NCBI GenBank assembly: GCA_028713325.1
Contig: JAQTON010000002.1
Location: forward strand, 124,001-188,000
Reading direction: 5' to 3'
DNA: 64,000 bases
From: Candidatus Altimarinota bacterium
GTDB taxonomy: Bacteria > Patescibacteriota > Gracilibacteria > BD1-5 > UBA2023
Under the pieces are notes generated by a model, which saw only the letters and a list, made by a program, of their open reading frames with translations, did no database searches and had not been told where the DNA came from. Position numbers and translations under genes: made by a program. Of this stretch, positions 1 to 64,000 are shown piece after piece (positions within the stretch are counted from its first letter, which is position 1; each line of letters starts with the position of its first letter).

Positions 1-110
1 CGGGTCAGGATGTGAAAAAAGTGGAAAAAGACTGCGATCGAGATAACTATATGACTCCGGAGGAAGCGTTGAAGTATGGGCTTATTGATAAAATCATCAA
101 TAACAAGTAG
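1..110 (+). CDS. clpP: ATP-dependent Clp protease proteolytic subunit, C-terminal end (partial)
   Basis: Only the last 35 codons are inside the window, and the stop is TAG. The peptide reads GQDVKKVEKDCDRDNYM followed by TPEEALKYGLIDKII, which matches the conserved ClpP end (EKD-DRD-MSAEEA-YGLID). ClpP is the serine-protease barrel that works with Clp ATPases in cytosolic protein turnover. The catalytic Ser, His and Asp lie upstream of the window. A palindromic element begins 2 nt after the stop codon. Confidence 0.9.
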   Translation, partial: GQDVKKVEKDCDRDNYMTPEEALKYGLIDKIINNK

Positions 111-112
111 AG

Positions 113-231
113 GAAAGTTCTGAAAAACTCGTCCTTTGAACTCAAAACTCCGTTCCTCGTTCTCCGTACATTTGTACGGCTCACTTCGGTACTCATTTTT
201 CATTCAAATTACTTCGTTTTTGAGAACTTTC
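113..231 (-). repeat. Palindromic element, copy 1 (post-stop, clpP)
   Basis: This 119-bp element is bounded by complementary arms GAAAGTTCT and AGAACTTTC. The core is shared with seven other copies, with a small central hairpin around CCGTAC-ATTT-GTACGG. It starts 2 nt after the clpP stop and points opposite to clpP: the orientation that encodes QKRSN in the in-gene copies lies here on the minus strand. Confidence 0.85.
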
Positions 232-271
232 AGAAGTTTTTAGAAGTGGGATTTTTTTAACTGTTGTATTT

Positions 272-1477
272 ATGATCCAAAAGGATATCCTCATTCAAAA
301 CCTCCTCGATAAGGGGGTTTCTCGTGTTATTGACAGGGAACATCTGGAGAAACAGCTCCAGTCCGGAAAGAAACTCCGCATAAAGTTCGGGATTGATCCG
401 ACCGGATCGGTGGTTCATATCGGACATGCGGTTCCCATCCTGAAACTCCGTGCTTTTCAGGAACTCGGACATCAGATCGTCCTCATTATCGGAGATGCAA
501 CCGCTCAAGTAGGGGATACTTCCGACAAGGATGCGGAACGTCCGATGCTCTCGCGTACAGAAACTCGAAAGAATGCGGAAAACTACCTTGCACAGTTCGG
601 GAAGATTCTCGATCTCTCAAAGCTCGAAGTTCATTACAACAGCGAGTGGATGGATACGACGAACTTCAATATCGTCGGGGAGCTTGCCAAAAATTTCTCG
701 GTTGCCGAGATGCTCGATCGGGACAATTTCTCCAAACGGTATAAGGAGGGAATCCGTATCTCTCTCCAAGAATTTCTCTATCCGATTATGCAGGGATGGG
801 ACAGTGTCCAGGTGAAAGCGGATGTGGAACTCGGAGGAAACGATCAGTATTTCAACCTCCTAGCAGGGCGTACTCTCCAGGAAGCCTACGGACAACCGAA
901 ACAGGATATCATGACATTTCATCTCCTTGAAGGAACGGATGGCCGAAAAATGAGCAAGACCTACAAAAATTTCATCGGACTTTCCGATACTCCGAACGAG
1001 ATGTTCGTGAAGATTATGGAAATCAAAGACGAGCTTATTATTCCGTATTTTGTCCACTGTACCACTCTTTTGCTCTCAGAAATTGAACCATACAAGATTC
1101 GCCTTCTCTCGGATGAGAATCCGAAGTACATCAAGATGGATTTGGCTCACATCATTGTCTCGCTCTATCATGGGGAAGAGGCGGCAATTGCCGGAAAAGC
1201 GTACTTTGAAAAGGTGCTTACGGACGGGATTGTGCCGAGTGAGGAGGAGATTGAAAAAGTATATCTTTCCGTTTCGGACATAGAGCTTGGAAATTTGCTG
1301 AAAGAATTGAAATTCTGTGCAACCACCGGAGACGTTCGAAACGCTCTTTCTGGTGGAAGCGTTCGAGTGAACAATGAAGCGGTTTCTGATATTAAAATGA
1401 CAATTCCTCTTTCGTTCGAGAAAGGAGTGTTTGTTCAAATGGGAAAGAAGAAGTTTCGGAACGTGTTTAAAAAATAA
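272..1477 (+). CDS. tyrS: Tyrosyl-tRNA synthetase
   Basis: This enzyme charges tRNA-Tyr in the cytosol. The 401-residue length is normal for bacterial TyrRS. The class I signatures are visible: HIGH in VVHIGHAVPILK near residue 50, and KMSKT near residue 228. The catalytic fold contains GGNDQYFNLLAGR. The C-terminal 60 residues form an S4-type RNA-binding domain (RNALSGGSVRVNNEAV). There is no in-frame UGA and the frame ends in TAA. Its start follows palindromic element copy 1. The sufS start lies 12 nt downstream, so the two may be cotranscribed. Confidence 0.96.
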   Translation: MIQKDILIQNLLDKGVSRVIDREHLEKQLQSGKKLRIKFGIDPTGSVVHIGHAVPILKLRAFQELGHQIVLIIGDATAQVGDTSDKDAERPMLSRTETRKNAENYLAQFGKILDLSKLEVHYNSEWMDTTNFNIVGELAKNFSVAEMLDRDNFSKRYKEGIRISLQEFLYPIMQGWDSVQVKADVELGGNDQYFNLLAGRTLQEAYGQPKQDIMTFHLLEGTDGRKMSKTYKNFIGLSDTPNEMFVKIMEIKDELIIPYFVHCTTLLLSEIEPYKIRLLSDENPKYIKMDLAHIIVSLYHGEEAAIAGKAYFEKVLTDGIVPSEEEIEKVYLSVSDIELGNLLKELKFCATTGDVRNALSGGSVRVNNEAVSDIKMTIPLSFEKGVFVQMGKKKFRNVFKK

Positions 1478-1489
1478 TTTATAATTTTC

Positions 1490-2830
1490 ATGTCTCTTCG
1501 TTCACACTTTCCCGTTTTCTCGCACCATCCGGATTTGGTGTACTTGGATAGTGCCTCGACGGCACAGAAACCGGGTGTAGTTATAGAAGGAATGAAATGA
1601 CATATGGAGCAGGAATATGCGAATATCCATCGGGGTTCGTATGATCTCTCGGAAGCTTCGGAAGTGCTCTATCACTCCTCGAAGGAGGCGGTGGTGCGAC
1701 TCATCAACGCTCGGGAGACCGCGGAGATTTCCTACAGTTACAATGCGACTTCAGCTCTGAATATCCTCGTGACTTCCCTCATTCGATCGGGAGAACTGAA
1801 AAAAGGAGACAGGGTTCTCCTCTCTCGTGCCGAACACCATGCGAATATCGTTCCGTGGCTCATCGCCAAGGAAACGACCGGAATCGAAGTGGAATTCGTG
1901 AATCTCGATTCGGATTTCGGACTCGATTTTGCGGATTTTGAAGCGAAATTGACGAAGAATGTTCGAGTGATTTCTCTCACTGCTGCGTCGAATGTGACCG
2001 GAGCAGTTTTTGACCTCGCACAGGCGAGGGATGTGATTCGTTCAAAATGAAATAATGCTGGAATTGTGCAAAAGCGAAGTAATCTGAGTGCAAATCGAGA
2101 CCCGGAGTGACCCGTACGACTGTACGGAGAATGAGGAAGCGGAGATTTAATCTCAGAGAACGAGTTTTTCCACAGTTCCCCTCTTTTTGTGGTCGATGCA
2201 AGCCAGTGAGTTCCACATTTCCAAGTTGATGTACAAGCTCTTGATATCGATTACATGATATTCACGGGACATAAATGCATGTCCGATACGGGACTCGGAA
2301 TTATGTACGGGAAAAAATCGCTTTTGAAAGCACTTGTTCCATCTATCGGCGGAGGCGGAGCGGTCAACTGGGTTCATGAAGATTCGTTCGCTCCGGCAGG
2401 ACTTCCAAATCGATTCGAGCCGGGGACTCCGCATATCATCGGGGCAGGAAGCCTCCTTCGGGCAATAGAATTTATGGAATCCATCGGCGGATACACGGAA
2501 CTTGAACGGATCGAAAAAGACCTCGTTTCTCACACGCTTGTAAAATGGCAAGAATTTAAGATAAACTTTCCGGAAATTCGACTTATCGGAAGCGAAAGGG
2601 AGGAGGGGAGAATAGGGGTATTCAGTTTTTCGACCGACACGATGCATATTACCGACCTCGCCGATGCTTTTGCGGATAGAAATATCTGTGTACGAGCTGG
2701 GCATCACTGTGCCGAACCTCTTATGCAGAGCTTATGAATCATGGGAACCGTTCGCATGAGTCTTTTTCTCTATAATACTCGAGAGGATATCGATCGATTT
2801 TTCGAGGTATTTACTAATATACTTAAATAA
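1490..2830 (+). CDS. sufS: Cysteine desulfurase SufS with in-frame palindromic-element insert
   Basis: This PLP enzyme takes sulfur from cysteine for Fe-S cluster assembly. The frame is open for 446 residues when UGA is read as Gly. Family marks are LVYLDSASTAQKP at the N-terminus, the PLP-binding VDASQ, the Schiff-base lysine in FTGHK, and the catalytic cysteine in VRAGHHCAEPLM. SufS proteins are usually about 405-410 residues; the excess is a block of about 40 residues (nt 2060-2179) starting QKRSNLSANRDPEG. It lies between an alpha helix and the strand carrying VDASQ, so it is probably a surface loop. The SufU-like scaffold gene lies downstream. Confidence 0.93.
2060..2179 (+). repeat. Palindromic element, copy 2 (in frame inside sufS)
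   Basis: This 120-bp element has arms GGAATTGTG and CACAGTTCC (one mismatch). It is read in frame through sufS as QKRSNLSANRDPEG and continues to ENEFFHS. The UGA codons inside it are read as Gly. The orientation is the same as the gene. Confidence 0.88.
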
Positions 2831-2831
2831 C

Positions 2832-3167
2832 ATGAATTTAAATAAAATTTTTATCTGAAAAATACTTTACGCCATTTCGGTTTTCATGATAATATCTCCT
2901 TTTTGTTTTGTGGTAATCCACAATCTATATCCTTTCTCTGTTATTACAAAACATAATATTGCAAAAAATGATATAAATAAGAAGTGTCATAGCAAAAGAT
3001 GAAGATGTGTTGATTGGGAGCGTTTCTCTGTATGAGAAATTATTAAAATATATAGTTTTTATGCGTATATTACACTTTCTCTGCCTGCTGGAATTGTACT
3101 ATTTTTCCTATGAATACAAATAGTATTGAATGAAAATGATGGTAATAAGACAATAAAGACCGAATAG
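2832..3167 (+). CDS. Hypothetical small membrane protein
   Basis: I do not recognise this 111-residue protein. It is visible only when UGA is read as Gly (several UGA codons, ending in TAG). It has two hydrophobic segments: residues about 8-35 (KILYAISVFMIISPFCFVVI) and about 82-100 (YAYITLSLPAGIVLFFLG). A polar, cysteine-containing loop lies between them (KKCHSKRGRCVDWERF). The ATG lies 1 nt after the sufS stop, which suggests translational coupling and a possible link to Fe-S assembly, though that link is inference. Confidence 0.7.
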
Positions 3168-3204
3168 ATTTCATCTGAATTATTTCTCAAAATTTAATGT
3201 AAAT

Positions 3205-3615
3205 ATGTCTCAACTTTACACCGAAACCTTCCTCGAATATGCGAAAAATCCCCCGAATAAGGGGATTTTGGAAGGTGCGACCATCGAGCATTTTGAGGAG
3301 AATCGGAATTGCGGGGATGCTCTGACGGTGTTTCTGAAACTCGATGATGTAGGTACGATTCTGGATTTTTCTTTCGAGGGGAATACTGCGATTGTAACCA
3401 CCGCCTGTACGAGTATATTCGGAGAGTCGATTATCGGGATGAATATTTCAGATATTCTCACTATGAATGAGAAAACTATTTTGGAAATGATAGGTTTTCA
3501 GGTATCATCTCGTCGCAAGCAGGCGAGTGTCCTTGGACTTCTCGCCACCCGCAACGCAATACATACATATCTCGGTAATGGAGTGGTGGATGATTTTAGT
3601 GATGTATTAATCTAA
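3205..3615 (+). CDS. sufU: SufU/IscU-like iron-sulfur scaffold, lacking the third cysteine
   Basis: This 136-residue protein is of the NifU-N/SufU family, which accepts persulfide from SufS and builds clusters. It shows YAKNPPNKG at the N-terminus, ENRNCGDALTVFLKL with the first ligand cysteine, and TTACTSIFGES with the second. At the position of the usual third cysteine (family form R-x-K-C-A) the protein has RRKQASVLGLL, so that ligand is replaced. It may bind clusters with other residues or serve only as a sulfur acceptor. It is the third gene of the sufS cluster. Confidence 0.82.
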   Translation: MSQLYTETFLEYAKNPPNKGILEGATIEHFEENRNCGDALTVFLKLDDVGTILDFSFEGNTAIVTTACTSIFGESIIGMNISDILTMNEKTILEMIGFQVSSRRKQASVLGLLATRNAIHTYLGNGVVDDFSDVLI

Positions 3616-3643
3616 TAGAACATAATGATTTAACTAAAGTGAT

Positions 3644-4492
3644 TTAATCAAGTTTAGTAGCAGTTATAGAAATACTCTCATCACATGCATTATCTACATA
3701 AGTGAAACCTGTAGTAGTAACACCTGATAATGCGTCTGCTCAACATCCACCATCTGATATTTTTGTCTGATATAAATTCGTAACTTTAGAATAACTTGTT
3801 GAATCACTTACAGCTAAAGTAGCTCTCCATGATGTAAACCATGTACCATTGGATGATCTTACTGTAACATCATAAACTCCGTTACTCATATAACCAGCAT
3901 TTTTGGCGTTTTGAATAATATTTACCCAGGTATATGCACCAGCTTGAGTATAATTATAAGAAGCAATAATTTTTCAAAAATTATTTGAATGGATATTCCC
4001 ATTGACATTTATATTTCCATTCACATCAAGTTTTTGAGTTGGCTCCATTGTCCCAATGCCGACATTACCATCGTATTTTATCGTCATTGTTGGAATTCCT
4101 ACTGTCGGAAACCAATCTCCATTAGCCCAATAACCTAAATTAAGCTGTGTTTGGTTTATATTAGGGGTAATTCGATAATAATTTGGGGAGCCATCAACAC
4201 TCGAAGGTGCGAATCCATTACCGTGAATTTGTAGCTTTGCTCTTGGACTCACTGTTCCAATTCCTACATTCCCTCCAGAAGAGAATATATTTGCAGTTCT
4301 CGTATCCAATTCAAATATCCCATCTATGATTTTATTCCAAGATGCAGCAGTAAGTCCCGAACCACTTCCTACTTTATCTGCATTTGAGAGTCCACTCGAG
4401 AGCACTGCATACCCTACAGACAATACCATAAGAGTACCAAAGAACATGAGAGCGGAATACACTGATTTCTTCCAAAAAGAAAGAGTGTTCAT
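3644..4492 (-). CDS. Fiber-like surface protein 1 (GIGT-repeat family)
   Basis: A 282-residue protein joined across two UGA codons, ending in TAA. The N-terminus MNTLSFWKKSVYSALMFFG begins a single membrane or signal segment, followed by ADKVGSGSGLTAASWN. Two short repeats, GNVGIGTVSPRAKLQIHG and GNVGIGTMEPTQKLDVNG, are the turn-rich units seen in trimeric tail-fiber and adhesin proteins. The C-terminal part (TWVNIIQNAKNAGYMSNG and onward) is a globular head-like region with two cysteines. It is a paralogue of the genes at 17347-18198 and 19336-20385. An envelope-exposed adhesin is likely by inference. Confidence 0.7.
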
Positions 4493-4637
4493 AAAAAAGA
4501 AAAGTAAGAAATTAAACTAAAACCATTATCACATTTTTCCTGAGAAAATCAAGTCTCATTTAAAAATCCATGATCTTCAATTACCCCTTGATAAATAGGG
4601 TAAAAATGAATATCTTTAATCGTCTGATTTTGAAATT

Positions 4638-5945
4638 TTAGAACTTTACCGTAAAAGTACTTCCTTCTCCTTTTTCGCTCTTGACGGAGATGGCGTAACC
4701 GAGTTTTTCCACGACGGTTTTCACAAGAAAGAGCCCGAGTCCATGTCCGTTTTGGAGACTCCATGAAGAATTTACACGATAGAGTCGATCCCATATCTTC
4801 CCGATACTTTCCTTCGCGATTCCTATTCCGGTGTCTTGTACACAAAATTCCTTCGCTGTAAGTGTGATGCGGATTTCTCCTGCAGGAGTGTAATTAAAGG
4901 CGTTGCTTAAAAGATTGGAGAAAATAATCTGGAGCATCGAATGATTCGAGAGGAGTATGACATTTTTCTCTATGTTTTTTATGACGCGTAACTGTTTTTC
5001 GCTGAAAAGATGCTCTGTCTTGAGGATGATTTCCTCAATCAATTCGGAAACATTTACCTCGTTTTTTTGTATTTCTTCTTTCTCAAGACGGGTAATGGTA
5101 AGAAGAGTACTGATCATGGTATCGAGGAAATATATCTGACTTCGGATATTATCGAGACCGGTTTTATAATCCCCGCTCTTGATGGCACAGTCGATTTCCG
5201 AATGGATGATCATAAGAGGAGTTTTGAATTCATGTGCCGCATCGGTACTGAATTGCCTGAGTACTTCCGTCTGCGACTGTATCTTTTTGAAAGCATCAGA
5301 AAGGGTTTTTGCAACAGTAACGAATTCATCATCGACTGGACCGGAAATAGGGAAGTCCGGCAAAGGGGAATCTACTTTAAACGAGCGAATATATCGAATG
5401 ATTTTCAAGAGCGGACGGAGGGAATAACGGGTGAAAAAAAGAGAAAGGAGCATGATGATAACAAAAAAAACAGCTATCAACAAAGCCGATATTCGCAGAA
5501 GGATTTTTTGTTGAGAAATATGTTTTGCGATGTCGTCGTAGGGGAGTCCGACGATTCCGATTTTTTGAAGAGGAAATACAAACTGTATATAGGCACCCGA
5601 TCCGTTTTCATAAATTCAAAGAAAATCCGATTTCTCTTTCGTCCATTTCGGGGAAACAAATGTTTCGCCCTCGAGCGTTTCGACCATCCCTCCTTGTTCG
5701 ATGATTTTTTTGATGAATGTACTCATCATTTCTTCGTCCATAAATGTTCCGCTTCCATTTGCGGATTTTAAAATACTCTTTTCTATCTTTTCTATCTTCT
5801 CCAGTACTTCATTTTGTTCATCGATATACCAAGTGGAAAAATAATAGATATTGAGTACGGCGACAAATACGATTAAAAGCACACTCGTAAAAAGAGTGAA
5901 TATGAGAGCGGTTCTCGTTGAGGTTTTAAATCGGGAAAAGAGCAT
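4638..5945 (-). CDS. Membrane sensor histidine kinase
   Basis: A 435-residue two-component sensor. A first membrane segment (residues about 13-35) and a second (about 160-185) enclose an extracytosolic sensor region of about 120 residues. A HAMP-like linker follows (RYSLRPLLKIIRYIRSF). The H-box is DAAHEFKTPLMIIHSEID, the N-box SNLLSNAFNYTP, G1 DTGIGIA and G2 GHGLGLFLV. One UGA (YSDFLGIYENG context, near nt 5613) lies in the sensor. The ATG is 6 nt after the response-regulator stop, so the pair is an operon. The redox genes directly upstream on this strand suggest it senses an envelope or redox condition, which is inference. Confidence 0.93.
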
Positions 5946-5951
5946 AAGTTT

Positions 5952-6614
5952 TTATGTTTCTGATAAGGAAAAAACATATCCGTATCCTTTAATGGTTCGA
6001 ATAATGTCGGGAGAAAGTTTTTTTCGGAGATTGGAAATATATACATCGAGCTTATCGCTCTCGAACAGCGCCTCGCCTCCCCAGATACGATCGATGATAT
6101 CCGTTCTGGAAACGGCAACCCCTTCGTTGGTGATGAGGTATTCTAAGATCAGGAATTCTTTCAGGGGAATATGTACAATCTCGCCGTCTTTTCGAACAGT
6201 TCTCTTTTGAAGATCGATGATGATATTTTTGTAGACGATTTCCTTAAACGCTTTCTTTTTTGTTCGCCTGAGAACCGCGAACATACGGGTTTCCAACTCC
6301 TTAAGGTCGAACGGTTTTACGAGATAATCGTCCGCTCCGCTCTCGAGCCCGATAATCGTATCCGTTGTTTCGTCTCGGGCGGTAATGATAATAATGGGTG
6401 TATCTTTTTTTTCTCGTATCTTTTTGCAAACCTCGAAACCGTCCAAAACCGGCAACATCCCGTCTAAGAGGACGATGTCGTACTCTTCTCAGAGTGCCAT
6501 ATCGAGTCCTGTTTGTCCATCGAAGGCAATATCGATAGTCCAAGCATCCAGCTCCATATATCGCTTGATGTTTTTGGATATTTCTCGATTATCTTCAATG
6601 AGAAGAACTTTCAT
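5952..6614 (-). CDS. OmpR/PhoB-family response regulator
   Basis: A 220-residue DNA-binding regulator. The receiver domain begins MKVLLIEDN and has the phospho-acceptor Asp in DIVLLDGMLP, the Thr of IIIITARD and the Lys of DDYLVKPFD. The C-terminal winged helix ends NLRKKLSPDIIRTIKGYGYVF. One UGA is read as Gly (DMALGEEYD). The start overlaps the stop of the upstream Ig-like gene by one base (TAATG), which suggests translational coupling. OmpR-type regulators bind direct repeats with an 11-bp period; two such sites lie upstream of apbE and the FMN_bind gene. Confidence 0.94.
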
Positions 6615-6970
6615 TATTTTCTTTCGATGATGATATAGGTGCTTGTTATATTTCCAGCTTCATCTTTCGCACTCACGACAATGGGATTGAACCCAATATC
6701 GAGAGTATAAACCCCCACTCATTCTAATCGGATTTTATCCGAAGCAGTGCGATCATCGGTTGCTTGCACCCGAATGTCAACTGTTTCCGAAGAAACCACA
6801 TCCCCATCTTTATAGTCCAAAAACACAATTACAGGAGGAATTACATCCGGTTTTGGCTTGGTGTATTTTCGTACGGAAGTATATTTATTTTCCTCGGAAA
6901 TACTGATAAGTGCTGAAAAAGAAAGCACTGTCACGATTATAACCGAAAGAAGTATACTCAATTTTTTCAT
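6614..6970 (-). CDS. Secreted Ig-like domain protein
   Basis: A 118-residue protein with an N-terminal signal or anchor (MKKLSILLSVIIVTVLSFSA) followed by one bacterial Ig-like beta domain. Domain marks are DVIPPVIVFLDYKDGDVVSS, VDIRVQATDD and VVSAKDEAGNITSTYIIIE. One UGA is read as Gly. It lies 3 nt after the membrane fusion gene and overlaps the response-regulator start, so it is the link between the redox genes and the two-component genes. It could be an extracytosolic accessory or sensor partner, but nothing in the sequence decides this. Confidence 0.8.
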
Positions 6971-6973
6971 ATG

Positions 6974-8353
6974 CTAGAATATTTCATGATAAATTTTTTC
7001 AAAGCCCTGTACTTTCAGGTCAGAAACACTTTTTTCTATCATTGCAGGATTTCCGCACATATAGAATTCGCTATCCTTTGGAAAGCTAAAAGTTGTGAGA
7101 TCGATACGTCCATGTCGAAACCCGGGGATTTCCTCGCGGGAGAGAAATATATGAGATTCGAGCTTCGGAATTTCTTTCAGAAGTTCCGTATAAAAAAGAC
7201 TTGCAGAATCTTGGATTCAGAAAAGAAGAATCTTGTCTTTATCCGGAAGTTGACGCATCATATTTATGAGAGGAGCAAGCCCTGTTCCAGTTGCGATAAA
7301 CACCTTTGGATTGGGAGTGTCCTGTAGGACAAACGAACCGTAGACATTTTCTATCGCAAGAATATCTCCCGCTCTGATATTTTTTAAAACATTCCCCCCC
7401 CTTCCGGACGAGAGCTTAATGCAGAAAGTGAGTTTTCTTTCACTAGATTCTACAACCGAGTAAGAACGGTAGAATACCCCATCGCGATCCTTCAAGGCAA
7501 TTCGTGCATACTGTCCAGGAATAACCGTAAACAATTCTTTTGTTTCAAGAATAAGTTCGAGCGTTGTAGGATTTAAAAGAGTGGCGGTTATGACGGTCGC
7601 AGGGGTATTTTCTTTCTCATACTCCTCCTCGTAGGGAACAAAATCACCTTTACCGACTCCACAAACCGGACATACCCAGTCGTCAGGAATATCCTCGAAA
7701 CGGGTTCATGGAGGAATCCCTCCGTCAGGATCACCGTATTTTTCATCATATATCCATCCACAAGGGACGCAACGATATCGGGTTGTGTTACCGGAGAATT
7801 TTCCTGTTGAAATATCTTTTTTCGAAAGATAGGCAGCAGTTCGGAGAAGTATGACCGATGATAGGATCATCATATAAAAAGCATTGAATCGTCAAGCAAA
7901 TGCTATATGTAATGTGACAAGGAGAAAAAGAGGATAGGCCAAAATCTGAATCTTTTTCCATGAACCCTTCAATATTCGCACGGAAAAATTATTAGAGGTA
8001 ATTCCTAATGCCGCCATAATCACAAAAGCGATTACTCCGGAAATAATATCGAGCTCCTTGAAATGTGCCAAAACAAAAAAAGTCTTTTGGTACATATATT
8101 CCATATAAAAATACATACCCATATGAATCGTGGCAAGAAGGAAGGCGAGAACGCCGAAAGTTCTTCTATAAGGGGCAATACTGTCTTTGTTCGTGAGAGT
8201 TATGATTGGCGTGACAACGAGAGCGAGAGCAAAATAGACAAAAGAAATCATCCCGAAGTCTCGGAATAAGAGATTCACTTCTCCAGATTTCATAAGATAA
8301 AATCCTGCAAAAAGAAAGATTCCCGGTATAAGAACAAGAATGTATCGGAGCAT
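6974..8353 (-). CDS. Three-module electron-transfer protein: heme membrane domain, rubredoxin, FNR-type reductase
   Basis: One 459-residue frame after reading UGA as Gly. Residues 1-175: five or six membrane helices of the ferric-reductase-like/MsrQ type, with candidate heme histidines in [11 protein letters not shown] and [11 protein letters not shown]. Residues about 195-245: a complete rubredoxin with both Cys pairs ([11 protein letters not shown] and [15 protein letters not shown]). Residues about 255-459: a ferredoxin-NADP reductase fold with the FAD motif FYRSYSV, NAD motif [11 protein letters not shown] and CGNP near the end. The predicted path is NAD(P)H, FAD, Fe of rubredoxin, then heme across the membrane. 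The UGA at the helix end (HIAFA-G-RFNAFY) and the rubredoxin PP-G-TRFED join the modules. I know of no standard family with this exact fusion. Confidence 0.88.
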
Positions 8354-8518
8354 AATGGATTATTTAGACTGGTAGGATACTCAAAGAAAAATTCCGCAGA
8401 AGAATATGAATGATTGAATCATTCGGAAAAATACGGCATCACCACGGTAAGGTGATATATATTTTCCCTGACATATATCCTACGGAATTTCTCGAAAAAA
8501 GCAATTTTATATTCTTTC

Positions 8519-10141
8519 TTAACTTGCTGCTGTTGTAGTATCTACTTTTGGAGCTGGAGCTGGAGCAACAACCGGAGCGACTACCTTTGGAGCTACTTGA
8601 GTAGCAGTCTTTGCCGCTGCTGCCGCCGCCGCTTGAGCTTGAGCCTTGGCTTTTGCTGCCGCCTGAGCTTGAGCTGCCGCCGCCGCTTGAGCCTTGGCTT
8701 TTGCTGCCGCAGCAGCCATTGCTGCAGTAGTAGCAGCCGAAGGAGATGATGGAGTTGGTTTTGTTGCCGCCGCGGTTGCAGGAGTTACTGGTTTTGTCGG
8801 AGTTTTCGTCTTCATAGTCTGTATCACCGGAGCTGTTGATGGTTGTACTGTCGCAGATCTTACCGGAGTAACGGTCACAGATCTTGTCGGAGCGATAAGA
8901 GGATTATTTTGACGAAGATAGGTTGTAAGTGCATTCTTTGTAGCAAATTCCCGACCAGAAATACTTCCATCAGAACGCCTAAAGATATAGGTGCTCGAAG
9001 TTTCATTACGAATGATTATATATTTTTTTCCATTTGGAGCAGTATAGGTTCCCTCTTCCTGAAGATTTTGATTATTCTTGTTGATAAAATCAACAACACC
9101 TTGATAGCTTGTGAACTTTTGTGAAGAAATACTTCCATCTGAACGCTTGAAGATATATACTCCTGTGGAAAGCGAAGAAATTACATATCTCTTTCCATTT
9201 GGAGCAGTATGACTGTTTCATACCGGAGATACTGTCGGTATATTCTTTTTGGTGTTCGGTATCACTACTGTTGTCGGAGTATTAATCGTGGGAGTAGTGT
9301 CTGCAGGTTGATTCGTCGTTATGGCCGGAGCAGGAGAAATCCTTGCTTGAGAAAGAGCGTTATTTACGGCATCTTGTACGGCCTGGGAAGTCCCGGTTGC
9401 TCCAGTAACGGTGTCAATATTCGTATTGTTCGTACTTACGATGTTTTGAAGAATCGCATCACCCTGAGTACGGGTGAATTTTCCGTTTCCGGAAGCCGTG
9501 AAACTAATGAAGGATGCCTGGGATATTCTTCCGGATGCAATAGTGAGCGATATGGAGTAATTGACACTTCCGCCAGCAAAAGAATATCTTCCAACTCCCG
9601 TATACGTACCATCCTTAAACTGAGAACCTGTAGGGATAGGGGTAACAACCGGAATAATAGGAGTTACTACAGGAGTAACAACCGGAGTTGTAGGAATTAC
9701 AGGGGTAACAACCGGAGTGGGAGTGACAGTTGTACAAGATTGTCGTGGAACTTTTTCTGCCGTACCGGAAGCATTTGTTACAGTATCGTATACTGTCGTA
9801 CAGGTCTGAATAGGAGTGGAATTAGACGGAGACGTGGAGGGGGTTGTAGTAGTAGGAGTCGTCGTCGTTGTTGTAGGAGCGGTATATTGATGATCGTTGT
9901 CATCATCCCTCTCATCATCCCTTTCATTATCATCGTTGTCATCATCCCTCTCATCATCATTATCGTCGTCCCTCTCATCATCTGCATACGTTGTTGGTAC
10001 TGTCAATTGACGTACGTTCCAAAATCCTGTAGAGATATTGTCATTATTTACTGACACAATACCAAAGAAAGACGCTCCGCAGAGAAGAAAGATGCTTCCT
10101 ATGGTAATAATTTGCAGTGATTTTTTCATAGATTTTTTCAT
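8519..10141 (-). CDS. Exported FMN-binding (flavinylated) protein with low-complexity arms
   Basis: A 540-residue protein. In order: signal segment (SLQIITIGSIFLLCGASFFG), an acidic Asp/Arg stretch with ERDDDNDD-type repeats, Thr/Pro linkers, then an FMN_bind domain (FKDGTYTGVGRYSFAGGSVN to VNNALSQA). The domain contains VTGATGTS, the usual ApbE flavinylation site with Thr as FMN acceptor. After a UGA-Gly come two copies of a 45-60 residue repeat (APNGKRYVI.., APNGKKYII.., each ending YIF-R-SDGSIS). The tail is Pro/Thr and then Ala/Lys/Gln-rich, possibly wall-spanning. apbE lies directly upstream; the membrane fusion lies downstream. Confidence 0.85.
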
Positions 10142-10181
10142 ATTGAATAAAATTAATAGCTAAAGTGGTTTACTGGAAGGG

Positions 10182-10213
10182 AGTGTAGTTGTTAACCTTA
10201 AATAAAACTTAAA
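10182..10213 (-). promoter_or_regulatory. Promoter and OmpR-type box upstream of the FMN_bind gene
   Basis: On the minus strand the box TTTAAGTTTTATTTAAGG (nt 10213-10196) holds two TTTAAG units 11 bp apart, the spacing bound by OmpR/PhoB-type regulators. Eight bases later is a -10 like TACACT (10187-10182). The arrangement matches that upstream of apbE almost exactly. Confidence 0.6.
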
Positions 10214-10221
10214 TATCGTGA

Positions 10222-11133
10222 TTAATTATCGATTTCAACGAATTCGAGGTCGTATTTCTCCTGAAGTCCTTTTGTATAGAGAAGTTGTCCAGAAGATGTG
10301 AATATGAGTCCTTCCATATCGTTCTGTTCTATGAGACGGAGTCATTCTGAAACCGGTGCATTGAAGACACTTTTCGTAAATCCGTCACAGTTGGCACATT
10401 CCTTTGAGATGAGCGTTACGCTAATTATGGCATTTTCATTTCAGAGAGTGGTCGGATTAATGAGGTGATGATATTTCTTCTCTTCGATGCTCCATTTTCG
10501 TTTGTAACTTCCGGATGTTGCGATGGCTGCATCCCGGAGTATGAGTGAAGCGATGATTTCTTCGGTGAAAGGGTTCTCTACACCGATGACCCAACCGGCT
10601 TGCGTATTTTCGTTTGTTCCGCTCGCATAGATATCACCTCCCGCATTGACGAAGAAATCGTCATACCCGAATAATCGGAGAAGGGAAGCAGCTTTATCTA
10701 CCGCCCAACCTTTCGCTATTCCGCCGAAATCGAGGGATTGCCCCTGTTGGAGAGTAATAGTATTTCCGTCTAGCTGTATCGCTTCGAAATCCGTATTGAT
10801 AGCTCATTCCGATTGTTCGAAATTTCACTCTTCAAATGAATGACTATATCCGAGTTTCGCGACGGATACGAGTGGATTGAAAAGCCCATTTGTTCGCTTA
10901 TACATCCGCTTTGAAGCCTCCATGAGTTCTATAAAACGATTTGAGACACTCGCTTTTTTGTGTGTATTGAGCAGGCTCAAACTCGATTCCGGGAGAAATC
11001 GCGAGAATTCTTGTTCGATGGAGGAAAAATAATCGAATACACAGGCGATTCGGTCGGGGGTTTTGATATCTTCAGAGATGACGGTTATCTCTATGGAAGT
11101 TCCGAGGAGTTTACGGGTGTCAGAATAACGCAT
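10222..11133 (-). CDS. apbE: FAD:protein FMN transferase
   Basis: A 303-residue ApbE enzyme that attaches FMN to a Thr of exported FMN_bind domains. Family motifs are all present: LGTSIEITVI near the start, LDFGGIAKGWAVDKAA, FVNAGGDIYASG, AIATSGSYKRKW and HHLINPTTL. Four UGA codons are read as Gly (for example PTTL-G-NENA). No clear lipobox or signal is visible. The target gene is immediately downstream on the same strand, 80 bp away, under its own promoter with the same direct-repeat box. Confidence 0.94.
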
Positions 11134-11164
11134 AAGAGGAAAATTAGGAATATTGATTGAGGGA

Positions 11165-11197
11165 AGTATAGGAAAGTTACCTTAAATAAACCTTAAA
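11165..11197 (-). promoter_or_regulatory. Promoter and OmpR-type box upstream of apbE
   Basis: On the minus strand the box TTTAAGGTTTATTTAAGG (nt 11197-11180) has two TTTAAGG units at an 11-bp period, followed after nine bases by the -10 TATACT (11170-11165). There is no good -35 hexamer; the box occupies that place, as is usual for activator-dependent promoters. Confidence 0.62.
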
Positions 11198-11224
11198 ATA
11201 TACCCATTATTTCGGGCATAAAAA

Positions 11225-11266
11225 ATACCAGGAAACGGTGTAAAGGAGGAAAACCGTCTCACTGGC
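11225..11266 (-). terminator. Intrinsic terminator after rsmA, possibly ending a very short transcript
   Basis: On the minus strand CCAGTGAGACGGT and ACCGTTTCCTGG pair around a loop and are followed by TATTTTTT. A promoter-like pair (TTGGAA, 16 bp, TACAAT at about 11300-11273) lies just before it. The hairpin may therefore end a short RNA rather than only rsmA. Confidence 0.5.
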
Positions 11267-11309
11267 AAAGTTATTGTAGCATATTTATCCTTATTTCCAA
11301 ATTTTTCTC

Positions 11310-12284
11310 TTACGTGATTTTCTCTATGAGTTCTTTCCATTTCCCGATCCCAAGTTCCTCGGCACGGGCAGTTTCCAAGAGTTCCAGTCATTCGAATGAT
11401 TCATGAAGGACTTCTTTCGAAATATGGAGAGTATTTGCCAGATTGGAGAGGAGTTTCTTTCTCGGGGAAGTGAATCCCGCACTCGTAATTTTTAGAAACT
11501 GTTTCGCTCTCAAAGTGTCGTATTCTTTTTTTCTTTTAAAAGAGAGAACACTCGAATCTATCTTCGGTGACGGGATAAAGTTCTCTTTTGGAACAAGACA
11601 TACTTCCTCGATCGTTTCACAGGAGAATTCGAGAGCAAGCGAAAGATAGGAATTGTTATATCATTTCTTTCTGCAAATTTTATCGCCCACTTCTTTCTGC
11701 ATAAGTATCACCATTTCCTCTGGCTTATTTTCGAGTTCATGAAGAAATCGAAAAAGGATGGGGGAGGTTATGTAGTAGGGGATATTCGCAATAACCGAAT
11801 AGGGAGAAATCTCTGAAAAACTCGTTCTTTGAATTCAAAATTCCGCTTCTCATTCCCCGTACTTATTCTGTACGATTCATTTCGATAACCCCTCTCCGGG
11901 GGAGCTATGGCTTCATTTTTCATTCAAATTACTTCGCTTTTGAGAGATTTCTGAGCTTTCTCATGGTGTGTATTTTAGTACATCCCCCTCGATAATGGTG
12001 AAAATAGTTTCCTCTGGAATGATAATATCCCCCTCTCTGATTCTCGATTGAAGGATGTACACCATCTTCTTATCCAACTCGACAAGAGTCAGAGATCTCG
12101 GTTTTCTTGCGAGAATTTTCTCGGTCAATGCCCCGTATCCCGGTCCAATCTCGAGAATATCTTTTCAAGTTATCTCGACACTATCCGCGATAGTCTCCAG
12201 TATATCGTCATTGACGAGAAAGTTCTGTCCGAGGGATTTTTGTGCCCGGATGCCGTAATGTCGGAGAATTTCTTTGTGATCCAT
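11310..12284 (-). CDS. rsmA: 16S rRNA dimethyladenosine transferase with in-frame palindromic-element insert
   Basis: RsmA (KsgA) dimethylates two adenines near the 3' end of 16S rRNA. The frame is 324 residues with UGA as Gly; 265-285 is usual. Motifs are SLGQNFLVND, the SAM loop ILEIGPGYGALT, VELDKKMV, IIEGDVLKY, the catalytic IANIPYYITSPIL and the C-terminal VPKENFIPSPKIDSSVLSF. Between DVLKYTP and NIPYYITSP there are about 48 extra residues (SQKRSNLNEKG and onward) encoded by the element at 11806-11951. The site is a loop between the SAM-binding part and the catalytic NIPY motif. Confidence 0.93.
11806..11951 (-). repeat. Palindromic element, copy 3 (in frame inside rsmA)
   Basis: A 146-bp copy with perfectly complementary arms GAAATCTCT and AGAGATTTC. 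On the coding strand it begins QKRSNLNEKG in the same frame as the copies in sufS and uvrD. It carries an extra internal cassette with AGCTCCCCCGGAGAGGGG, absent from the shortest copies. Confidence 0.88.
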
Positions 12285-12299
12285 TTGAATATTGTTATT

Positions 12300-13016
12300 T
12301 TACTGTACTACCTTTGTTTTTGACGGCCACTTATCCTTGATAACACCGAGTTGTCCGATATAAATGGTCCATTTGTTGAGGAATTTTTCGTATTGATCTT
12401 TCAGTTTACGCATATACGTGTGTTTGTCATTTTTGAAAGATGTGACGACCGCAGACTCTCCGAGTAGCCAGGCGGATTCTTTATATGCTTGGAGTTTTTT
12501 ATCCACAAGCCTGGAACACCCCTCTTGTCAGAATATAAAATTATTTGCATCGTTGTCAGTGGTAACTCCATCGCTCATCTTGCTGGATTCTCCTTTTTCT
12601 TTAAAATAGAGGATTGTTTCGTTCATAACGAGCGTATTGCAAATCTCTTCATACTTTGCCGGATAGACGGATTTTTTATTGGAACGATCAAAAAGATCTC
12701 TTATATTGGAGGAAAGTTGCCCAATATCCTTGTTGGTTTCTTTATGAATCTTTTGCAAATCTTTTTTTACCTCATTATCGAGTTTCTTGAACTCTATGCT
12801 CATAACGACCTGAAAGGCAATCTGCTGAGGACTGAGAGTTCCAACGGGACAGACATAGTCCTCTATGGTTTTTGCTCTACCTTCCTTGTTCGCCTTGATG
12901 CAGACATCAATCTTTCCGGTGTACTTTGATCTCGCCGATTCAGCAGCAAAAAGCGGTGAAAAAACTCCACTTGCGATAAACGATAAGATAGTTATATAAG
13001 AGATAACACTCCTCAT
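12300..13016 (-). CDS. Hypothetical secreted helical protein
   Basis: I do not recognise this 238-residue protein. It has a clear signal peptide (MRSVISYITILSFIASGVFS) ending near PLFAAES. The mature part is charged and largely helical, with four cysteines (DVCIKA, DYVCPVG, EEICNT, QEGCSRL). One UGA is read as Gly (NNFIF-G-QEGCS). It lies 15 nt upstream of rsmA and 4 nt after the next gene, so the run of minus genes from hsp20 to rsmA looks like one operon. It is probably extracytosolic. Confidence 0.7.
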
Positions 13017-13020
13017 AGAT

Positions 13021-13287
13021 TTATTTTTTAAAAAGTCGTGAGAAGAATCCCTTCTTTTTTTCTACCGCCAACTCAGAACACCCAAAAATGAGCATTCCTA
13101 ATATTTTTTTCATTCGATTTCTCTTTTCCGCTCTTTCTTGGAGCTGTTTTTCGTCAAGATGCTCATGTGTTTTTTTGATACCATAAATAGATGCAACTAC
13201 TCCTCCGAGAAGCATACCGGTTACTATAGCATCTATCTTTCTAATAGATCGTTTATGGATTTTATCGTTTTTATTGAACACAGACAT
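13021..13287 (-). CDS. Hypothetical small membrane protein
   Basis: An 88-residue protein with one membrane segment (AIVTGMLLGGVVASIYGIKK, residues 20-40), a charged helical middle (EHLDEKQLQERAEKRNRMKK) and a second short hydrophobic stretch (ILGMLIFGCSELA). The tail is basic (KKKGFFSRLFKK). There is no UGA. It sits 6 nt after hsp20 and 4 nt before the secreted protein gene. The function is unknown. Confidence 0.65.
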   Translation of the reverse strand: MSVFNKNDKIHKRSIRKIDAIVTGMLLGGVVASIYGIKKTHEHLDEKQLQERAEKRNRMKKILGMLIFGCSELAVEKKKGFFSRLFKK

Positions 13288-13293
13288 AGGGGA

Positions 13294-13731
13294 TTATCCT
13301 TCTAATTTATTGATTTTAATAGTTTTTTCTCCGAAAATCAGTTTTGGAATCTCGATACGGAGAAGGTTATTCTCCATATTGGCGTGAATCTTATTGAAAG
13401 CGAGATTTTCCGGAAGTATCACGGATCGGGAAAATGGTCCGAAAAAACATTCTTCCACGAGTATGCGATCCGCACTATCATAGATATCCGGTCGCCGTCG
13501 CTCCCCTGATATGGTAAGAATATTTCGAGAAACGGAGATATCCACATTTTCCGTGTCCATTCAGGCAATGGGTGCCATGATGACAATCATATCAGGGCAA
13601 TCGAGGATATCAAGTGCCACCTGTCCAAGCTCCTCTTCCACTATGTCATCATCCTCCATCTTCACTTCGATGGAGTTATGTCCATGACTCTCATCTTCGT
13701 CATGACTATTTCCCTGAAATATCTTGAGCAT
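13294..13731 (-). CDS. Small heat-shock protein (Hsp20 family)
   Basis: A 145-residue cytosolic chaperone of the alpha-crystallin type. The N-terminal 55 residues are acidic (SHDEDESHGHNSIEVKMEDD). The domain shows DMIVIMAPIAGMDTENVDIS, where one Gly is UGA, then NILTISGERRRPD, EECFFGPFSRSVILPE and the closing NNLLRIEIPK. The last two beta strands and the LRIEIPK near the expected IxI place are typical. It is the first gene of the minus operon that ends with rsmA. Confidence 0.9.
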
Positions 13732-13844
13732 AAAAGATATATTATTTGAATAATGATTATTACGCCATATCCTATTCAGGAATCGTTTTTTTGCAAATTT
13801 TTCTCTTTTGTGTTATGCTTGATACGGTTGGTATGTTGTCACTC

Positions 13845-13941
13845 GTCATTGCGAGCGAAGCGTGGCAATCTAGGACAAAAAATCCTTATAAAAAAGCAGA
13901 TAAGTATCCTAGATTGCTTCATCGTTCTTCCTCACAATGAC
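13845..13941. repeat. MITE-like inverted repeat (GTCATTGCGAG family)
   Basis: The ends are GTCATTGCGAG and CTCACAATGAC, with inner pairs GGCAATCTAGGA and TCCTAGATTGC. This gives a near-perfect hairpin of about 97 bp. It has no coding capacity. A partial relative occurs near 43684-43712. It occupies most of the gap between hsp20 and pilC. Confidence 0.75.
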
Positions 13942-14014
13942 AGATTGATACTCTATACACTGGGACTAGTAATGTCAATTTAAATAAAAAGAAGCTCTCC
14001 TATTATTACATACT

Positions 14015-15127
14015 ATGCAAAAAATACACTTTTCTCGCAAAGAAAAAATCCTCTTCCTCGATAATTTCGGAAGTCTTATCAATGCAGGGATTCCGATAGT
14101 TAAAGCACTCCAGATTATCTATTTTCAATCGGAAAATAAGCGCATACAGGAGATGAGTGCCTATTTCAAACAAGCTATCGAATCTGGACATAATATTATA
14201 CAGGTGTGCGAGAGTCTCCCGAGGGTTTTTTCTCCATTCGATCGAGCGATGTTTGAGATGGGGGAGGCGACGGGAAAGATGGGGCAGGTTCTCACACTCA
14301 TCACCGAGAGAGAGGAAAAACAACAGGACCTGGAACAGAAGATTAAGCAAGCTCTTATCTACCCGGCTTCCATTATGGTTGTCGCTATCGGTATGGTGGT
14401 AACGATTATGGTGTATGTAGTTCCAAAGATTGAAAAGATTTATAGTGATTCTCATGTCAATCTCCCATCACTGACACAGTTTATTATCGGCATCAGTCAT
14501 TTCCTCAGAAGTGAAGGAATATATCTGGCAATCGGTATCGTTGCATGTATTATGGGGTTCTTTTTCGCTCTCAGAAATCCACGGTTTCGGTATGAATTCG
14601 ATCGAAAAATTCTTTCCATTCCGATTTTCGGTGGGATTCTTCGCAAGAAAATACTCATCGTATTTACCGAATTCCTTGCCACTCTTCTCAATTCCGGCAT
14701 TCTCATCAATCGTTCTCTTTCCATCGTTCGAACCGGTATGGATAATCGGTATTATGAGACGGAGATTGACGCCATTCTCTCTGATATTAGGGCAGGAAAA
14801 ACTCTTTCCTCCGCTCTTGGCGGGGAATATATCGAACGAAAAATCCGATGAGAAATCATAGAGAATAATGAGATTGGTTTCAAACGAAGGGTGGATTGTT
14901 TTCCGATAGAACTCTCTATGTCGGTGAAAATCGGTGAACAAACCGGTTCTCTCGCTCGTATGCTCGAAAAGATGGCGATTCGTTACAATAAGGATGTGGA
15001 TGTAACGATCAAAGGATTATCCAGTATGATCGAGCCCATTATCATCGTCGGAATCGGAGGAATCGTCGGGGTCATTATTATGGCGATTATGCTCCCGTTC
15101 TTCAATATGGTCAATGTCATACATTAA
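14015..15127 (+). CDS. pilC: Type IV pilus inner-membrane platform protein (PilC/GspF family)
   Basis: A 370-residue membrane protein at the base of the pilus assembly machine, where it couples the ATPases to pilin. Both GspF repeats are visible: the first begins EKILFLDNFGSLINAGIPIV and the second VFTEFLATLLNSGILINRSL. Family signatures are EMGEATGKMGQVL and the second-repeat equivalent KIGEQTGSLARMLEKMA. Membrane helices lie near residues 115-140, 170-190 and 340-370. One UGA is Gly (RKIR-G-EIIE). No pilB, pilT or pilD is in the window, but a minor-pilin operon is at 53.7-56.7 kb. Confidence 0.93.
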
Positions 15128-15157
15128 AAAAGAGTCCGCTAGCGGACTCTTTTTTAA
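15124..15157. terminator. Bidirectional intrinsic terminator between pilC and the S41 protease gene
   Basis: A perfect hairpin AAGAGTCCGCTAGCGGACTC is flanked by runs of A and T on both sides, so it can end transcription from both convergent genes. Confidence 0.9.
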
Positions 15158-15161
15158 TGTA

Positions 15162-16751
15162 TTACCAGTTTAGATTCTTCGCGTATTCCATCTGATTGTC
15201 TCGTCCGTCTTTCCAAAGTTTCTCGTCGAACTTCACTTCCAAGTCCGGTTTGATTCCGGTTCCATCGATTCCCGTCTGGGTTTTTCCGGTAAACCATTTG
15301 GCGATAGTGTACTTGAAACTTGAATTATCGGTGTACGTATCGAGACTCTGAACGGATCATTTTCCGTAGGATTTCTCTCCGACGATGCGAACGTTGTCTC
15401 CGAGATAATCCTTGATGGTTCCTGCCATAATCTCGGAAGCGGAGGCACTTCCTCCATTGATGAGGATGACAATCTTTCTCCTCGTGAGATCGATGAGATC
15501 TTGTCCCTCGCTCTGCATCTCGGAAACGGTATTTTTGTACTTGATATGCACGACACTCTGTCCTTTCGGTACGAAGTAGTTGAGCATGCTGGCGACTTCA
15601 TCGAGACTTCCTCCCGGATTATTTCGGAGATCGATGATGATTTTCCCATTGCTCGGGTCTTTTTTTATCGCCCCGAGAGCTTGTACGAATGCGTCTTTTA
15701 CTCCGGCTCCGAATGTCGTAATTTTTATATACTGATCACCGGTATCGAGCTTTTTAAATTCCACATAATTGATCGTGATTTTCGCTCGGATAATGACGAA
15801 ATCGAGTTCCTCCGTACCTCGTTTGACATGGAGTTTCACGGTGGTTCCCGGAGCTCCCTTGATCTTATTGACCGCATCCTGAAGAGAGGTGGATTCCGTA
15901 ATGATCATGTCATCGATTTTAGTGATGATATCCCCTCATTTGAGTCCGCTTTTTTCTGCGGGAGTTCCCGACATAGGAGAGATGATATGGAGCTCCCCCG
16001 GTTTTGGCATATCGATATACGCACCGATACCCTCAAACTCCCCATCGAGTTCATCTTGGAAATTTTTGGATTCCACAGGAGGAAAATAGGCTGTATGTTT
16101 ATCTCCGCTGGCTTCTGACATACCCTTTGCAGCACCCTGTATAAGGGCTTCGTCACGAAGTTTGGCACTGTCGTAAAAATTTATCTTCAGCTTCTCGTAC
16201 ACGTCATTCAAGATGGCGAAATTGGAAACGGTGGTGATGGGATAAAAAGTTCCGATATCTATCGTTTCTATCGTTGTTTCGACATTATTCTGAGAATCGA
16301 TGGAGGGTTCTTGATAGAGTTGACTGAGAGTGTCAAGAACAGCTTTGAGAGTAAGAACCTTTCCCGTACCGACCTGTTCTATTTTCTGTCCGAGGTTTGA
16401 TTCTACTGCTCGGGTGAATTGTTCGGGGGTCGCCAGTTCCGTCGTTTTGAGATCAATGGGAAGATTCTTAAAGAACCCCATGTATACTCCTTTCTGGAGA
16501 GCTTTATAGAGGGGAGTGTTTTTTTGTATATTTTGGAAATTGAGAGCTATGTACTGGTAACTCTCCGGGATATTTTCATAATCTCCAATACTATTAAAAT
16601 ACACGGTGAGAAAGCCTCCAAAATTGAGTGCACGGTTCTCGCTTCCTGCGGGATATGAACTCAAATCCCGATAATCCATTGCCATCGTCGTTTTTGCAAA
16701 GACACTTGAGATAGAGAGGAAGAGGAAAAAGAAGATGATGAATTTTTTCAT
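15162..16751 (-). CDS. S41-family carboxy-terminal processing protease
   Basis: A 529-residue exported serine protease. The start MKKFIIFFFLFLSISS gives a clean signal peptide; an upstream in-frame ATG (16787) would spoil it. Residues about 250-345 form a PDZ domain (GEFEGIGAYIDMPKPGELHI, ISPMSGTPAEKSGLKGDI with UGA-Gly). The S41 catalytic part has IIDLRNNPGGSLDE, the nucleophile in NGGSASASEIMAGT and the general-base Lys in GEKSYGKGSVQS, where the second Gly is UGA. It probably trims or degrades envelope proteins. The N-terminal 220 residues are not recognised. Confidence 0.93.
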
Positions 16752-16783
16752 AGATACGAGTTTAAATAAAATTAAAGTAACTG

Positions 16784-16931
16784 TCATTTCGACCGTAGTG
16801 GAGAAATCGCTTTTTATCGCATTATTGACTCTTGGATATAAGAAATCACTAATTCCAAATTCTGAGAAGTCTTATATTTTTTCCTCCATTGCCTTGATAT
16901 AAAGGGATCCCTCGACTTCGCTCGGGATGAC
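16784..16931. repeat. Inverted repeat of the GTCATTCCGACC family, copy 1
   Basis: Ends GTCATTTCGACCGTAGTGGA and CTCGACTTCGCTCGGGATGAC are imperfect inverted copies flanking about 100 bp of AT-rich sequence. A second copy is at 31039-31198. It is non-coding and MITE-like. Confidence 0.7.
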
Positions 16932-16938
16932 AACCTGT

Positions 16939-17208
16939 TTATTTTGTCTGAGTTTGCGATTGGTTTGTTTCGAAGGCATCGCTTCCGTATTGACGGGGAT
17001 TATCGAAAAATCAGAAAGGGTACACGACACTGACGAATATAAGTCCGAGTCATATGAGACTTATAACAAATACCGTTCCTCCGGATCCGAGGTATTTCTC
17101 TGCCCAGTACCACCGCCCCGTCCAACCATAGACGACTTTTCGATACTTGAGGATACCGAGACCCATGCTGATTCCGAGGAGTGCGTAGAATATTTTGATG
17201 AGGAACAT
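16939..17208 (-). CDS. Hypothetical small two-helix membrane protein
   Basis: An 89-residue protein seen only with UGA as Gly. Hydrophobic segments are residues 2-18 (FLIKIFYALLGISMGLGILK) and about 45-68 (GTVFVISLIGLGLIFVSVVY). Between them is an aromatic loop, WTGRWYWAEKY. The tail is polar (FDNPRQYGSDAFETNQSQTQ). A plus-strand frame also runs over this stretch, but the hydrophobic minus frame is the better gene. It follows fiber gene 2 on the same strand. The function is unknown. Confidence 0.68.
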
Positions 17209-17274
17209 GTGATATATCGAAAAATAAATACATATCTGAATTATATAGGTTATCAGATCGGAAGCAAGCCGAAA

Positions 17275-17311
17275 ATAAAATTCCCCGCTTCGTACGAAAT
17301 GAGGAATTCCT
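17275..17311 (-). terminator. Terminator-like hairpin after fiber gene 2
   Basis: On the minus strand AATTCCTCATTTCG and CGAAGCGGGGAATT pair and are followed by TTATTTT. It resembles the hairpins that precede leader copies A and B, which suggests these units spread together. Confidence 0.55.
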
Positions 17312-17346
17312 GGGAACTATCTTTGTTTGAGTTTATTGAGACAAAA

Positions 17347-18198
17347 CTAACTGTACGTTATTGTTATATCAGCATCGGTAAAATTGTGATTTAAGCTCCC
17401 GATGATTTCAAAAATACAAACGGGATGCGTACCACCTCCATTATAGTCAAACTGGATGACTTCATTGGATGGCGAAGTAACGGTAAATCCAGCACCTTCG
17501 GTTGCGACATGGGAGAAATTCGCCGTCCCATTCGTATACCCGCCCCCAGTCTGCGAAGCCACAGGTCATGTACTTGCAGTTTGTATTCGGTAGAGCCATG
17601 AACCGGCACCTCCCCGTAAATAAACCGTTACCTTTAGATGGGTAAATGCTCCACTTGCACCCTGCACCTTAATAATTCTTTGAGCACTTCCACCAACCGA
17701 ATTTCTGTTTGTGATCGAACCATTTACGTCAAGTTTCGCTCCTGGATTTGTCGTCCCAATACCGACGTTACCATCTCCTCTAATTACAAATAACTCCGTA
17801 TTATTATCCCTCGCCCGTGCTCTGAAGTTATAATCAGTACTATCTCCTCCTGCTACCGTTAGGAGTCCATAGGATGTACCTACGGCTGCAGTATTTACAA
17901 TTCCGACCGTATAAACATTTGCACTTCCTGCTATATCGAGTGGTTTAGTTGGACTCACTGTTCCTATTCCTACATTCCCTCCGGAAGAGAACACATTCGC
18001 AGTCCGTCCATCGAGTTCAAATATTGCATCTATGATATGATTCCATGAACTTGCAGTAAGTCCCGAACCACTTCCCACTTTATCCGCATTCGAAAGTCCA
18101 CTCGATAATACCGCATATCCCACGGATAATACTACAACCGTACCAAAGAACACCAACCCAGAATACATTGATTTCTTCCAGAAAGAAAGGGTTTTCAT
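17347..18198 (-). CDS. Fiber-like surface protein 2 (GIGT-repeat family)
   Basis: A 283-residue paralogue of the proteins at 3644-4492 and 19336-20385. The start MKTLSFWKKSMYSGLVFFG aligns with both, so the longer upstream frame is not used. Then follow a membrane/signal helix, ADKVGSGSGLTASSWN, repeats GGNVGIGTVSPTKPLDIAG and GNVGIGTTNPGAKLDVNGS, and a C-terminal domain with one UGA-Gly (RIQTAST-G-PVASQ). The head is beta-rich (FTHLKVTVYLRGGAGSWLYR). An adhesin or fiber role on the surface is inferred. Confidence 0.72.
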
Positions 18199-18289
18199 GG
18201 GAAAAAAGATAAGAAAATAAGAAATAACTTGAAAAGTGTATCGTTTTTTTTTTTTTTTGCAAATCAAGTTTCACTTAAAAAAAACAATA

Positions 18290-18319
18290 AAAAAGCGATT
18301 ATCGGTCAGATAATCGCTT
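18290..18319 (-). terminator. Terminator or attenuator hairpin in leader copy A
   Basis: On the minus strand AAGCGATTATC-TGACC-GATAATCGCTT is followed by TTTTT. It lies about 90 nt before the fiber gene 2 start, so the gene is expressed only on readthrough or from a later promoter. Confidence 0.7.
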
Positions 18320-18365
18320 CAGATTTGAATTTCAAAAATGGAGCGATTATCCTTTAGTCGCCAAA

Positions 18366-18482
18366 CTATTTACCTATCTTGCCCTTATTCAAGGAAGATG
18401 GAGAAGATAACCGCTCCAGCGTGTCCTTGAAAAAGAGAATAAAAATGGCATTAAAAATAAGCAAATAATTTGGCACGCCCAT
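18366..18482 (-). CDS. Possible small hydrophobic peptide A in the leader
   Basis: A 38-residue frame MGVPNYL followed by a hydrophobic stretch (LIFNAIFILFF) and a polar tail, ending TAG. Copy B has the same start (MGVPNYL) and a hydrophobic stretch of similar size but different sequence. The start region is the best conserved DNA of the two leaders. It may be a leader peptide, a type I toxin-like peptide, or chance. Confidence 0.35.
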   Translation of the reverse strand: MGVPNYLLIFNAIFILFFKDTLERLSSPSSLNKGKIGK

Positions 18483-18501
18483 TGTATTCAGTTTTTCGAA
18501 A

Positions 18502-18545
18502 ATCAAAAAAAATTCCCCCACTTCGTAAAAAGTGAGGGAATTCCG
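18502..18545 (-). terminator. Intrinsic terminator before leader copy A
   Basis: On the minus strand GGAATTCCCTCACTT and AAGTGGGGGAATT pair, followed by a long T run. It is homologous to the rpsA terminator at 20694-20729. Confidence 0.7.
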
Positions 18546-18549
18546 GAAA

Positions 18550-18627
18550 TTATTTTTGTTCGAGTATGTCGAGACGGGCTTTGATGTCTTGATTTTCTTG
18601 TTTGAGAGAATTGATATCTCTCCTAAT
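18550..18627 (-). pseudogene. Remnant of a coiled-coil C-terminus
   Basis: A start-less 25-codon frame on the minus strand reads RRDINSLKQENQDIKARLDI, then LEQK and stop. This heptad pattern is typical of the C-terminal coiled coil of tail-fiber intramolecular chaperone (peptidase S74) proteins. An upstream in-frame TAG separates it from any gene. It is probably what is left of another fiber gene. Confidence 0.4.
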
Positions 18628-18644
18628 CTATAGTTTCTGTAAAA

Positions 18645-18956
18645 CTATCGTATCTGAATGTGAGTTACCGTACGAATATTATCATCATCTTCAAAAGATA
18701 CGAAAAGTACTCTGCTTCTCCATTTTATGATTGTTTCATCTTTCTTATAACTCACAATTTCTTTCTCGAGATGAACCTCAACAATATCAAAAATTTCCTC
18801 ATATCTCTTGATGGCTTCAGCTTGGTATCCTTCTATTATCATATCCTCATTCCAAAGTCCCGAATCACTATATAACTCTTCGTAATATAATCTATATCGT
18901 CGGATATAAGACTGCACCATGGCAACCGCTTCCATCGAAAAAATAACTTTATGCAT
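18645..18956 (-). CDS. Possible RelE/ParE-like toxin
   Basis: A 103-residue protein beginning MHKVIFSMEAVAMVQSYIRR, with an N-terminal helical half and a C-terminal beta part (IIKWRSRVLFVSFEDDDNIR) ending TVTHIQIR. Size, order and the late beta strands are like RelE/ParE toxins, but no catalytic residues can be assigned. The start lies 7 nt after a 44-residue basic protein gene, as in toxin-antitoxin pairs. No UGA. Alternative: an unrelated small conserved protein of these bacteria. Confidence 0.45.
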   Translation of the reverse strand: MHKVIFSMEAVAMVQSYIRRYRLYYEELYSDSGLWNEDMIIEGYQAEAIKRYEEIFDIVEVHLEKEIVSYKKDETIIKWRSRVLFVSFEDDDNIRTVTHIQIR

Positions 18957-18963
18957 AAAGATT

Positions 18964-19098
18964 TTACACGGTTAACGATGCAAAAGTTTTTCCATTCTGC
19001 ATTCGCAGGTTTTTTCTCAAAGTCTTAACCTCTTCGTCCACGACAACCCGACAAAGAGCCTTTGCTTCCTGAATTGTATATCATTTTTTTGTTGCCAT
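18964..19098 (-). CDS. Possible small antitoxin
   Basis: A 44-residue protein, MATKKGYTIQEAKALCRVVV followed by DEEVKTLRKNLRMQNGKTFA, visible only with one UGA as Gly. It is charged and predicted helical. The gene ends 7 nt before the toxin-like gene on the same strand. The pairing suggests an antitoxin; the sequence alone does not prove it. Confidence 0.4.
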
Positions 19099-19149
19099 AT
19101 AAATGATGATTAAAAAATATAATTGTTATTATACGGATTTCTCTCAAAT

Positions 19150-19236
19150 ACCAAAAAATAAACTCCGCTGATTTTTCACAAAGAGACCAATCTCTTTGTA
19201 TGGAGACTGATCTCTTTGTGGTGGAGTTTTTCTAAA
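19150..19236 (-). terminator. Nested hairpin terminator after fiber gene 3
   Basis: AAACTCC and GGAGTTTTT enclose two inner hairpins built from repeated ACAAAGAGA and TCTCTTTGT units. It lies between fiber gene 3 and the toxin-antitoxin-like pair. The rest of 19099-19335 shows no convincing gene. Confidence 0.6.
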
Positions 19237-19335
19237 ATCCCGCTATCTTCGCTTGTTGTTTGATTTCATCGTCAGAAAGAAGACAAAGTGTATATTTTAT
19301 ATCATCTATAAATCAAGAAAGTTTATATAAAATAT

Positions 19336-20385
19336 TTATGGATTTTCATCGGTGAATACTTGAGGTCCCATGATGGTTATAAAACAATTCATTCATCCCC
19401 CATAATTTCCTGCTGTCTTTACGAGTCGGAGAGTCCCATTTGATGGTCTGGATACTACCCATCCACCCACTGTCGGAGTACTGATATTAAGCTGATCCCA
19501 TTGTGAAAGCCCCATGTAACTATCGCCCGTAATGGTTGTCTCCAGTAATGCTACATATTCACTCGTCCAATGGGAACAATTTGCCCATATTTTTAGAGGG
19601 ATAGAAGCAGTCCAAACAAAATCATAAGATAAAGATGCATTACCCATAAGATTCGGACTTCTCGACCATATACCTACACCATTGAGAATGGTATTTCCAC
19701 CTCTTACATCAAGTTTTGCCACTGGATTTGTTGTCCCAATACCGACATTTCCACCATTTGGCTGAAAGGATATAGGGTATGTGAGAGAAAGGTTTGCTAT
19801 ATTTGTACCCTGAAACCAAAGTGCAAAAGGGGAGGATTGTAATTTTCCCATGTCAAGTATATTATTTGCAAGCCCCTGTATTCGAAATATACCATTTTGG
19901 GTTGTACCGGAAGTAGCTGGTGTGCCATCTGTACCTGAAATAGTGAGTTTCGATCCTGGACTCGCCGTCCCGATCCCCACATTTCCTCCGCTTGCAAATG
20001 TCACACGATTAGCACCATTCCAGAAACGAAGTTCTTCGGTTGTTTTGTCATGATATATTCCCCATGGAGTCTTGTCTTCAGATCCCATCTGGAGTTCTGC
20101 ATTTCCAGAGATGGAACCTACTTTCACTTTTCCTCCCGAATATCCGATTCCTCCCGTTACACTATTCCAGAGATTTCCTCATCCGGAAACAAGAGAATCG
20201 ACTCGAGTATTGAGATCATCCATATTTAATATCATCGCATTCCAGATACCTATAGTAAGAGGTTGTCCTCCGGTTGCTGGAGTCATCGTTGAATATGCAC
20301 CATACCCGACTGAAAGTATGATGAGTGTTCCGAAGAATACGAGAGCGGAATAGAGAGACTTTTTCCAGAAAGAAAGGATTTTCAT
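19336..20385 (-). CDS. Fiber-like surface protein 3 (GIGT-repeat family)
   Basis: A 349-residue paralogue starting MKILSFWKKSLYSALVFFG, chosen because it aligns with the two sister genes. A membrane/signal helix is followed by a divergent linker and repeats SGGNVGIGTASPGSKLTISG and GNVGIGTTNPVAKLDVRGGN. The N-terminal and C-terminal parts are joined across UGA (VSG-G-NLWNS, NYGG-G-MNC). The C-terminal region (IWSRSPNLMGNASLSYDFVW) is globular. It is preceded by leader copy B and rpsA. Confidence 0.72.
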
Positions 20386-20465
20386 GAGAAAAATAGTGAG
20401 AAAATAAGAAATAACTTGAAAAGTGTATCGTTTTTTTTTGCAAATCAAGTTTCGCTGAAAAACAA

Positions 20466-20497
20466 TAAAAAAGCGACTATCTTTTGATAATCGCTTG
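20466..20497 (-). terminator. Terminator or attenuator hairpin in leader copy B
   Basis: On the minus strand AAGCGATTATC-AAAA-GATAGTCGCTT is followed by TTTT. The stop codon of the small hydrophobic frame B lies inside its 3' arm. Confidence 0.7.
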
Positions 20498-20665
20498 TGT
20501 TTTGTTTCAAACAAAGGTGGAGCGATTATCCGTAGTCGCCAAACTATTTATACGTCCGTTCCCTATTTTACAAGAGTATGGAAGTGGATAACCGCTCCAT
20601 AGTGTCTTGTAAAATAAGAATAAAAAAAGAGAAACTGCTACATATAAATAATTTGGCACGCCCAT
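20477..20665 (-). CDS. Possible small hydrophobic peptide B in the leader
   Basis: A 62-residue frame (one UGA as Gly) starting MGVPNYLYVAVSLFLFLFYK, with a hydrophobic stretch at residues 6-19 and a polar tail that overlaps the conserved stems. It shares only the first seven residues and the hydrophobic character with peptide A. Confidence 0.35.
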
Positions 20666-20693
20666 TGTATTCAATTTTTTGAAAAATCCAAAA

Positions 20694-20729
20694 AATTCCC
20701 CCACTTCTTTCAAAGTAGGGGAATTTTAG
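20694..20729 (-). terminator. Intrinsic terminator of rpsA
   Basis: On the minus strand AATTCCCCTACTTT and AAGTGGGGGAATT pair and are followed by TTTTT, about 10 nt after the rpsA stop. Confidence 0.85.
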
Positions 20730-20738
20730 TTCTTGTAA

Positions 20739-21920
20739 TTATTCAGCAACCACTTCCGCAGGAGCTTCTTCTGTTTTCTTCTTCGGTGCTTTTTTCTCTT
20801 TCTTTTCTTCTGAAGGAGTCTCAGTCGCTACCACTGCTGGAGCTTCTTCGAGAGCCTTCATGGAGAGACCGATTCGTTTCGCGATTGGGTCGAAAGTGAT
20901 AATCTTCGCTTTCACGTTCTCTCCAACCTTTGCATACTCGGAAACATCTTTCACCATAGTGTGAGAAATCTCGGAGAGGTGGATGAGACCGCTGATTCCT
21001 CCGTCAAGTGCGAGGAATATTCCGAATTGAGAAATTCGCATAACCGGAGCTTCGATGATATCATTTATCTTGTATTTTTCAGCAAGAACTTGCCATGGAT
21101 TCGGTTTGAGACGTTTCATGGAGAGACTGATTTTATCATTGTCGATTCCGATAACCTGTACTTTCACCTTGTCACCAACCTTCGCAAACTTGCTTGGATC
21201 AGACACATGTCCCCAGTCGATTTCAGAAACGTGTACGAGACCTTCGAGACCATTGAAAGTGATGAAGAGACCGTAGGTAAGGATACCACTCACGGATCCG
21301 TCAACATTGTCTCCAATCTTGAGTTTCTTGAGCGATTCTCCGCGTGCTTCTTCAAGAGCTGCCTTTTCGGAGAAGATAATCTTCTTTCCGTCCTGGTCAA
21401 CATTGATAACACGAACCTTGAACGGTTTTCCCACCAATCGTCCGAGGTGTTCGAGAATCTTTTCCGGATTCGCTCCTTCTACGCGAGGGTAGTTCATAGG
21501 AGTGAGTTGAGAAACCGGGATAAATCCCTTGATTCCGTCAAGATCGATAAGAAGACCTCCCTTGTTTGCTTCATTTGGGATAACGGTAATAATTTCTTTT
21601 GTATCAAAATTTGAATGAAGTTTTGCGATAAGTTTAATCTGACTCGCTTTACGAAGAGAAAGCATGAAGAGTCCAGAGTCTTTGTCATCACCTATTACGA
21701 TAGCGTCAACGAGATCACCTGCCTTGATCATAGAGGAATCTTCCGTAGAAGAAGTCATATGAGATCCGGAGATAACACCGGTAAATTGACCGTTGAGGTC
21801 CACGAGAATCATCTTCTGGCTTGCACTGATAACCGTTCCGGATACCAACATTCCCATGTTTGGGGTATTGATTGGAGTGGAGTCTTTCAGTACTATTCCA
21901 AAGTCTTCTGTTTTAGACAT
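20739..21920 (-). CDS. rpsA: Ribosomal protein S1
   Basis: A 393-residue S1 protein that helps the 30S subunit bind mRNA. Four S1 (OB-fold) repeats are visible, for example GMLVSGTVISASQKMILVDL, GLLIDLDGIKGFIPVSQL, GLFITFNGLEGLVHVSEI and GIFLALDGGISGLIHLSEIS. The C-terminal 45 residues are a Lys/Glu/Ala-rich tail. No UGA. S1 matters in a genome with few Shine-Dalgarno sites. The 5' region to tRNA-His holds a fold-back structure (21950-22054), which may be its leader. Confidence 0.94.
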   Translation of the reverse strand: MSKTEDFGIVLKDSTPINTPNMGMLVSGTVISASQKMILVDLNGQFTGVISGSHMTSSTEDSSMIKAGDLVDAIVIGDDKDSGLFMLSLRKASQIKLIAKLHSNFDTKEIITVIPNEANKGGLLIDLDGIKGFIPVSQLTPMNYPRVEGANPEKILEHLGRLVGKPFKVRVINVDQDGKKIIFSEKAALEEARGESLKKLKIGDNVDGSVSGILTYGLFITFNGLEGLVHVSEIDWGHVSDPSKFAKVGDKVKVQVIGIDNDKISLSMKRLKPNPWQVLAEKYKINDIIEAPVMRISQFGIFLALDGGISGLIHLSEISHTMVKDVSEYAKVGENVKAKIITFDPIAKRIGLSMKALEEAPAVVATETPSEEKKEKKAPKKKTEEAPAEVVAE

Positions 21921-21949
21921 AAAAAATAAACGTTAGAAAATAAAAAATA

Positions 21950-22054
21950 ATGGGGCGAATGATGGGACTTTCCTTCGGACCGCTCTCGGCCGAAAGCCAA
22001 ATAGTTGGCTTTCTAAAATCGTATGCACGATTTTGCCTCACGTTCAAGTCCCAT
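21950..22054 (-). ncRNA. Fold-back element made of tRNA-His 3'-end copies, upstream of rpsA
   Basis: The first 21 bp (21950-21970) repeat exactly the 3' end of tRNA-His (22101-22121). At the other end, 22043-22054 is an inverted copy of part of the same T arm, so GGGACTT and AAGTCCC close a stem. Inside are three hairpins: AAAATCGT-GCAT-ACGATTTT, AAAGCC-GGCTTT and GGCCGAGAGCGGTCC. It may be a structured rpsA leader, or an insertion remnant that copied the tRNA end. Confidence 0.6.
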
Positions 22055-22101
22055 AAAGAGAAATAAACTAAGCGAGAAGAAATTCACATTATTCACAAAT
22101 A

Positions 22102-22179
22102 TGGGGCGAATGATGGGACTTGAACCCACGACATTCAGATTCACAGTCTGACGTTCTAACCAACTGAACTACATCCGCC
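22102..22179 (-). tRNA. tRNA-His (GUG)
   Basis: The cloverleaf is complete on the minus strand: acceptor GCGGATG/CATTCGC, D arm with AGTTGGT, anticodon loop CTGTGAA (anticodon GUG), T arm GTGGGTTCAAGTCCCAT. It has an encoded extra G at position -1, discriminator C73 and an encoded CCA, which together identify tRNA-His. Confidence 0.96.
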
Positions 22180-22309
22180 ATATGTTTACATCCTTCATAT
22201 GAAAAGAAACATAAAAAAGGGCTTTTTTGGAAGAAGCGGGGGCAAGTATATGGAAAAGAGATGAAAAGGCAAAAGTATTTTCGAAGTGATATCAAAAAGA
22301 GAAAAATTC

Positions 22310-22339
22310 TTGACTTTGAAGCAAAAAAGATGATATTAT
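22310..22339 (+). promoter_or_regulatory. Promoter of the Kazal-domain gene
   Basis: TTGACT (22310-22315) and TATTAT (22334-22339) are spaced by 18 bp, 42 bp before the start codon. The stretch 22180-22309 between this promoter and tRNA-His shows no gene. Confidence 0.65.
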
Positions 22340-22381
22340 GAAGGTAAAGTATCCGTTTATTTTGCGATAACCGTTTTTCCT

Positions 22382-23179
22382 ATGAAACAGAAAAAATCAG
22401 CATCAATTCCGAAGAAATCTTCCATGAGTTGGAATTCTAAAATCATCCTCTCCCTACTGGTGCTTCTCACGTTATTTTTCGTACTCTCTTGGGAAGACAA
22501 GACCCCGAAGATTACGCCGGAATGAACCAATGTGTCCGTATGTTCTTCGGAAAATTTCCCTGTTTGTGGAAAAGATGGAAAGACCTATACAAATAGCTGT
22601 ACTGCCGAGAAGATTGCAAATGTTCGCGTCGCATATGTCGGAACATGCCGAGAAGAAGAGGAAAAAGAAGAGGTAATTATACCAATCGAATCTTGATCGG
22701 ATTCAGGAAGCGAGATGGAGGATACTGAAATAGTGCCGGAGATATCAGAGCCGGTGATGGAGGTAATTCCTTCAGATGCAACCGGAGAACTCTCCAGTTT
22801 TTCCGGGACGATCGGATCCGCAAGCGGACAGATTATTCCAGTCGGTATGGAGTATTTCAATCAGACGTACCGTTATGGTTTCAGTATGCCAAAAAATAGC
22901 TATTATCAGGCATTCGGTGCACAAAACGGAGCGAATCATTCGGTCGGAATCACAACGGGAACCGGCGTGGAATCGCTCTCGGGAAGTGAAGTGCGAGTAT
23001 ATTTCTATGCAAATAAGATTGTGGAGAATCTTGCCAATGCAGAAAACGGATTCTCTCTGAATCCTGCCACATCCACTGTTTATCTGCTCTTAAACAACAA
23101 AGATTCCATTGCAATCGAATCGGATAATCCCGAAAGTGAACTCGTGCAAATGATTATCAGAACAGTCCACGGAGAATAG
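22382..23179 (+). CDS. Membrane-anchored Kazal-domain protein
   Basis: A 265-residue protein with an N-terminal anchor (ILSLLVLLTLFFVLSW, residues 22-37). Residues about 50-85 form a Kazal-type serine-protease-inhibitor motif: VCSSENFPVCGKDGKTYTNS, then C, AEKIANVRVAYVGTC, with the PVCG-DG-TY-N-C pattern. An acidic linker (REEEEKEEV) and a C-terminal beta domain of unknown type follow (GFSMPKNSYYQAFGAQNGAN). Two UGA codons are read as Gly. It may block a foreign or own envelope protease, which is inference. Confidence 0.82.
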
Positions 23180-23317
23180 TATTTCACTTTAAAAGAAAAG
23201 ATTTTTTACAAATAGAGCAAATAAAAAAATGTTTTTAACTATTTTTCTATTTGTCTTTTTTATTGTTTCTGAATACAATCCCAGAAATTCCATACCCTCA
23301 TAAAATACTATTAATTT

Positions 23318-25663
23318 ATGCTCAATCCATCCCAACAACTTGCCGTCGACCATCTGACGGGACCACTTTTGATCCTCGCCGGAGCCGGAGCAGGGAAGAC
23401 CCATACTCTGACGGAACGCATAGCGACACTTATAGAGGATCGCGGAGTGGCTCCCGAGAGCATCCTCGCGGTAACTTTTACGAATAAAGCAGCGAAAGAG
23501 ATGCGAGAGAGACTCGGAAAGAAACTCGGTCGGGATACGACGAATATGAGTCCGTATCGATCCATTGGTTTTCCTCTCGTGGGGACATTCCACTCGGTGG
23601 GGATATTTTTCCTCCGGTCTTTTATAGAGCATCTCGGATATGATCCGAAGTTTGTGATCTATGATGAGGATGATAAGCTCCGTCTCATAAAATCGCTCAT
23701 CAGAGCTCGTGACCTCGATGAAAAAGAAATCGCTCCGAGAGCGGTTATCGGAGCCATCAGTCAGGCGAAGAACCAGGGACTTTCGGCAGCGAAGTACGAC
23801 ACGATCGTGAACAGCTATTTCGGGTCGATGGTGCGGGATATCTATCTCGATTATGAGAAATCGCTTCGCGAGAATAATGCATTCGATTTCGACGATATCC
23901 TCCTTCGAACCCACGATCTTTTGCAGATTCCGGAGGTCTTGGAGAGAATCCAGAACAAGTACGAACACATATTCGTCGATGAATATCAGGATACCAACGA
24001 CATCCAGTACAAGACGATCAAGCTCCTTGCGAGCAAGCACCGGAACCTCTCGGTCGTGGGCGATGATTGGCAGGGAATCTACGGTTGGCGAGGAGCCAAC
24101 ATCAAGAATATCCTCTCGTTCCAAAAGGATTTTCCCGGAGCCGTGGTCGTGAAACTCGAACAGAACTACCGTTCCACCAAGACGATTATCTCGGGAGCCA
24201 ATGCGGTTATCAAGTGCAACAAAGAGGCACTCGACAAGACTCTCTGGACGGACAATGAACAGGGAAATAAGATATTGCTCATAGAAGCATTGAGCGAGAA
24301 ACAGGAGGCGGAACTCATCGTGAAAGAGATTAAAGATTTTAAGGGAGAAGGAATAAGAACTTCTCAAAAACGAAGTAATTTGAGTGAAAAATGAGAACCG
24401 GAGTGAACTGTACGAGATGGTACAGTGAACGAGGAAGCGGAATTTTGAATGCAAAGTACGAGTTTTTCAGAAGTTCCCGATTACAGTAAGTGGGCGATTC
24501 TGTACCGAACGAACAGCCAATCACGACTCATAGAAGAGGCACTTATCCGGGCGGGAATCCAGTACAAAATATACGGAGGACAACGCTTTTATGAACGCAA
24601 GGAAGTAAAGGATATTCTCGCTTATATGCGACTCATCTTCAATCCGCTCGATACCATGAGTCTTCGGCGTATTATCAACGTGCCGAGTCGGAAGATCGGG
24701 GAAAAGAGCGTGGAAACTTTCCTCCACTATGTGCACAATTTCCATGCCCCATTTTCAGAAGTGATTCAATGAATCGACGAGATGGACGAGCTCACTCCGC
24801 AGGCTCGTCGCGGTATCACAGGATTTGGTGCTCTCTACGCTGAATTGACGCAGTATCTCGGGGAACATTCCATAAAAGAAACGATGGAACACATCATAAA
24901 ACAAACACAATACATCGACTATCTCCGCCATGAATACGGGGAAGGGGAGAGTGAGTCCAAGGAAGAGAACTTAAAAGAGTTTGCCAACATGGCGTCGCGG
25001 TATGACGGAATGAATTCGGGAGAAGCTCTCATAATGTTTCTCGAAGACATCGCTCTTATTACCGACTCCGATCGGGACGAACCGGGACAGAATAATTTCG
25101 TTTCCATGATGACTATTCATTCTTCCAAAGGATTGGAATTTGAAAATATCATCATCGCTGGAGCGGAAGAGGGGTTATTTCCGCATTCCCGTACTCTTAT
25201 GGAACCGCGTGAAATCGAAGAAGAAAGACGGCTTATGTATGTTGCCATGACTCGTGCGAAACGCACCCTCACCATCACTCGTGCCCGCGAACGGTATACT
25301 TTCGGAAACTATTCCGCCAATCCCGCATCTCGGTTTCTAAAGGAAATCCCCGAGGAATTCATAGAACGAAAAGAAATCGAGGTGAAGAACTTTTTCGGAG
25401 GATTTGGAAGCAAGGCGTATCCGACCTTTGATATCCCATCGCACGGAACCCCCGAAAAACTCGTTGAAAAAAAGCGGTCGGTGACCTCCAATGATCCAAG
25501 CTCTTTTACGCTTGGAGAACGAATTCGTCATGTGGAATTCGGAATCGGAACGATTGTCAGCATCGCCGGTCCCATAGCGGAAATCGCTTTCTCCGGAGGA
25601 AAGGGGATCGCGAAGATGCACCTCGGAATCGCCCCCATCGAAAAAACGGCGGAAAGCACGTAA
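23318..25663 (+). CDS. uvrD: UvrD/PcrA-type DNA helicase with in-frame palindromic-element insert
   Basis: A 781-residue superfamily 1 helicase for DNA repair and replication. Motifs: Ia region MLNPSQQLAVDH, Walker A GAGAGKTHTLTERI, TFTNKAAKEMRERL, DEYQDTND (II), VGDDWQGIYGWRGA (III), LEQNYRST (IV), MTIHSSKGLEF (V) and EERRLMYVAMTRAK (VI). UGA is read as Gly in several places. Between EIKDFKGEG and KWAILYRTNSQSRLIEEAL about 40 residues (SQKRSNLSEKGEPEG and onward) come from the element at 24357-24476. This is a loop before a core strand of domain 2. The C-terminus has a small SH3-like tail (GERIRHVEFGIGTIVSI). Confidence 0.95.
24357..24476 (+). repeat. Palindromic element, copy 4 (in frame inside uvrD)
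   Basis: A 120-bp copy with complementary arms GAACTTCT and AGAAGTTC. Read in frame as SQKRSNLSEKGEPEGTVRDG and onward to TSFSEV, with three UGA codons as Gly. Same orientation as the gene and same frame as copies 2, 3 and 8. Confidence 0.88.
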
Positions 25664-25834
25664 AAGAACTCTATTTTCCGCAATAAGAGGTCGCTTTAAT
25701 TATAAAGTATATCAAGAAAGTTTTGACTTTCACCATAAAAGGATAAAATGAGAGTTCTTTATATTTTAACACTGACGGTATCCGCCAGAAAATATTGGTA
25801 CGATCTCATACTATATTTTCTAACTTTCATACCT

Positions 25835-26140
25835 ATGTTTAAGTGAAAAGTACATCTCTATAAGAATGTGAACGGAAAGGAAGAGGAGATTAAAAAGACT
25901 TTTGATAACGAAAAAGAATTCAATGTATTCCTCGACAAGAATCCGGAACTCAAAAAACTTCAAGAGTTCAAGTGGGAGTCTGTCAAATGGCCATCACTCT
26001 CCGGTTTCAAAGATTTTTTTGAGGACACGAAAAGACTCTGAGATACGAGTTTTATGAAAGAAATGGAAAAAGATTTCGAGAAAATGGAAAAAGAAATGAA
26101 ATCTCTTTTTGAGAAATCGAAAAAGCTTCTTGGGAAATAA
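25835..26140 (+). CDS. Hypothetical small charged protein
   Basis: A 101-residue protein hidden by two UGA codons (FK-G-KVHLYK and KRL-G-DTSF), ending TAA. It is highly charged with a helical C-terminus (MKEMEKDFEKMEKEMKSLFE). There is no signal or membrane segment. I do not recognise it. It lies 19 nt before the next gene and may share its operon. The stretch 25664-25834 shows no gene. Confidence 0.6.
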
Positions 26141-26159
26141 TTCTTAATTTTTTCTCTGT

Positions 26160-26450
26160 ATGAATAAAAATATCAAATCATTTCTTCAGGAGATACATGA
26201 AAAAGATGTTCAGGAACTCGCAGAAGATCATGTTCGAGATGTCATCTTCGATGAAGTAAAAAAAGAAGTAACCGTACTTATCGATAAGCGATACGCGATG
26301 AATCTTCTCCAGTCCGCTCACTATATTTCTCACTTCATCGGTGCACTCAGGAAATGTTTCGGGGAAAAAACGCACGTTGTTCTGCGTCTCGACCATCCTC
26401 ACCATGCACACGAGCGTGAAATGCTCATTCCTCTCTTTGTTCATTATTAA
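26160..26450 (+). CDS. Hypothetical protein, possibly DUF721/DciA-like
   Basis: A 96-residue cytosolic protein. The pattern DEVKKEVTVLIDKRYAMNLL and ALRKCFGEKTHVVLRLDH, an alpha-beta arrangement ending in a beta strand, recalls DciA/DUF721 or a DnaA domain I-like fold. The match is too weak to name. The end HEREMLIPLFVHY is unusual. It is 15 nt before pcm. No UGA. Confidence 0.5.
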   Translation: MNKNIKSFLQEIHEKDVQELAEDHVRDVIFDEVKKEVTVLIDKRYAMNLLQSAHYISHFIGALRKCFGEKTHVVLRLDHPHHAHEREMLIPLFVHY

Positions 26451-26465
26451 GACTGTAAAAGAGCT

Positions 26466-27083
26466 ATGGTATTTTCCAATCAAAAGCAACTGGTTCAACA
26501 TCTCATAATCTCTTGAGTCCTCAAAACCCCGGAGATTATTGTTGCGTTCAGACAGATTGATCGAGCAGATTTCGTACCGGAAAGTCATCAAAACGTAGCC
26601 TATGAAGATTACCCTCTTCCTATCGGTTTCGGACAAACCATTTCTCAACCGACGACAGTTGCTTTTATGATGGAGATTCTTGATCCAAGGCCCGGAAACA
26701 TCGTTCTTGATATCGGATCGGGTTCGGGATGGACGACTGCGATGCTTGCTTTCATAATCGGTAATACCGGGTATGTGACGGGAGTCGAAATCTTGCCGGA
26801 ACTTGTAGTATTCGGTCAGAAAAATCTTGCAAAATATTCATTTGTGAATGCAAGTATTCTTTCGACGCGGAAAGGTCTCGGCATTCCCGGAAATACCTTT
26901 GATAGAATCCTCGTCTCCGCCGGAGCGGAGAGCTTTCCAAAAGAGATTCTCAATCAGTTGAATCCATCGGGAAAGCTTGTTATCCCAGTCGGAAATTCTA
27001 TTTTTCTCTACGAAAAAGATTCTGAATGAGCGATTCGTACGAGAGAATTCCCCGGATTTGTGTTTGTGCCACTGAAAACATAA
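26466..27083 (+). CDS. pcm: Protein-L-isoaspartate O-methyltransferase
   Basis: A 205-residue SAM enzyme that repairs isoaspartyl residues in damaged proteins. Motifs: FRQIDRADFVPES, PLPIGFGQTISQPTTVAFMM, the SAM loop VLDIGSGSGWTTAML, GVEILPELV, FDRILVSAGAESFPKEI and LVIPVGNS. UGA is Gly in two places (LIIS-G-VLK and KDSE-G-AIRT). The C-terminus is short but complete (TAA). Confidence 0.9.
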
Positions 27084-27122
27084 AGACTATCCAATATTCG
27101 ACAAGAAATTCACACGTTTTTT

Positions 27123-27683
27123 TCAGAGGGGTCTCCTGTCTGTAGATGTACCTTTCTTTACTTTGGTATCGAATTCTTTTCTGTATCTTTGTGCAACAGA
27201 GAGAGCTTGTTCGATATAAATAGGATTCACTTGGTAAAAACATACGCTATCCTTATAGGAAATTACAAAGAACTCCCTATGATTTTTTATCAGAGCATCC
27301 CATAGGCTCTTGGTGGACTTGACGTGCCCAAGTGCACGAAGTTGTTTTTCAAAAGCCGAAAAAGATACGCCTACGGTGGGAGTTACTACATTGTGAGTCT
27401 TCTCTACCGGTTTGTGTTGAGAGACTTCCGTTGCGGACATTTTCAGTAACTTCTCCACTCCGTTGCTGGTTAGGGTAATAAGTCTTTTATTTCCTTCCAT
27501 TTTCTCGGAAAAATTGTTTATTCAGAGTACTTTCAAGTGTTTGGATATGGCAGCTCCGGATACTCCCAATACCGTACCAATCGTAGCGACTTGTGCGTCT
27601 TGCAAAGAGAGGAGTCGATCTTTTATGGAAAGCGGTTCTGATGTTTCATCGGGACGGATAGTTTCCTCTGTAATGATGGTCAT
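27123..27683 (-). CDS. Winged-helix transcriptional regulator
   Basis: A 186-residue DNA-binding protein. Residues about 18-70 form a helix-turn-helix of ArsR/MarR type: SIKDRLLSLQDAQVATIGTV, LGVSGAAISKHLKVLGINNF, with recognition helix AAISKHLKVL; one Gly is UGA. The wing carries KRLITLTSNGVEKLL. The C-terminal 100 residues are not recognised (VSFSAFEKQLRALGHV) and end basic. It is divergent from the CHASE-PAS-GGDEF gene, and the shared intergenic region has inverted TTATGTAAA units. Confidence 0.75.
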
Positions 27684-27693
27684 AAATGGTATT

Positions 27694-27775
27694 TTATGTA
27701 AATGAATATTCGTGAAGAAGAAATATAACTATATATGGAATATTGTCAATATATTTACGAATCCGCTTTACATAA
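27694..27775. promoter_or_regulatory. Possible operator region between the regulator and the cyclase gene
   Basis: TTATGTAAA (27694-27702) is inverted as TTTACATAA (27767-27775), and between them is the near-palindrome GAATATTGTCAATATAT. A -10 like TATAAT sits at 27952-27957, only 12 nt before the cyclase start. An autoregulatory site of the winged-helix protein is possible. The rest of the 285-bp gap shows no convincing gene. Confidence 0.35.
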
Positions 27776-27968
27776 GAGAGAGTATTTCATCCAAATGGGG
27801 AGTCGATTTCAAATTATAAATTGCCTTTTCTATTATTTTACTTATATTATAGGAAGTTCTTACTGTTTTCCTGTTTATTGGCAATCAGCATACAGAAAGA
27901 TTGGGAGAAAAAAGAGAGAAAAAATTTCCTGAAAACGGAAAGGTACAGCGTTATAATCCTTATTCGAT

Positions 27969-29978
27969 ATGAAGCAAAAAGAGTTTTTAGAAAATAAATT
28001 TTTAAGAGAGAAAAAATTCTCTCTTTCTAAATTCGTGCCCGCTCTCGTGCTTTCGGTTTCACTTGCGGTGACTCATCAACTCTGGAGAAACGAAAAGGAT
28101 GATACGGAAAAAAGCTCCTCCACGAATTTTTCTTTGCACAAAAAAGAAGTGCACCAAGAGATCGAAGCTCGGATGAAAAATTACGGATATACTCTGCGTT
28201 GAGCTCGAGCTCTGTTTTCAGGAGGAATGGAGAGGAGAAAGGAATTTCATAACTTCATACGCGATCTGGACATCCAGAATAAGTATCAGGGAACCGTCGG
28301 GTACAGTTTTATTCCTCTCGTCAAAAAAGAGGCTCTCGCCGATCATATTCATAAATTGAAAGAAGAAGGATTTTCCGATTATGCAGTTTTTCCGTCCGGA
28401 ATACGACAGGAGTATACCCCAGTCACCTATACGGAACCGTTTGAACAGAACGAGAAGATTATGGGGTATGATCCGTTTTCCGATCCGGAGCAGCGCAAGG
28501 TTATGGAGTTGGCACGTGACAAAAACAGTATTGGAATTACCGGAAAAGTACGACTGGTGGAGGAATTGAATTCGACATCCCCGTCAGGATTCCTTATGTA
28601 CCTCCCTGTTTATCGTAACGGTTTCCCGTATTCTACGCTGGAGGAGAGAAGGGCGAATGTGGTCGGTTGGCTCGCGGCCTCCATAAAAATAGAGGAATTT
28701 ATGAAGGAAATCATGAAAAGTGGCTTATTCGACGGACTCGATGTTGAAATGTACGATGGCACCATTACTGAAGGTTCTCTCGTATTTCATGCTTATGACG
28801 AATCTGAAGGCATTTCTCATCCGAAGAACGCAGTTTTCAGTGCTACTGAAAAGATGGAAATGTTCTGACGTCCTTGGACGTTTGTCTTTCATTCTCTGCC
28901 CGGTTTCGAAACTCAGATGAGCAAAGGAAGAAGTACCATCGTCGGGGTTTCCTGAACGGGGATTTCATTTTTTCTTACATTTCTCTCCTGGCTTCTTCTC
29001 CACGAAAGGAGGATGGCTATTAATTTTGCAAAAAATATGCAAGGGATGAATCGCAAGATTACAGAAAACAAGAGAAAGCTGACAGCAATCATCGGTGCGA
29101 GTATGGATGCCATTATTCAACTGAATGAAAAAGGAGAGATAGTGGAATGGAGCTGACAGGCGGAAAATATTTTCGGCTGGAGAAAAGAGGAAATACTGGG
29201 AAAATTTTTCATCGAAGTTATCCTTTCGGAACAATCTCAGAAAGAATATACCGAAATTATAGGCAATCTCATCACCGAAACGAAAAACGGTCGCGTCAAT
29301 CATGTGAACGAACTTCCGGCCACTCGCAAAAACGGAACAGAATTTTTCGTGGAAATGAACATTACTTCGATGGACGGAGAAGGGAAACTGGAACTTTGTG
29401 CGTTCATTCGCGACATTACCGATCGGAAGATCGCCGCCATGAAGATTCTTGAAATGGCGACGCACGACGCACTTACCGGACTTCCGAATCGAAATCTTCT
29501 CGCTGATCGCCTCACGCAGGCTATTCGAATCGCCGAACGTTCTGGCGAGAATTGTGGGGTATTTTTCATAGATCTCGATCGTTTTAAACCGGTGAATGAC
29601 ACCTTTTGACACGGAGTGGGAGATATTCTCTTGGAGGAAATTGCCGAACGCCTCGAGACGATTATGCGAGCCGAAGATACTACCGCACGTTTTTGAGGCG
29701 ATGAGTTCGTCATAGTAACTCCCGGACTGAAATCCGAATTTGACGTGACTCTGATTGCCGAAAAGATTATCCAAACACTTTCGTTGCCGTTCTATATCAA
29801 AAAACATGAGATTTTTATCGGTGCAAGTGTAGGAATAGCAATCTTTCCCCGAGGCGGAAAAAATGCAGAAGATCTGTTAAAAAACAGCGATACAGCTATG
29901 TACGAAGCCAAGAAAGACGGAAGAGGAGTATATCGCGAATATATCGTTAATCTTCCAATAATCGAAGAAGCGGGATAA
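27969..29978 (+). CDS. Membrane diguanylate cyclase (CHASE-PAS-GGDEF)
   Basis: A 669-residue protein joined across eight or more UGA codons. Order: membrane helix (FVPALVLSVSLAVTHQLW), extracytosolic CHASE domain (about residues 60-300; GTVGYSFIPLV, PVTYTEPFEQNEKIMGYD), second helix (GISFFLTFLSWLLLHERR), PAS (LTAIIGASMDAIIQLNEKGE) and GGDEF (THDALTGLPNRNLLADRL, FFIDLDRFKPVNDTFGHGVG, TTARFGGDEFVIV). The RAED motif five residues before GGDEF fits a c-di-GMP inhibitory site. The active site is intact. The ligand of CHASE is unknown. Confidence 0.94.
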
Positions 29979-30975
29979 TTTTTTCTTTGGAATTATTATC
30001 GAAAGATACTCGATGCGACGCACGCACAATTTCACTCATATTCCTTTTTTTCAAATCTTTCTCCAGAATCACGGTGTGTCCATTTTTTTCGTGGACCCGG
30101 GCATTCCATACCTGATGATTCCCCGCCGAGATGGCAAGAGGAATGATGACGAGGTGAATCGGACGAGTGGAGAGTTCTGCAAGCGTCGTGGCACTCGCTC
30201 GCGTAATCGCGATATCGGCTCCGTCGAGGATATGAGGGATATCCGCTTGTGAAATCCAGTCGAATACCTGCGTATCTTCCCATTGCTCAAATTCTGATCG
30301 CATATTCCCATTCAGTGTCCCAAGGGAGATTATCCACTCCGTACCAGGAAAGCTATCTTTCTGATCCGAAAGCGTCTGGAAAATCTTTCTCGATCCCTGG
30401 CTTCCGCAACTCACGAATATGTGTTTTTTATCCGTCTTCCATTCGATGTTTCCGGTGGGATTTTTCGCGAAGAAATCGGGATGGAGAACCTGCCCGATGA
30501 TGATGGTTTTGTCTTTCGGAAACCATTTTCTCGCTTCCTCGAATCCGAGAAATATCCGAGTGGCAAAATATCCGAGAACCTTGTTGGAAAATCCGGGAAC
30601 CGTGTCGGATTCGTGGATATAGAGCGGAATCCCAAGACTCCATGCAGCGATGCCGACAGCGACCGATCCCGGTCAGCCCTTGGAGAATACGAGCTTCGGT
30701 CGCTCTTGTTTTAGGATCTTTCTCGCGTCCCATATCCCTTGCACGAGTTTGAACGGATAGAGCAAAACTCCGAGCGATTTCGTACTCGTGAGTTTATAGG
30801 TGGTTATCGGGAGAAATCGAATCCCTGCTTCTTGTGATTTTTCCTGCTCCATATTATTTGCTCCTCCAATCCAGATATAGTTCTCTCGGGGATTTTGGAG
30901 ATGGGCAATAAGCGAGAGGATGGGCATGATATGACCACCGGTTCCTCCTCCTACAAGACAGATTTTATTTGACAT
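29947..30975 (-). CDS. murG: UDP-GlcNAc:lipid I N-acetylglucosaminyltransferase
   Basis: A 342-residue glycosyltransferase that makes lipid II for peptidoglycan on the inner face of the membrane. Motifs: CLVGGGTGGHIMPILSL at the start, KLVFSKGGPGSVAVGIAAW (UGA-Gly), YIHESDTVPGFSNK, IFVSCGSQGSRK (donor loop) and ADIAITRASATTLAELSTRP. Its 3' end overlaps the convergent cyclase gene by 32 bp. A MITE-like repeat lies upstream. Confidence 0.94.
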
Positions 30976-31038
30976 GATTTAAATCATTAAAAATATTTGT
31001 CATTCCCATGAAGATGAGAAGCTACCATATATTCCGTT

Positions 31039-31198
31039 GTCATTCCGACCGTAGTGGAGGAATCCCTTTTAGTCACACTGTTGAACCTGAATTACACGAA
31101 ATTACTAAACATTAAGGATTGAAGAGATTTGATATTTTTGCTTCAAATGGCTCGATCTAAAGGGATTCCTCGACTTCATTTCACTCGCTCGGAATGAC
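31039..31198. repeat. Inverted repeat of the GTCATTCCGACC family, copy 2
   Basis: Ends GTCATTCCGACCGTAGTGGA with GGAATCCC inside, and AAAGGGATTCCTCGACTT to CTCGGAATGAC, form an imperfect inverted pair. It fills the gap between murG and ybeY and has no coding capacity. Confidence 0.72.
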
Positions 31199-31207
31199 AA
31201 CATGATG

Positions 31208-31669
31208 TTACTTTATTGCAACTCCCATTTTCTCCAAAAGTATTTTCTCTATCTTCTGTTCTTCTGCGTGCATTTCTTCGTATTCTTCGTCATCCTCGTG
31301 GTCGTAGCCGAGGAGATGAAGGGTAGAGTGAATGAGAAGCTTCGCGAACTCAGCTTCTGGAGTGTTCCCGTATTCTTCCGCCTGCGAGAGGATTTTCGCC
31401 TCAGAGAGTATTATCTCTCCGGCGATTTCTTCTCTCTTCAATTCCGTGAAATCCTCGAAATAATGAAACGACAGAACATCCGTCGTCGTGTCGATGCCGC
31501 GGTGGGTGTTATTGAACTCCTGAATCTCGTCGTCACTGAGAAAGGCGATATTGACCGTCCCTGCTTGGGGTATATCCACCTGCTCCGAGATGGCACGGAA
31601 AATCGTCTCGATGAGCTCGGAACGAGGAGTGAAAGAAGCGGGGGAATTGAGGAGGGATGGGGTGAACAA
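31208..31669 (-). CDS. ybeY: Endoribonuclease YbeY
   Basis: A 153-residue metal-dependent RNase for rRNA maturation and quality control. It has VNIAFLSDDEIQEFNNTHRG, TDVLSFHYFE, GEIILSEAKI, and the zinc site IHSTLHLLGYDHEDDEEYEE with all three histidines (H-x3-H-x5-H). The usual HGxLHL Gly is Ser here. There is no UGA. It lies 23 nt after the DUF4012 gene. Confidence 0.92.
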   Translation of the reverse strand: MFTPSLLNSPASFTPRSELIETIFRAISEQVDIPQAGTVNIAFLSDDEIQEFNNTHRGIDTTTDVLSFHYFEDFTELKREEIAGEIILSEAKILSQAEEYGNTPEAEFAKLLIHSTLHLLGYDHEDDEEYEEMHAEEQKIEKILLEKMGVAIK

Positions 31670-31692
31670 GAGAAAGTGAGGTGATGAAATAT

Positions 31693-33942
31693 TTACTGTT
31701 TCACAACTTTGAAATTGAGAATTCCCGGCTGTACATATGATTCCACTTCCGAAACACAGTTCGGAACTTTGGTGGTGTATCCGAATTCGAGCACGGAGCT
31801 TTTCATCGGTTCGGTACGATGGAATGTCGAAAAGATGGTGTAATTGCCCGTTCCTGCCTCGGTCTTCAAATCGAGTCCGGAATCCAAAGTGGAACCCTTC
31901 GGTACGAGGAATCGGATATATTGCTTATTGACTCCATTTCCCTCGATAAATCCGAGTCGTTCCTGTTCGGCGGGATCATCGATACCGAAATCATGAAGAA
32001 GTTTGCGAGTTCTGATTTGTTCGTCAATGGTGATGGCATGGTCGGAGTTAAGTCTGACAAAATTATGAACACTACATCCGGATAAAGATTCTGTCTTTAT
32101 ACTGAGCTTACGATGCATATATCGATCCGATTTGTTGGCGGAGAGAGAAGTGAATATGGGGTAGAGGAAATTTCCTTGGCTTTCCTGCCAGGATTCCTTG
32201 CTTCCGAGTTGTTCGAAGAATGACTGTATTTCCGTATTTTTCGAAGCGATGAGGATTTCGTGTTTTTGAAAGTGATCGACGAGTATATTGAGATACCCGA
32301 AAATATCCCGTTTCTCCGCGAGTTGTTTGCTGAGTGCCTCCATGAATCGGAAGAGGAATTCCTTCGGAGACTGATAAGAATGCCCCGTATCGAGTTTCTT
32401 GTACGGGAATACGCGTGCTTCTACGAGCGTGGAAACGATACGAGAGAAGTTCGTGTGATCGATGGTGAGATCATACGCATCCATCTTCACGGGACCGTAT
32501 TTCTTCAGAAGCTCTATGATGATTCCCTGATTGATGGCAATCATGGTATCGACACTCTTGAATCCTGCTTTCTCCACGAAAAATCCGATTTTCTTCGCCG
32601 AGTCTCGGAAGTCTGGATAGTAGTTGGCATCGCGAATCCCGAAGTTTCCGCTGTATCCCTCGAGTCCGCTCGGGGGCTGTTCCTTGTAGGGATAGAGTTT
32701 CCAGTCATAATCATACACATCGTGTTTTTCGAAATTCTGCACCTGTCCTTTATAGAGTTCAAAAGAGAGGATGCTCCCGGGGAACCCGCCATTGGCACGG
32801 AGCTCGTCCTGATTCTGATTGATGAGCATGTACTGCTCCGGTTTCGTATCACCGAGAAGACTCATGATGGTATCAAAGTGTGCGAGGGAAAAAGTGAGAA
32901 TCTCCCTGATTCCGAGAAGAGAGAGAATGTTTTTCTCTAATTTCTCGTCGAAAAGGGGATTTCCAAGAGATTCGATTCCCGCGTAGTAACCGAGAGTGGT
33001 TCCGAGATTTTCATTGATCTGCTCCAAATTTATTTGGTGATTTTTCAGAAAATCGGTTATCTTGATATCACATTTATTTCCTACAACCAATCAAGAACCA
33101 AAGAATGATGAAAGGGAACAGACTTCTCCTTTGGGAAGTTCTTTGGTGAATTCCTGAGCGATAAAGAGCAGTTGTTCCAGAGAATCCGAGAGAGTCAGTC
33201 ATCCGTGTATAACGTTGCTCGCAAGGTGTATCTGAGGATGTCTGTAGAATCGATTATCGAGCACCGCACGAAAAGGACCGAAAACGAGGGCCACCGTTTT
33301 CAAAGAATTACGGATATCGTGTACTTCTTTGGAAATAGCTTCCATATCCCGCATATCCTTGAGGGCAGCGATACGATTATAATCGCGTATCGTCTCTCTC
33401 TCCACATAGTTTTTCGCCGTAAGAGAGAGGAGTATGAGGGAAATAGATAGACTCGCAAATACGACACTTCCGATAGCGATTCGTCTTCGGTGTTTGCGAA
33501 GCGTCTTCTTTGCACGACGAGAGAGGGGAATCGGGAGTCGGTAGATGTCGGGAAATGTTCGTATCGATAGGAGGGGTTCGTAGAGTCGAACATCGAGAGT
33601 ATTGAAGCGAGTCTTGGGAAGAGGTTCTAGGATGGAAACGGGATTCATACGGATAATCCTCTGTTTCGAAAATAGAGAAAGTATACTGGTCGCATACTTT
33701 TTCTTGTCGAAGAGATCTTCGAGGCTTTTTCTCCCCGCTCGCACCGGTTTTTTGAGAGTGAGGAGGTGTTTTTTTGTGACATTGAGCACTTTTCCTTTCC
33801 CCGACCGTATATCATGAAATACCCGAGAGTTATTGTGGGAGACAACATCGAGACGTATCTTCGGGAAAAATTCCTGAGCATCAATAATTCGTCATGCTCA
33901 TGGCTCTTCCGAGAGATATATGTCATTGATAGTGTCGGTCAT
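31693..33942 (-). CDS. DUF4012 membrane protein
   Basis: A 749-residue protein. The cytosolic N-terminus of about 150 residues is followed by one membrane helix (IAIGSVVFASLSISLILLSL) and a long extracytosolic part. That part carries the DUF4012 signature LINQNQDELRANGGFPGSIL, GNFGIRDANYYPDFRDSAKK and VDTMIAINQGIIIELLKKYG. It is common in candidate-phyla bacteria and Gram-positives, with unknown function at the envelope. The start is the ATG at 33942 (MTDTINDIYLSEEPGAGRII), reached only with UGA as Gly. Confidence 0.85.
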
Positions 33943-33993
33943 GAGGAGTGTCGATGGTAAATGAGACAGGAATATGGAAGATATTTATCTCTA

Positions 33994-34113
33994 GGATTTT
34001 CGCAAAAACGAAGTAATTCTAGTGCAAATCGAGAACCGGAGTGAACCGTACGACTGTACGGAGAGTGAGGAAGCGGAGATTTAATCTCGAAGAACGAGCT
34101 TTTCCGGGAATCC
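33994..34113 (+). repeat. Palindromic element, copy 5 (post-stop, zinc-ribbon gene)
   Basis: A 120-bp copy with arms GGATTTTCG and CGGGAATCC (imperfect). It ends 1 nt from the stop codon of the minus-strand gene 34115-35344, and its QKRSN-coding orientation is the plus strand, opposite to that gene. Confidence 0.85.
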
Positions 34114-34114
34114 C

Positions 34115-35344
34115 TTATTCTTTCCCACACTTTCGGCAGATGGAAAGTTCTCGATAGGTTTCCTCTTTGCATTTCGTACATTTTCTCCACTGATTTTCTC
34201 CGCAGAACGGACAGAAGATATCTCCTTCTCTGAGTCGTTTTCCGCAGAATTGACACTGTGCGTGCTCGACCCGTTTCTCGATAAGACGTTTTCTATTGAA
34301 AACTTTTTTCTGAAGGAAATAAATAATCGCGAGAGTCGCTCCTATGGCGAGGAGTATGAGGAAATAATACCAGAGCATGAGGATCTGCAAATCCTGCAGA
34401 AATTTCATGACCGCCTGCAGAAGTCGTTCCGGAATAATCTCCAAAACCCCTTCGCATATTTTCCAAAATATCGGAATGAAAACAACGACCAAGAGATGGG
34501 ACGATACGAGCGTTTGGGCACCGTTTTCTCGTTTAACGGACTGACTGTTCCAGAACCATACGAGGAAAAAGAGGGGGATGAGGAACAGGAGTTCCACACC
34601 GAGCCGTTTGAGCGGATAATAGAACTCGAGACGGTAGAGGGTTGTGCGCAGATCTTCGGCTAATTTTGGGGTAAGGTAGGAAAGGATTCAGAGAAGGTGA
34701 CTGTTTTGCTCGAAAAGTGCCAAATTCGCCTGTTCTTCCACAATAACTCTCGCGAGTTCTTCCGTCCGTTTCTGAAGATCCTGCTTGATGGTTCCGGCAC
34801 TGGTTTCGCTGATGGATTGTTCTTTCGGTTGATTCGCTATTTTTTCGAGAAGCACCGTATCATAACTTCCTCTGAGTCGATCGATCTCCGATTCTATCGA
34901 AGATTTTCGGTTGAGAATCTGATCTCTCGCATCGAGAAGTTTGTAGAAAGTCTCATCGCTCCGCATCTTCCCGAAAAGTTCTTCGATCTTCAGACACTCG
35001 GGATGAAGGGCTTCCGGATGCCTTCCCTCGGAAGGAGTGTATTTATAGGAAACGTAGGTGTCATATTGATAGTTTCGAGCTTGCGAAAGTATCTGGTTTA
35101 TCTTCTGCTGTTTATCGTAATTCCCCGTGTCGATCGCAATGGTCTGACAATTATACGGAATGACATCGCTCGGAGTCGTGAAGCTTGCTGTCTGATCCGA
35201 GAGTCCCTGAAAAAGAGTAACGAGAACGAAAATATCGAGAAATACGATGATGACGAGAGATAATCCAGAAAGAGGTTCGTCCTTGTTGATGGAACGAAGA
35301 CGTGAGAAAACCGACTGAATCTTCGGAAGAATGGAGAATCGCAT
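34115..35344 (-). CDS. Membrane protein with C-terminal zinc ribbons
   Basis: A 409-residue protein. An N-terminal membrane helix (LVIIVFLDIFVLVTLFQGLS) is followed by an extracytosolic helical region with coiled-coil character (RKSSIESEIDRLRGSYDTVL). Two or three helices follow (LLFLIPLFFLVWFWNS, ILMLWYYFLILLAIGATLAI). A cytosolic tail has paired Cys motifs: CQFCGKRLREGDIFCPFCG and CTKCKEETYRELSICRKCG. One UGA joins the halves (SHLL-G-ILSYL). The function is unknown. Confidence 0.75.
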
Positions 35345-35492
35345 ATATTTTAGGGGTTAAATATATACTTCATATCGGATATTATAGGCAATTCCGGAAA
35401 AAAACAATACGTTCCGATAAGAGAACGTATTGACAAAAGAGATTTTTATGAATTTTCATAACAGTGAGTATGTGTTGAATACGTAGGATTAT

Positions 35493-36614
35493 TTATTTTC
35501 GGATACTCTCGATGAGTTTCCAGTGTCGAGTGAGAAGTGCTCCGATTGCTATCCATGCAAGGACAATATCGATACCGGATATAATTCCAAAAAAGAGTGC
35601 GAATCCAAATATAACAAGGAGTTTACGCCACTTTGAATCACCTCGTCCTCTCATATAGTGATCGATTATCCAAGCCGACCATATGACCGTCCCGATGAGT
35701 TCATAGAAAACAAATATGCAGACAAGCACTGTCATCATCAGCATCGCAACAGGGATTCCGATGAGAGTAAATGCCAGAATTAATGCGATAATCGGCACGA
35801 GAACAAAGAAGGCAATCCCCGTAAAGAGACTCATCCACGGCGATTTTGTTACGATACTGGAAACCTCATGGATATACTTTTCCATAAAGGAGTAGAGTGC
35901 GAATCCAAAGACGGTGAGAAAGAGTATTTTGAGGAGAATGTAGGAAAAAATAAATTTCAATACATTCGCCTTGATATCTCTCAGCTCTCTCGCTTTCATG
36001 GGACTTTGTGTGAACTGTTTTGCTCCGAAGACAATTCCCTCAAGTGCGGGATTTACTCTGGTGCTTTCATAGACGAGATTCCCTCGGATTTGTGCACCGC
36101 TCCCGATTATAACATCTTCGGCTACAATCCTTGCATCCTTTTCTATTATACCGTTCAGATATACTTTCCCTGCCATGATCTGAGCTTTCCCGCGTATTGT
36201 CCCATCCATATATACATTCCCGGCGGCGACCACCAAATCCTTTGAAATAACCGTATCTTTCCGAATGTCTATATTTCCACCGGCGATAACGGCATCCCCC
36301 GTGATTATGCTGTGAATTCGAATATTTCCACCGGCAGCCCGGAGATCATCCCCGATATTTCCACCGATATCCAGGTTTCCACCGGCAGCCATAACACTCT
36401 CGGAAATACTTCATTCACTCGATATATCCGCTCCTGCGACGATGAGATCTCCCGTGATAGAGGTCTGGATGGATATTCGATTTCCCGCGACATAGAGATC
36501 GTCCGATACGGGAATCGAGACACTCAAAGAATCTCCGCCCTGACTTGTGAAAGCGAGAGCAATCGATGGCACCGCTAAAACGAATGCCATTATGAATATA
36601 CGTGCTGTTTTCAT
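35493..36614 (-). CDS. Exported bactofilin-like polymer-forming protein with membrane tail
   Basis: A 373-residue protein starting MKTARIFIMAFVLAVPSIAL (signal; the longer upstream frame is not used). Residues about 30-180 are a right-handed beta-helix of bactofilin type built from short repeats such as DDLYVAGNRISIQTSITGDL, GGNIRIHSIITGDAVIAGGN and AGNVYMDGTIRGKAQIMAGK. Four membrane helices follow (FIFSYILLKILFLTVFGFAL, FVLVPIIALILAFTLIGIPV and two more). The signal peptide puts the beta-helix outside, unlike classical cytosolic bactofilins. One UGA is Gly. Confidence 0.82.
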
Positions 36615-36833
36615 AGAATAAAAAATAAAAGAATAAACACGGGTTGCCAGAAGCATTCTGGAATTGAAAGTTTTTATAAAAAAACAAGTGATTGACTTAA
36701 AAGTATAGACGAAAATAAGGAAAGTCAAGAGATAAAATACGTATTAGTTTTCAAAACCTGACATTTGTTTTTCGGGCAAGACAATCTTAAGGCAGTCTTG
36801 ATATGTGTGCAGGAAATTAAAACCCTCCATTTT

Positions 36834-36862
36834 TTGCTTCTTTAAGGAGAATATGCTACACT
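36834..36862 (+). promoter_or_regulatory. Promoter of the large GGDEF-like gene
   Basis: TTGCTT (36834-36839), a 17-bp spacer and TACACT (36857-36862) lie 22 bp before the start codon. The rest of 36615-36833 shows no gene. Confidence 0.55.
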
Positions 36863-36884
36863 TGAGAAATATTCCTTCTCTTCT

Positions 36885-39563
36885 ATGACAGACCAATTCA
36901 AATCCAATCTTGAGAAACAAAAATTCTCTCCTTCTAAAGAGGCGGGTATTTCGTTTGCAGAGACGATAGAAAAAAATCGTCGGTATATGCAGGAACAGCA
37001 GAGAAGGGGTTTTGTGAATGCGGATCAACTGGAGAAGTTTGAGAAATTCGCTCAGGAGTCTTTATCGGAGCATGAAACGGATATAAAAGAGGCGATGAAA
37101 CATTTCAACGAAGGACGAGAAAAGGTTCTCCGAGACACGGGAATCGAACTCTCGAAAGAGAAAGCGGTTGCCGATTTGCAGTTGCAACTCTATAGAAACC
37201 ATAATATCGATCGATATACGTATAAGAATAACACTTTTAAACAATTACACAAGGGTCTGATCGATGGTCTTGTTGTCGGAAACTATGAGCTCGTCGTTAT
37301 GCTCAAGGAGCATGGAAGCGAAGTGCTTGCGAATCTCTTCAGTATGGAGACGATCAAGCAGATGATGAGTTCTATCGGAGAATCATTCGTCGATGTTCTC
37401 ACGGGGGATGCGTATATGAAAGGGAAATCCATCGTCGCGGTAATCCTCTCCACTATGGGAGCGACGGCTTTTTTGAATCTCATTACCCGAGGGGCACTTA
37501 AGGCAGGATTCTCGAATTTTAAATCGGGAGTAAGTAATCGTATTGCGGATGCGTATACCGTTCATACGCCGAAAATCGATGCACTCAACATCACTTCCGA
37601 TCGGAACTTCCCGAAACCGAAAGCATCATCGACTCATCCTGAAGTGACTTCCACGGTAAAACGGACATCGGTTGTCGCTTCCACTTCGGTGGCATCTCAG
37701 ACAGTTACGGCTCCTGAGAGGATTACCTCACATATTATTTCTCCTGAAAAAACCCCACACCGTATTCATCTCACGAAAAATACGTATGAAATTCAAGGAA
37801 ATACTCTCCTTCTTCGGAGCTTTACCGATATCTCCGAGACAGAGTTGGAGACTTCGCTCAATATCCTTATTCGAGATAATAATATCAAAACTCTTCGTCT
37901 GGATCCGAGTATCTCTCACGATGCTCAGCGTCAGGTTGCAAATATCGTCATGCGGAACCATCCGATCTTCGAGATGATGCGACTCGTTCATGGAAATGAC
38001 GTGGTAAATGTCACTTTCGGTGGTATTAAGGACTTGAATGATCTTCTCGGACAGAAGTTCGTCGATGATTTTGTCGGAGGAGTAGTGCGAAGAGAAATCA
38101 TCACTCGATTCGATCAGTATTCCAAGGGTATGGTGGAACAGGGACAAAAAAGTCATAATCGACTCGTCCGAAACGATTACAAGAACCTTACTCCTTCTTT
38201 TGAAGGTGGTACATTTTCCCGGTGAGCACTCTTCGGGTCAGCGAGTACTAAGAAATCGTTTATCGATGCTCTGTTGAAGACAAATGATACGATGATACAG
38301 GAAGTGGCACAGGAAAAATGACTCGCAGTCGATGTTGTTCGGCAGACTATTCGTGAGAAGCTCGATTTCTGAGTGGGGATAGCGAGAGTAACGGATGCGA
38401 CACCTGCTGGGAAGATGCGGGCTCTCTATGAGGCCGAAATTATATCGAAAGAAGGATTGAAGCTTCCAGGAATTGAGGCAATAGCGTACGATATCAAGAA
38501 GATAGAGGAGTGTGCGAGTATAGTTGCACAAATAGAGAATAAAGTTCTTCGTGATTTTTCTGGAAAGTACTTCACTTTCCGATGAGTGCAATACCCGGTG
38601 TTGCTTCCCAGCTGACATGGAAAGATGATTATCAATCCTGACCTTCTTGGATATGTTCGAAAATATTCAGGGGAATTTGGGGCGGACTCCCAAGTTCTTG
38701 TGGAGAGAATCAGTACTTATATATCGAATGCGAATCGCGGATTTGATTTTATCGCTCCCGTGCGTCATTGGTCTGATGATATCGCTCGAGCAGAAGTTAT
38801 GGAGCAGGATTTTCAGCGAGGAGTTATCAGTACGGAGCATATTCAGAAAACATTCAAAGGAGTATGGACGAAGGAGGCACTTATTGCCAATATTCAAGAA
38901 AAGAAAGGAATGCTCGTATTCCTCGATGTCCGAGGTATGGGAATCGATAATATTCAATCCTTCGCTCGATTGGCTCGCAAGGTGGCGAGTGGAGATTATG
39001 CCAAAACGGATCTTATGACGGGAGGAGATAGTGTAACAAATAAATTCACTTCATTCACCAATCATCTGAAAACGAAAGATATTGCACTTGGAGGAGATGA
39101 AGGGTACCTCTTCTTCGAATGAGCTGGGCTAGGAGAATCGGAGGCCATTATTGTTGATATTCATAATGCTTTGGCAGAAAGCGGACTCCGAGGAAGAGTA
39201 GCCCATGGATTCGACACGACGGATGTTGTGAAAACTTTCAAAGCTCTTGATTCTTCCACAAAAGTTCATAAAATGTTCGAAGAAACTATCGATTCGCTTG
39301 CACAAGGAAAAAACATTGATTCAGATCTCCTCCCGAGAACGATTCATGTGAAACTGCCGAATAGCATACAGGAAGAAGCTTTTGTAGAATGACTCAGGGG
39401 TTCGGATACCATCACACCACAGATAACCTGATTGCTTGATGACATAGGAAGATGAATCGATCCGATTCGGAGACAATTCTCGTACCAGTGGGAAGGAAGA
39501 GATTTCACGACAGAGATCAAGTATCGGTGAGACCTTCTAGACATTCGTTTTATTCCTCAATAA
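36885..39563 (+). CDS. Large hypothetical protein with a degenerate GGDEF-like domain
   Basis: An 892-residue protein with about a dozen in-frame UGA codons, dense in the second half. The first 150 residues are helical and charged. A possible membrane segment is AVILSTMGATAFLNLITRGA. A Ser/Thr/Pro linker follows. Residues about 670-790 resemble a cyclase fold: KKGMLVFLDVRGMGIDNIQS (like FxDLDxFKxxN) and later KDIALGGDEGYLFFEGAG (like LGGDEF). Because the motif is GGDEG and the Asp-Leu-Asp site is changed, it is probably not a normal cyclase. I do not recognise the rest. Confidence 0.65.
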
Positions 39564-39573
39564 TCCCTTTTTT

Positions 39574-39891
39574 ATGACTCTCAATAATACTGCTACCTCA
39601 CTTTCTTCAGGAAATGATGAGATAATACAATCCATTATTCAAGACAAAGAAATCCGCCGAGATTTTCTCTGTATGGCACTTTTCGAAGAACTTGCCCATA
39701 ATCCGAATCCGAATATTGCGAATCTTTTCGTTTTTATGAAGGGGTTTGAATCATTGAATAGGGCTGATGGAAAGGATTGGAATCGTTTTATTCGGGATAC
39801 GAAATTTGACAAGGAAAGATTCTCCGAGTTTTTTTATGTCTCTCTATGAAAGTGATATATATGGAGTATGATTTCTCGAAGATGAGGATAA
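39574..39891 (+). CDS. Hypothetical protein, possibly the front part of a slippage product
   Basis: A 105-residue frame (MTLNNTATSLSSGNDEIIQS and onward), acidic and helical. It ends TAA after three UGA-Gly codons in an untypical tail (VSLGKGYIWSMISRRGG). At residues 85-88 it crosses a run of seven T (39829-39835). One T fewer would join it to the next frame and give a single protein of about 210 residues. It follows the large gene by 10 nt. Confidence 0.55.
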
Positions 39892-40213
39892 AAAAGAAAT
39901 TATTCTTGATATCAGCGGACAGAAAGAGGGAAGAAATCTTCAGTTAAGTGGTAAACTCGAAAGTATGCTCGATATATTTGCTTCTGAGGAGTGTGAGGAG
40001 AAGTGAATAACAACCCCTGACCAGATTGCTTTATTTCATATCATGAGTCATGATTGACAGGTTATCGAAGCGATAAAATACCGTTTATTTACTGAAAGCA
40101 AGGAACTTCGAAAGAGTCTTCAAACAAAACTTCTTCAAAAAGCATCGGAACTTAGGGGAGAGGTACAAAATCACGTTGCACAAGTGGTAACAGGAGAGAA
40201 TAAAGATTCATAA
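39836..40213 (+). CDS. Hypothetical protein overlapping the previous gene
   Basis: A 125-residue frame starting MSLYESDIYGVGFLEDEDKK (UGA as Gly) that overlaps the previous gene by 56 bp in another frame. The composition is clearly coding (ALFHIMSHDGQVIEAIKYRL, helical C-terminus). It is either a separate translation-coupled gene or the back part of one protein made by slippage at the T7 run just before its ATG. Confidence 0.6.
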
Positions 40214-40287
40214 AATAAAAACCTTTTTGATAAATTCCACTTTTTTCATATAATCCGCTTGAAATTACCTCTTCAAGCATATTTTTT

Positions 40288-41007
40288 ATGATACATGTTG
40301 TTATCGTTCGTGATCCTGTGGTTTTCGGCCTCATACAAAAGCAAACCGAGGCAAAAAAAGTACCACTCCCAAATCTTCCATATCAAATATTTTCGCAGGG
40401 AAATGTCCGTATTATCGGAGGGTACGAAGTGCCCGTTGAACAAGTTCTTGCTTCTGTGATTGAGGAATTGAATCCAGACACGGTATTTTTCCTCTCCGAA
40501 TCTCTTCCGGTAAGCGACGAGAAGCTGAGCGGAGATATTGTTCTTCCGAATGTATTCTTTCCGTATAATCCGGAAATAGAGGCAACAGAAATCGGAAAAG
40601 ACAATACCCATTCTCTTCTTTCCCATCCTTTTTTTCTCGAACACTATCCGATACAAGGCGATTATGATTTCGAATCGTTCGGACTCTCTGTCGGGGGGAT
40701 TCATGTGAGCGGTGAATGGAATACCGAAATCGAGGACTTCCGACTCCGACTCCGCGTGGTGTATGAGAATGATACTTTTGACCCCGAGTTGTATCAGCTT
40801 ATAGAAGTTGCAAAAAAACAAGGAATTATAGAGAAAATGTATCCGGTTGCCTATATATGAACCGAAGATAAAGCTCTCGGAGCGAGAAATTTATGGAGCA
40901 TTGTTCAGTTTATCATCGGAAGCATCGACCCCGATCTCATTCCCGAAGAAGAAACCGAAAAAGAAGAAAGTACGGAGGAGTGGATTGATGGAAAAGAGGG
41001 AGAATAA
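40288..41007 (+). CDS. Hypothetical protein, remotely nucleoside-phosphorylase-like
   Basis: A 239-residue cytosolic protein starting MIHVVIVRDPVVFGLIQ. An alpha/beta pattern with NPDTVFFLSESLPVSDEKLS and GDIVLPNVFFPY is reminiscent of the nucleoside phosphorylase/nucleosidase fold (GVAG..-GDIVV), but the catalytic residues are not evident. An acidic tail (DPDLIPEEETEKEESTEEW) follows a UGA-Gly at YI-G-TEDKALG. I would not name a function. Confidence 0.5.
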
Positions 41008-41065
41008 TTTTTAAGAACGTCGAAATAAAAATCCTATTCGTTTGTATATCATTAGATTTTTTTCT

Positions 41066-41971
41066 ATGACTATAAATTCTCTCACTCTCGGTCAAACAGA
41101 ATGGTTGGATATCGTGAATCCAACAGAAAATGAAATCGATCAAATTATAGAAAAATATGGTTTTCATGAACTCGATAGAGAAGCGATAACGGAAGAATAC
41201 CAGCTTGCCCGTGTCGATACCTATGATGACTATATTTTCGTGGTGCTTCATTTTCCGAAGTATGACACCAAAAGTCGTCGTTATCTCGCCAACGAATTCA
41301 ATATATTTATCTCTCGAAACTATCTCATAAATTTTCGTTATTACAATACCTCATCCGTGGATGCCATTATGGATCGGTACAGTGATGGGAAACATGGGAA
41401 AGATGTGATCAATACGGGATATATGCTCTATGATTTGATCGATTCCATGCTCGATGGAACTCTGAAGATACTCAATCGGTTTGGGAAAGATCTCCGGAGT
41501 CTGGAGGTAGATATCTTTCGGAATGTCGGAGAGAAGACCATTTCCGAAATCATGATCCGAAAACGGAATATGATTGCATTGAAACATATGATCAGTCCTC
41601 AGATTCAGGTACTCAAAGTTCTGGAACTTCGCATGAATGCACTCTTCAAAGACGATGAAGTGGAAGTGTACTTCGAGAACCTTGAAGATAAGGTTCAGAA
41701 AATATATTCCGAGATTCAACTCCTCCAGGAAAATATCGATTCCATGGAAGATACCCTCAAGTCCATCTTCGATATGCAGACCAACAACACGATCAAGTAT
41801 CTCACATTTTTCTCGGCATTTATGCTCCCTCTGACGCTCATCACGAGCTTCTTCGGGATGAATATAGAGAATGTGCCATTTCACGATAACATGGTATATA
41901 TGTCGATTGTCGTTACTGCCATTGTCATGGGAGTACTCGTGTATGTTTTGAAGAAGTGGAAAAAACTCTAA
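41066..41971 (+). CDS. corA: CorA-family magnesium/cobalt transporter
   Basis: A 301-residue divalent-cation channel. The cytosolic N-terminal domain and long helices (LRMNALFKDDEVEVYFENLE) lead to two C-terminal membrane helices. The first ends in the family motif SFFGMNIENVPF (GMN), the second is MSIVVTAIVMGVLVYVLKKW. The start at MTINSLTLGQ is chosen over an upstream TTG. No UGA. Confidence 0.94.
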   Translation: MTINSLTLGQTEWLDIVNPTENEIDQIIEKYGFHELDREAITEEYQLARVDTYDDYIFVVLHFPKYDTKSRRYLANEFNIFISRNYLINFRYYNTSSVDAIMDRYSDGKHGKDVINTGYMLYDLIDSMLDGTLKILNRFGKDLRSLEVDIFRNVGEKTISEIMIRKRNMIALKHMISPQIQVLKVLELRMNALFKDDEVEVYFENLEDKVQKIYSEIQLLQENIDSMEDTLKSIFDMQTNNTIKYLTFFSAFMLPLTLITSFFGMNIENVPFHDNMVYMSIVVTAIVMGVLVYVLKKWKKL

Positions 41972-41998
41972 TCCGTGGATTTTTTCTCATTCCTCGAC

Positions 41999-42026
41999 TT
42001 GTTTTTTCTCCTTTTTTCGCTATAAT
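41999..42026 (+). promoter_or_regulatory. Promoter of the ABC-F gene
   Basis: TTGTTT (41999-42004), a 16-bp T/C-rich spacer and a consensus TATAAT (42021-42026) lie 35 bp before the start codon. Confidence 0.65.
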
Positions 42027-42061
42027 CCCCGCGTTGTATTATTTTCACCCCTATTTACACT

Positions 42062-43525
42062 ATGGCTTCTACAGAAACCGTTATACGATTTGATAAAGTA
42101 CAGTTTGAGTTCGGACTCAAAACCATCCTCGAAGAGGTGAGCTTCTCTGTGCGAGAAGGGATGAAGATGACTATCATGGGGCAGAATGGTGCCGGAAAGA
42201 GTACCATGTTCAAGCTTATGATGGGAGAATTTCAGCCAAAATACGGAAAAATCAGTATCGATAAGAATCTTCGTATTGCCATCTCCCGACAAATTATGCT
42301 GAGCGAGGACAAAGAACTCACCGTACAGGAATTTTTCCGAAAATACTTCGCGGATGACACGATCTACAACATCGATGCTCGAATAGCAGAAGTACTGGGG
42401 ATTGTGAATCTCAAAGCCCCACTGGATAAAATTATCGGGACTTTTTCCGGAGGACAACAGGCACGACTTCTCTTGGCAGCCGCTCTCATTCAGAAGCCGG
42501 ACATACTTCTGCTCGACGAGCCAACCAATAACCTCGATCGGGCAGGAATCGATCATCTGACGGATTTTCTTCGAGCGTATAAAAAGACTTGTCTCGTTAT
42601 CTCTCATGATGCGGAGTTTTTGAATGCTTTTACGGACGGAGTTCTCTATCTCGATGTATTCACCAAAAAAGTAGAGCAGTTCGTGGGGGATTACTACGAT
42701 GTAGTCGAGCGAATCAAGGCTCAAATCGAGCGTGAGAATATGAAAAATTCGCAACTTGCGAAGGAAGCACAGGCGAATAAAGAACAGGCGAATGTCTTCG
42801 CTCATAAAGGAGGAAAGCTCCGTCTCGTCGCCAAAAAGATGCGAGACAAAGCAGAGGAACTCGAAGATGCAATGGTTGATTCCAGACGGGAAGATCGAGC
42901 AATCAAGCCATTTACGATTCCGATGCAGGAAGATATCGGGGGAACGATTCTCTCCATCAAGAAGTTCTCGGTTATCGAAAACCACGAGATTGTCGAAAAA
43001 ACCGCCGATATCAATTTGGGGAAAAATACCCATCTTGCCCTCTCCGGACCGAATGGGATAGGGAAGACGACGCTTCTTGAAACGCTTGCTTCCGGTACAT
43101 CCGCTGGAGCGACGATTGCTCCAGGAATCCGTGTCGGGTACTATCGTCAGGACTTCTCGACGCTCGATTTCGACCAAACGGTGTATGATTGTCTCGCGGA
43201 TGCCATCAAGGAAACAGGGAGACTCGTCGAAGAACAGTACCTCCGAGGAACCGCATCCGGATTTCTTATTACCGGAGATATCATGAAGATGCAGATTCGA
43301 TACCTCTCCGAAGGACAGAAGGGGCTTGTTTCTTTCGCACGACTCGTACTCCTTCAACCGGGACTCCTCATCCTCGATGAGCCGACCAATCATATCAACT
43401 TCCGTCATCTTCCGGTTATCGCCGAAGCACTCGACGCCTACGAAGGAGCGATGGTAATTGTCTCCCACGTAGATGAATTTCTCTGGCAGATTCGGATTGA
43501 TGAGTACTTAGAACTCGATAGATAA
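42062..43525 (+). CDS. ABC-F family ATPase
   Basis: A 487-residue soluble protein with two ABC cassettes; ABC-F proteins act on the ribosome. First cassette: Walker A MGQNGAGKSTMF, signature FSGGQQARLL, Walker B ILLLDEPTNNLD. A linker (YDVVERIKAQIERENMKNSQ) follows, then the second cassette with GPNGIGKTTLLE, signature LSEGQKGLVSFARL (Glu instead of Gly) and LLILDEPTNHINF. The exact subfamily cannot be told. No UGA. Palindromic element copy 6 starts 1 nt after the stop. Confidence 0.92.
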   Translation: MASTETVIRFDKVQFEFGLKTILEEVSFSVREGMKMTIMGQNGAGKSTMFKLMMGEFQPKYGKISIDKNLRIAISRQIMLSEDKELTVQEFFRKYFADDTIYNIDARIAEVLGIVNLKAPLDKIIGTFSGGQQARLLLAAALIQKPDILLLDEPTNNLDRAGIDHLTDFLRAYKKTCLVISHDAEFLNAFTDGVLYLDVFTKKVEQFVGDYYDVVERIKAQIERENMKNSQLAKEAQANKEQANVFAHKGGKLRLVAKKMRDKAEELEDAMVDSRREDRAIKPFTIPMQEDIGGTILSIKKFSVIENHEIVEKTADINLGKNTHLALSGPNGIGKTTLLETLASGTSAGATIAPGIRVGYYRQDFSTLDFDQTVYDCLADAIKETGRLVEEQYLRGTASGFLITGDIMKMQIRYLSEGQKGLVSFARLVLLQPGLLILDEPTNHINFRHLPVIAEALDAYEGAMVIVSHVDEFLWQIRIDEYLELDR

Positions 43526-43526
43526 G

Positions 43527-43649
43527 GGAAATCTCTGCAAAATGCGAACTTTGCACTCAAATTTTACGTTCCTCGTTCACCGTACATGAGTACGTCTCAC
43601 TACGGTACGCAGTTTTCATACAAATTTCATCATTTTTCAGGAGATTTCC
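43527..43649 (-). repeat. Palindromic element, copy 6 (post-stop, ABC-F gene), divergent
   Basis: A 123-bp diverged copy with arms GGAAATCTCTG and CAGGAGATTTCC. The core has drifted (GATGAAATTTG instead of GAAGTAATTTG on the minus strand), but the arms still pair. It starts 1 nt after the stop and is opposite to the gene. Confidence 0.78.
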
Positions 43650-43683
43650 AAGAAATTAGGTAAGTCAATATAAGAATAAACTC

Positions 43684-43712
43684 GTCATTGCGAGGAACGA
43701 AGCAATCCAGGA
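43684..43712. repeat. Partial GTCATTGCGAG repeat
   Basis: GTCATTGCGAGG and GAAGCAATCCAGGA match the left half of the repeat at 13845-13941. The right half is missing. Confidence 0.55.
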
Positions 43713-43764
43713 CAATCAAACCCTATTATAGTTTTTCATCAAAAAGATTAATCATCTCTAAAAA

Positions 43765-44352
43765 ATGGAAAACACCATGATATTCGCTCTCATAAGCACG
43801 ATAATTTACCTTATCGGAGCAATTCCCTATACCATTGGAATCATTCGCTGAGAAGTATTACCTCATCCATTTTCTTATGGGACATGGATTGTGCTTGTGG
43901 GGATTAATAATATAGTTCTTTTCCAGGAAAATGCAGGATGGACACTCCTTCCTGCCATAGTACAGTTCGTTTTTATGGTGGTAAATGTCATAGGTTGATG
44001 TTTTGCATTTCGTAAGATACAGATAAATTGGTTTGATTATTTCTGTCTCTGACTGGCGATTTTATCATTGTTTATATGGTGGAAAGTATGAGTGGAATAT
44101 GCGGTTATAATGACAGTCATAGTGGACGCGATAGCTTTCCTTCCAACCATCAAAAAAGGATGGATTCAGCCTCATAGCGAATATATCTGGCCTTGGATTA
44201 ATTCAGCACTTTTTCCTATATTTCTCATACTTTCTCTGAAATCCCCAATTTTTATTACAGTGTTTTTTTGGGCGTATTTATTTATCTCTAGCGGTTCTTT
44301 GTCGATTATGCTTTGGTATCGACAGAGGTTGATCCCTAAAGAATTATCATAA
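43765..44352 (+). CDS. Hypothetical multi-pass membrane protein
   Basis: A 195-residue protein with about six hydrophobic helices, for example MIFALISTIIYLIGAIPYTI, LLPAIVQFVFMVVNVIGGCF, LFPIFLILSLKSPIFITVFF and AYLFISSGSLSIMLWYR. Several UGA codons are read as Gly (IIR-G-EVLP, VIG-G-CFAF, FCL-G-LAIL, KV-G-VEYAV). The GIY-YIG gene follows after 3 nt. It is hidden in a standard-code reading; the function is unknown. Confidence 0.72.
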
Positions 44353-44355
44353 AAT

Positions 44356-44610
44356 ATGACATCACCTACTACCTACATCCTCCGTTGCTCGGACGATTCT
44401 CTCTACACTGGTTCGACCAACGATATGGAGAAGCGACTTCATGAGCACAATCATCTGAAGTCCGGAGCTCACTACACCAAGATTCGTCGTCCGGTGGAGC
44501 TCATCTATACCGAGAGTTTTGAAACCATGAGCGAGGCGAGGAAACGGGAATATGTCATAAAACAGCTGACGAGAGAACAGAAAACAACATTGATGAAAAA
44601 GAGTATTTAA
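44356..44610 (+). CDS. GIY-YIG domain protein (YhbQ/UPF0213-like)
   Basis: An 84-residue stand-alone GIY-YIG nuclease domain. Motif parts: TYILRCSDDSLYTGSTNDME (the GIY..YIG pair as YIL..YTG), KRLHEHN and GAHYTKIRRPVELIYTESFE, with the catalytic Arg and Glu positions retained (EARKREYVIKQL). Small proteins of this kind are probable DNA-processing enzymes of uncertain role. No UGA. Confidence 0.88.
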   Translation: MTSPTTYILRCSDDSLYTGSTNDMEKRLHEHNHLKSGAHYTKIRRPVELIYTESFETMSEARKREYVIKQLTREQKTTLMKKSI

Positions 44611-44629
44611 ACGGGAGTACGAAATATAT

Positions 44630-44657
44630 TTGCAAAAAAACACTTTGGGATTATACT
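44630..44657 (+). promoter_or_regulatory. Promoter before the 279-residue envelope protein gene
   Basis: TTGCAA (44630-44635), a 16-bp spacer and TATACT (44652-44657) lie 39 bp before the start codon. Confidence 0.55.
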
Positions 44658-44696
44658 CACCTCACTTACAGACTCTAAAACTAAAGACTCCTTCCC

Positions 44697-45536
44697 ATGG
44701 CTCTTCAAACAGAAATCAAAGATTTCACCAAAAAAGTACTCCTTCTCGGGATAATTCTTTCGTTTCTCATCAATCTCATATTTACCTATGTCTCTTCTCT
44801 GGGCTCAGGAAGCAGTGCTTATGCCAGTGGAAATGACGGGAAATTTCGTCAGGCAAATATACCGTATCTGGGGAATACCGGAGTGGCGATTGCCATGAAT
44901 ATAGGATTGCATGAAAAAGAAAAACAAAATACCCCCGTCAATCTTTACGCGGAAGTGATGCCCATCGGAGAAGTGCTTGCAGATACGGGCTTAGGGCGTC
45001 AGAAGCTCATATCGAGCAATATGGTGGCGGCGAGTGAATATTTGAATGTCCTCAAAACGGACGTGAACAAGCTTCTCGATTCCGCGAACGATAGGGAAGC
45101 GATGTTGGAAAGTTTTCTCGATCAACTCAAATACCGATACACTTCGACCAATTCGTATCTCTCGACTCTTTCTGCTCAGGTAACAGAACTTCAGGGAACA
45201 GTAACCGCTTCCAATGGGTCTATCGAAACCACCAAGACTGCACTGACTGCAGCGTATAAAAACCTCGATTATGACAGAACAGAAGAGCTTCTTACTGCCT
45301 ATCTTGCGGAAAAACAAAAAAATACGTATGCCGCTACCTATCTCGTATTTCTTGGAAAATTCATCTCCACTTACCAGATTTTGAATGCCTACAACAAGAC
45401 TCTGCTCGATACGCTCATAAACAACAAGGAAGCACTCATTAAAAATGTAACGGTCATTATGCCGGATTCGGGAACAAGTTTGATGAAACAACTGAACCTT
45501 GTGAAGACGGAAGCGGAATGGAAGGCACGACAATAG
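44697..45536 (+). CDS. Hypothetical anchored coiled-coil protein
   Basis: A 279-residue protein with an N-terminal anchor (VLLLGIILSFLINLIFTYVS) and an extracytosolic helical region, heptad-rich at residues 150-190 (YLSTLSAQVTELQGTVTASN, IETTKTALTAAYKNL). No enzyme motif and no UGA. The stop TAG is itself the first part of palindromic element copy 7. Not recognised. Confidence 0.65.
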   Translation: MALQTEIKDFTKKVLLLGIILSFLINLIFTYVSSLGSGSSAYASGNDGKFRQANIPYLGNTGVAIAMNIGLHEKEKQNTPVNLYAEVMPIGEVLADTGLGRQKLISSNMVAASEYLNVLKTDVNKLLDSANDREAMLESFLDQLKYRYTSTNSYLSTLSAQVTELQGTVTASNGSIETTKTALTAAYKNLDYDRTEELLTAYLAEKQKNTYAATYLVFLGKFISTYQILNAYNKTLLDTLINNKEALIKNVTVIMPDSGTSLMKQLNLVKTEAEWKARQ

Positions 45537-45702
45537 GACTTCCGGAAAAACTCGTTCTTCGAGATTAAATCTCCGCTTCCTCAACCCACGAGGGGAGCTG
45601 AATAGCTTCTCCGTACAGTCGTACGGTTCATTCCGGTCGACCCACGAGGGGAGCTAAATAGCTTCGATTTGCACTCGAATTACTTCGCTTTTGCGAAAGT
45701 CC
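45536..45702 (-). repeat. Palindromic element, copy 7 (post-stop), with two internal cassettes
   Basis: A 167-bp copy with arms GGACTTCCG and CGAAAGTCC that overlaps the preceding TAG stop by one base. It contains two insertions of a cassette with AGCTCCCCTCGTGGGT at different places; one is also in copy 8 at the same place. Orientation is opposite to the gene. Confidence 0.85.
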
Positions 45703-45732
45703 CTAGGTAAACTCTCTTTTCATATTTCTATT

Positions 45733-45773
45733 TTAAAAACCTCATTCCGCGTGCTCGGGATGAGGTTTTTTCG
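45733..45773. terminator. Intrinsic terminator
   Basis: AAAACCTCATTCCG and GGGATGAGGTTTT pair around CGTGCTC with T runs on both strands. It serves the minus gene that ends at 45775 and can stop plus transcripts too. Confidence 0.85.
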
Positions 45774-45774
45774 T

Positions 45775-46242
45775 TTACTCTTTCTGTCCGCTTCCAGTCT
45801 TCGCCCCAGACAAGCTTTGGGGTAATTCTGTCTCTTGAACGGGTTTTGTTGGAGTATTTTGCGTCTTCTCTCCTATATTGAATTGACGTGACTTGAGTTG
45901 GTTTTGTATGAATTGGTTCAATATGGCGGAATCTTTGAAGAAATTAAATGTAAACCAAGAAAGGAGCAGAAATCAGAGTACTGTCCCTATGGCAAAGAGC
46001 ATTCCAAGGGATATATTATACCCGATGAGCTTCCATTTGCTCTTATGAATCATAAGATATTCATGGCCTTCAAGAATTTTAAGTGTTTTCGTGAGTTCTT
46101 TTATGGTCTTGTTGAGATCTTTGGTAGTCTTGAGAAGTTCCTGTTGAGTCAGGGAGTTGAGCAGAAGTTCTTTCTCCACAAAAGAAACCTCTTTTATGGT
46201 ATTTTTTTCTTGAATTTTCTGTTCTTGAAATGTTTTGCTCAT
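45775..46242 (-). CDS. Hypothetical single-pass membrane protein
   Basis: A 155-residue protein. The N-terminal 70 residues are a charged coiled coil (EKELLLNSLTQQELLKTTKD, LNKTIKELTKTLKILE). One membrane helix (YNISLGMLFAIGTVLGFLLL, with UGA-Gly) is followed by a polar Gln/Pro-rich tail. It is 22 nt after yvcK. Not recognised. Confidence 0.65.
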
Positions 46243-46264
46243 AGTTTTTCAATTACTGTTAGAA

Positions 46265-47236
46265 TTATTTTATCCACCCTTCCACAAAATCAGCGATAAC
46301 TCCTGCAAGTTTTTCCGGGTCATGGCGAATATAGTCGTTCTCATTCACCACATCTCGTTCTATGATCTTATAAGGAGCACTGGAGAATAAAGAGATATCA
46401 GTGATTCGAACGGGTTGTTTATTTTCCTCCTGTTTGTATTTGAGCACGAGCTCTTCTCCGATAGGGGCGTTATTCACGAGAACATAATCGATCTCATTCT
46501 TCCCGATATATTTTTCTATCACATTGACGAAGTCCTCTACCTGAAAATTATTGGTCTCCCCGTACTTCGTCATGATATTACAGATGTAGATAATCTTTGC
46601 CGTTGATTCCTGTATCGCTTCTCTCATACCTGTTGCAAGAAGGTTCGGAACGATACTTGTATAGAGATCCCCGGGCCCGATGACGATATAATCCGAGTTC
46701 ACGAGCACTTCTCTCGCACGAGGATTGAGTTTTCCACCACCGACGAGAAATGCATCCCGAATACCTTGATTGGCATCATGCTTCGGTATATCGATATTGG
46801 TTTCTCCGATTATCTGCGTCCCATCCTCGAGAGTGATTCCGAGTTGGGTATCGTCGAGAGTGACGGGAATAACTTTTCCGCGAACCTGAAACATCTCGGA
46901 AAGTTCCTGGATTCCTTTTTCAAAGGTTCCGGTTATATCCGTAAGGGCGGTGAGAAGGAGATTCCCGATAGTATGTCCGGACATCCTATTTCCCGCCTTA
47001 AATCGATACTCGAAGAGCTTTCGAACGATTCCCGTGTCTTCCGAGAGTGCGACAATGGCCCGACGAATATCCCCCGGAGGAAGGATTCCGAATTGATCGC
47101 GAATCTCTCCGGTGCTCCCTCAGGAATCGGAAACCGATACGATGGCTGCGAGATTGTAGTTTTTATTTTTCTTGAGACCATAGAGGACATTGAATGTTCC
47201 CGTTCCTCATCCGATAGTGGTGATATTTACTTTCAT
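46265..47236 (-). CDS. YvcK/CofD-like protein (gluconeogenesis factor family)
   Basis: A 323-residue protein of the YvcK family, which binds UDP-sugars and links carbon status to cell-wall growth. Motifs: ITTIGGGTGTFNVLYGLKK (second Gly is UGA), VSVSDSGGSTGEIRDQFG (UGA-Gly), LPPGDIRRAIVALSE, GNLLLTALTDITGTF and YIVIGPGDLYTSIVPNLL. Both UGA positions are invariant glycines of nucleotide-binding loops. It is divergent from the SPFH genes. Confidence 0.92.
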
Positions 47237-47302
47237 TATTTGTTGACTTTGGAGGTAGATTGGATACGATTATACTGTTTTTATATTTTAATCAATCTTT
47301 TT

Positions 47303-48181
47303 ATGGATGCAGGTACTCTTATCATACTTCTCGTTGTCGTTGCCATAGTTATCCCGATGTTTATAAAGAAGGTTTCTCAGGGAGAGGCCGGGCTTCGAGA
47401 GTTTCTCGGTCGATATACCGATACGGTCGGTCCCGGAATTGTTTTCCTCATCCCGGGAATTCAAACCCTTCGAAAGATCGATATTCGTGAACAGGTTATT
47501 ACGGTTCCGGAACAGCAGATTATCACGAAGGATAACGTCGGAGTTGCGGTTGACGGGATTGTGTATATTCAGATTAACGATCCGGTCAAATCGCAGTACG
47601 AGATTTCCAACGTCTTCATGGCGGTCGTAAGTCTCGCTCAAACGAATCTCCGTTCCGTTCTCGGAACCATGGCTCTCGATGAGACACTCTCCAACCGAGA
47701 CAATATCAATGCCCGACTTCTCGAATCGCTTGATCGCGAGACGGGGAAGTGGGGAGTGAAAGTGATGCGTGTCGAGATCAAGAAACTCGAACCGCCGAAA
47801 GATATCCAGGATAGCATGAGTAAGCAGATGAAGGCAGAGCGAGAGAAACGTGCACTCATACTCGAAGCGGAAGGGTATAAACAATCCCAGATTACCAAGA
47901 ACGAAGGGGACAAGCAATCCAAGATCCTCCAGGCAGAAGGGGATCGTCAGTCTCAGATTCTCCAGGCAGAAGGAAAGGCTCAGGCAACCATTGCCATCGC
48001 TGAAGCTGATGCGAAGGCTCTCGAGCTTCAATCCAATGCCGCACAAGAGTATTTCAAAGGACAGGCAGTGGTGAAGGAGCAGTTGAACGTCATCCAGAAC
48101 TCTCTCGGTGGCGGGAATACGAAGTATGTTTTGGATTCGGATATACTCACCAGTCTTGGTAAAGCTTTTGGATTAAAGTAA
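47303..48181 (+). CDS. SPFH/stomatin-like protein 1
   Basis: A 292-residue membrane-scaffold protein. One N-terminal helix (GTLIILLVVVAIVIPMFI) is followed by an SPFH domain (GEAGLREFLGRYTDTVGPGI, DNVGVAVDGIVYIQINDPVK, LRSVLGTMALDETLSNRDNI). A long coiled coil carries four near repeats such as EGDKQSKILQAEGDRQSQIL. These proteins organise membrane microdomains. The start MDAGTL is chosen because the longer upstream frame overlaps divergent yvcK. No UGA. Confidence 0.92.
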   Translation: MDAGTLIILLVVVAIVIPMFIKKVSQGEAGLREFLGRYTDTVGPGIVFLIPGIQTLRKIDIREQVITVPEQQIITKDNVGVAVDGIVYIQINDPVKSQYEISNVFMAVVSLAQTNLRSVLGTMALDETLSNRDNINARLLESLDRETGKWGVKVMRVEIKKLEPPKDIQDSMSKQMKAEREKRALILEAEGYKQSQITKNEGDKQSKILQAEGDRQSQILQAEGKAQATIAIAEADAKALELQSNAAQEYFKGQAVVKEQLNVIQNSLGGGNTKYVLDSDILTSLGKAFGLK

Positions 48182-48216
48182 TCTCATATTTTTTATTCTT
48201 CATCTTTCCATTCCAT

Positions 48217-49020
48217 ATGTTCACATTTATCTGAAATCTTCTTAAGAAAACTACTATCCTTGTTGTGATAATTATCATTGGGCTTATCGTTGTAAATAGT
48301 TCGTTTGGTACTATCGGTGCGGGACAACGAGGAATTCTCCTTCGTTTTGGAGCGGTAACTGGAACGGTATTTAATGAAGGGTTGTACTTCAAAATTCCTC
48401 TTATTGAGGATGTAAAAAAGATTGATGTAAAAGTGCAGAAAGAGCAAACGGAAGCAAGTTCCGCTTCCAAAGATCTTCAGGCAGTTCATGCGGTGGTGGC
48501 ACTGAATTTCCATATCATTCCAACACAAGTCGGGAAGATTTACCAGGAAATAGGAATTGATTACAAAGACAAACTTATCGATCCGGCGATTCAGGAATCC
48601 GTAAAAGCATCGACGGCGAAATTTACTGCCGAGGAGCTTATCAGTAAACGAGAAATCGTCCGAGCAGAGATGAAAAAGCTTTTGACCGATAAACTCTCTG
48701 TGTGGGGGATAAATGTCGATGATGTCAATATCGTGAATTTTAATTTTTCCGAATCTTTCAATACAGCCATTGAATCAAAAGTGACCGCCGAGCAGGATGC
48801 TCTCGCTTCCAAAAATAAATTGGAACGAATCAAGTTTGAAGCAGAGCAACGAATCGTCGAGGCAAAAGGAAAGGCTGAGGCTATGCGAGTGGAATCCGAA
48901 GCACTCAAATCCAATCCGGAAGTTCTTCAGCTTCGAGCTCTCGAAAAATGGAACGGAGTTCTCCCTCAGGTTACTGGAACGAGCATACCTTTTGTGAATA
49001 TAACGGGACTCGGGAAATAA
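48217..49020 (+). CDS. SPFH/prohibitin-like protein 2
   Basis: A 267-residue protein, a second SPFH member of the prohibitin/HflC type. N-terminal helix (TTILVVIIIIGLIVVNS), then GAGQRGILLRFGAVTGTVFN, EGLYFKIPLIEDVKKIDVKV, VVALNFHIIPTQVGKIYQEI and a C-terminal coiled coil (FEAEQRIVEAKGKAEAMRVE). The start at 48217 uses a UGA-Gly (MFTFI-G-NLLKK). It is 35 nt after the first SPFH gene. Confidence 0.92.
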
Positions 49021-49059
49021 AATTGTAATCCCTATTTTTTAATCTGTAACATTCCCATT

Positions 49060-49488
49060 ATGTCCAATCTCTTCTACATCTACCTCGCTTCATGAGTTTT
49101 CTTTCTCTTGATCGAGATGCTCACCGCGACTTTCTACGGACTCTCCGTGAGTGTCGCTTGTTTTGTACTCGCTGTCTATGTCTATGTGACAGGCGATGCG
49201 AATATAACGGTTATTCAAGGACTCATCCTTGTGGTTATCTCCGGTGTTTCTGCTTATTTTCTCCCGAAGTGGCTCACTCCTCATTCCAAACCCCTGAAGT
49301 CTGGACTCGATGTGCATATCGGGCAGTCGTTTCGTCTCGAACGGGTTGGAACGGATTGGAAGGTGAAGATAGACGGGGTGGATTATCTCATCGACGATGA
49401 TTCGGAGACTCCCGATTTTGCAGTCGGGAAAAAAGTTCGACTCGAAAGTCATAGTTCTGGAATCTTACGAGTTTCTCTCTCAAAATAA
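49060..49488 (+). CDS. NfeD-like membrane protein
   Basis: A 142-residue protein with two or three membrane helices (IYLASGVFFLLIEMLTATFY, FVLAVYVYVTGDANITVI, LILVVISGVSAYFL) and a C-terminal OB-like domain (DVHIGQSFRLERVGTDWKVK, GKKVRLESHSSGILRVSLSK). NfeD proteins pair with SPFH proteins, and here the gene follows two of them. One UGA-Gly lies at LAS-G-VFF. Confidence 0.82.
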
Positions 49489-49508
49489 TTATTCATTCAA
49501 TATTTTTA

Positions 49509-50141
49509 ATGCCCCACTTTTCACTCTTCTCTCAATACCACATCGAACTCGAACCTTCCGAAGAAGTTATTTTTCGGAAGTTTTTGGATTTGTTTATGGA
49601 GTACAACGCCCATACGAATCTTTCCGCTATCCGTACTCCCGAAGGAATTATCGAGAAGCATTTTATCGATTCTTTGATGCTCGGGAATGCGGTGGAACTC
49701 CATGGAAAAGTGCTCGATATCGGGAGTGGATGAGGATTTCCTGGGATTCCTCTGAAAATCCTCTTTCCGGAAGTGGATTTTACTCTCATGGATTCCGTCG
49801 GAAAAAAAGTCCGTGCTATGAACCATTTCATCGATTCTCTCGGACTTACCGGGATCCGTGCGATTCAGGCTCGTGCAGAGGAAGTGGCGAAACTTCCAGA
49901 GTACAGGAAACAATTTGATTTCATAGTATCCCGAGCGACCGCTTACCTTCCCCAGATTTTGCAGTGGGCAGAACCATTTTTATCGAAACATGGACAGATT
50001 ATCCTCTACAAGCTCGCAAGCCCCGACGAACTTGCCGAAGGAAAACAGATACTGAAGAGGTTGGGATTGAAGCTCGTGGGTGCGGAAGACTATAAAATTG
50101 GAGATCAGGAGCGGGTATTCCTTATATTTGAGAGAATATAA
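49509..50141 (+). CDS. rsmG: 16S rRNA (guanine-527-N7)-methyltransferase
   Basis: A 210-residue SAM enzyme modifying 16S rRNA. Motifs: FLDLFMEYNAHTNLSAIR, EKHFIDSLM, the SAM loop KVLDIGSGGGFPGIPLKIL, DSVGKKVRAMNHFIDSLGL, FDFIVSRATAYLPQILQWAE and GQIILYKL. The first Gly after GSG is UGA, an invariant glycine of the family, which is one of the clearest proofs of the code. Confidence 0.95.
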
Positions 50142-50163
50142 TCTATTGTCAACACTCATTTTC

Positions 50164-50192
50164 TTGCCACAAAAATATTTATATGGTACACT
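50164..50192 (+). promoter_or_regulatory. Promoter of the M23 fusion gene
   Basis: TTGCCA (50164-50169), a 17-bp spacer and TACACT (50187-50192) lie 35 bp before the start codon. Confidence 0.6.
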
Positions 50193-50227
50193 CTCTCTGT
50201 ACTTTATAAAAACCCGGATTTACTGCT

Positions 50228-52324
50228 ATGCAAAAACAAAAAATACGACAGCTCATCACATTTTTTCTCCTCTTATTTTTCCTCGCTGGATTGTATGTTC
50301 CATCTTTTACATCAGCAGCGGAATGAGACCAGACAACGATTGTCGGAATCAAAAAATCCCGAACCACGCAGATTCTCGATAATTTCAAGGATCAAGAAAA
50401 GACGCTTCTTTTTGATAATGTCCCATTTTCATCGGATGACGAAATCGGACTTTTTAATGCGGAACGCAAGATGAATAGTCTGGGCGATATCTTGAAGCGA
50501 ATCGATGCTTCCAAAGAACAGTACAAGGAGCAAAAACGAGTGGTAACAAGAGAAAAATTCACTCTCAAAAAGATGATCAGGGATTTGGATATCAGTATTG
50601 CCGAGACAGAGAAATCCATTGCCGATACAGAGGATCTTATCGCAGAAAAGAATCGTGAGATTGCAAAATATGCCCTGCATATCGACGAGCTCAATACGAA
50701 AATAGAGGAAAATAAAATATCAATTCTCCGGTATCTTACCTATATCTATACGAAGGGGGATTTGGTGTATGACGGAGCCCAAAATATCGATGTTTTACGA
50801 AGCATCGTTCTCAATGACGGGGACATCGGGGAAATTTTCAATGATATCCACTATAAATCGGTACTGGAAATGGCGGGACAAAATTTCATCGAAGTGCATC
50901 GAAATCTGGTGAAAGAGTATTACTACAATAAAGAATCCCTGAAGAAAGAGAAACTTACCAATGTTCGGCTCCGGGGACAGCTTGTCGCTAAAAATCGTGA
51001 TATCTCGGCACAAAAACAATACAAAGAACAGCTTCTTGAAGTAACCAAATGACAAGAAACTCTTTTCAATCAATATATCGCTTCCAAACAGGAAAAAGAG
51101 GAAAATATACAGGAACGCCTTGCAAGTATTTCAGAGGAATACACGAGTGTGTTTGCTCGTCTCGGAGAGAAATATAAGTGCAGTGTCGTAGGGGTTGAAG
51201 GAAACGAAAAAACGGTGGAAACAACCGCCTCCGGGTATACTTTCACCGATTCCGGAACATTATTGAATTCTTGTAGTGATCTCCAGAAGTTCTATGCCGC
51301 AGAGAAACAGCTTATAGATTATCCTATTGATGACAGTGCTCAAAATCCTCTTGTTTGGCCGGTGGATGCAACTCGCATCTCTACCTATTTTCATGATGAA
51401 GAATATTTCAGGTCCCTCTGAAGTGAACATGAGGCAGTGGATTTTCCTATGCCACAGTGATCAGATATCGTTGCACCGGCTGCGGGATATGTGTATTTCA
51501 TCCAACAACCGACACTTACGGGATACGGATTTGTCGCACTGAAGCATGCGAACGGATTTGTCAGTGTGTATGGACACGTATCGGAGGTTTTCGTAAATAG
51601 GTTCGATTTCGTGGATGCAGGAAAACTCTTTGCAAAAACCGGCGGAGCTCCCGGTACACCCGGTGCTGGAATTATGACGAGCGGAGCACATCTCCATTTT
51701 GAGCTTTATAAAAACCGAGACTCTATCGATTCACTTCGTTTTCTCGATCTTACGAAGCTTCGATATGACAATATAGAAGGGAAGTATCAGTATAAGTTTG
51801 TCGAAGATCTCAAGGCTCGTTATGGAAATAAGACAAATATCTCCAAGTATTCAAAATTTCTCATTGCCGGATCGGATGAAATCGAACGTCAGAAATATCT
51901 TCTCGCCAATTACGCCGATTCCAGATTTTCGAGCCATGATGTCTGGACGGAAGAGGCTGTCGGTGCTAAAGTAGACCCCAGTTTTCTTATGTGTGTCGGA
52001 CTCGCCGAGACGGGACTCGGAAATCACCTTAAGACCGCTTACAATATCGGAAATATCGGAAATACCGACTCCGGAGGAACCTATGACTTCATAAGTGCAC
52101 GGGAAGGAATCTACTGGATGACAAAAACTCTGAATAATAAATTCCTCGGGAAATATACGACTATCGACCAACTTTCCCGATACGGAAACAAGAACGGATC
52201 CATTTACGCTTCCTCTTCTTCCAATTGGCACAACAATGTCGTGCGATGTCTTTCCGCATTGAAATGAAAATTTGTCGAGGACAATTTCCAATTTCGACTT
52301 GCAGAAGAGGGAAAAGATGAGTAG
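50228..52324 (+). CDS. Murein hydrolase: coiled coil, M23 peptidase, and lysozyme-like C-terminal domain
   Basis: A 698-residue exported protein. Signal peptide (LITFFLLLFFLAGLYV); EnvC-like coiled coil (about residues 80-300; DLDISIAETEKSIADTEDLI). M23/LytM domain (about 380-500): HEAVDFPMPQGSDIVAPAAG and the second zinc motif GAHLHFELYK. C-terminal domain (about 560-690): DPSFLMCVGLAETGLGNHLK, NIGNTDSGGTYDFISAREGI, like soluble lytic transglycosylase or glucosaminidase folds with Glu as candidate acid. UGA-Gly joins several parts. Cutting both peptide and glycan bonds is plausible. Confidence 0.86.
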
Positions 52325-52359
52325 AATATTCCTGTTCTAATTCTTAATTTTTTTTTCTT

Positions 52360-53637
52360 ATGTACCCACTCAAAACAACAGTAAAATACGATCCGAATAA
52401 TCTTGCGGCAACCACGAATACGTACACGACGGTATATCTCGGAAACTACGTTGCCGGAGATTTTTCAGAAGGCCATGGAAGTCATCTCGGGGTGGATATC
52501 TTTCCAGTCGTTACCCACGATGATGTATTTGCCTGTCTGGACGGAGTGGTACAGGTTGCGGAAAATAAAGCCGCCAACGGAAACTATATCATCATAAAAC
52601 ATGATAATGTTCCGGATCCGGCGGATATGATGAAAAAAACAACGCTCTATTCTTGCTACCTCCATCTCACAGAGTATTTAGTGACCGTCGGTCAACTTGT
52701 GAGCGAAGGCGATGTGATAGGGAAGTGTGGAAATACGGGCAATGTATCCGGATCCACCGGAGAACATCTCCACTTTCAGATGGATCGCAGCGAAGCACCT
52801 TTTCACCCGTATTGGCCGTTCAGCTTCGCCGAGGCTCAAACCGCAGGATTCGGATTTTTCGAGGCGGTAAATAACGGACTCGGAATAGAAAATGCTCGAA
52901 GATACACTATCAATCCACTCGTGTATCTTGATCAGGTTGAGATGCATGGCAATAATGAAAACTCTTCTTCGGGCACTCCCGTTGTTTCGAGTCCGGTGGT
53001 TTCATCGGTTCTTGTCGCATCTATTGGAAATCCCATATCGTCGGGAGTTTCTCCTATGGAAACTCCTTCCGTAGGTTCAGTACCAGAGGTCTCTCATACG
53101 GAAGTTTCCGTCGGATTTTCCGATGTTCCTTCAAATCACCCGTATGTAACAGCAATCAACTTTCTCAAATCAAAAGGAATAGTATCGGGGAACGATAATA
53201 AATTTTCTCCCGATGCGACTATTACCCGAGCAGAACTCCTTAAGATGGTATTTGGAGCTGCGGAAACAACCCTGGTGACCGACAGTTCAAACCATTTCTC
53301 GGATATAGATCCAACCTCCTGGCAAGCTGCTTATGCGAATACTGCCAAGGTGAATAAAATTATCGGGGGGTATTCCGACGGAACTTTCCGACCGAATAAT
53401 CCGATTACTCGTGCTGAAGCATTCAAGATTATTATCAATACATTCTATACCGAGGCACTTGATACGGTTTCGTTTCCGGTGTTCGACGATGTCTCTGTGG
53501 ATGTGTGGTATGCACCCTATGCTCTATTTGCGAAGACGGAATCGCTCATAAATTTTTCTTTCAACTCATTTGAACCGGATACGCTCATGAATCGCGGGGA
53601 GGTAGCAAATGCTATTTATATGCTACTGAAGAGGTAA
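52360..53637 (+). CDS. M23 peptidase with SLH repeats
   Basis: A 425-residue protein. M23 domain at residues 30-160 (EGHGSHLGVDIFPVV, STGEHLHFQMD, zinc His and Asp present). A Ser/Val/Pro linker follows, then three S-layer homology repeats (VGFSDVPSNHPYVTAINFLK, GIVSGNDNKFSPDATITRAE, IIGGYSDGTFRPNNPITRAE, and a weaker third). No signal peptide is visible at the N-terminus (MYPLKTTVKYDPN), which is odd for a wall protein. It is 35 nt after the M23 fusion gene. No UGA. Confidence 0.9.
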   Translation: MYPLKTTVKYDPNNLAATTNTYTTVYLGNYVAGDFSEGHGSHLGVDIFPVVTHDDVFACLDGVVQVAENKAANGNYIIIKHDNVPDPADMMKKTTLYSCYLHLTEYLVTVGQLVSEGDVIGKCGNTGNVSGSTGEHLHFQMDRSEAPFHPYWPFSFAEAQTAGFGFFEAVNNGLGIENARRYTINPLVYLDQVEMHGNNENSSSGTPVVSSPVVSSVLVASIGNPISSGVSPMETPSVGSVPEVSHTEVSVGFSDVPSNHPYVTAINFLKSKGIVSGNDNKFSPDATITRAELLKMVFGAAETTLVTDSSNHFSDIDPTSWQAAYANTAKVNKIIGGYSDGTFRPNNPITRAEAFKIIINTFYTEALDTVSFPVFDDVSVDVWYAPYALFAKTESLINFSFNSFEPDTLMNRGEVANAIYMLLKR

Positions 53638-53644
53638 TAGGAAA

Positions 53645-53691
53645 AACTATAAAAAGAGCGGGTTTATTACCCGCTCTTTTTATAGTTAGTT
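53645..53691. terminator. Bidirectional intrinsic terminator
   Basis: AACTATAAAAAGAGCGGGT and ACCCGCTCTTTTTATAGTT form a long perfect hairpin between the convergent M23-SLH gene and the pilin operon. Confidence 0.92.
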
Positions 53692-53711
53692 TTCTTTTAA
53701 TTCTTAAATCC

Positions 53712-54770
53712 TTACTTACTAAACACGCTATATTTCAGCATATCGAAGAGTCTGGAACGATTTTCGGTGAAATCGATATTTTGTTTGCTTTTGCCAACCG
53801 TACTGGAAGTCGCTATGGAACGCAGAGGAAGAGCGAATCCGTTGGGACTGGAGATGCGATATTCCGTAGGATTGGCGGAAGTGTTTGAGAGGATGAGATA
53901 ATTATTCTCATAGGAGTTAAGGAATGCGGTGATATTTTTCATTCCCGCGGTCATTATGTCGGTATCCATGCGTTTTTCAAATCCTTGTTGGATATTGGCA
54001 CTCGGAGTATTTCCAAAACTTCTCATGAGCGAGCCGGTTCCAGCTATTCCATAGGTCTTTCCGCTGGAATCATTTCCGATGATATTCCAGTTCACATCTC
54101 CGTCCTGAGTGACAACAAAAGTATTGGTTTTTACTATATCGGAAGTATTTTTATTTGGATTTTTGGCAGAACTCTGGATTCGTACTCCCATATCATAGAA
54201 GAGCGGTATAATCTCAAAACTTCCTTGTGCAATAGTTCCCGCGTAACTCGTGTCCGATGCTCGAAGCACGCTGGAAATAGTGGTTTTCTTTGCTGTGGAA
54301 GCATCAGTATCTAGGAGATGATATTCGAGATCGGAATCGGTAATGCTATCGGAGAAACCCTCGCGATGATTGGAACTTTTGAGAAGAGTATATTCAAGGA
54401 CTCATTCAGCACTCATATACGCGGATACACCATCTGACAAAAAATGATTCATCCCATTCTCGACGACAAAAAGATTGAGCATTCCTGCCGAGAGTATCGT
54501 CAAAAATGCGGTCATTAGAATTGCGATGATAGTAGAAAAACCGCGAGAACCTCTGAAAAACTCGTCTTTCGAGTTTAAATCTCCGTTTCCTCATTCGGAG
54601 CCTGTCCTGAACTTGATTCAGGATCCCGATACCATAACGGTTCATTCCGGTTGACCCACGAGGGGAGCTAAATAGCTTCGATTTGCACTCGAATTACTTC
54701 GTTTTTGAGAGGTTCTTAAGTTATTGGAAACAGAAGATTTATTTTGTAAAAAATTCTTTAAAGGAAACAT
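53712..54770 (-). CDS. PilX-like minor pilus protein with in-frame palindromic-element insert
   Basis: A 352-residue protein, last gene of the pilin operon. The start MFPLKNFLQNKSSVSNNL (ATG 54770) leads directly into the element (SQKRSNSSANRSYLAPLVGQ and onward to EFF). The pilin-like helix then follows: RGSRGFSTIIAILMTAFLTI. The globular part (QGSFEIIPLFYDMGVRIQSS, DGDVNWNIIGNDSSGKTYGI) is typical of PilX/PulK-like initiator proteins. The insert sits between the N-terminal peptide and the helix, so it would alter the prepilin leader length to about 80 residues. Confidence 0.78.
54546..54716 (-). repeat. Palindromic element, copy 8 (in frame inside the PilX-like gene), with nested inserts
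   Basis: A 171-bp copy with perfect arms AGAACCTCT and AGAGGTTCT. It carries the AGCTCCCCTCGTGGGT cassette (net 24 bp, in frame) and a second nested palindrome TCCTGAACTTGATTCAGGA. The gene frame stays open through all of it with UGA as Gly. Confidence 0.88.
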
Positions 54771-54781
54771 ATGGAATGAAA

Positions 54782-55456
54782 TTATGGAGTGGATGTAATA
54801 TTTTTCTTGTAAGCTTTTTCACTGATGGTCGTTTCCATGAGCATGTGTGTATTTTTTGCAATCTCACTACTGATCCCGACCTTATTTTCTATCCCCAGAG
54901 AGAGGACAATGGTTACTTTTCATTCTTGTGAGAGATTTGTAAGAGATTCGCCGGTATCCCCGGAGAGAAAAAAACGAACACTTTCAATCCGGACACGATC
55001 GTCAGAAATGGATTTTCTCCGGTTCAGACTATCCTCTTTTCCTATATAGCAATGAATATTCGGATCTTTCTGGTCCGCATCGGTACAAAGGACAGGTCCG
55101 CTCAGACTGTCTTTCATGGGATAGTACCTATTGCCTCATTGGATGGCGAGAACAGAATTTCCGCTCCCCGTATAATTATTGATTTTTTCGGGAGTGGAAT
55201 TATCGTAATACTTTACATCGATTCACTTTTCTCGAACATCGCTCGCTATCTGTTCGGTGATGTTTCGGATATTCTCCTGAACTATCCTGAGTGCCTCGAG
55301 ACGTTTGTTTATCTGTATGAGATTGCTGTAAATCATAAATACCGATAGCATAATCACCGATAGAATGGTTATAGAAACAACAAGTTCTATCAATGTAAAA
55401 GCATTGCAATTTTTTATTTTAGAAACGGAGATTTCCGAAGAAAATAATGTTTTCAT
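54782..55456 (-). CDS. Minor prepilin (type IV pilin-like)
   Basis: A 224-residue prepilin. Leader and helix: NAFTLIELVVSITILSVIML with Ala instead of the usual Gly at the -1 cleavage position and Glu5 present. The globular part has three UGA-Gly codons and two Cys that could pair (PVLCTDADQ, NIHCYIGK). It belongs to the operon 56679 to 53712 and lies 11 nt before the PilX-like gene. Confidence 0.85.
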
Positions 55457-55477
55457 AATGAAAAAGTATAAGGGGAA

Positions 55478-56131
55478 TTATTGATTCTTCCAGTCTGTTA
55501 TGAGAGTGTTCATATCTGAGAGGCGATATCCCTTATTCAGGCTTACAAAAAATACCGTAACTTTGTAAGCTCTATCAACAGGAATAAGGGTATTTGTAAG
55601 AATATTTCTCGTTACCAGAGGCTCGAGAAATAAAAAGGATGCATAGTTTGTTTTGAGGTTTGTTCCGGTACAGTCGTGGACATATCGTCCAAGACTGTCG
55701 ATACAGAGACGAATGGATGAATTATCTTTTTGAAATTCCTGTACGATAGCCTCTTTGGAAAGAGAGAGAAGAGAAAGTTTCTCTATGCGGATGGTTTTTC
55801 CTGCACTAAAATTATTAGCTATGGTATAGTAAGTATTCGGTTGCAATACATTTTCAGTCTCCACCGACGATCGGGCGAGCTCGATGGAATTCCAGGAACG
55901 AAACTGTATCCAGTTGGTATCTCGGAGATTTTTCAGAAGTTCTATTTGTCCCCGCATGATATTGGCACCGATAATTTCATCCCTTGATCGAATAGAGGCA
56001 TTACTGGCACTATCCACGAGAAGATAGGATCCAAGAAACCCGAGCGTAAAGACGACGATACCGACCATGAGTTCCAATATGGTGAAACCTTTTTTATCTG
56101 GACGATGAAAGGGAATAGAGAAATTTTGCAT
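55478..56131 (-). CDS. Minor prepilin (type IV pilin-like)
   Basis: A 217-residue prepilin with the standard cleavage site KKGFTILELMVGIVVFTLGF (Gly -1, Glu5). The globular domain has one Cys pair (IRLCIDSLG, VHDCTGTNL). Of the PilV/GspI-like minor class by position in the operon. No UGA. Confidence 0.87.
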   Translation of the reverse strand: MQNFSIPFHRPDKKGFTILELMVGIVVFTLGFLGSYLLVDSASNASIRSRDEIIGANIMRGQIELLKNLRDTNWIQFRSWNSIELARSSVETENVLQPNTYYTIANNFSAGKTIRIEKLSLLSLSKEAIVQEFQKDNSSIRLCIDSLGRYVHDCTGTNLKTNYASFLFLEPLVTRNILTNTLIPVDRAYKVTVFFVSLNKGYRLSDMNTLITDWKNQ

Positions 56132-56157
56132 AGGGAAAATACTTGATTATATAAAGA

Positions 56158-56679
56158 TTACTTCTCTATTTTCAGAGTTCTGGAGAGTGCCCCCGTCGTT
56201 ACTGTTTTCCATCCGATTCCTATATCAAAGGTCGTTCCTGTTTCCGTAGGACTCGTATATATTTCTCTCTCTCATTTTGGTGCTTTGTATTCTATAAGCA
56301 TACGGTCTTTCGGGAGAGTATTGATATTAACGCCATCTTCAAGCGAGATTATCTTTATAATCTTCGCATCGGTATTCTCCGTAAAAGAGTGAGTTCCGGG
56401 AAGAAAGGTGAACATACTGATGGTGTGTGATCCTTTTTCAAAAAGGAGTCATACGTTTGCATTTTTCGTGGTTCCTGGAAAGAGTTGTCCATTTTGTGAA
56501 AGGATTTTCGCATCCTCCAATGTCTGATGGATTTTTTCCGTTGATATGCGTATCTTGGAGAGTCTGCTATAATAGTCATAGGGGACATAGGATCCGGCAA
56601 AAAGAATGCCGATGATCATTATCACTACTATGAGCTCTATGAGAGTGAAGCCAGATGTATTTCTAGTAGATGGAAACAT
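56158..56679 (-). CDS. Minor prepilin (GspH/FimT-like)
   Basis: A 173-residue prepilin, first gene of the operon. The helix TSGFTLIELIVVIMIIGILF has the standard Gly-Phe cleavage site and Glu5. The tail (YYSRLSKIRISTEKIHQTLE, GHTISMFTFLPG-like strand) includes two UGA-Gly codons. Minor pilins of this class prime pilus assembly. Confidence 0.85.
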
Positions 56680-56872
56680 ACATAAGAAAATGAAATTATT
56701 ATAACTTGGATTGTATGATTTTTTCTCTTCAAATCAAGTATTTCTCATAAGTGAAAAATTTCTCATCAATAAAATAGAAAAAACAAAACTAAAATTTGCT
56801 TTTTCTATTTTTTCCATATACTTTTCCCGTTCGTGATTTTTCACTCGTTTTATTTTGTTATTTATTGTCACT

Positions 56873-57223
56873 ATGGACGCAGCACTCATCAAAACTATCC
56901 AACAGGAATCCATTAAGGATGAAAGACCGGAAATTACTACTGGTATGGAAGTGGAAGTACACCAGATTATTAAAGAAGGAGGGAAAGAACGTATCCAAAA
57001 ATTCAAAGGTCTTGTTATCAAGACCCATGGAAAGACGACGCTTGATAAAACCGTTACTGTTCGAAAAGATGTCGATGGTGTTGGAATCGAGAAAATTTTC
57101 CCGATTTATTCTCCGGGAGTTTCGAAGATTGAAATACTCCGAGCCTTTAAAGTTCGTAGAAAAAATATTACTTTTATTCGAGATTTGAAAGGGAAAGCGG
57201 CTCGTCTCAAAGAGGTTCGATAA
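56873..57223 (+). CDS. rplS: Ribosomal protein L19
   Basis: A 116-residue 50S protein. Family marks: ITTGMEVEVHQIIKEGGKER, IQKFKGLVIKTHGKT, TVRKDVDGVGIEKIFPIYSP and KIEILRAFKVRRKN. The start MDAALIKTIQ (ATG 56873) is chosen over an upstream in-frame start because it gives the normal length. No UGA. Confidence 0.96.
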   Translation: MDAALIKTIQQESIKDERPEITTGMEVEVHQIIKEGGKERIQKFKGLVIKTHGKTTLDKTVTVRKDVDGVGIEKIFPIYSPGVSKIEILRAFKVRRKNITFIRDLKGKAARLKEVR

Positions 57224-57236
57224 TCGCAAAAGAAAA

Positions 57237-57281
57237 AAACAAAAAATACATACCGAAAGTATGTATTTTTTGTTTTTTTGT
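57237..57281 (+). terminator. Intrinsic terminator of rplS
   Basis: ACAAAAAATACATA and TATGTATTTTTTGT pair around CCGAAAG and run into a T tract. The remaining 280 bp up to dnaA are AT-rich without a gene, and I find no clear DnaA box. Confidence 0.85.
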
Positions 57282-57560
57282 TTGAGTTTTTTGTTTGTAT
57301 TGAGGAGTCTTTTTTTGACTGTATAAATTATGTATACAACTTTCCGTGTCAAGCGAATTTTATCTTTTGACATTGGGAAGAAAATGAATAAACCTTATGT
57401 ACTTCGGAAGAATAAAAAGTCATTCAAATAACCAGAAATATTGGATGAATATATTGATAATTTGCAGAATGTTTGAAGTATGTTATTTCTAAGAATGGCA
57501 TGAGTACTGACTTATGAATGGATAGATTATTCTATTTTACGATAAAATTCCCCTCAAAAC

Positions 57561-58988
57561 ATGCATCAGACAAACACAGATGTTTCTCTCCTTCGGGATA
57601 TTATCAAAGAGCTTGCAACCACACTCAGAAAACAGGATTTTCTTACGTATCTTAAAAAGATATCCCTTCTGGAACAGACCCCAGAGAAGATTATTTTCTG
57701 AGTTGTCTCCAGTTTTATGCGCGATAATCTCGCTCATAAATTTTTTGACGAGATTCTTTTGGCGTCCAAAAAAATCATTCCAACTATCACAGCCATTGAT
57801 TTTCTTGTAGATAAAAATATTGATAATCCATCCAATGGAAATGTCATGGATTGTGCTGCGGAATACAAAGAAATCACTGCCAAGAAAAAAGGAAAGGAAG
57901 AGATTGTCGGTACGGAGATGGTCGAGGGAATCAATAGTCGAATCATCAACAGCAAATACCGTCTCGAAAATTTTATCGTTGGACCATCCAATCAGCTCGT
58001 TCATGCTGCTGCGGAAGCGGTGGTTCGCAGACCGGGAAGTGCTTATAATCCCCTCTTTGTTTACGGGGATGTAGGACTCGGGAAGACGCATATCCTTCAG
58101 GCTGTGGGGAATGCTATTAAAGAACGGTATAAAGATAAGAAGGTTATCTATACGACAGCGGACAGATTCCTCAGTGACTATATCGAAAGCGTAAAAAAAC
58201 GAACGGTGGATCGTATGAAAGAAAAGTACCAATCCATCGATGTGCTCATCATCGATGATGTGCAGTTTCTTGCTGGGAAAGATGCAACCCAGACAGTTCT
58301 TTACAATATCTTCAATACGCTCTACGAAAACAATAAACAGATTATCCTCTCGGGAGATAAGCCGCCGAAAGAACTTACTGCGTTGGAGCCACGATTACAG
58401 AGTCGTTTTGAATGGGGAATCATCGTTGATATAGGAATCCCCGATTTCGAAACTCGTCTCGCAATTTTGCAAGAAAAGGCTCGTGCCCGCGAGTTTATCC
58501 TCCCGCAAGAAGTGGCGGAATTTATCGCCTACAACCTCGGTGCGAATGTTCGAGAGATAGAAGGGGTACTCAATCAGATTATCGCTGAATACGAGCTTCA
58601 TAATATTCCTCCTACCATCGATAATGTCGCACGTCGTCTCAATAAACTTTCCATTACCGATTCGCTCATCGGAAATTCCACCAAAAAGATGGCAGCTTCC
58701 ATCAAGACGTACGAGGAGCTCATCGATGCGGTTTCCAGTCATTTCGGTATAGAAAAACGCTCCATTCTCTGAGATGATCGCAGAAAGGAAAACATGATTC
58801 CTCGTCAAGTGGCGATGTACCTCCTCAAGAACCGTATGAACTATACATATGAGCGTATCGGAAACATCTTCTCCGGACGGAATCACTCGGCGGTTCTCTA
58901 TTCGTGCAAAAAGCTTGAATCCATCCTCAAAAAAGATCAGAACCTCTTCTACGAGATCAATATTCTTCGGGATAAACTCGGGATATAA
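57561..58988 (+). CDS. dnaA: Chromosomal replication initiator protein DnaA
   Basis: A 475-residue AAA+ protein that opens the replication origin. Walker A YGDVGLGKTHILQAVG, Walker B VLIIDDVQFLAG, sensor region SRFEWGIIVDI and the arginine-rich domain IV: RPRQ-equivalent IPRQVAMYLLKNRMNYTYER, and the DNA-binding signature FSGRNHSAVLYSCKKLE. Two UGA-Gly codons (IIF-G-VVSS and SIL-G-DDRRK) join three parts. The N-terminal domain I is present but diverged. Confidence 0.95.
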
Positions 58989-59003
58989 TCATAATTCCCC
59001 TAG

Positions 59004-59038
59004 CCCCATACGAAATAAATTTTTTCGGATGGGGTTTT
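59004..59038 (+). terminator. Intrinsic terminator of dnaA
   Basis: CCCCATACGA and TCGGATGGGG pair around an AT-rich loop, followed by TTTTG, 15 nt after the dnaA stop. Confidence 0.75.
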
Positions 59039-59080
59039 GTTTGGACTAAATCATTTTACATTTTGGGAGAAAGTTCTATA

Positions 59081-59863
59081 ATGGCGGATATAAAACGTAA
59101 CACTCGTACTATGTCACAAAACTACGCATTCATCGATGCACAAAACCTCAATTCCGGACTGTACAAGCTCGGTTGGAAGATTGATTGGAAGCGATTCCGT
59201 GAGTATTTGCGGGAAGAGAAAGGAGTGGAGGTGGCGTATGTGTTCTTGGGATTTATGCTCGGGAACCAAGACTTGTACCTTATGCTCCAGAGATCGGGAT
59301 TCGTGGTGGTTTTTAAGGAAATTCTCACGACCGAATCGGGAGAAGTGAAAGGCAATATCGATGCGGAAATGATTCTCCAGGCGATGATCGATTACGATCG
59401 ATACGATCAGGCTCTCATCGTCTCCGGAGATGGTGATTTTACCTGTCTGCTTCGATATTTGGATCAAAACAATAAACTTCTCGGAGTTCTGGCACCGTAT
59501 GAAAAGGGGCTTTCCTCTCTTATACAAAAGGTTGCCGTCGGAAAAATAGAGTATCTTCGATCCCTTCGCAAAAAGATTGAATATCGTGGAGTTCGGGATG
59601 GAAGAAGTCGTACCAAGCCAATGCCTCCTATGAAACCAGACGCGGGTGTATCCGAGATACAAAATACCGTACCGAAACAAAAAACATCATCTTCCAAGCC
59701 AATGGGGCGTTCAAAAAATCCTCAAAATCCCATCGGTCGCACGCAGGAAAAGGTAAAACAAGACACACAACCAAAGATACAGAATGATACACAAAAAAAC
59801 GATAGTCCGAGAAAAGGTACTCTCTATACAGGAGGAACAAAAGATATCCAAAAAAGAATTTAG
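59081..59863 (+). CDS. NYN-domain (LabA/Vlf-like) protein
   Basis: A 260-residue protein. Residues about 15-160 are an NYN/PIN-like nuclease fold: YAFIDAQNLNSGLYKLGWKI, NIDAEMILQAMI, and DQALIVSGDGDFTCLLRYLD, with the acidic residues for metal binding (D in FIDAQN, D in NIDAE, D in SGDGD). The C-terminal 90 residues are a basic, Pro/Gln/Lys-rich disordered tail that may bind RNA. No UGA. Confidence 0.88.
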   Translation: MADIKRNTRTMSQNYAFIDAQNLNSGLYKLGWKIDWKRFREYLREEKGVEVAYVFLGFMLGNQDLYLMLQRSGFVVVFKEILTTESGEVKGNIDAEMILQAMIDYDRYDQALIVSGDGDFTCLLRYLDQNNKLLGVLAPYEKGLSSLIQKVAVGKIEYLRSLRKKIEYRGVRDGRSRTKPMPPMKPDAGVSEIQNTVPKQKTSSSKPMGRSKNPQNPIGRTQEKVKQDTQPKIQNDTQKNDSPRKGTLYTGGTKDIQKRI

Positions 59864-59880
59864 AAAATAGGACAAATGTT

Positions 59881-60843
59881 TTATTTTCTCTCTAAACTCA
59901 CTCAACGATTCCGAAATATCTCTTTTTCAATCTCTCATAGAAGAGGGGAGAGATTGTCGCTCTTGAGAACGATTTTTTGTCCATATTCATTGTTTCTCTT
60001 CGTAAAAAGCTCTTTATCAAAATAAAGTTCTACATCTGGAGTTTTTAAGGTTTCCAATTTATTTTTGAGTTTGTAGATGATATCTTTGATTCGCTCTTTG
60101 CTTTTGTCCCGTACCCAGATGTGGACGAGTTCCTTGTAGGGTGGATACGAAAAAGTCTTGCGTTCGGCAAGTGTGTGGACGAGGAAATCCCGATAATTCC
60201 CCTCGGTGATATTCTTTATGAGATCCGATTTCGGTGCGAAAGTTTGGATACAGATATCGGAACCCTTTCGGGCATTGTAGACGATATTGGTATAGATTTT
60301 CTCTTCTATGTCGTACTCGGGAACCGCTATCTCGGATTCGAGCAGGAGAAAAGCGACAAGATCTATTCATTCAATAGACAGGGTATTTCAGAGTTCTGTG
60401 GAGAGGAGGATTTGTGCTTCCGAAATTTCTTGGAAGTGCATCCCTTCGGACCGTTTTTTATCCGAATCTATGCGGGCAATTCGTGCGTTCGGAAAAAGTT
60501 TCTCGAGATTTTCTTCTATTTTTTGTATCCCAAATCCGATACTGTTAAGGTTGCTTCCATGACACTTCGGACAAGCATGAGGCATTTCAGACTCGGCACT
60601 ACAGTGATGACAGAGAAGTTTGGGGGACGGCGAAGTATGGACAATCATCGCGAGATCGCAGCGTTCGCAGAAAAACTGGTACCCGCAGTCCTTGCAGATG
60701 AGAGTGCGAGCCGATCAGCGACGGTTGAAAAAAAGGAGGCATTTCTTCCCTTTTGCTATGGTTTCCGAAACCTTCTCCACGAGTTCATTTGAGAGAAACG
60801 GAAGAGGGCATTTGGCGTAATTCAAATCGATGATGGTAAACAT
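59881..60843 (-). CDS. PriA C-terminal half (helicase domain 2 with zinc motifs)
   Basis: A 320-residue protein matching only the C-terminal half of the primosomal helicase PriA. KCLLFFNRRGSARTLICKDC (UGA-Gly in RRG), zinc motifs CGYQFFCERC, LLCHHCSAESEMPHACPKC, then GFGIQKIEENLEKLFPNARI and RKTFSYPPYKELVHI. The N-terminal DNA-binding domain and Walker A/B motor domain are absent. The start MFTIIDLNYAKCPLPFLSNE looks native. It may be a reduced PriA or work with a separate partner. Confidence 0.85.
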
Positions 60844-60897
60844 ATTTTTTTAACTCCCTCTCCTTCTAGGAGAGGATTGGGGGTGAGGTGGATGAAA

Positions 60898-61344
60898 TTA
60901 TTCTAGCTCGCTTTTAATAAAATTCACAAAATCCTCCGCACTGTCGAAATTGTGGTAGACGGAAGCGAATCGGATGTAAGCGACATCGTCGATATCCTTC
61001 AGACGGTGGAGGATATCCTTCCCGATGCGTTTCGAGGTGATTCCTTTCTTGTTCGATGCCCATTCGTTTTCGAGCTCGTTGATCATCTGTTCGATTCGAT
61101 TGTGATCCATACTCCGTCTGCTGAACGCCATAAGGATGCTTCGCTGTACTTTGGTTCTGTCATAGAGTTCTTTTTCTCCGTCCGATTTGGTGACGAGGAA
61201 GTTGATAAATTCCAATCGTTCAAAAGTCGTGAATCGTGCCTCGCACTTCTCACACTCGCGTCTACGACGTATGGACTGACCGTCCTCGGTCATACGGGAA
61301 TCGATGACTTTGGTATCGAGATTCTTGCATTTCGGACAACGCAT
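60898..61344 (-). CDS. nrdR: Transcriptional repressor NrdR
   Basis: A 148-residue regulator of ribonucleotide reductase genes. Zinc ribbon MRCPKCKNLDTKVIDSRMTE and RRRRECEKCEARFTTFERLE, then an ATP-cone domain (FLVTKSDGEKELYDRTKVQR, RIGKDILHRLKDIDDVAYIR) and FASVYHNFDSAEDF. The length is usual. No UGA. No nrd gene lies in the window. Confidence 0.96.
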   Translation of the reverse strand: MRCPKCKNLDTKVIDSRMTEDGQSIRRRRECEKCEARFTTFERLEFINFLVTKSDGEKELYDRTKVQRSILMAFSRRSMDHNRIEQMINELENEWASNKKGITSKRIGKDILHRLKDIDDVAYIRFASVYHNFDSAEDFVNFIKSELE

Positions 61345-61424
61345 GGGGAATTGGAATTTAGAGACTAGAAATTAGAATGAGTGTATGAATTTTTCTTTTT
61401 TTGTAAAGCTTGAGAAGTGAGAAA

Positions 61425-63707
61425 TTAATACTTTTTCTCCACTTTCACCCCATCTAAATAGTATTCGATAATCTGATTGTATTTGAACCCCATATCTTTT
61501 GCGAGATAGGTTGCACCGATTCCGCTGATTCCGACTCCGTGTCACTTCTGCGTATGTCCGACTCCTCCGGGATCGGTGACACTCTGAAGATAAGGGATGT
61601 CTTGACAGACGGTGTTTTTTCCAAGAGTCCCGTTCTGCACACGATTTTCGCAGTACTGTTTGGCAGACAGGGTTTGTCCGTTGGACTCGCTGAAATACCA
61701 GGGTTTGATGGGTACTCATTCGTGGGTGATAATCTGTCCGTTGGTAAGATCCACGAGACGGGAACTTATGGGACTCCGTTTCTCGTACCCGTATCCGAGG
61801 TACTTCTGGAACTCGTCGGGATTATCCGAACCGTCATACGCTTTTCCGGGGAATTTTCGGTTCTCCGGTTTGCTGTAAAAATACGCATACGAGCGGGCTG
61901 CCGTGAGAATGGTTTTTATTTTTTCCTCGTTGTCCCCGTTGGAGACTTCTGCAAGGCCTCGGAGATAGTCCTCGAGGGGAAGTTCGTTCACGACGACGAG
62001 TTTTCCTCATTCATTGAGGAGAGAGATCTTTCCGCGAAATATGTTATCATTCATCGTACCGGTCGTATCCCAGCTGGGCTTGCGATTCCAGCTCGTGATG
62101 GCAATAAGATTTGCCGAGAGTTCGACCTTGGAGAACGGATATTTTTTCTTTCCGAGCACGAGAGCGATTTTATCGGAACCGCTTACTTCAAAAGGGAGTT
62201 CCGGATTTTTTTTGAGTATTCAGGAATTTACTCCGATAGTGAGTCGTGCAAGAGCAGTATCTCCCGATTTGAGACGGATAGTCGAGCCGGTATAGGACAG
62301 ACGGATGCGAATAGTCGGTCATTTTTCGAGTGATTTGTTCGTTCAGATATTCGGACCGAGAGAGGCAATTTTTGTGGAATCGTAGTTCGGATTGATAGTG
62401 AGAGTGCGTCCTACGGAATCCGTCTCTGTTTTGCGAATATTCTCCACGAGAATGAAGAGATTGTCTCCCGGACAACTGGTGAACCCTACTTCTTTGTGTC
62501 CGGTAAGATTAGGGGTAGTGAAATCATTGACGGTACAATCGTTTTTTAAACATTCTTTATGTCCTATGGAAGTTTTATGAATATCGATTCCGTATTTTTT
62601 CGAGAGATATTCCACCACTTCCTTCAATGCTTTTTCTTGTTCGGTCACGACGGAGTCTTTCATGAAATTCCCCATGATACTGATTCCGACGGAGCTCTTA
62701 TTGTTCCAAAGTGCATGAGCCGCGACGGTATAGTCGCCTCCCGCACGACCTTCATAGATCTGTCCGCGTTGTCCGATCAGATAATTATACCCGATATCGC
62801 CCCATCCGCGAACGATAGTATGATAATAATAAATTCCTCGAATAAGTCCGAGATCATCCTTGCTTGTTTGATTGTTTTCAGCGGTGTGGTGAATAACGAT
62901 TCGTTCGACTTGCTTCGTTTTCTGTATCGGCCACACGAGCGGATGTCCATTTTCATCTCTGATAGTTTCGATTGCCCTATCCTGTTCAGGAAAATTGGTA
63001 GCAAGATGTGTTGCTATGATTTGATTTTTTGCCTCATATTTGAGAGTTGCTTCTGATTTCGGCTTATCTTTGTTCGCTTCCAGTTTCGCGAGTACGATTT
63101 TCCATCGGGGACTGTCTTCATAACGAAGGGATTCATCGGCTCCCCAATCCGAGCGTTTGATGATATTCGGACCGACAGTTCCGACGACCGCTTCTACGAA
63201 AGGCGAATCGAAGGCCATCTGGAGATTATTTGCATCGGTATCGAGCCCGATGATGAAAATATCGGGAATCTGCACATTGGATTTGGTTTCGATGACATAG
63301 GAAATGTGACCGGTTTTGCCTAAAAAGAGAGGTTCGGTGTAATAAAAATCTTCATTTCTCCCATCCCCATCCGTATCTATAACGAGAGGAAAGGTCTTTC
63401 CATTCGCCATGAGACTTACGCGAACGGGGTTATTTCCCGCTTCTATGACAAATGTTTTCGGAATCTTTAGAGTGAACATATTTTGCGGAGCGGAAAAATT
63501 GGCGGTTCCGATCGCTTGTTTCCAGAAGATTGCAGATTTTGTGTTATCGGTACTGGCGGTGGGTTCCCGTATCTCCCTAAAATCCAAGGAGTGAACCTGT
63601 CCCTCGGAGGCGTAAGTATATTTTTTCGCGATATGAAAACTTCCACCGATTGGGAAAAGTACAGGGAGGAGAAAGGTAATGAGGATGAGGAATGATAGTT
63701 TTTTCAT
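61425..63707 (-). CDS. Fused N-acetylmuramoyl-L-alanine amidase (PGRP) and SpoIID-like protein
   Basis: A 760-residue exported protein. Signal MKKLSFLILITFLLPVLFPI; a beta-rich region of 180 residues; amidase_2/PGRP domain (about 280-430) with zinc ligands in IVIHHTAENNQTSKDD, VAAHALWNNKSSVGISIMGN and GHKEVGFTSCPGD. Then a SpoIID domain (about 520-760): VVVNELPLEDYLRGLAEVSN, AARSYAYFYS, GQTLSAKQYCENR and GHGVGISGIGATYLAKDMG. The Gly of GHGVG is UGA. In spores SpoIIP (amidase) and SpoIID act together, so this joins both steps in one chain. Confidence 0.9.
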
Positions 63708-63787
63708 ACACATGAGTATATGGAAAAACGAATTTTTTCAAATAAAGATTGATTTTTCGAAAAAATCTTTTGCATTAACCGTATTTG

Positions 63788-63797
63788 CTGCTAGAAT
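63788..63797 (+). promoter_or_regulatory. Possible -10 of the last gene
   Basis: TAGAAT follows TTGCAT with a 16-bp spacer about 35 bp before the start at 63831, which fits a sigma-70-like promoter. Weak evidence because the region is AT-rich. Confidence 0.4.
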
Positions 63798-63830
63798 ATA
63801 TTCTCATATTACAACATTAATTTCCCCCTT

Positions 63831-64000
63831 ATGAAACTCCCCAATACCCTCTATTCCCGACTCTCTCTCATCGTTTCCGTCACTCTCGTTACCGGATACG
63901 TATTTGTTTATGCATACACGACCCTCACTCTGAGCGATGCCGACTCAGGAAAACCATTGACGAGTACTCTTATGCAAGCGGTTATGGGAAATATCACAGA
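63831..64000 (+). CDS. Start of a fourth fiber-like protein (partial)
   Basis: The frame runs off the window after 56 codons. It starts MKLPNTLYSRLSLIVSVTLV, a membrane/signal helix, followed by LTLSDADSGKPLTSTLMQAV. This matches the layout of the three fiber genes (LSNADKVGSGSGLTAASWN), so it is probably another member. No GIGT repeat is visible yet. Confidence 0.5.
   Translation, partial: MKLPNTLYSRLSLIVSVTLVTGYVFVYAYTTLTLSDADSGKPLTSTLMQAVMGNIT

Follow-up and report, generated by a model that had tools for sequence, protein, structure and literature searches.

What acts on the two flavin promoters of this Candidatus Gracilibacteria genome is the question raised by a direct repeat (hereafter, the box) that stands ahead of both apbE and the neighboring gene for an FMN_bind protein. 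The window, i.e. the whole stretch of 64,000 nucleotides analyzed here, is part of contig 5 (124001-188000) of a genome of 1,050,770 bases (1.05 Mb; G000), and its ORFs are open only if TGA is read as glycine (code 25). To our knowledge, transcriptional control in bacteria of the candidate phyla radiation is nearly unknown.

The genes concerned all lie on the minus strand. They comprise apbE (10222-11133), which encodes a flavin (FMN) transferase of 303 residues under code 25 (Pfam ApbE, 193 bits) and whose start codon is backed by the promoter position and by orthologs; the gene of an exported FMN_bind protein of 540 residues (8519-10141; Pfam FMN_bind, 32.2 bits for a cut-off of 22), in which an N-terminal signal-like segment and the flavinylation-type motif DTVTGAT can both be read from the sequence; and the gene of a 459-residue membrane oxidoreductase (6974-8353; Pfam Ferric_reduct, Rubredoxin, and NAD_binding_1) that fuses a ferric-reductase/MsrQ-like membrane part, a rubredoxin, and an NAD-binding reductase in a single protein. 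The MsrQ model scores this fusion below its cut-off; many genomes of the order encode full-length homologs, and the close relative G004, of the same genus, has 74% identity in it. Flavinylation systems associate ApbE with an exported FMN_bind protein and a membrane protein for electron input, and the joint presence of ApbE and of an FMN_bind protein with a flavinylation motif places the block among them. An export signal is not obvious in ApbE, yet its likely substrate is exported. Further along, a 118-residue protein (6614-6970) conserved in the locus, with homologs in L063-L066 and L072 and for which Pfam gives no match, precedes an OmpR/PhoB-family response regulator (5952-6614, 220 residues), the proposed binder of the boxes. 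The latter combines a Response_reg domain (88.6 bits, cut-off 30.2) with a Trans_reg_C domain (66.4 bits, cut-off 26.2) in Pfam, and its phosphoacceptor reads as Asp51 in DIVLLD51GMLP. Its partner, a sensor histidine kinase of 435 residues (4638-5945; Pfam HisKA and HATPase_c) with the H-box AHEFKTP, was aligned with the kinases of box-linked loci. The 165-bp gap upstream of the oxidoreductase gene contains a weak terminator-like hairpin, so that read-through to the two-component genes is uncertain.

Elsewhere in the window, the proteins encoded at 3644-4492, 17566-18267, and 19393-20514 have a common start, LSFWKKS.YSAL, and GNVGIGT repeats, the first two also sharing SGLTA.SWN, and look like a family of secreted fiber- or adhesin-like proteins. 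A repeat of up to ~165 bp recurs at 11781-11960, 98-234, 2069-2170, and 24362-24471, with further copies near 34042-34104, 43528-43585, 45545-45696, and 54548-54714. It lies in frame within protein genes in at least three cases (ksgA, a cysteine-desulfurase-like gene, and the gene of a UvrD-type helicase), where it inserts peptides such as QKRSNLNEKG...EFGIQRTSFSE, and we take it to resemble the protein-coding palindromic elements of Rickettsia.

Both predicted operators are exact copies of TTTAAG-N5-TTTAAG on the minus strand. Upstream of apbE, the box (11181-11197) is made of half-sites at 11197-11192 and 11186-11181, and is followed after 10 nt, a spacing conserved in relatives, by the -10 element TATACT (11165-11170), from which 31 nt lead to the ATG at 11133. 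Upstream of the FMN_bind gene, the box (10197-10213) has its half-sites at 10213-10208 and 10202-10197, with TACACT (10182-10187), a -10 element read from the sequence, 9 nt further on and the ATG at 10141 after another 40 nt. The original prediction of direct repeats with an 11-bp period ahead of both -10 elements is therefore confirmed, and its distance of 8-9 bp is right if counted from TTTAAGG, which corresponds to 9-10 nt from TTTAAG. The leaders at 11133-11165 and 10141-10182 are short (about 25-35 nt, predicted), and a Shine-Dalgarno sequence is not obvious at either promoter. Known RNA elements ahead of the genes, riboswitches included, were also considered and discarded, Rfam giving no match within 4000-13000.

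Only two exact copies of the box exist in the 1,050,770 bases of the genome, at these two promoters, and the genome-wide scan called for by the original prediction thus shows that it is not common at random. With a weight matrix trained solely on sites of the sister family, and with reversed sequence as background, the apbE and FMN_bind boxes score 29.8 and 29.0, respectively, while the rest of the 64-kb window stays below 8 throughout and the reversed window reaches at most 14.2. Boxes with two mismatches are not enriched in the genome: they number 122, whereas the reversed pattern, with GAATTT halves that genes probably contain often, numbers 472. If three mismatches are allowed, the full promoter pattern is likewise at control level (44 vs 74). 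Since these looser versions are at or below control in this genome, near-exact sites alone count, and a broad regulon sought within it by degenerate search is unsupported. One more candidate site, with a single mismatch and a score of 21.2, lies at C5:1141, where no gene clearly follows it. Another promoter-like string, TTTAATAATTGGNNNTATNNT, is repeated in the genome, either exactly or with a single mismatch; one copy precedes recA (C3:127829), and others are at C1:129545, C1:180811, C1:400934, and C3:150989.

Conservation in relatives, which the original prediction had put forward as a check, is complete within the genus: among the genomes carrying an ortholog of the regulator, the box is found in 10/10 readable apbE and FMN_bind promoters (both genes in G000, G004, G005, and G006, apbE in G003, and FMN_bind in G001). 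In the promoter alignments, TTAAG...TTAAG and the -10 element are nearly the only invariant blocks and the remainder drifts, the second half-site reading CTTAAG upstream of apbE in G004 and G006. The box is also present at a paralog of the membrane part in G001 and G006 and, in distant members of the family, ahead of the FMN_bind gene (G016 and G019) or of the oxidoreductase gene (G019). Conversely, in three genomes of the family that possess flavin genes (G013, G017, and G011), both a close ortholog of the regulator and a strong upstream box are missing; this test is independent of the window because the matrix was trained only on sister-family sites. A decayed box, ATTAATTTTCTATTAGG, is nevertheless seen in G013 at the expected place, 35 nt ahead of the FMN_bind start.

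Beyond the genus, the pattern TTAAG-N5-TTTAAG-N9/10-TANNNT was counted in 77 genomes of the genus, family, and order, most of which, like the other genomes compared, look like fragmentary metagenome-assembled genomes. It occurs 92 times, as opposed to 13 times each with a spacer of N4 or N6 and 29 times in the reversed orientation (hand count), while in 70 other genomes of the class the box with its -10 element is near background (12 against 9). Among the 88 sites read, the box is separated from the -10 element by 9 nt in 68 and by 10 nt in 20; the distance from the -10 element to the start codon is tight, with a median of about 32-33 nt, and a search for a -35 element at 16-18 nt matched at most two of the six TTGACA positions in 59/67 sites. 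This spacing, the tight start distance, and the weak TTGACA match give the box promoters the marks of activator-type promoters, with the operator apparently in the place of the -35 element. At L076:11699-11737 (G129 C3), four tandem TTTAAG-type half-sites, 11 bp apart, are found ahead of a -10 element.

The next element of the answer is the distribution of the regulator. A box lies within 5 kb of 24/37 orthologs of the window regulator and of 4/112 other OmpR-type regulators (Fisher p=1.5e-14), orthologs being defined by a similarity of at least 165 bits, a cut that was set after the scores had been seen and with which the tree agrees. Indeed, in the maximum-likelihood tree, all 22 box-linked regulators belong to a single clade of 29 rows (support 98/99); seven of these 29 are without an exact box within 5 kb, several of them being on short contigs and some having one-mismatch boxes. 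The box is present with no clade regulator listed in 15 genomes, which are in part chance matches (about 13 expected). Within the clade, the recognition helix is near-invariant, KLDVYIS[NTSG][LI]R, and differs from those of the three further OmpR-type DNA-binding (Trans_reg_C) domains of the host genome and of the other regulators sampled. Furthermore, in several genomes the kinase-regulator operon is itself headed by a box, as is the gene directly after the regulator. The 11-bp repeat is thus strictly kept and linked to one regulator clade, binding being a prediction from sequence. That the OmpR/PhoB-type regulator of the same block controls the boxes, as originally proposed, is supported by this co-occurrence, by the orthologous promoters, and by the loci devoid of both the regulator and a strong box. 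At the level of sequence comparison, the sites are shown to be real, conserved promoter operators tied to a regulator clade and to redox genes.

The nature of these genes emerges most clearly from the sister family, where box targets are largely extracytoplasmic redox proteins. They include about 15 lipoproteins with one or several thioredoxin folds, about six DsbD-type membrane proteins, MsrA or MsrAB, three thioredoxin-reductase-like flavoproteins, an FMN reductase, a rhodanese, a DUF4395 protein, and two cupredoxin-type proteins. By hand count, about 40 of the 67 well-placed sites precede redox genes, flavin genes included, and five more stand ahead of kinase-regulator operons; targets without obvious redox role include a HisRS-like gene, a TPP enzyme, and a VTC-domain protein. 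A survey of thioredoxin domains in 15 sampled genomes of the order and in the host found one strong, short, and probably cytosolic protein in each genome but two or three, together with some 20 others, mostly exported, 14 of which have, by our own reading, an exact box upstream. A part in a redox two-component regulon is the best reading of the boxes. This wider regulon and the identity of the box with that of streptococcal CiaR go beyond the original prediction. No description of such a regulon in this lineage was found in the literature searched; the regulon appears new for the lineage, its type of two-component system (OmpR/PhoB) being already known. The sensor loop predicted for the kinases of the sister family (L178-L218) contains a Cys (IC-S-x-GV) that is missing from those of the genus, including the one encoded at 4638-5945, a difference that is only suggestive. 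As a tentative generalization, possible without being favored, one two-component system may govern the extracytoplasmic redox economy of the order and have been rewired between families, with thioredoxin lipoproteins, DsbD, and Msr under Cys-loop kinases in the sister family and covalent-flavin electron transfer under Cys-less kinases in this one.

As to the mechanism, regulators of the OmpR/PhoB family bind a repeat head to tail as a phosphorylated dimer and contact RNA polymerase. The boxes are very probably operators of the local regulator, encoded 4-5 kb downstream, from which it would recruit RNA polymerase to promoters lacking a -35 element and raise the flavin genes upon a redox cue. 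On sensing such a cue outside the cytoplasm, the neighboring membrane kinase would phosphorylate the regulator, and two DNA-binding domains would then occupy the half-sites, with their 11-bp period, in a head-to-tail arrangement from ~-38 to -22, i.e. in the usual place of the -35 element, bringing RNA polymerase to a promoter with a -10 element only. The expression of apbE (flavin attachment) and of the FMN_bind gene (flavin carrier) would thereby increase, as would, by read-through, that of the oxidoreductase and of the two-component genes themselves. As a response, the cell may gain flavinylated electron carrier in this family and thiol reductant in the sister family. We infer that the regulator binds the boxes directly, that it activates, that transcription reads through the operon, and what the signal is; it is the gene content that points to redox state outside the membrane as the cue, and to this response.

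Other readings of the same sites have to be weighed against this one. The regulator could act on these operators as a repressor that covers the -35 region until a redox signal releases it, as the overlap of the box with that region and the repression of one target, manLMN, by the streptococcal regulator CiaR (PMC8317062) would allow. We consider this unlikely, since most sites have no -35 element and look activator-dependent for that reason, the 9-10 nt between box and -10 element is the spacing of CiaR-activated promoters, for which a search distance of ten was used (PMC3091779), and CiaR targets are mostly activated. That a different OmpR-type regulator encoded in the genome binds the boxes, with the two-component system of the block just a neighbor, has a smaller probability still: three further Trans_reg_C domains are at hand, but it is specifically near regulators of the KLDVYIS clade that boxes lie (24/37 vs 4/112), the kinase-regulator operon is box-headed in several genomes, and the recognition helices of the remaining regulators are quite different.

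Readings that dispense with a dedicated regulator fare worse. Generic A/T-rich promoter elements, either UP elements or an unusual -35, would fit the A/T-rich and promoter-proximal nature of the box, and a different promoter-like string, TTTAATAATTGGNNNTATNNT, is also repeated in this genome; with two exact sites in the genome, a strict N5 (92 vs 13 and 13), and a box tied to redox genes and to one regulator clade and absent where the regulator is absent, this explanation is very improbable. Chance, or a recent duplication of a promoter segment, to which the location of both boxes within one 1-kb stretch could be ascribed, is hardly tenable, because the two promoters differ outside the box and -10 element and each box is independently kept in other species of the genus, a conservation that refutes it; for chance alone, the rarity in the genome, the matrix scores, and the N5 vs N4/N6 counts lead to its rejection.

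Sequence by itself thus allows the regulator, operator, promoter geometry, and targets of a putative regulon to be identified throughout an order in which TGA encodes glycine, and exported thioredoxin-fold and flavin proteins gain testable functions. The regulon also suggests that these cells, reduced and probably dependent on a host, sense the redox state beyond their membrane.

How this system relates to known ones can be appreciated from the flavin genes and from the regulator. ApbE/FMN_bind extracytosolic flavinylation systems have been surveyed (PMC8238504), and the same logic is found here, with apbE beside the genes of an FMN_bind protein and a membrane oxidoreductase. The present system differs from them by its electron input, a fusion of ferric-reductase/MsrQ-like, rubredoxin, and NAD-binding parts, by an ApbE without export signal, and by a putative dedicated two-component control.

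On the regulator side, the closest operator is that of streptococcal CiaR, an experimentally defined site, NTTAAG-N5-TTTAAG, found over many promoters at ~10 nt from the -10 element and in which the G of each half-site is invariant and essential (PMC3091779). The CiaR operator form TTTAAG-N5-TTTAAG is identical to the window boxes, with the same spacing to the -10 element, and its pattern and distance are found at both window sites and at the 88 sites read; this identity opens the way to in vitro and heterologous tests. The published recognition helix of CiaR, VVEVYVSKVRKKL, resembles that of the window regulator, KLDVYISNLRKKL, and autoregulation in the CiaR regulon has its counterpart in the box-headed kinase-regulator operons. 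In Streptococcus gordonii, CiaRH increases when the thiol oxidoreductase SdbA is lost (PMC8317062). However, CiaR targets htrA and csRNAs in another phylum, as opposed to flavin and thiol redox genes here, and CiaR is not among the best 25 NCBIfam models for the window regulator; the likeness being one of box and helix, a box type common to CiaR and Gracilibacteria is likely shared or convergent rather than a sign of the same regulon. BAS0540 (BAS0540-BAS0541) of Bacillus anthracis, also OmpR-type, binds TTTAAG-N5-TTTAAG sites in EMSA, including one in its own promoter (PMC4938410), and provides a precedent for DNA binding only, in another phylum and with another predicted regulon. The PmrA/BasR box, HTTAAD-N5-HTTAAD with YTTAAK repeats (PMC10927774), has the same half-site class and period as the window boxes. 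Of the regulators with a full-length structure, PmrA (8jo2, 4s04) is one of the nearest, its recognition helix contacts bases via Asn196 (PMC4660055), and the window regulator also has an Asn at this place in a hand alignment; lipid A genes are absent among the box targets here. In NCBIfam, the window regulator scores 155.6 bits with the PmrA (BasR) model (cut-off 330), 166 bits with PhoB (cut-off 296), and 154.7 bits with HprR, the regulator of msrPQ (cut-off 353), and is not filed under any of the three because it falls below these curated cut-offs. We file the two-component system as an OmpR/PhoB system that would work like CiaR and PmrA while being a member of neither.
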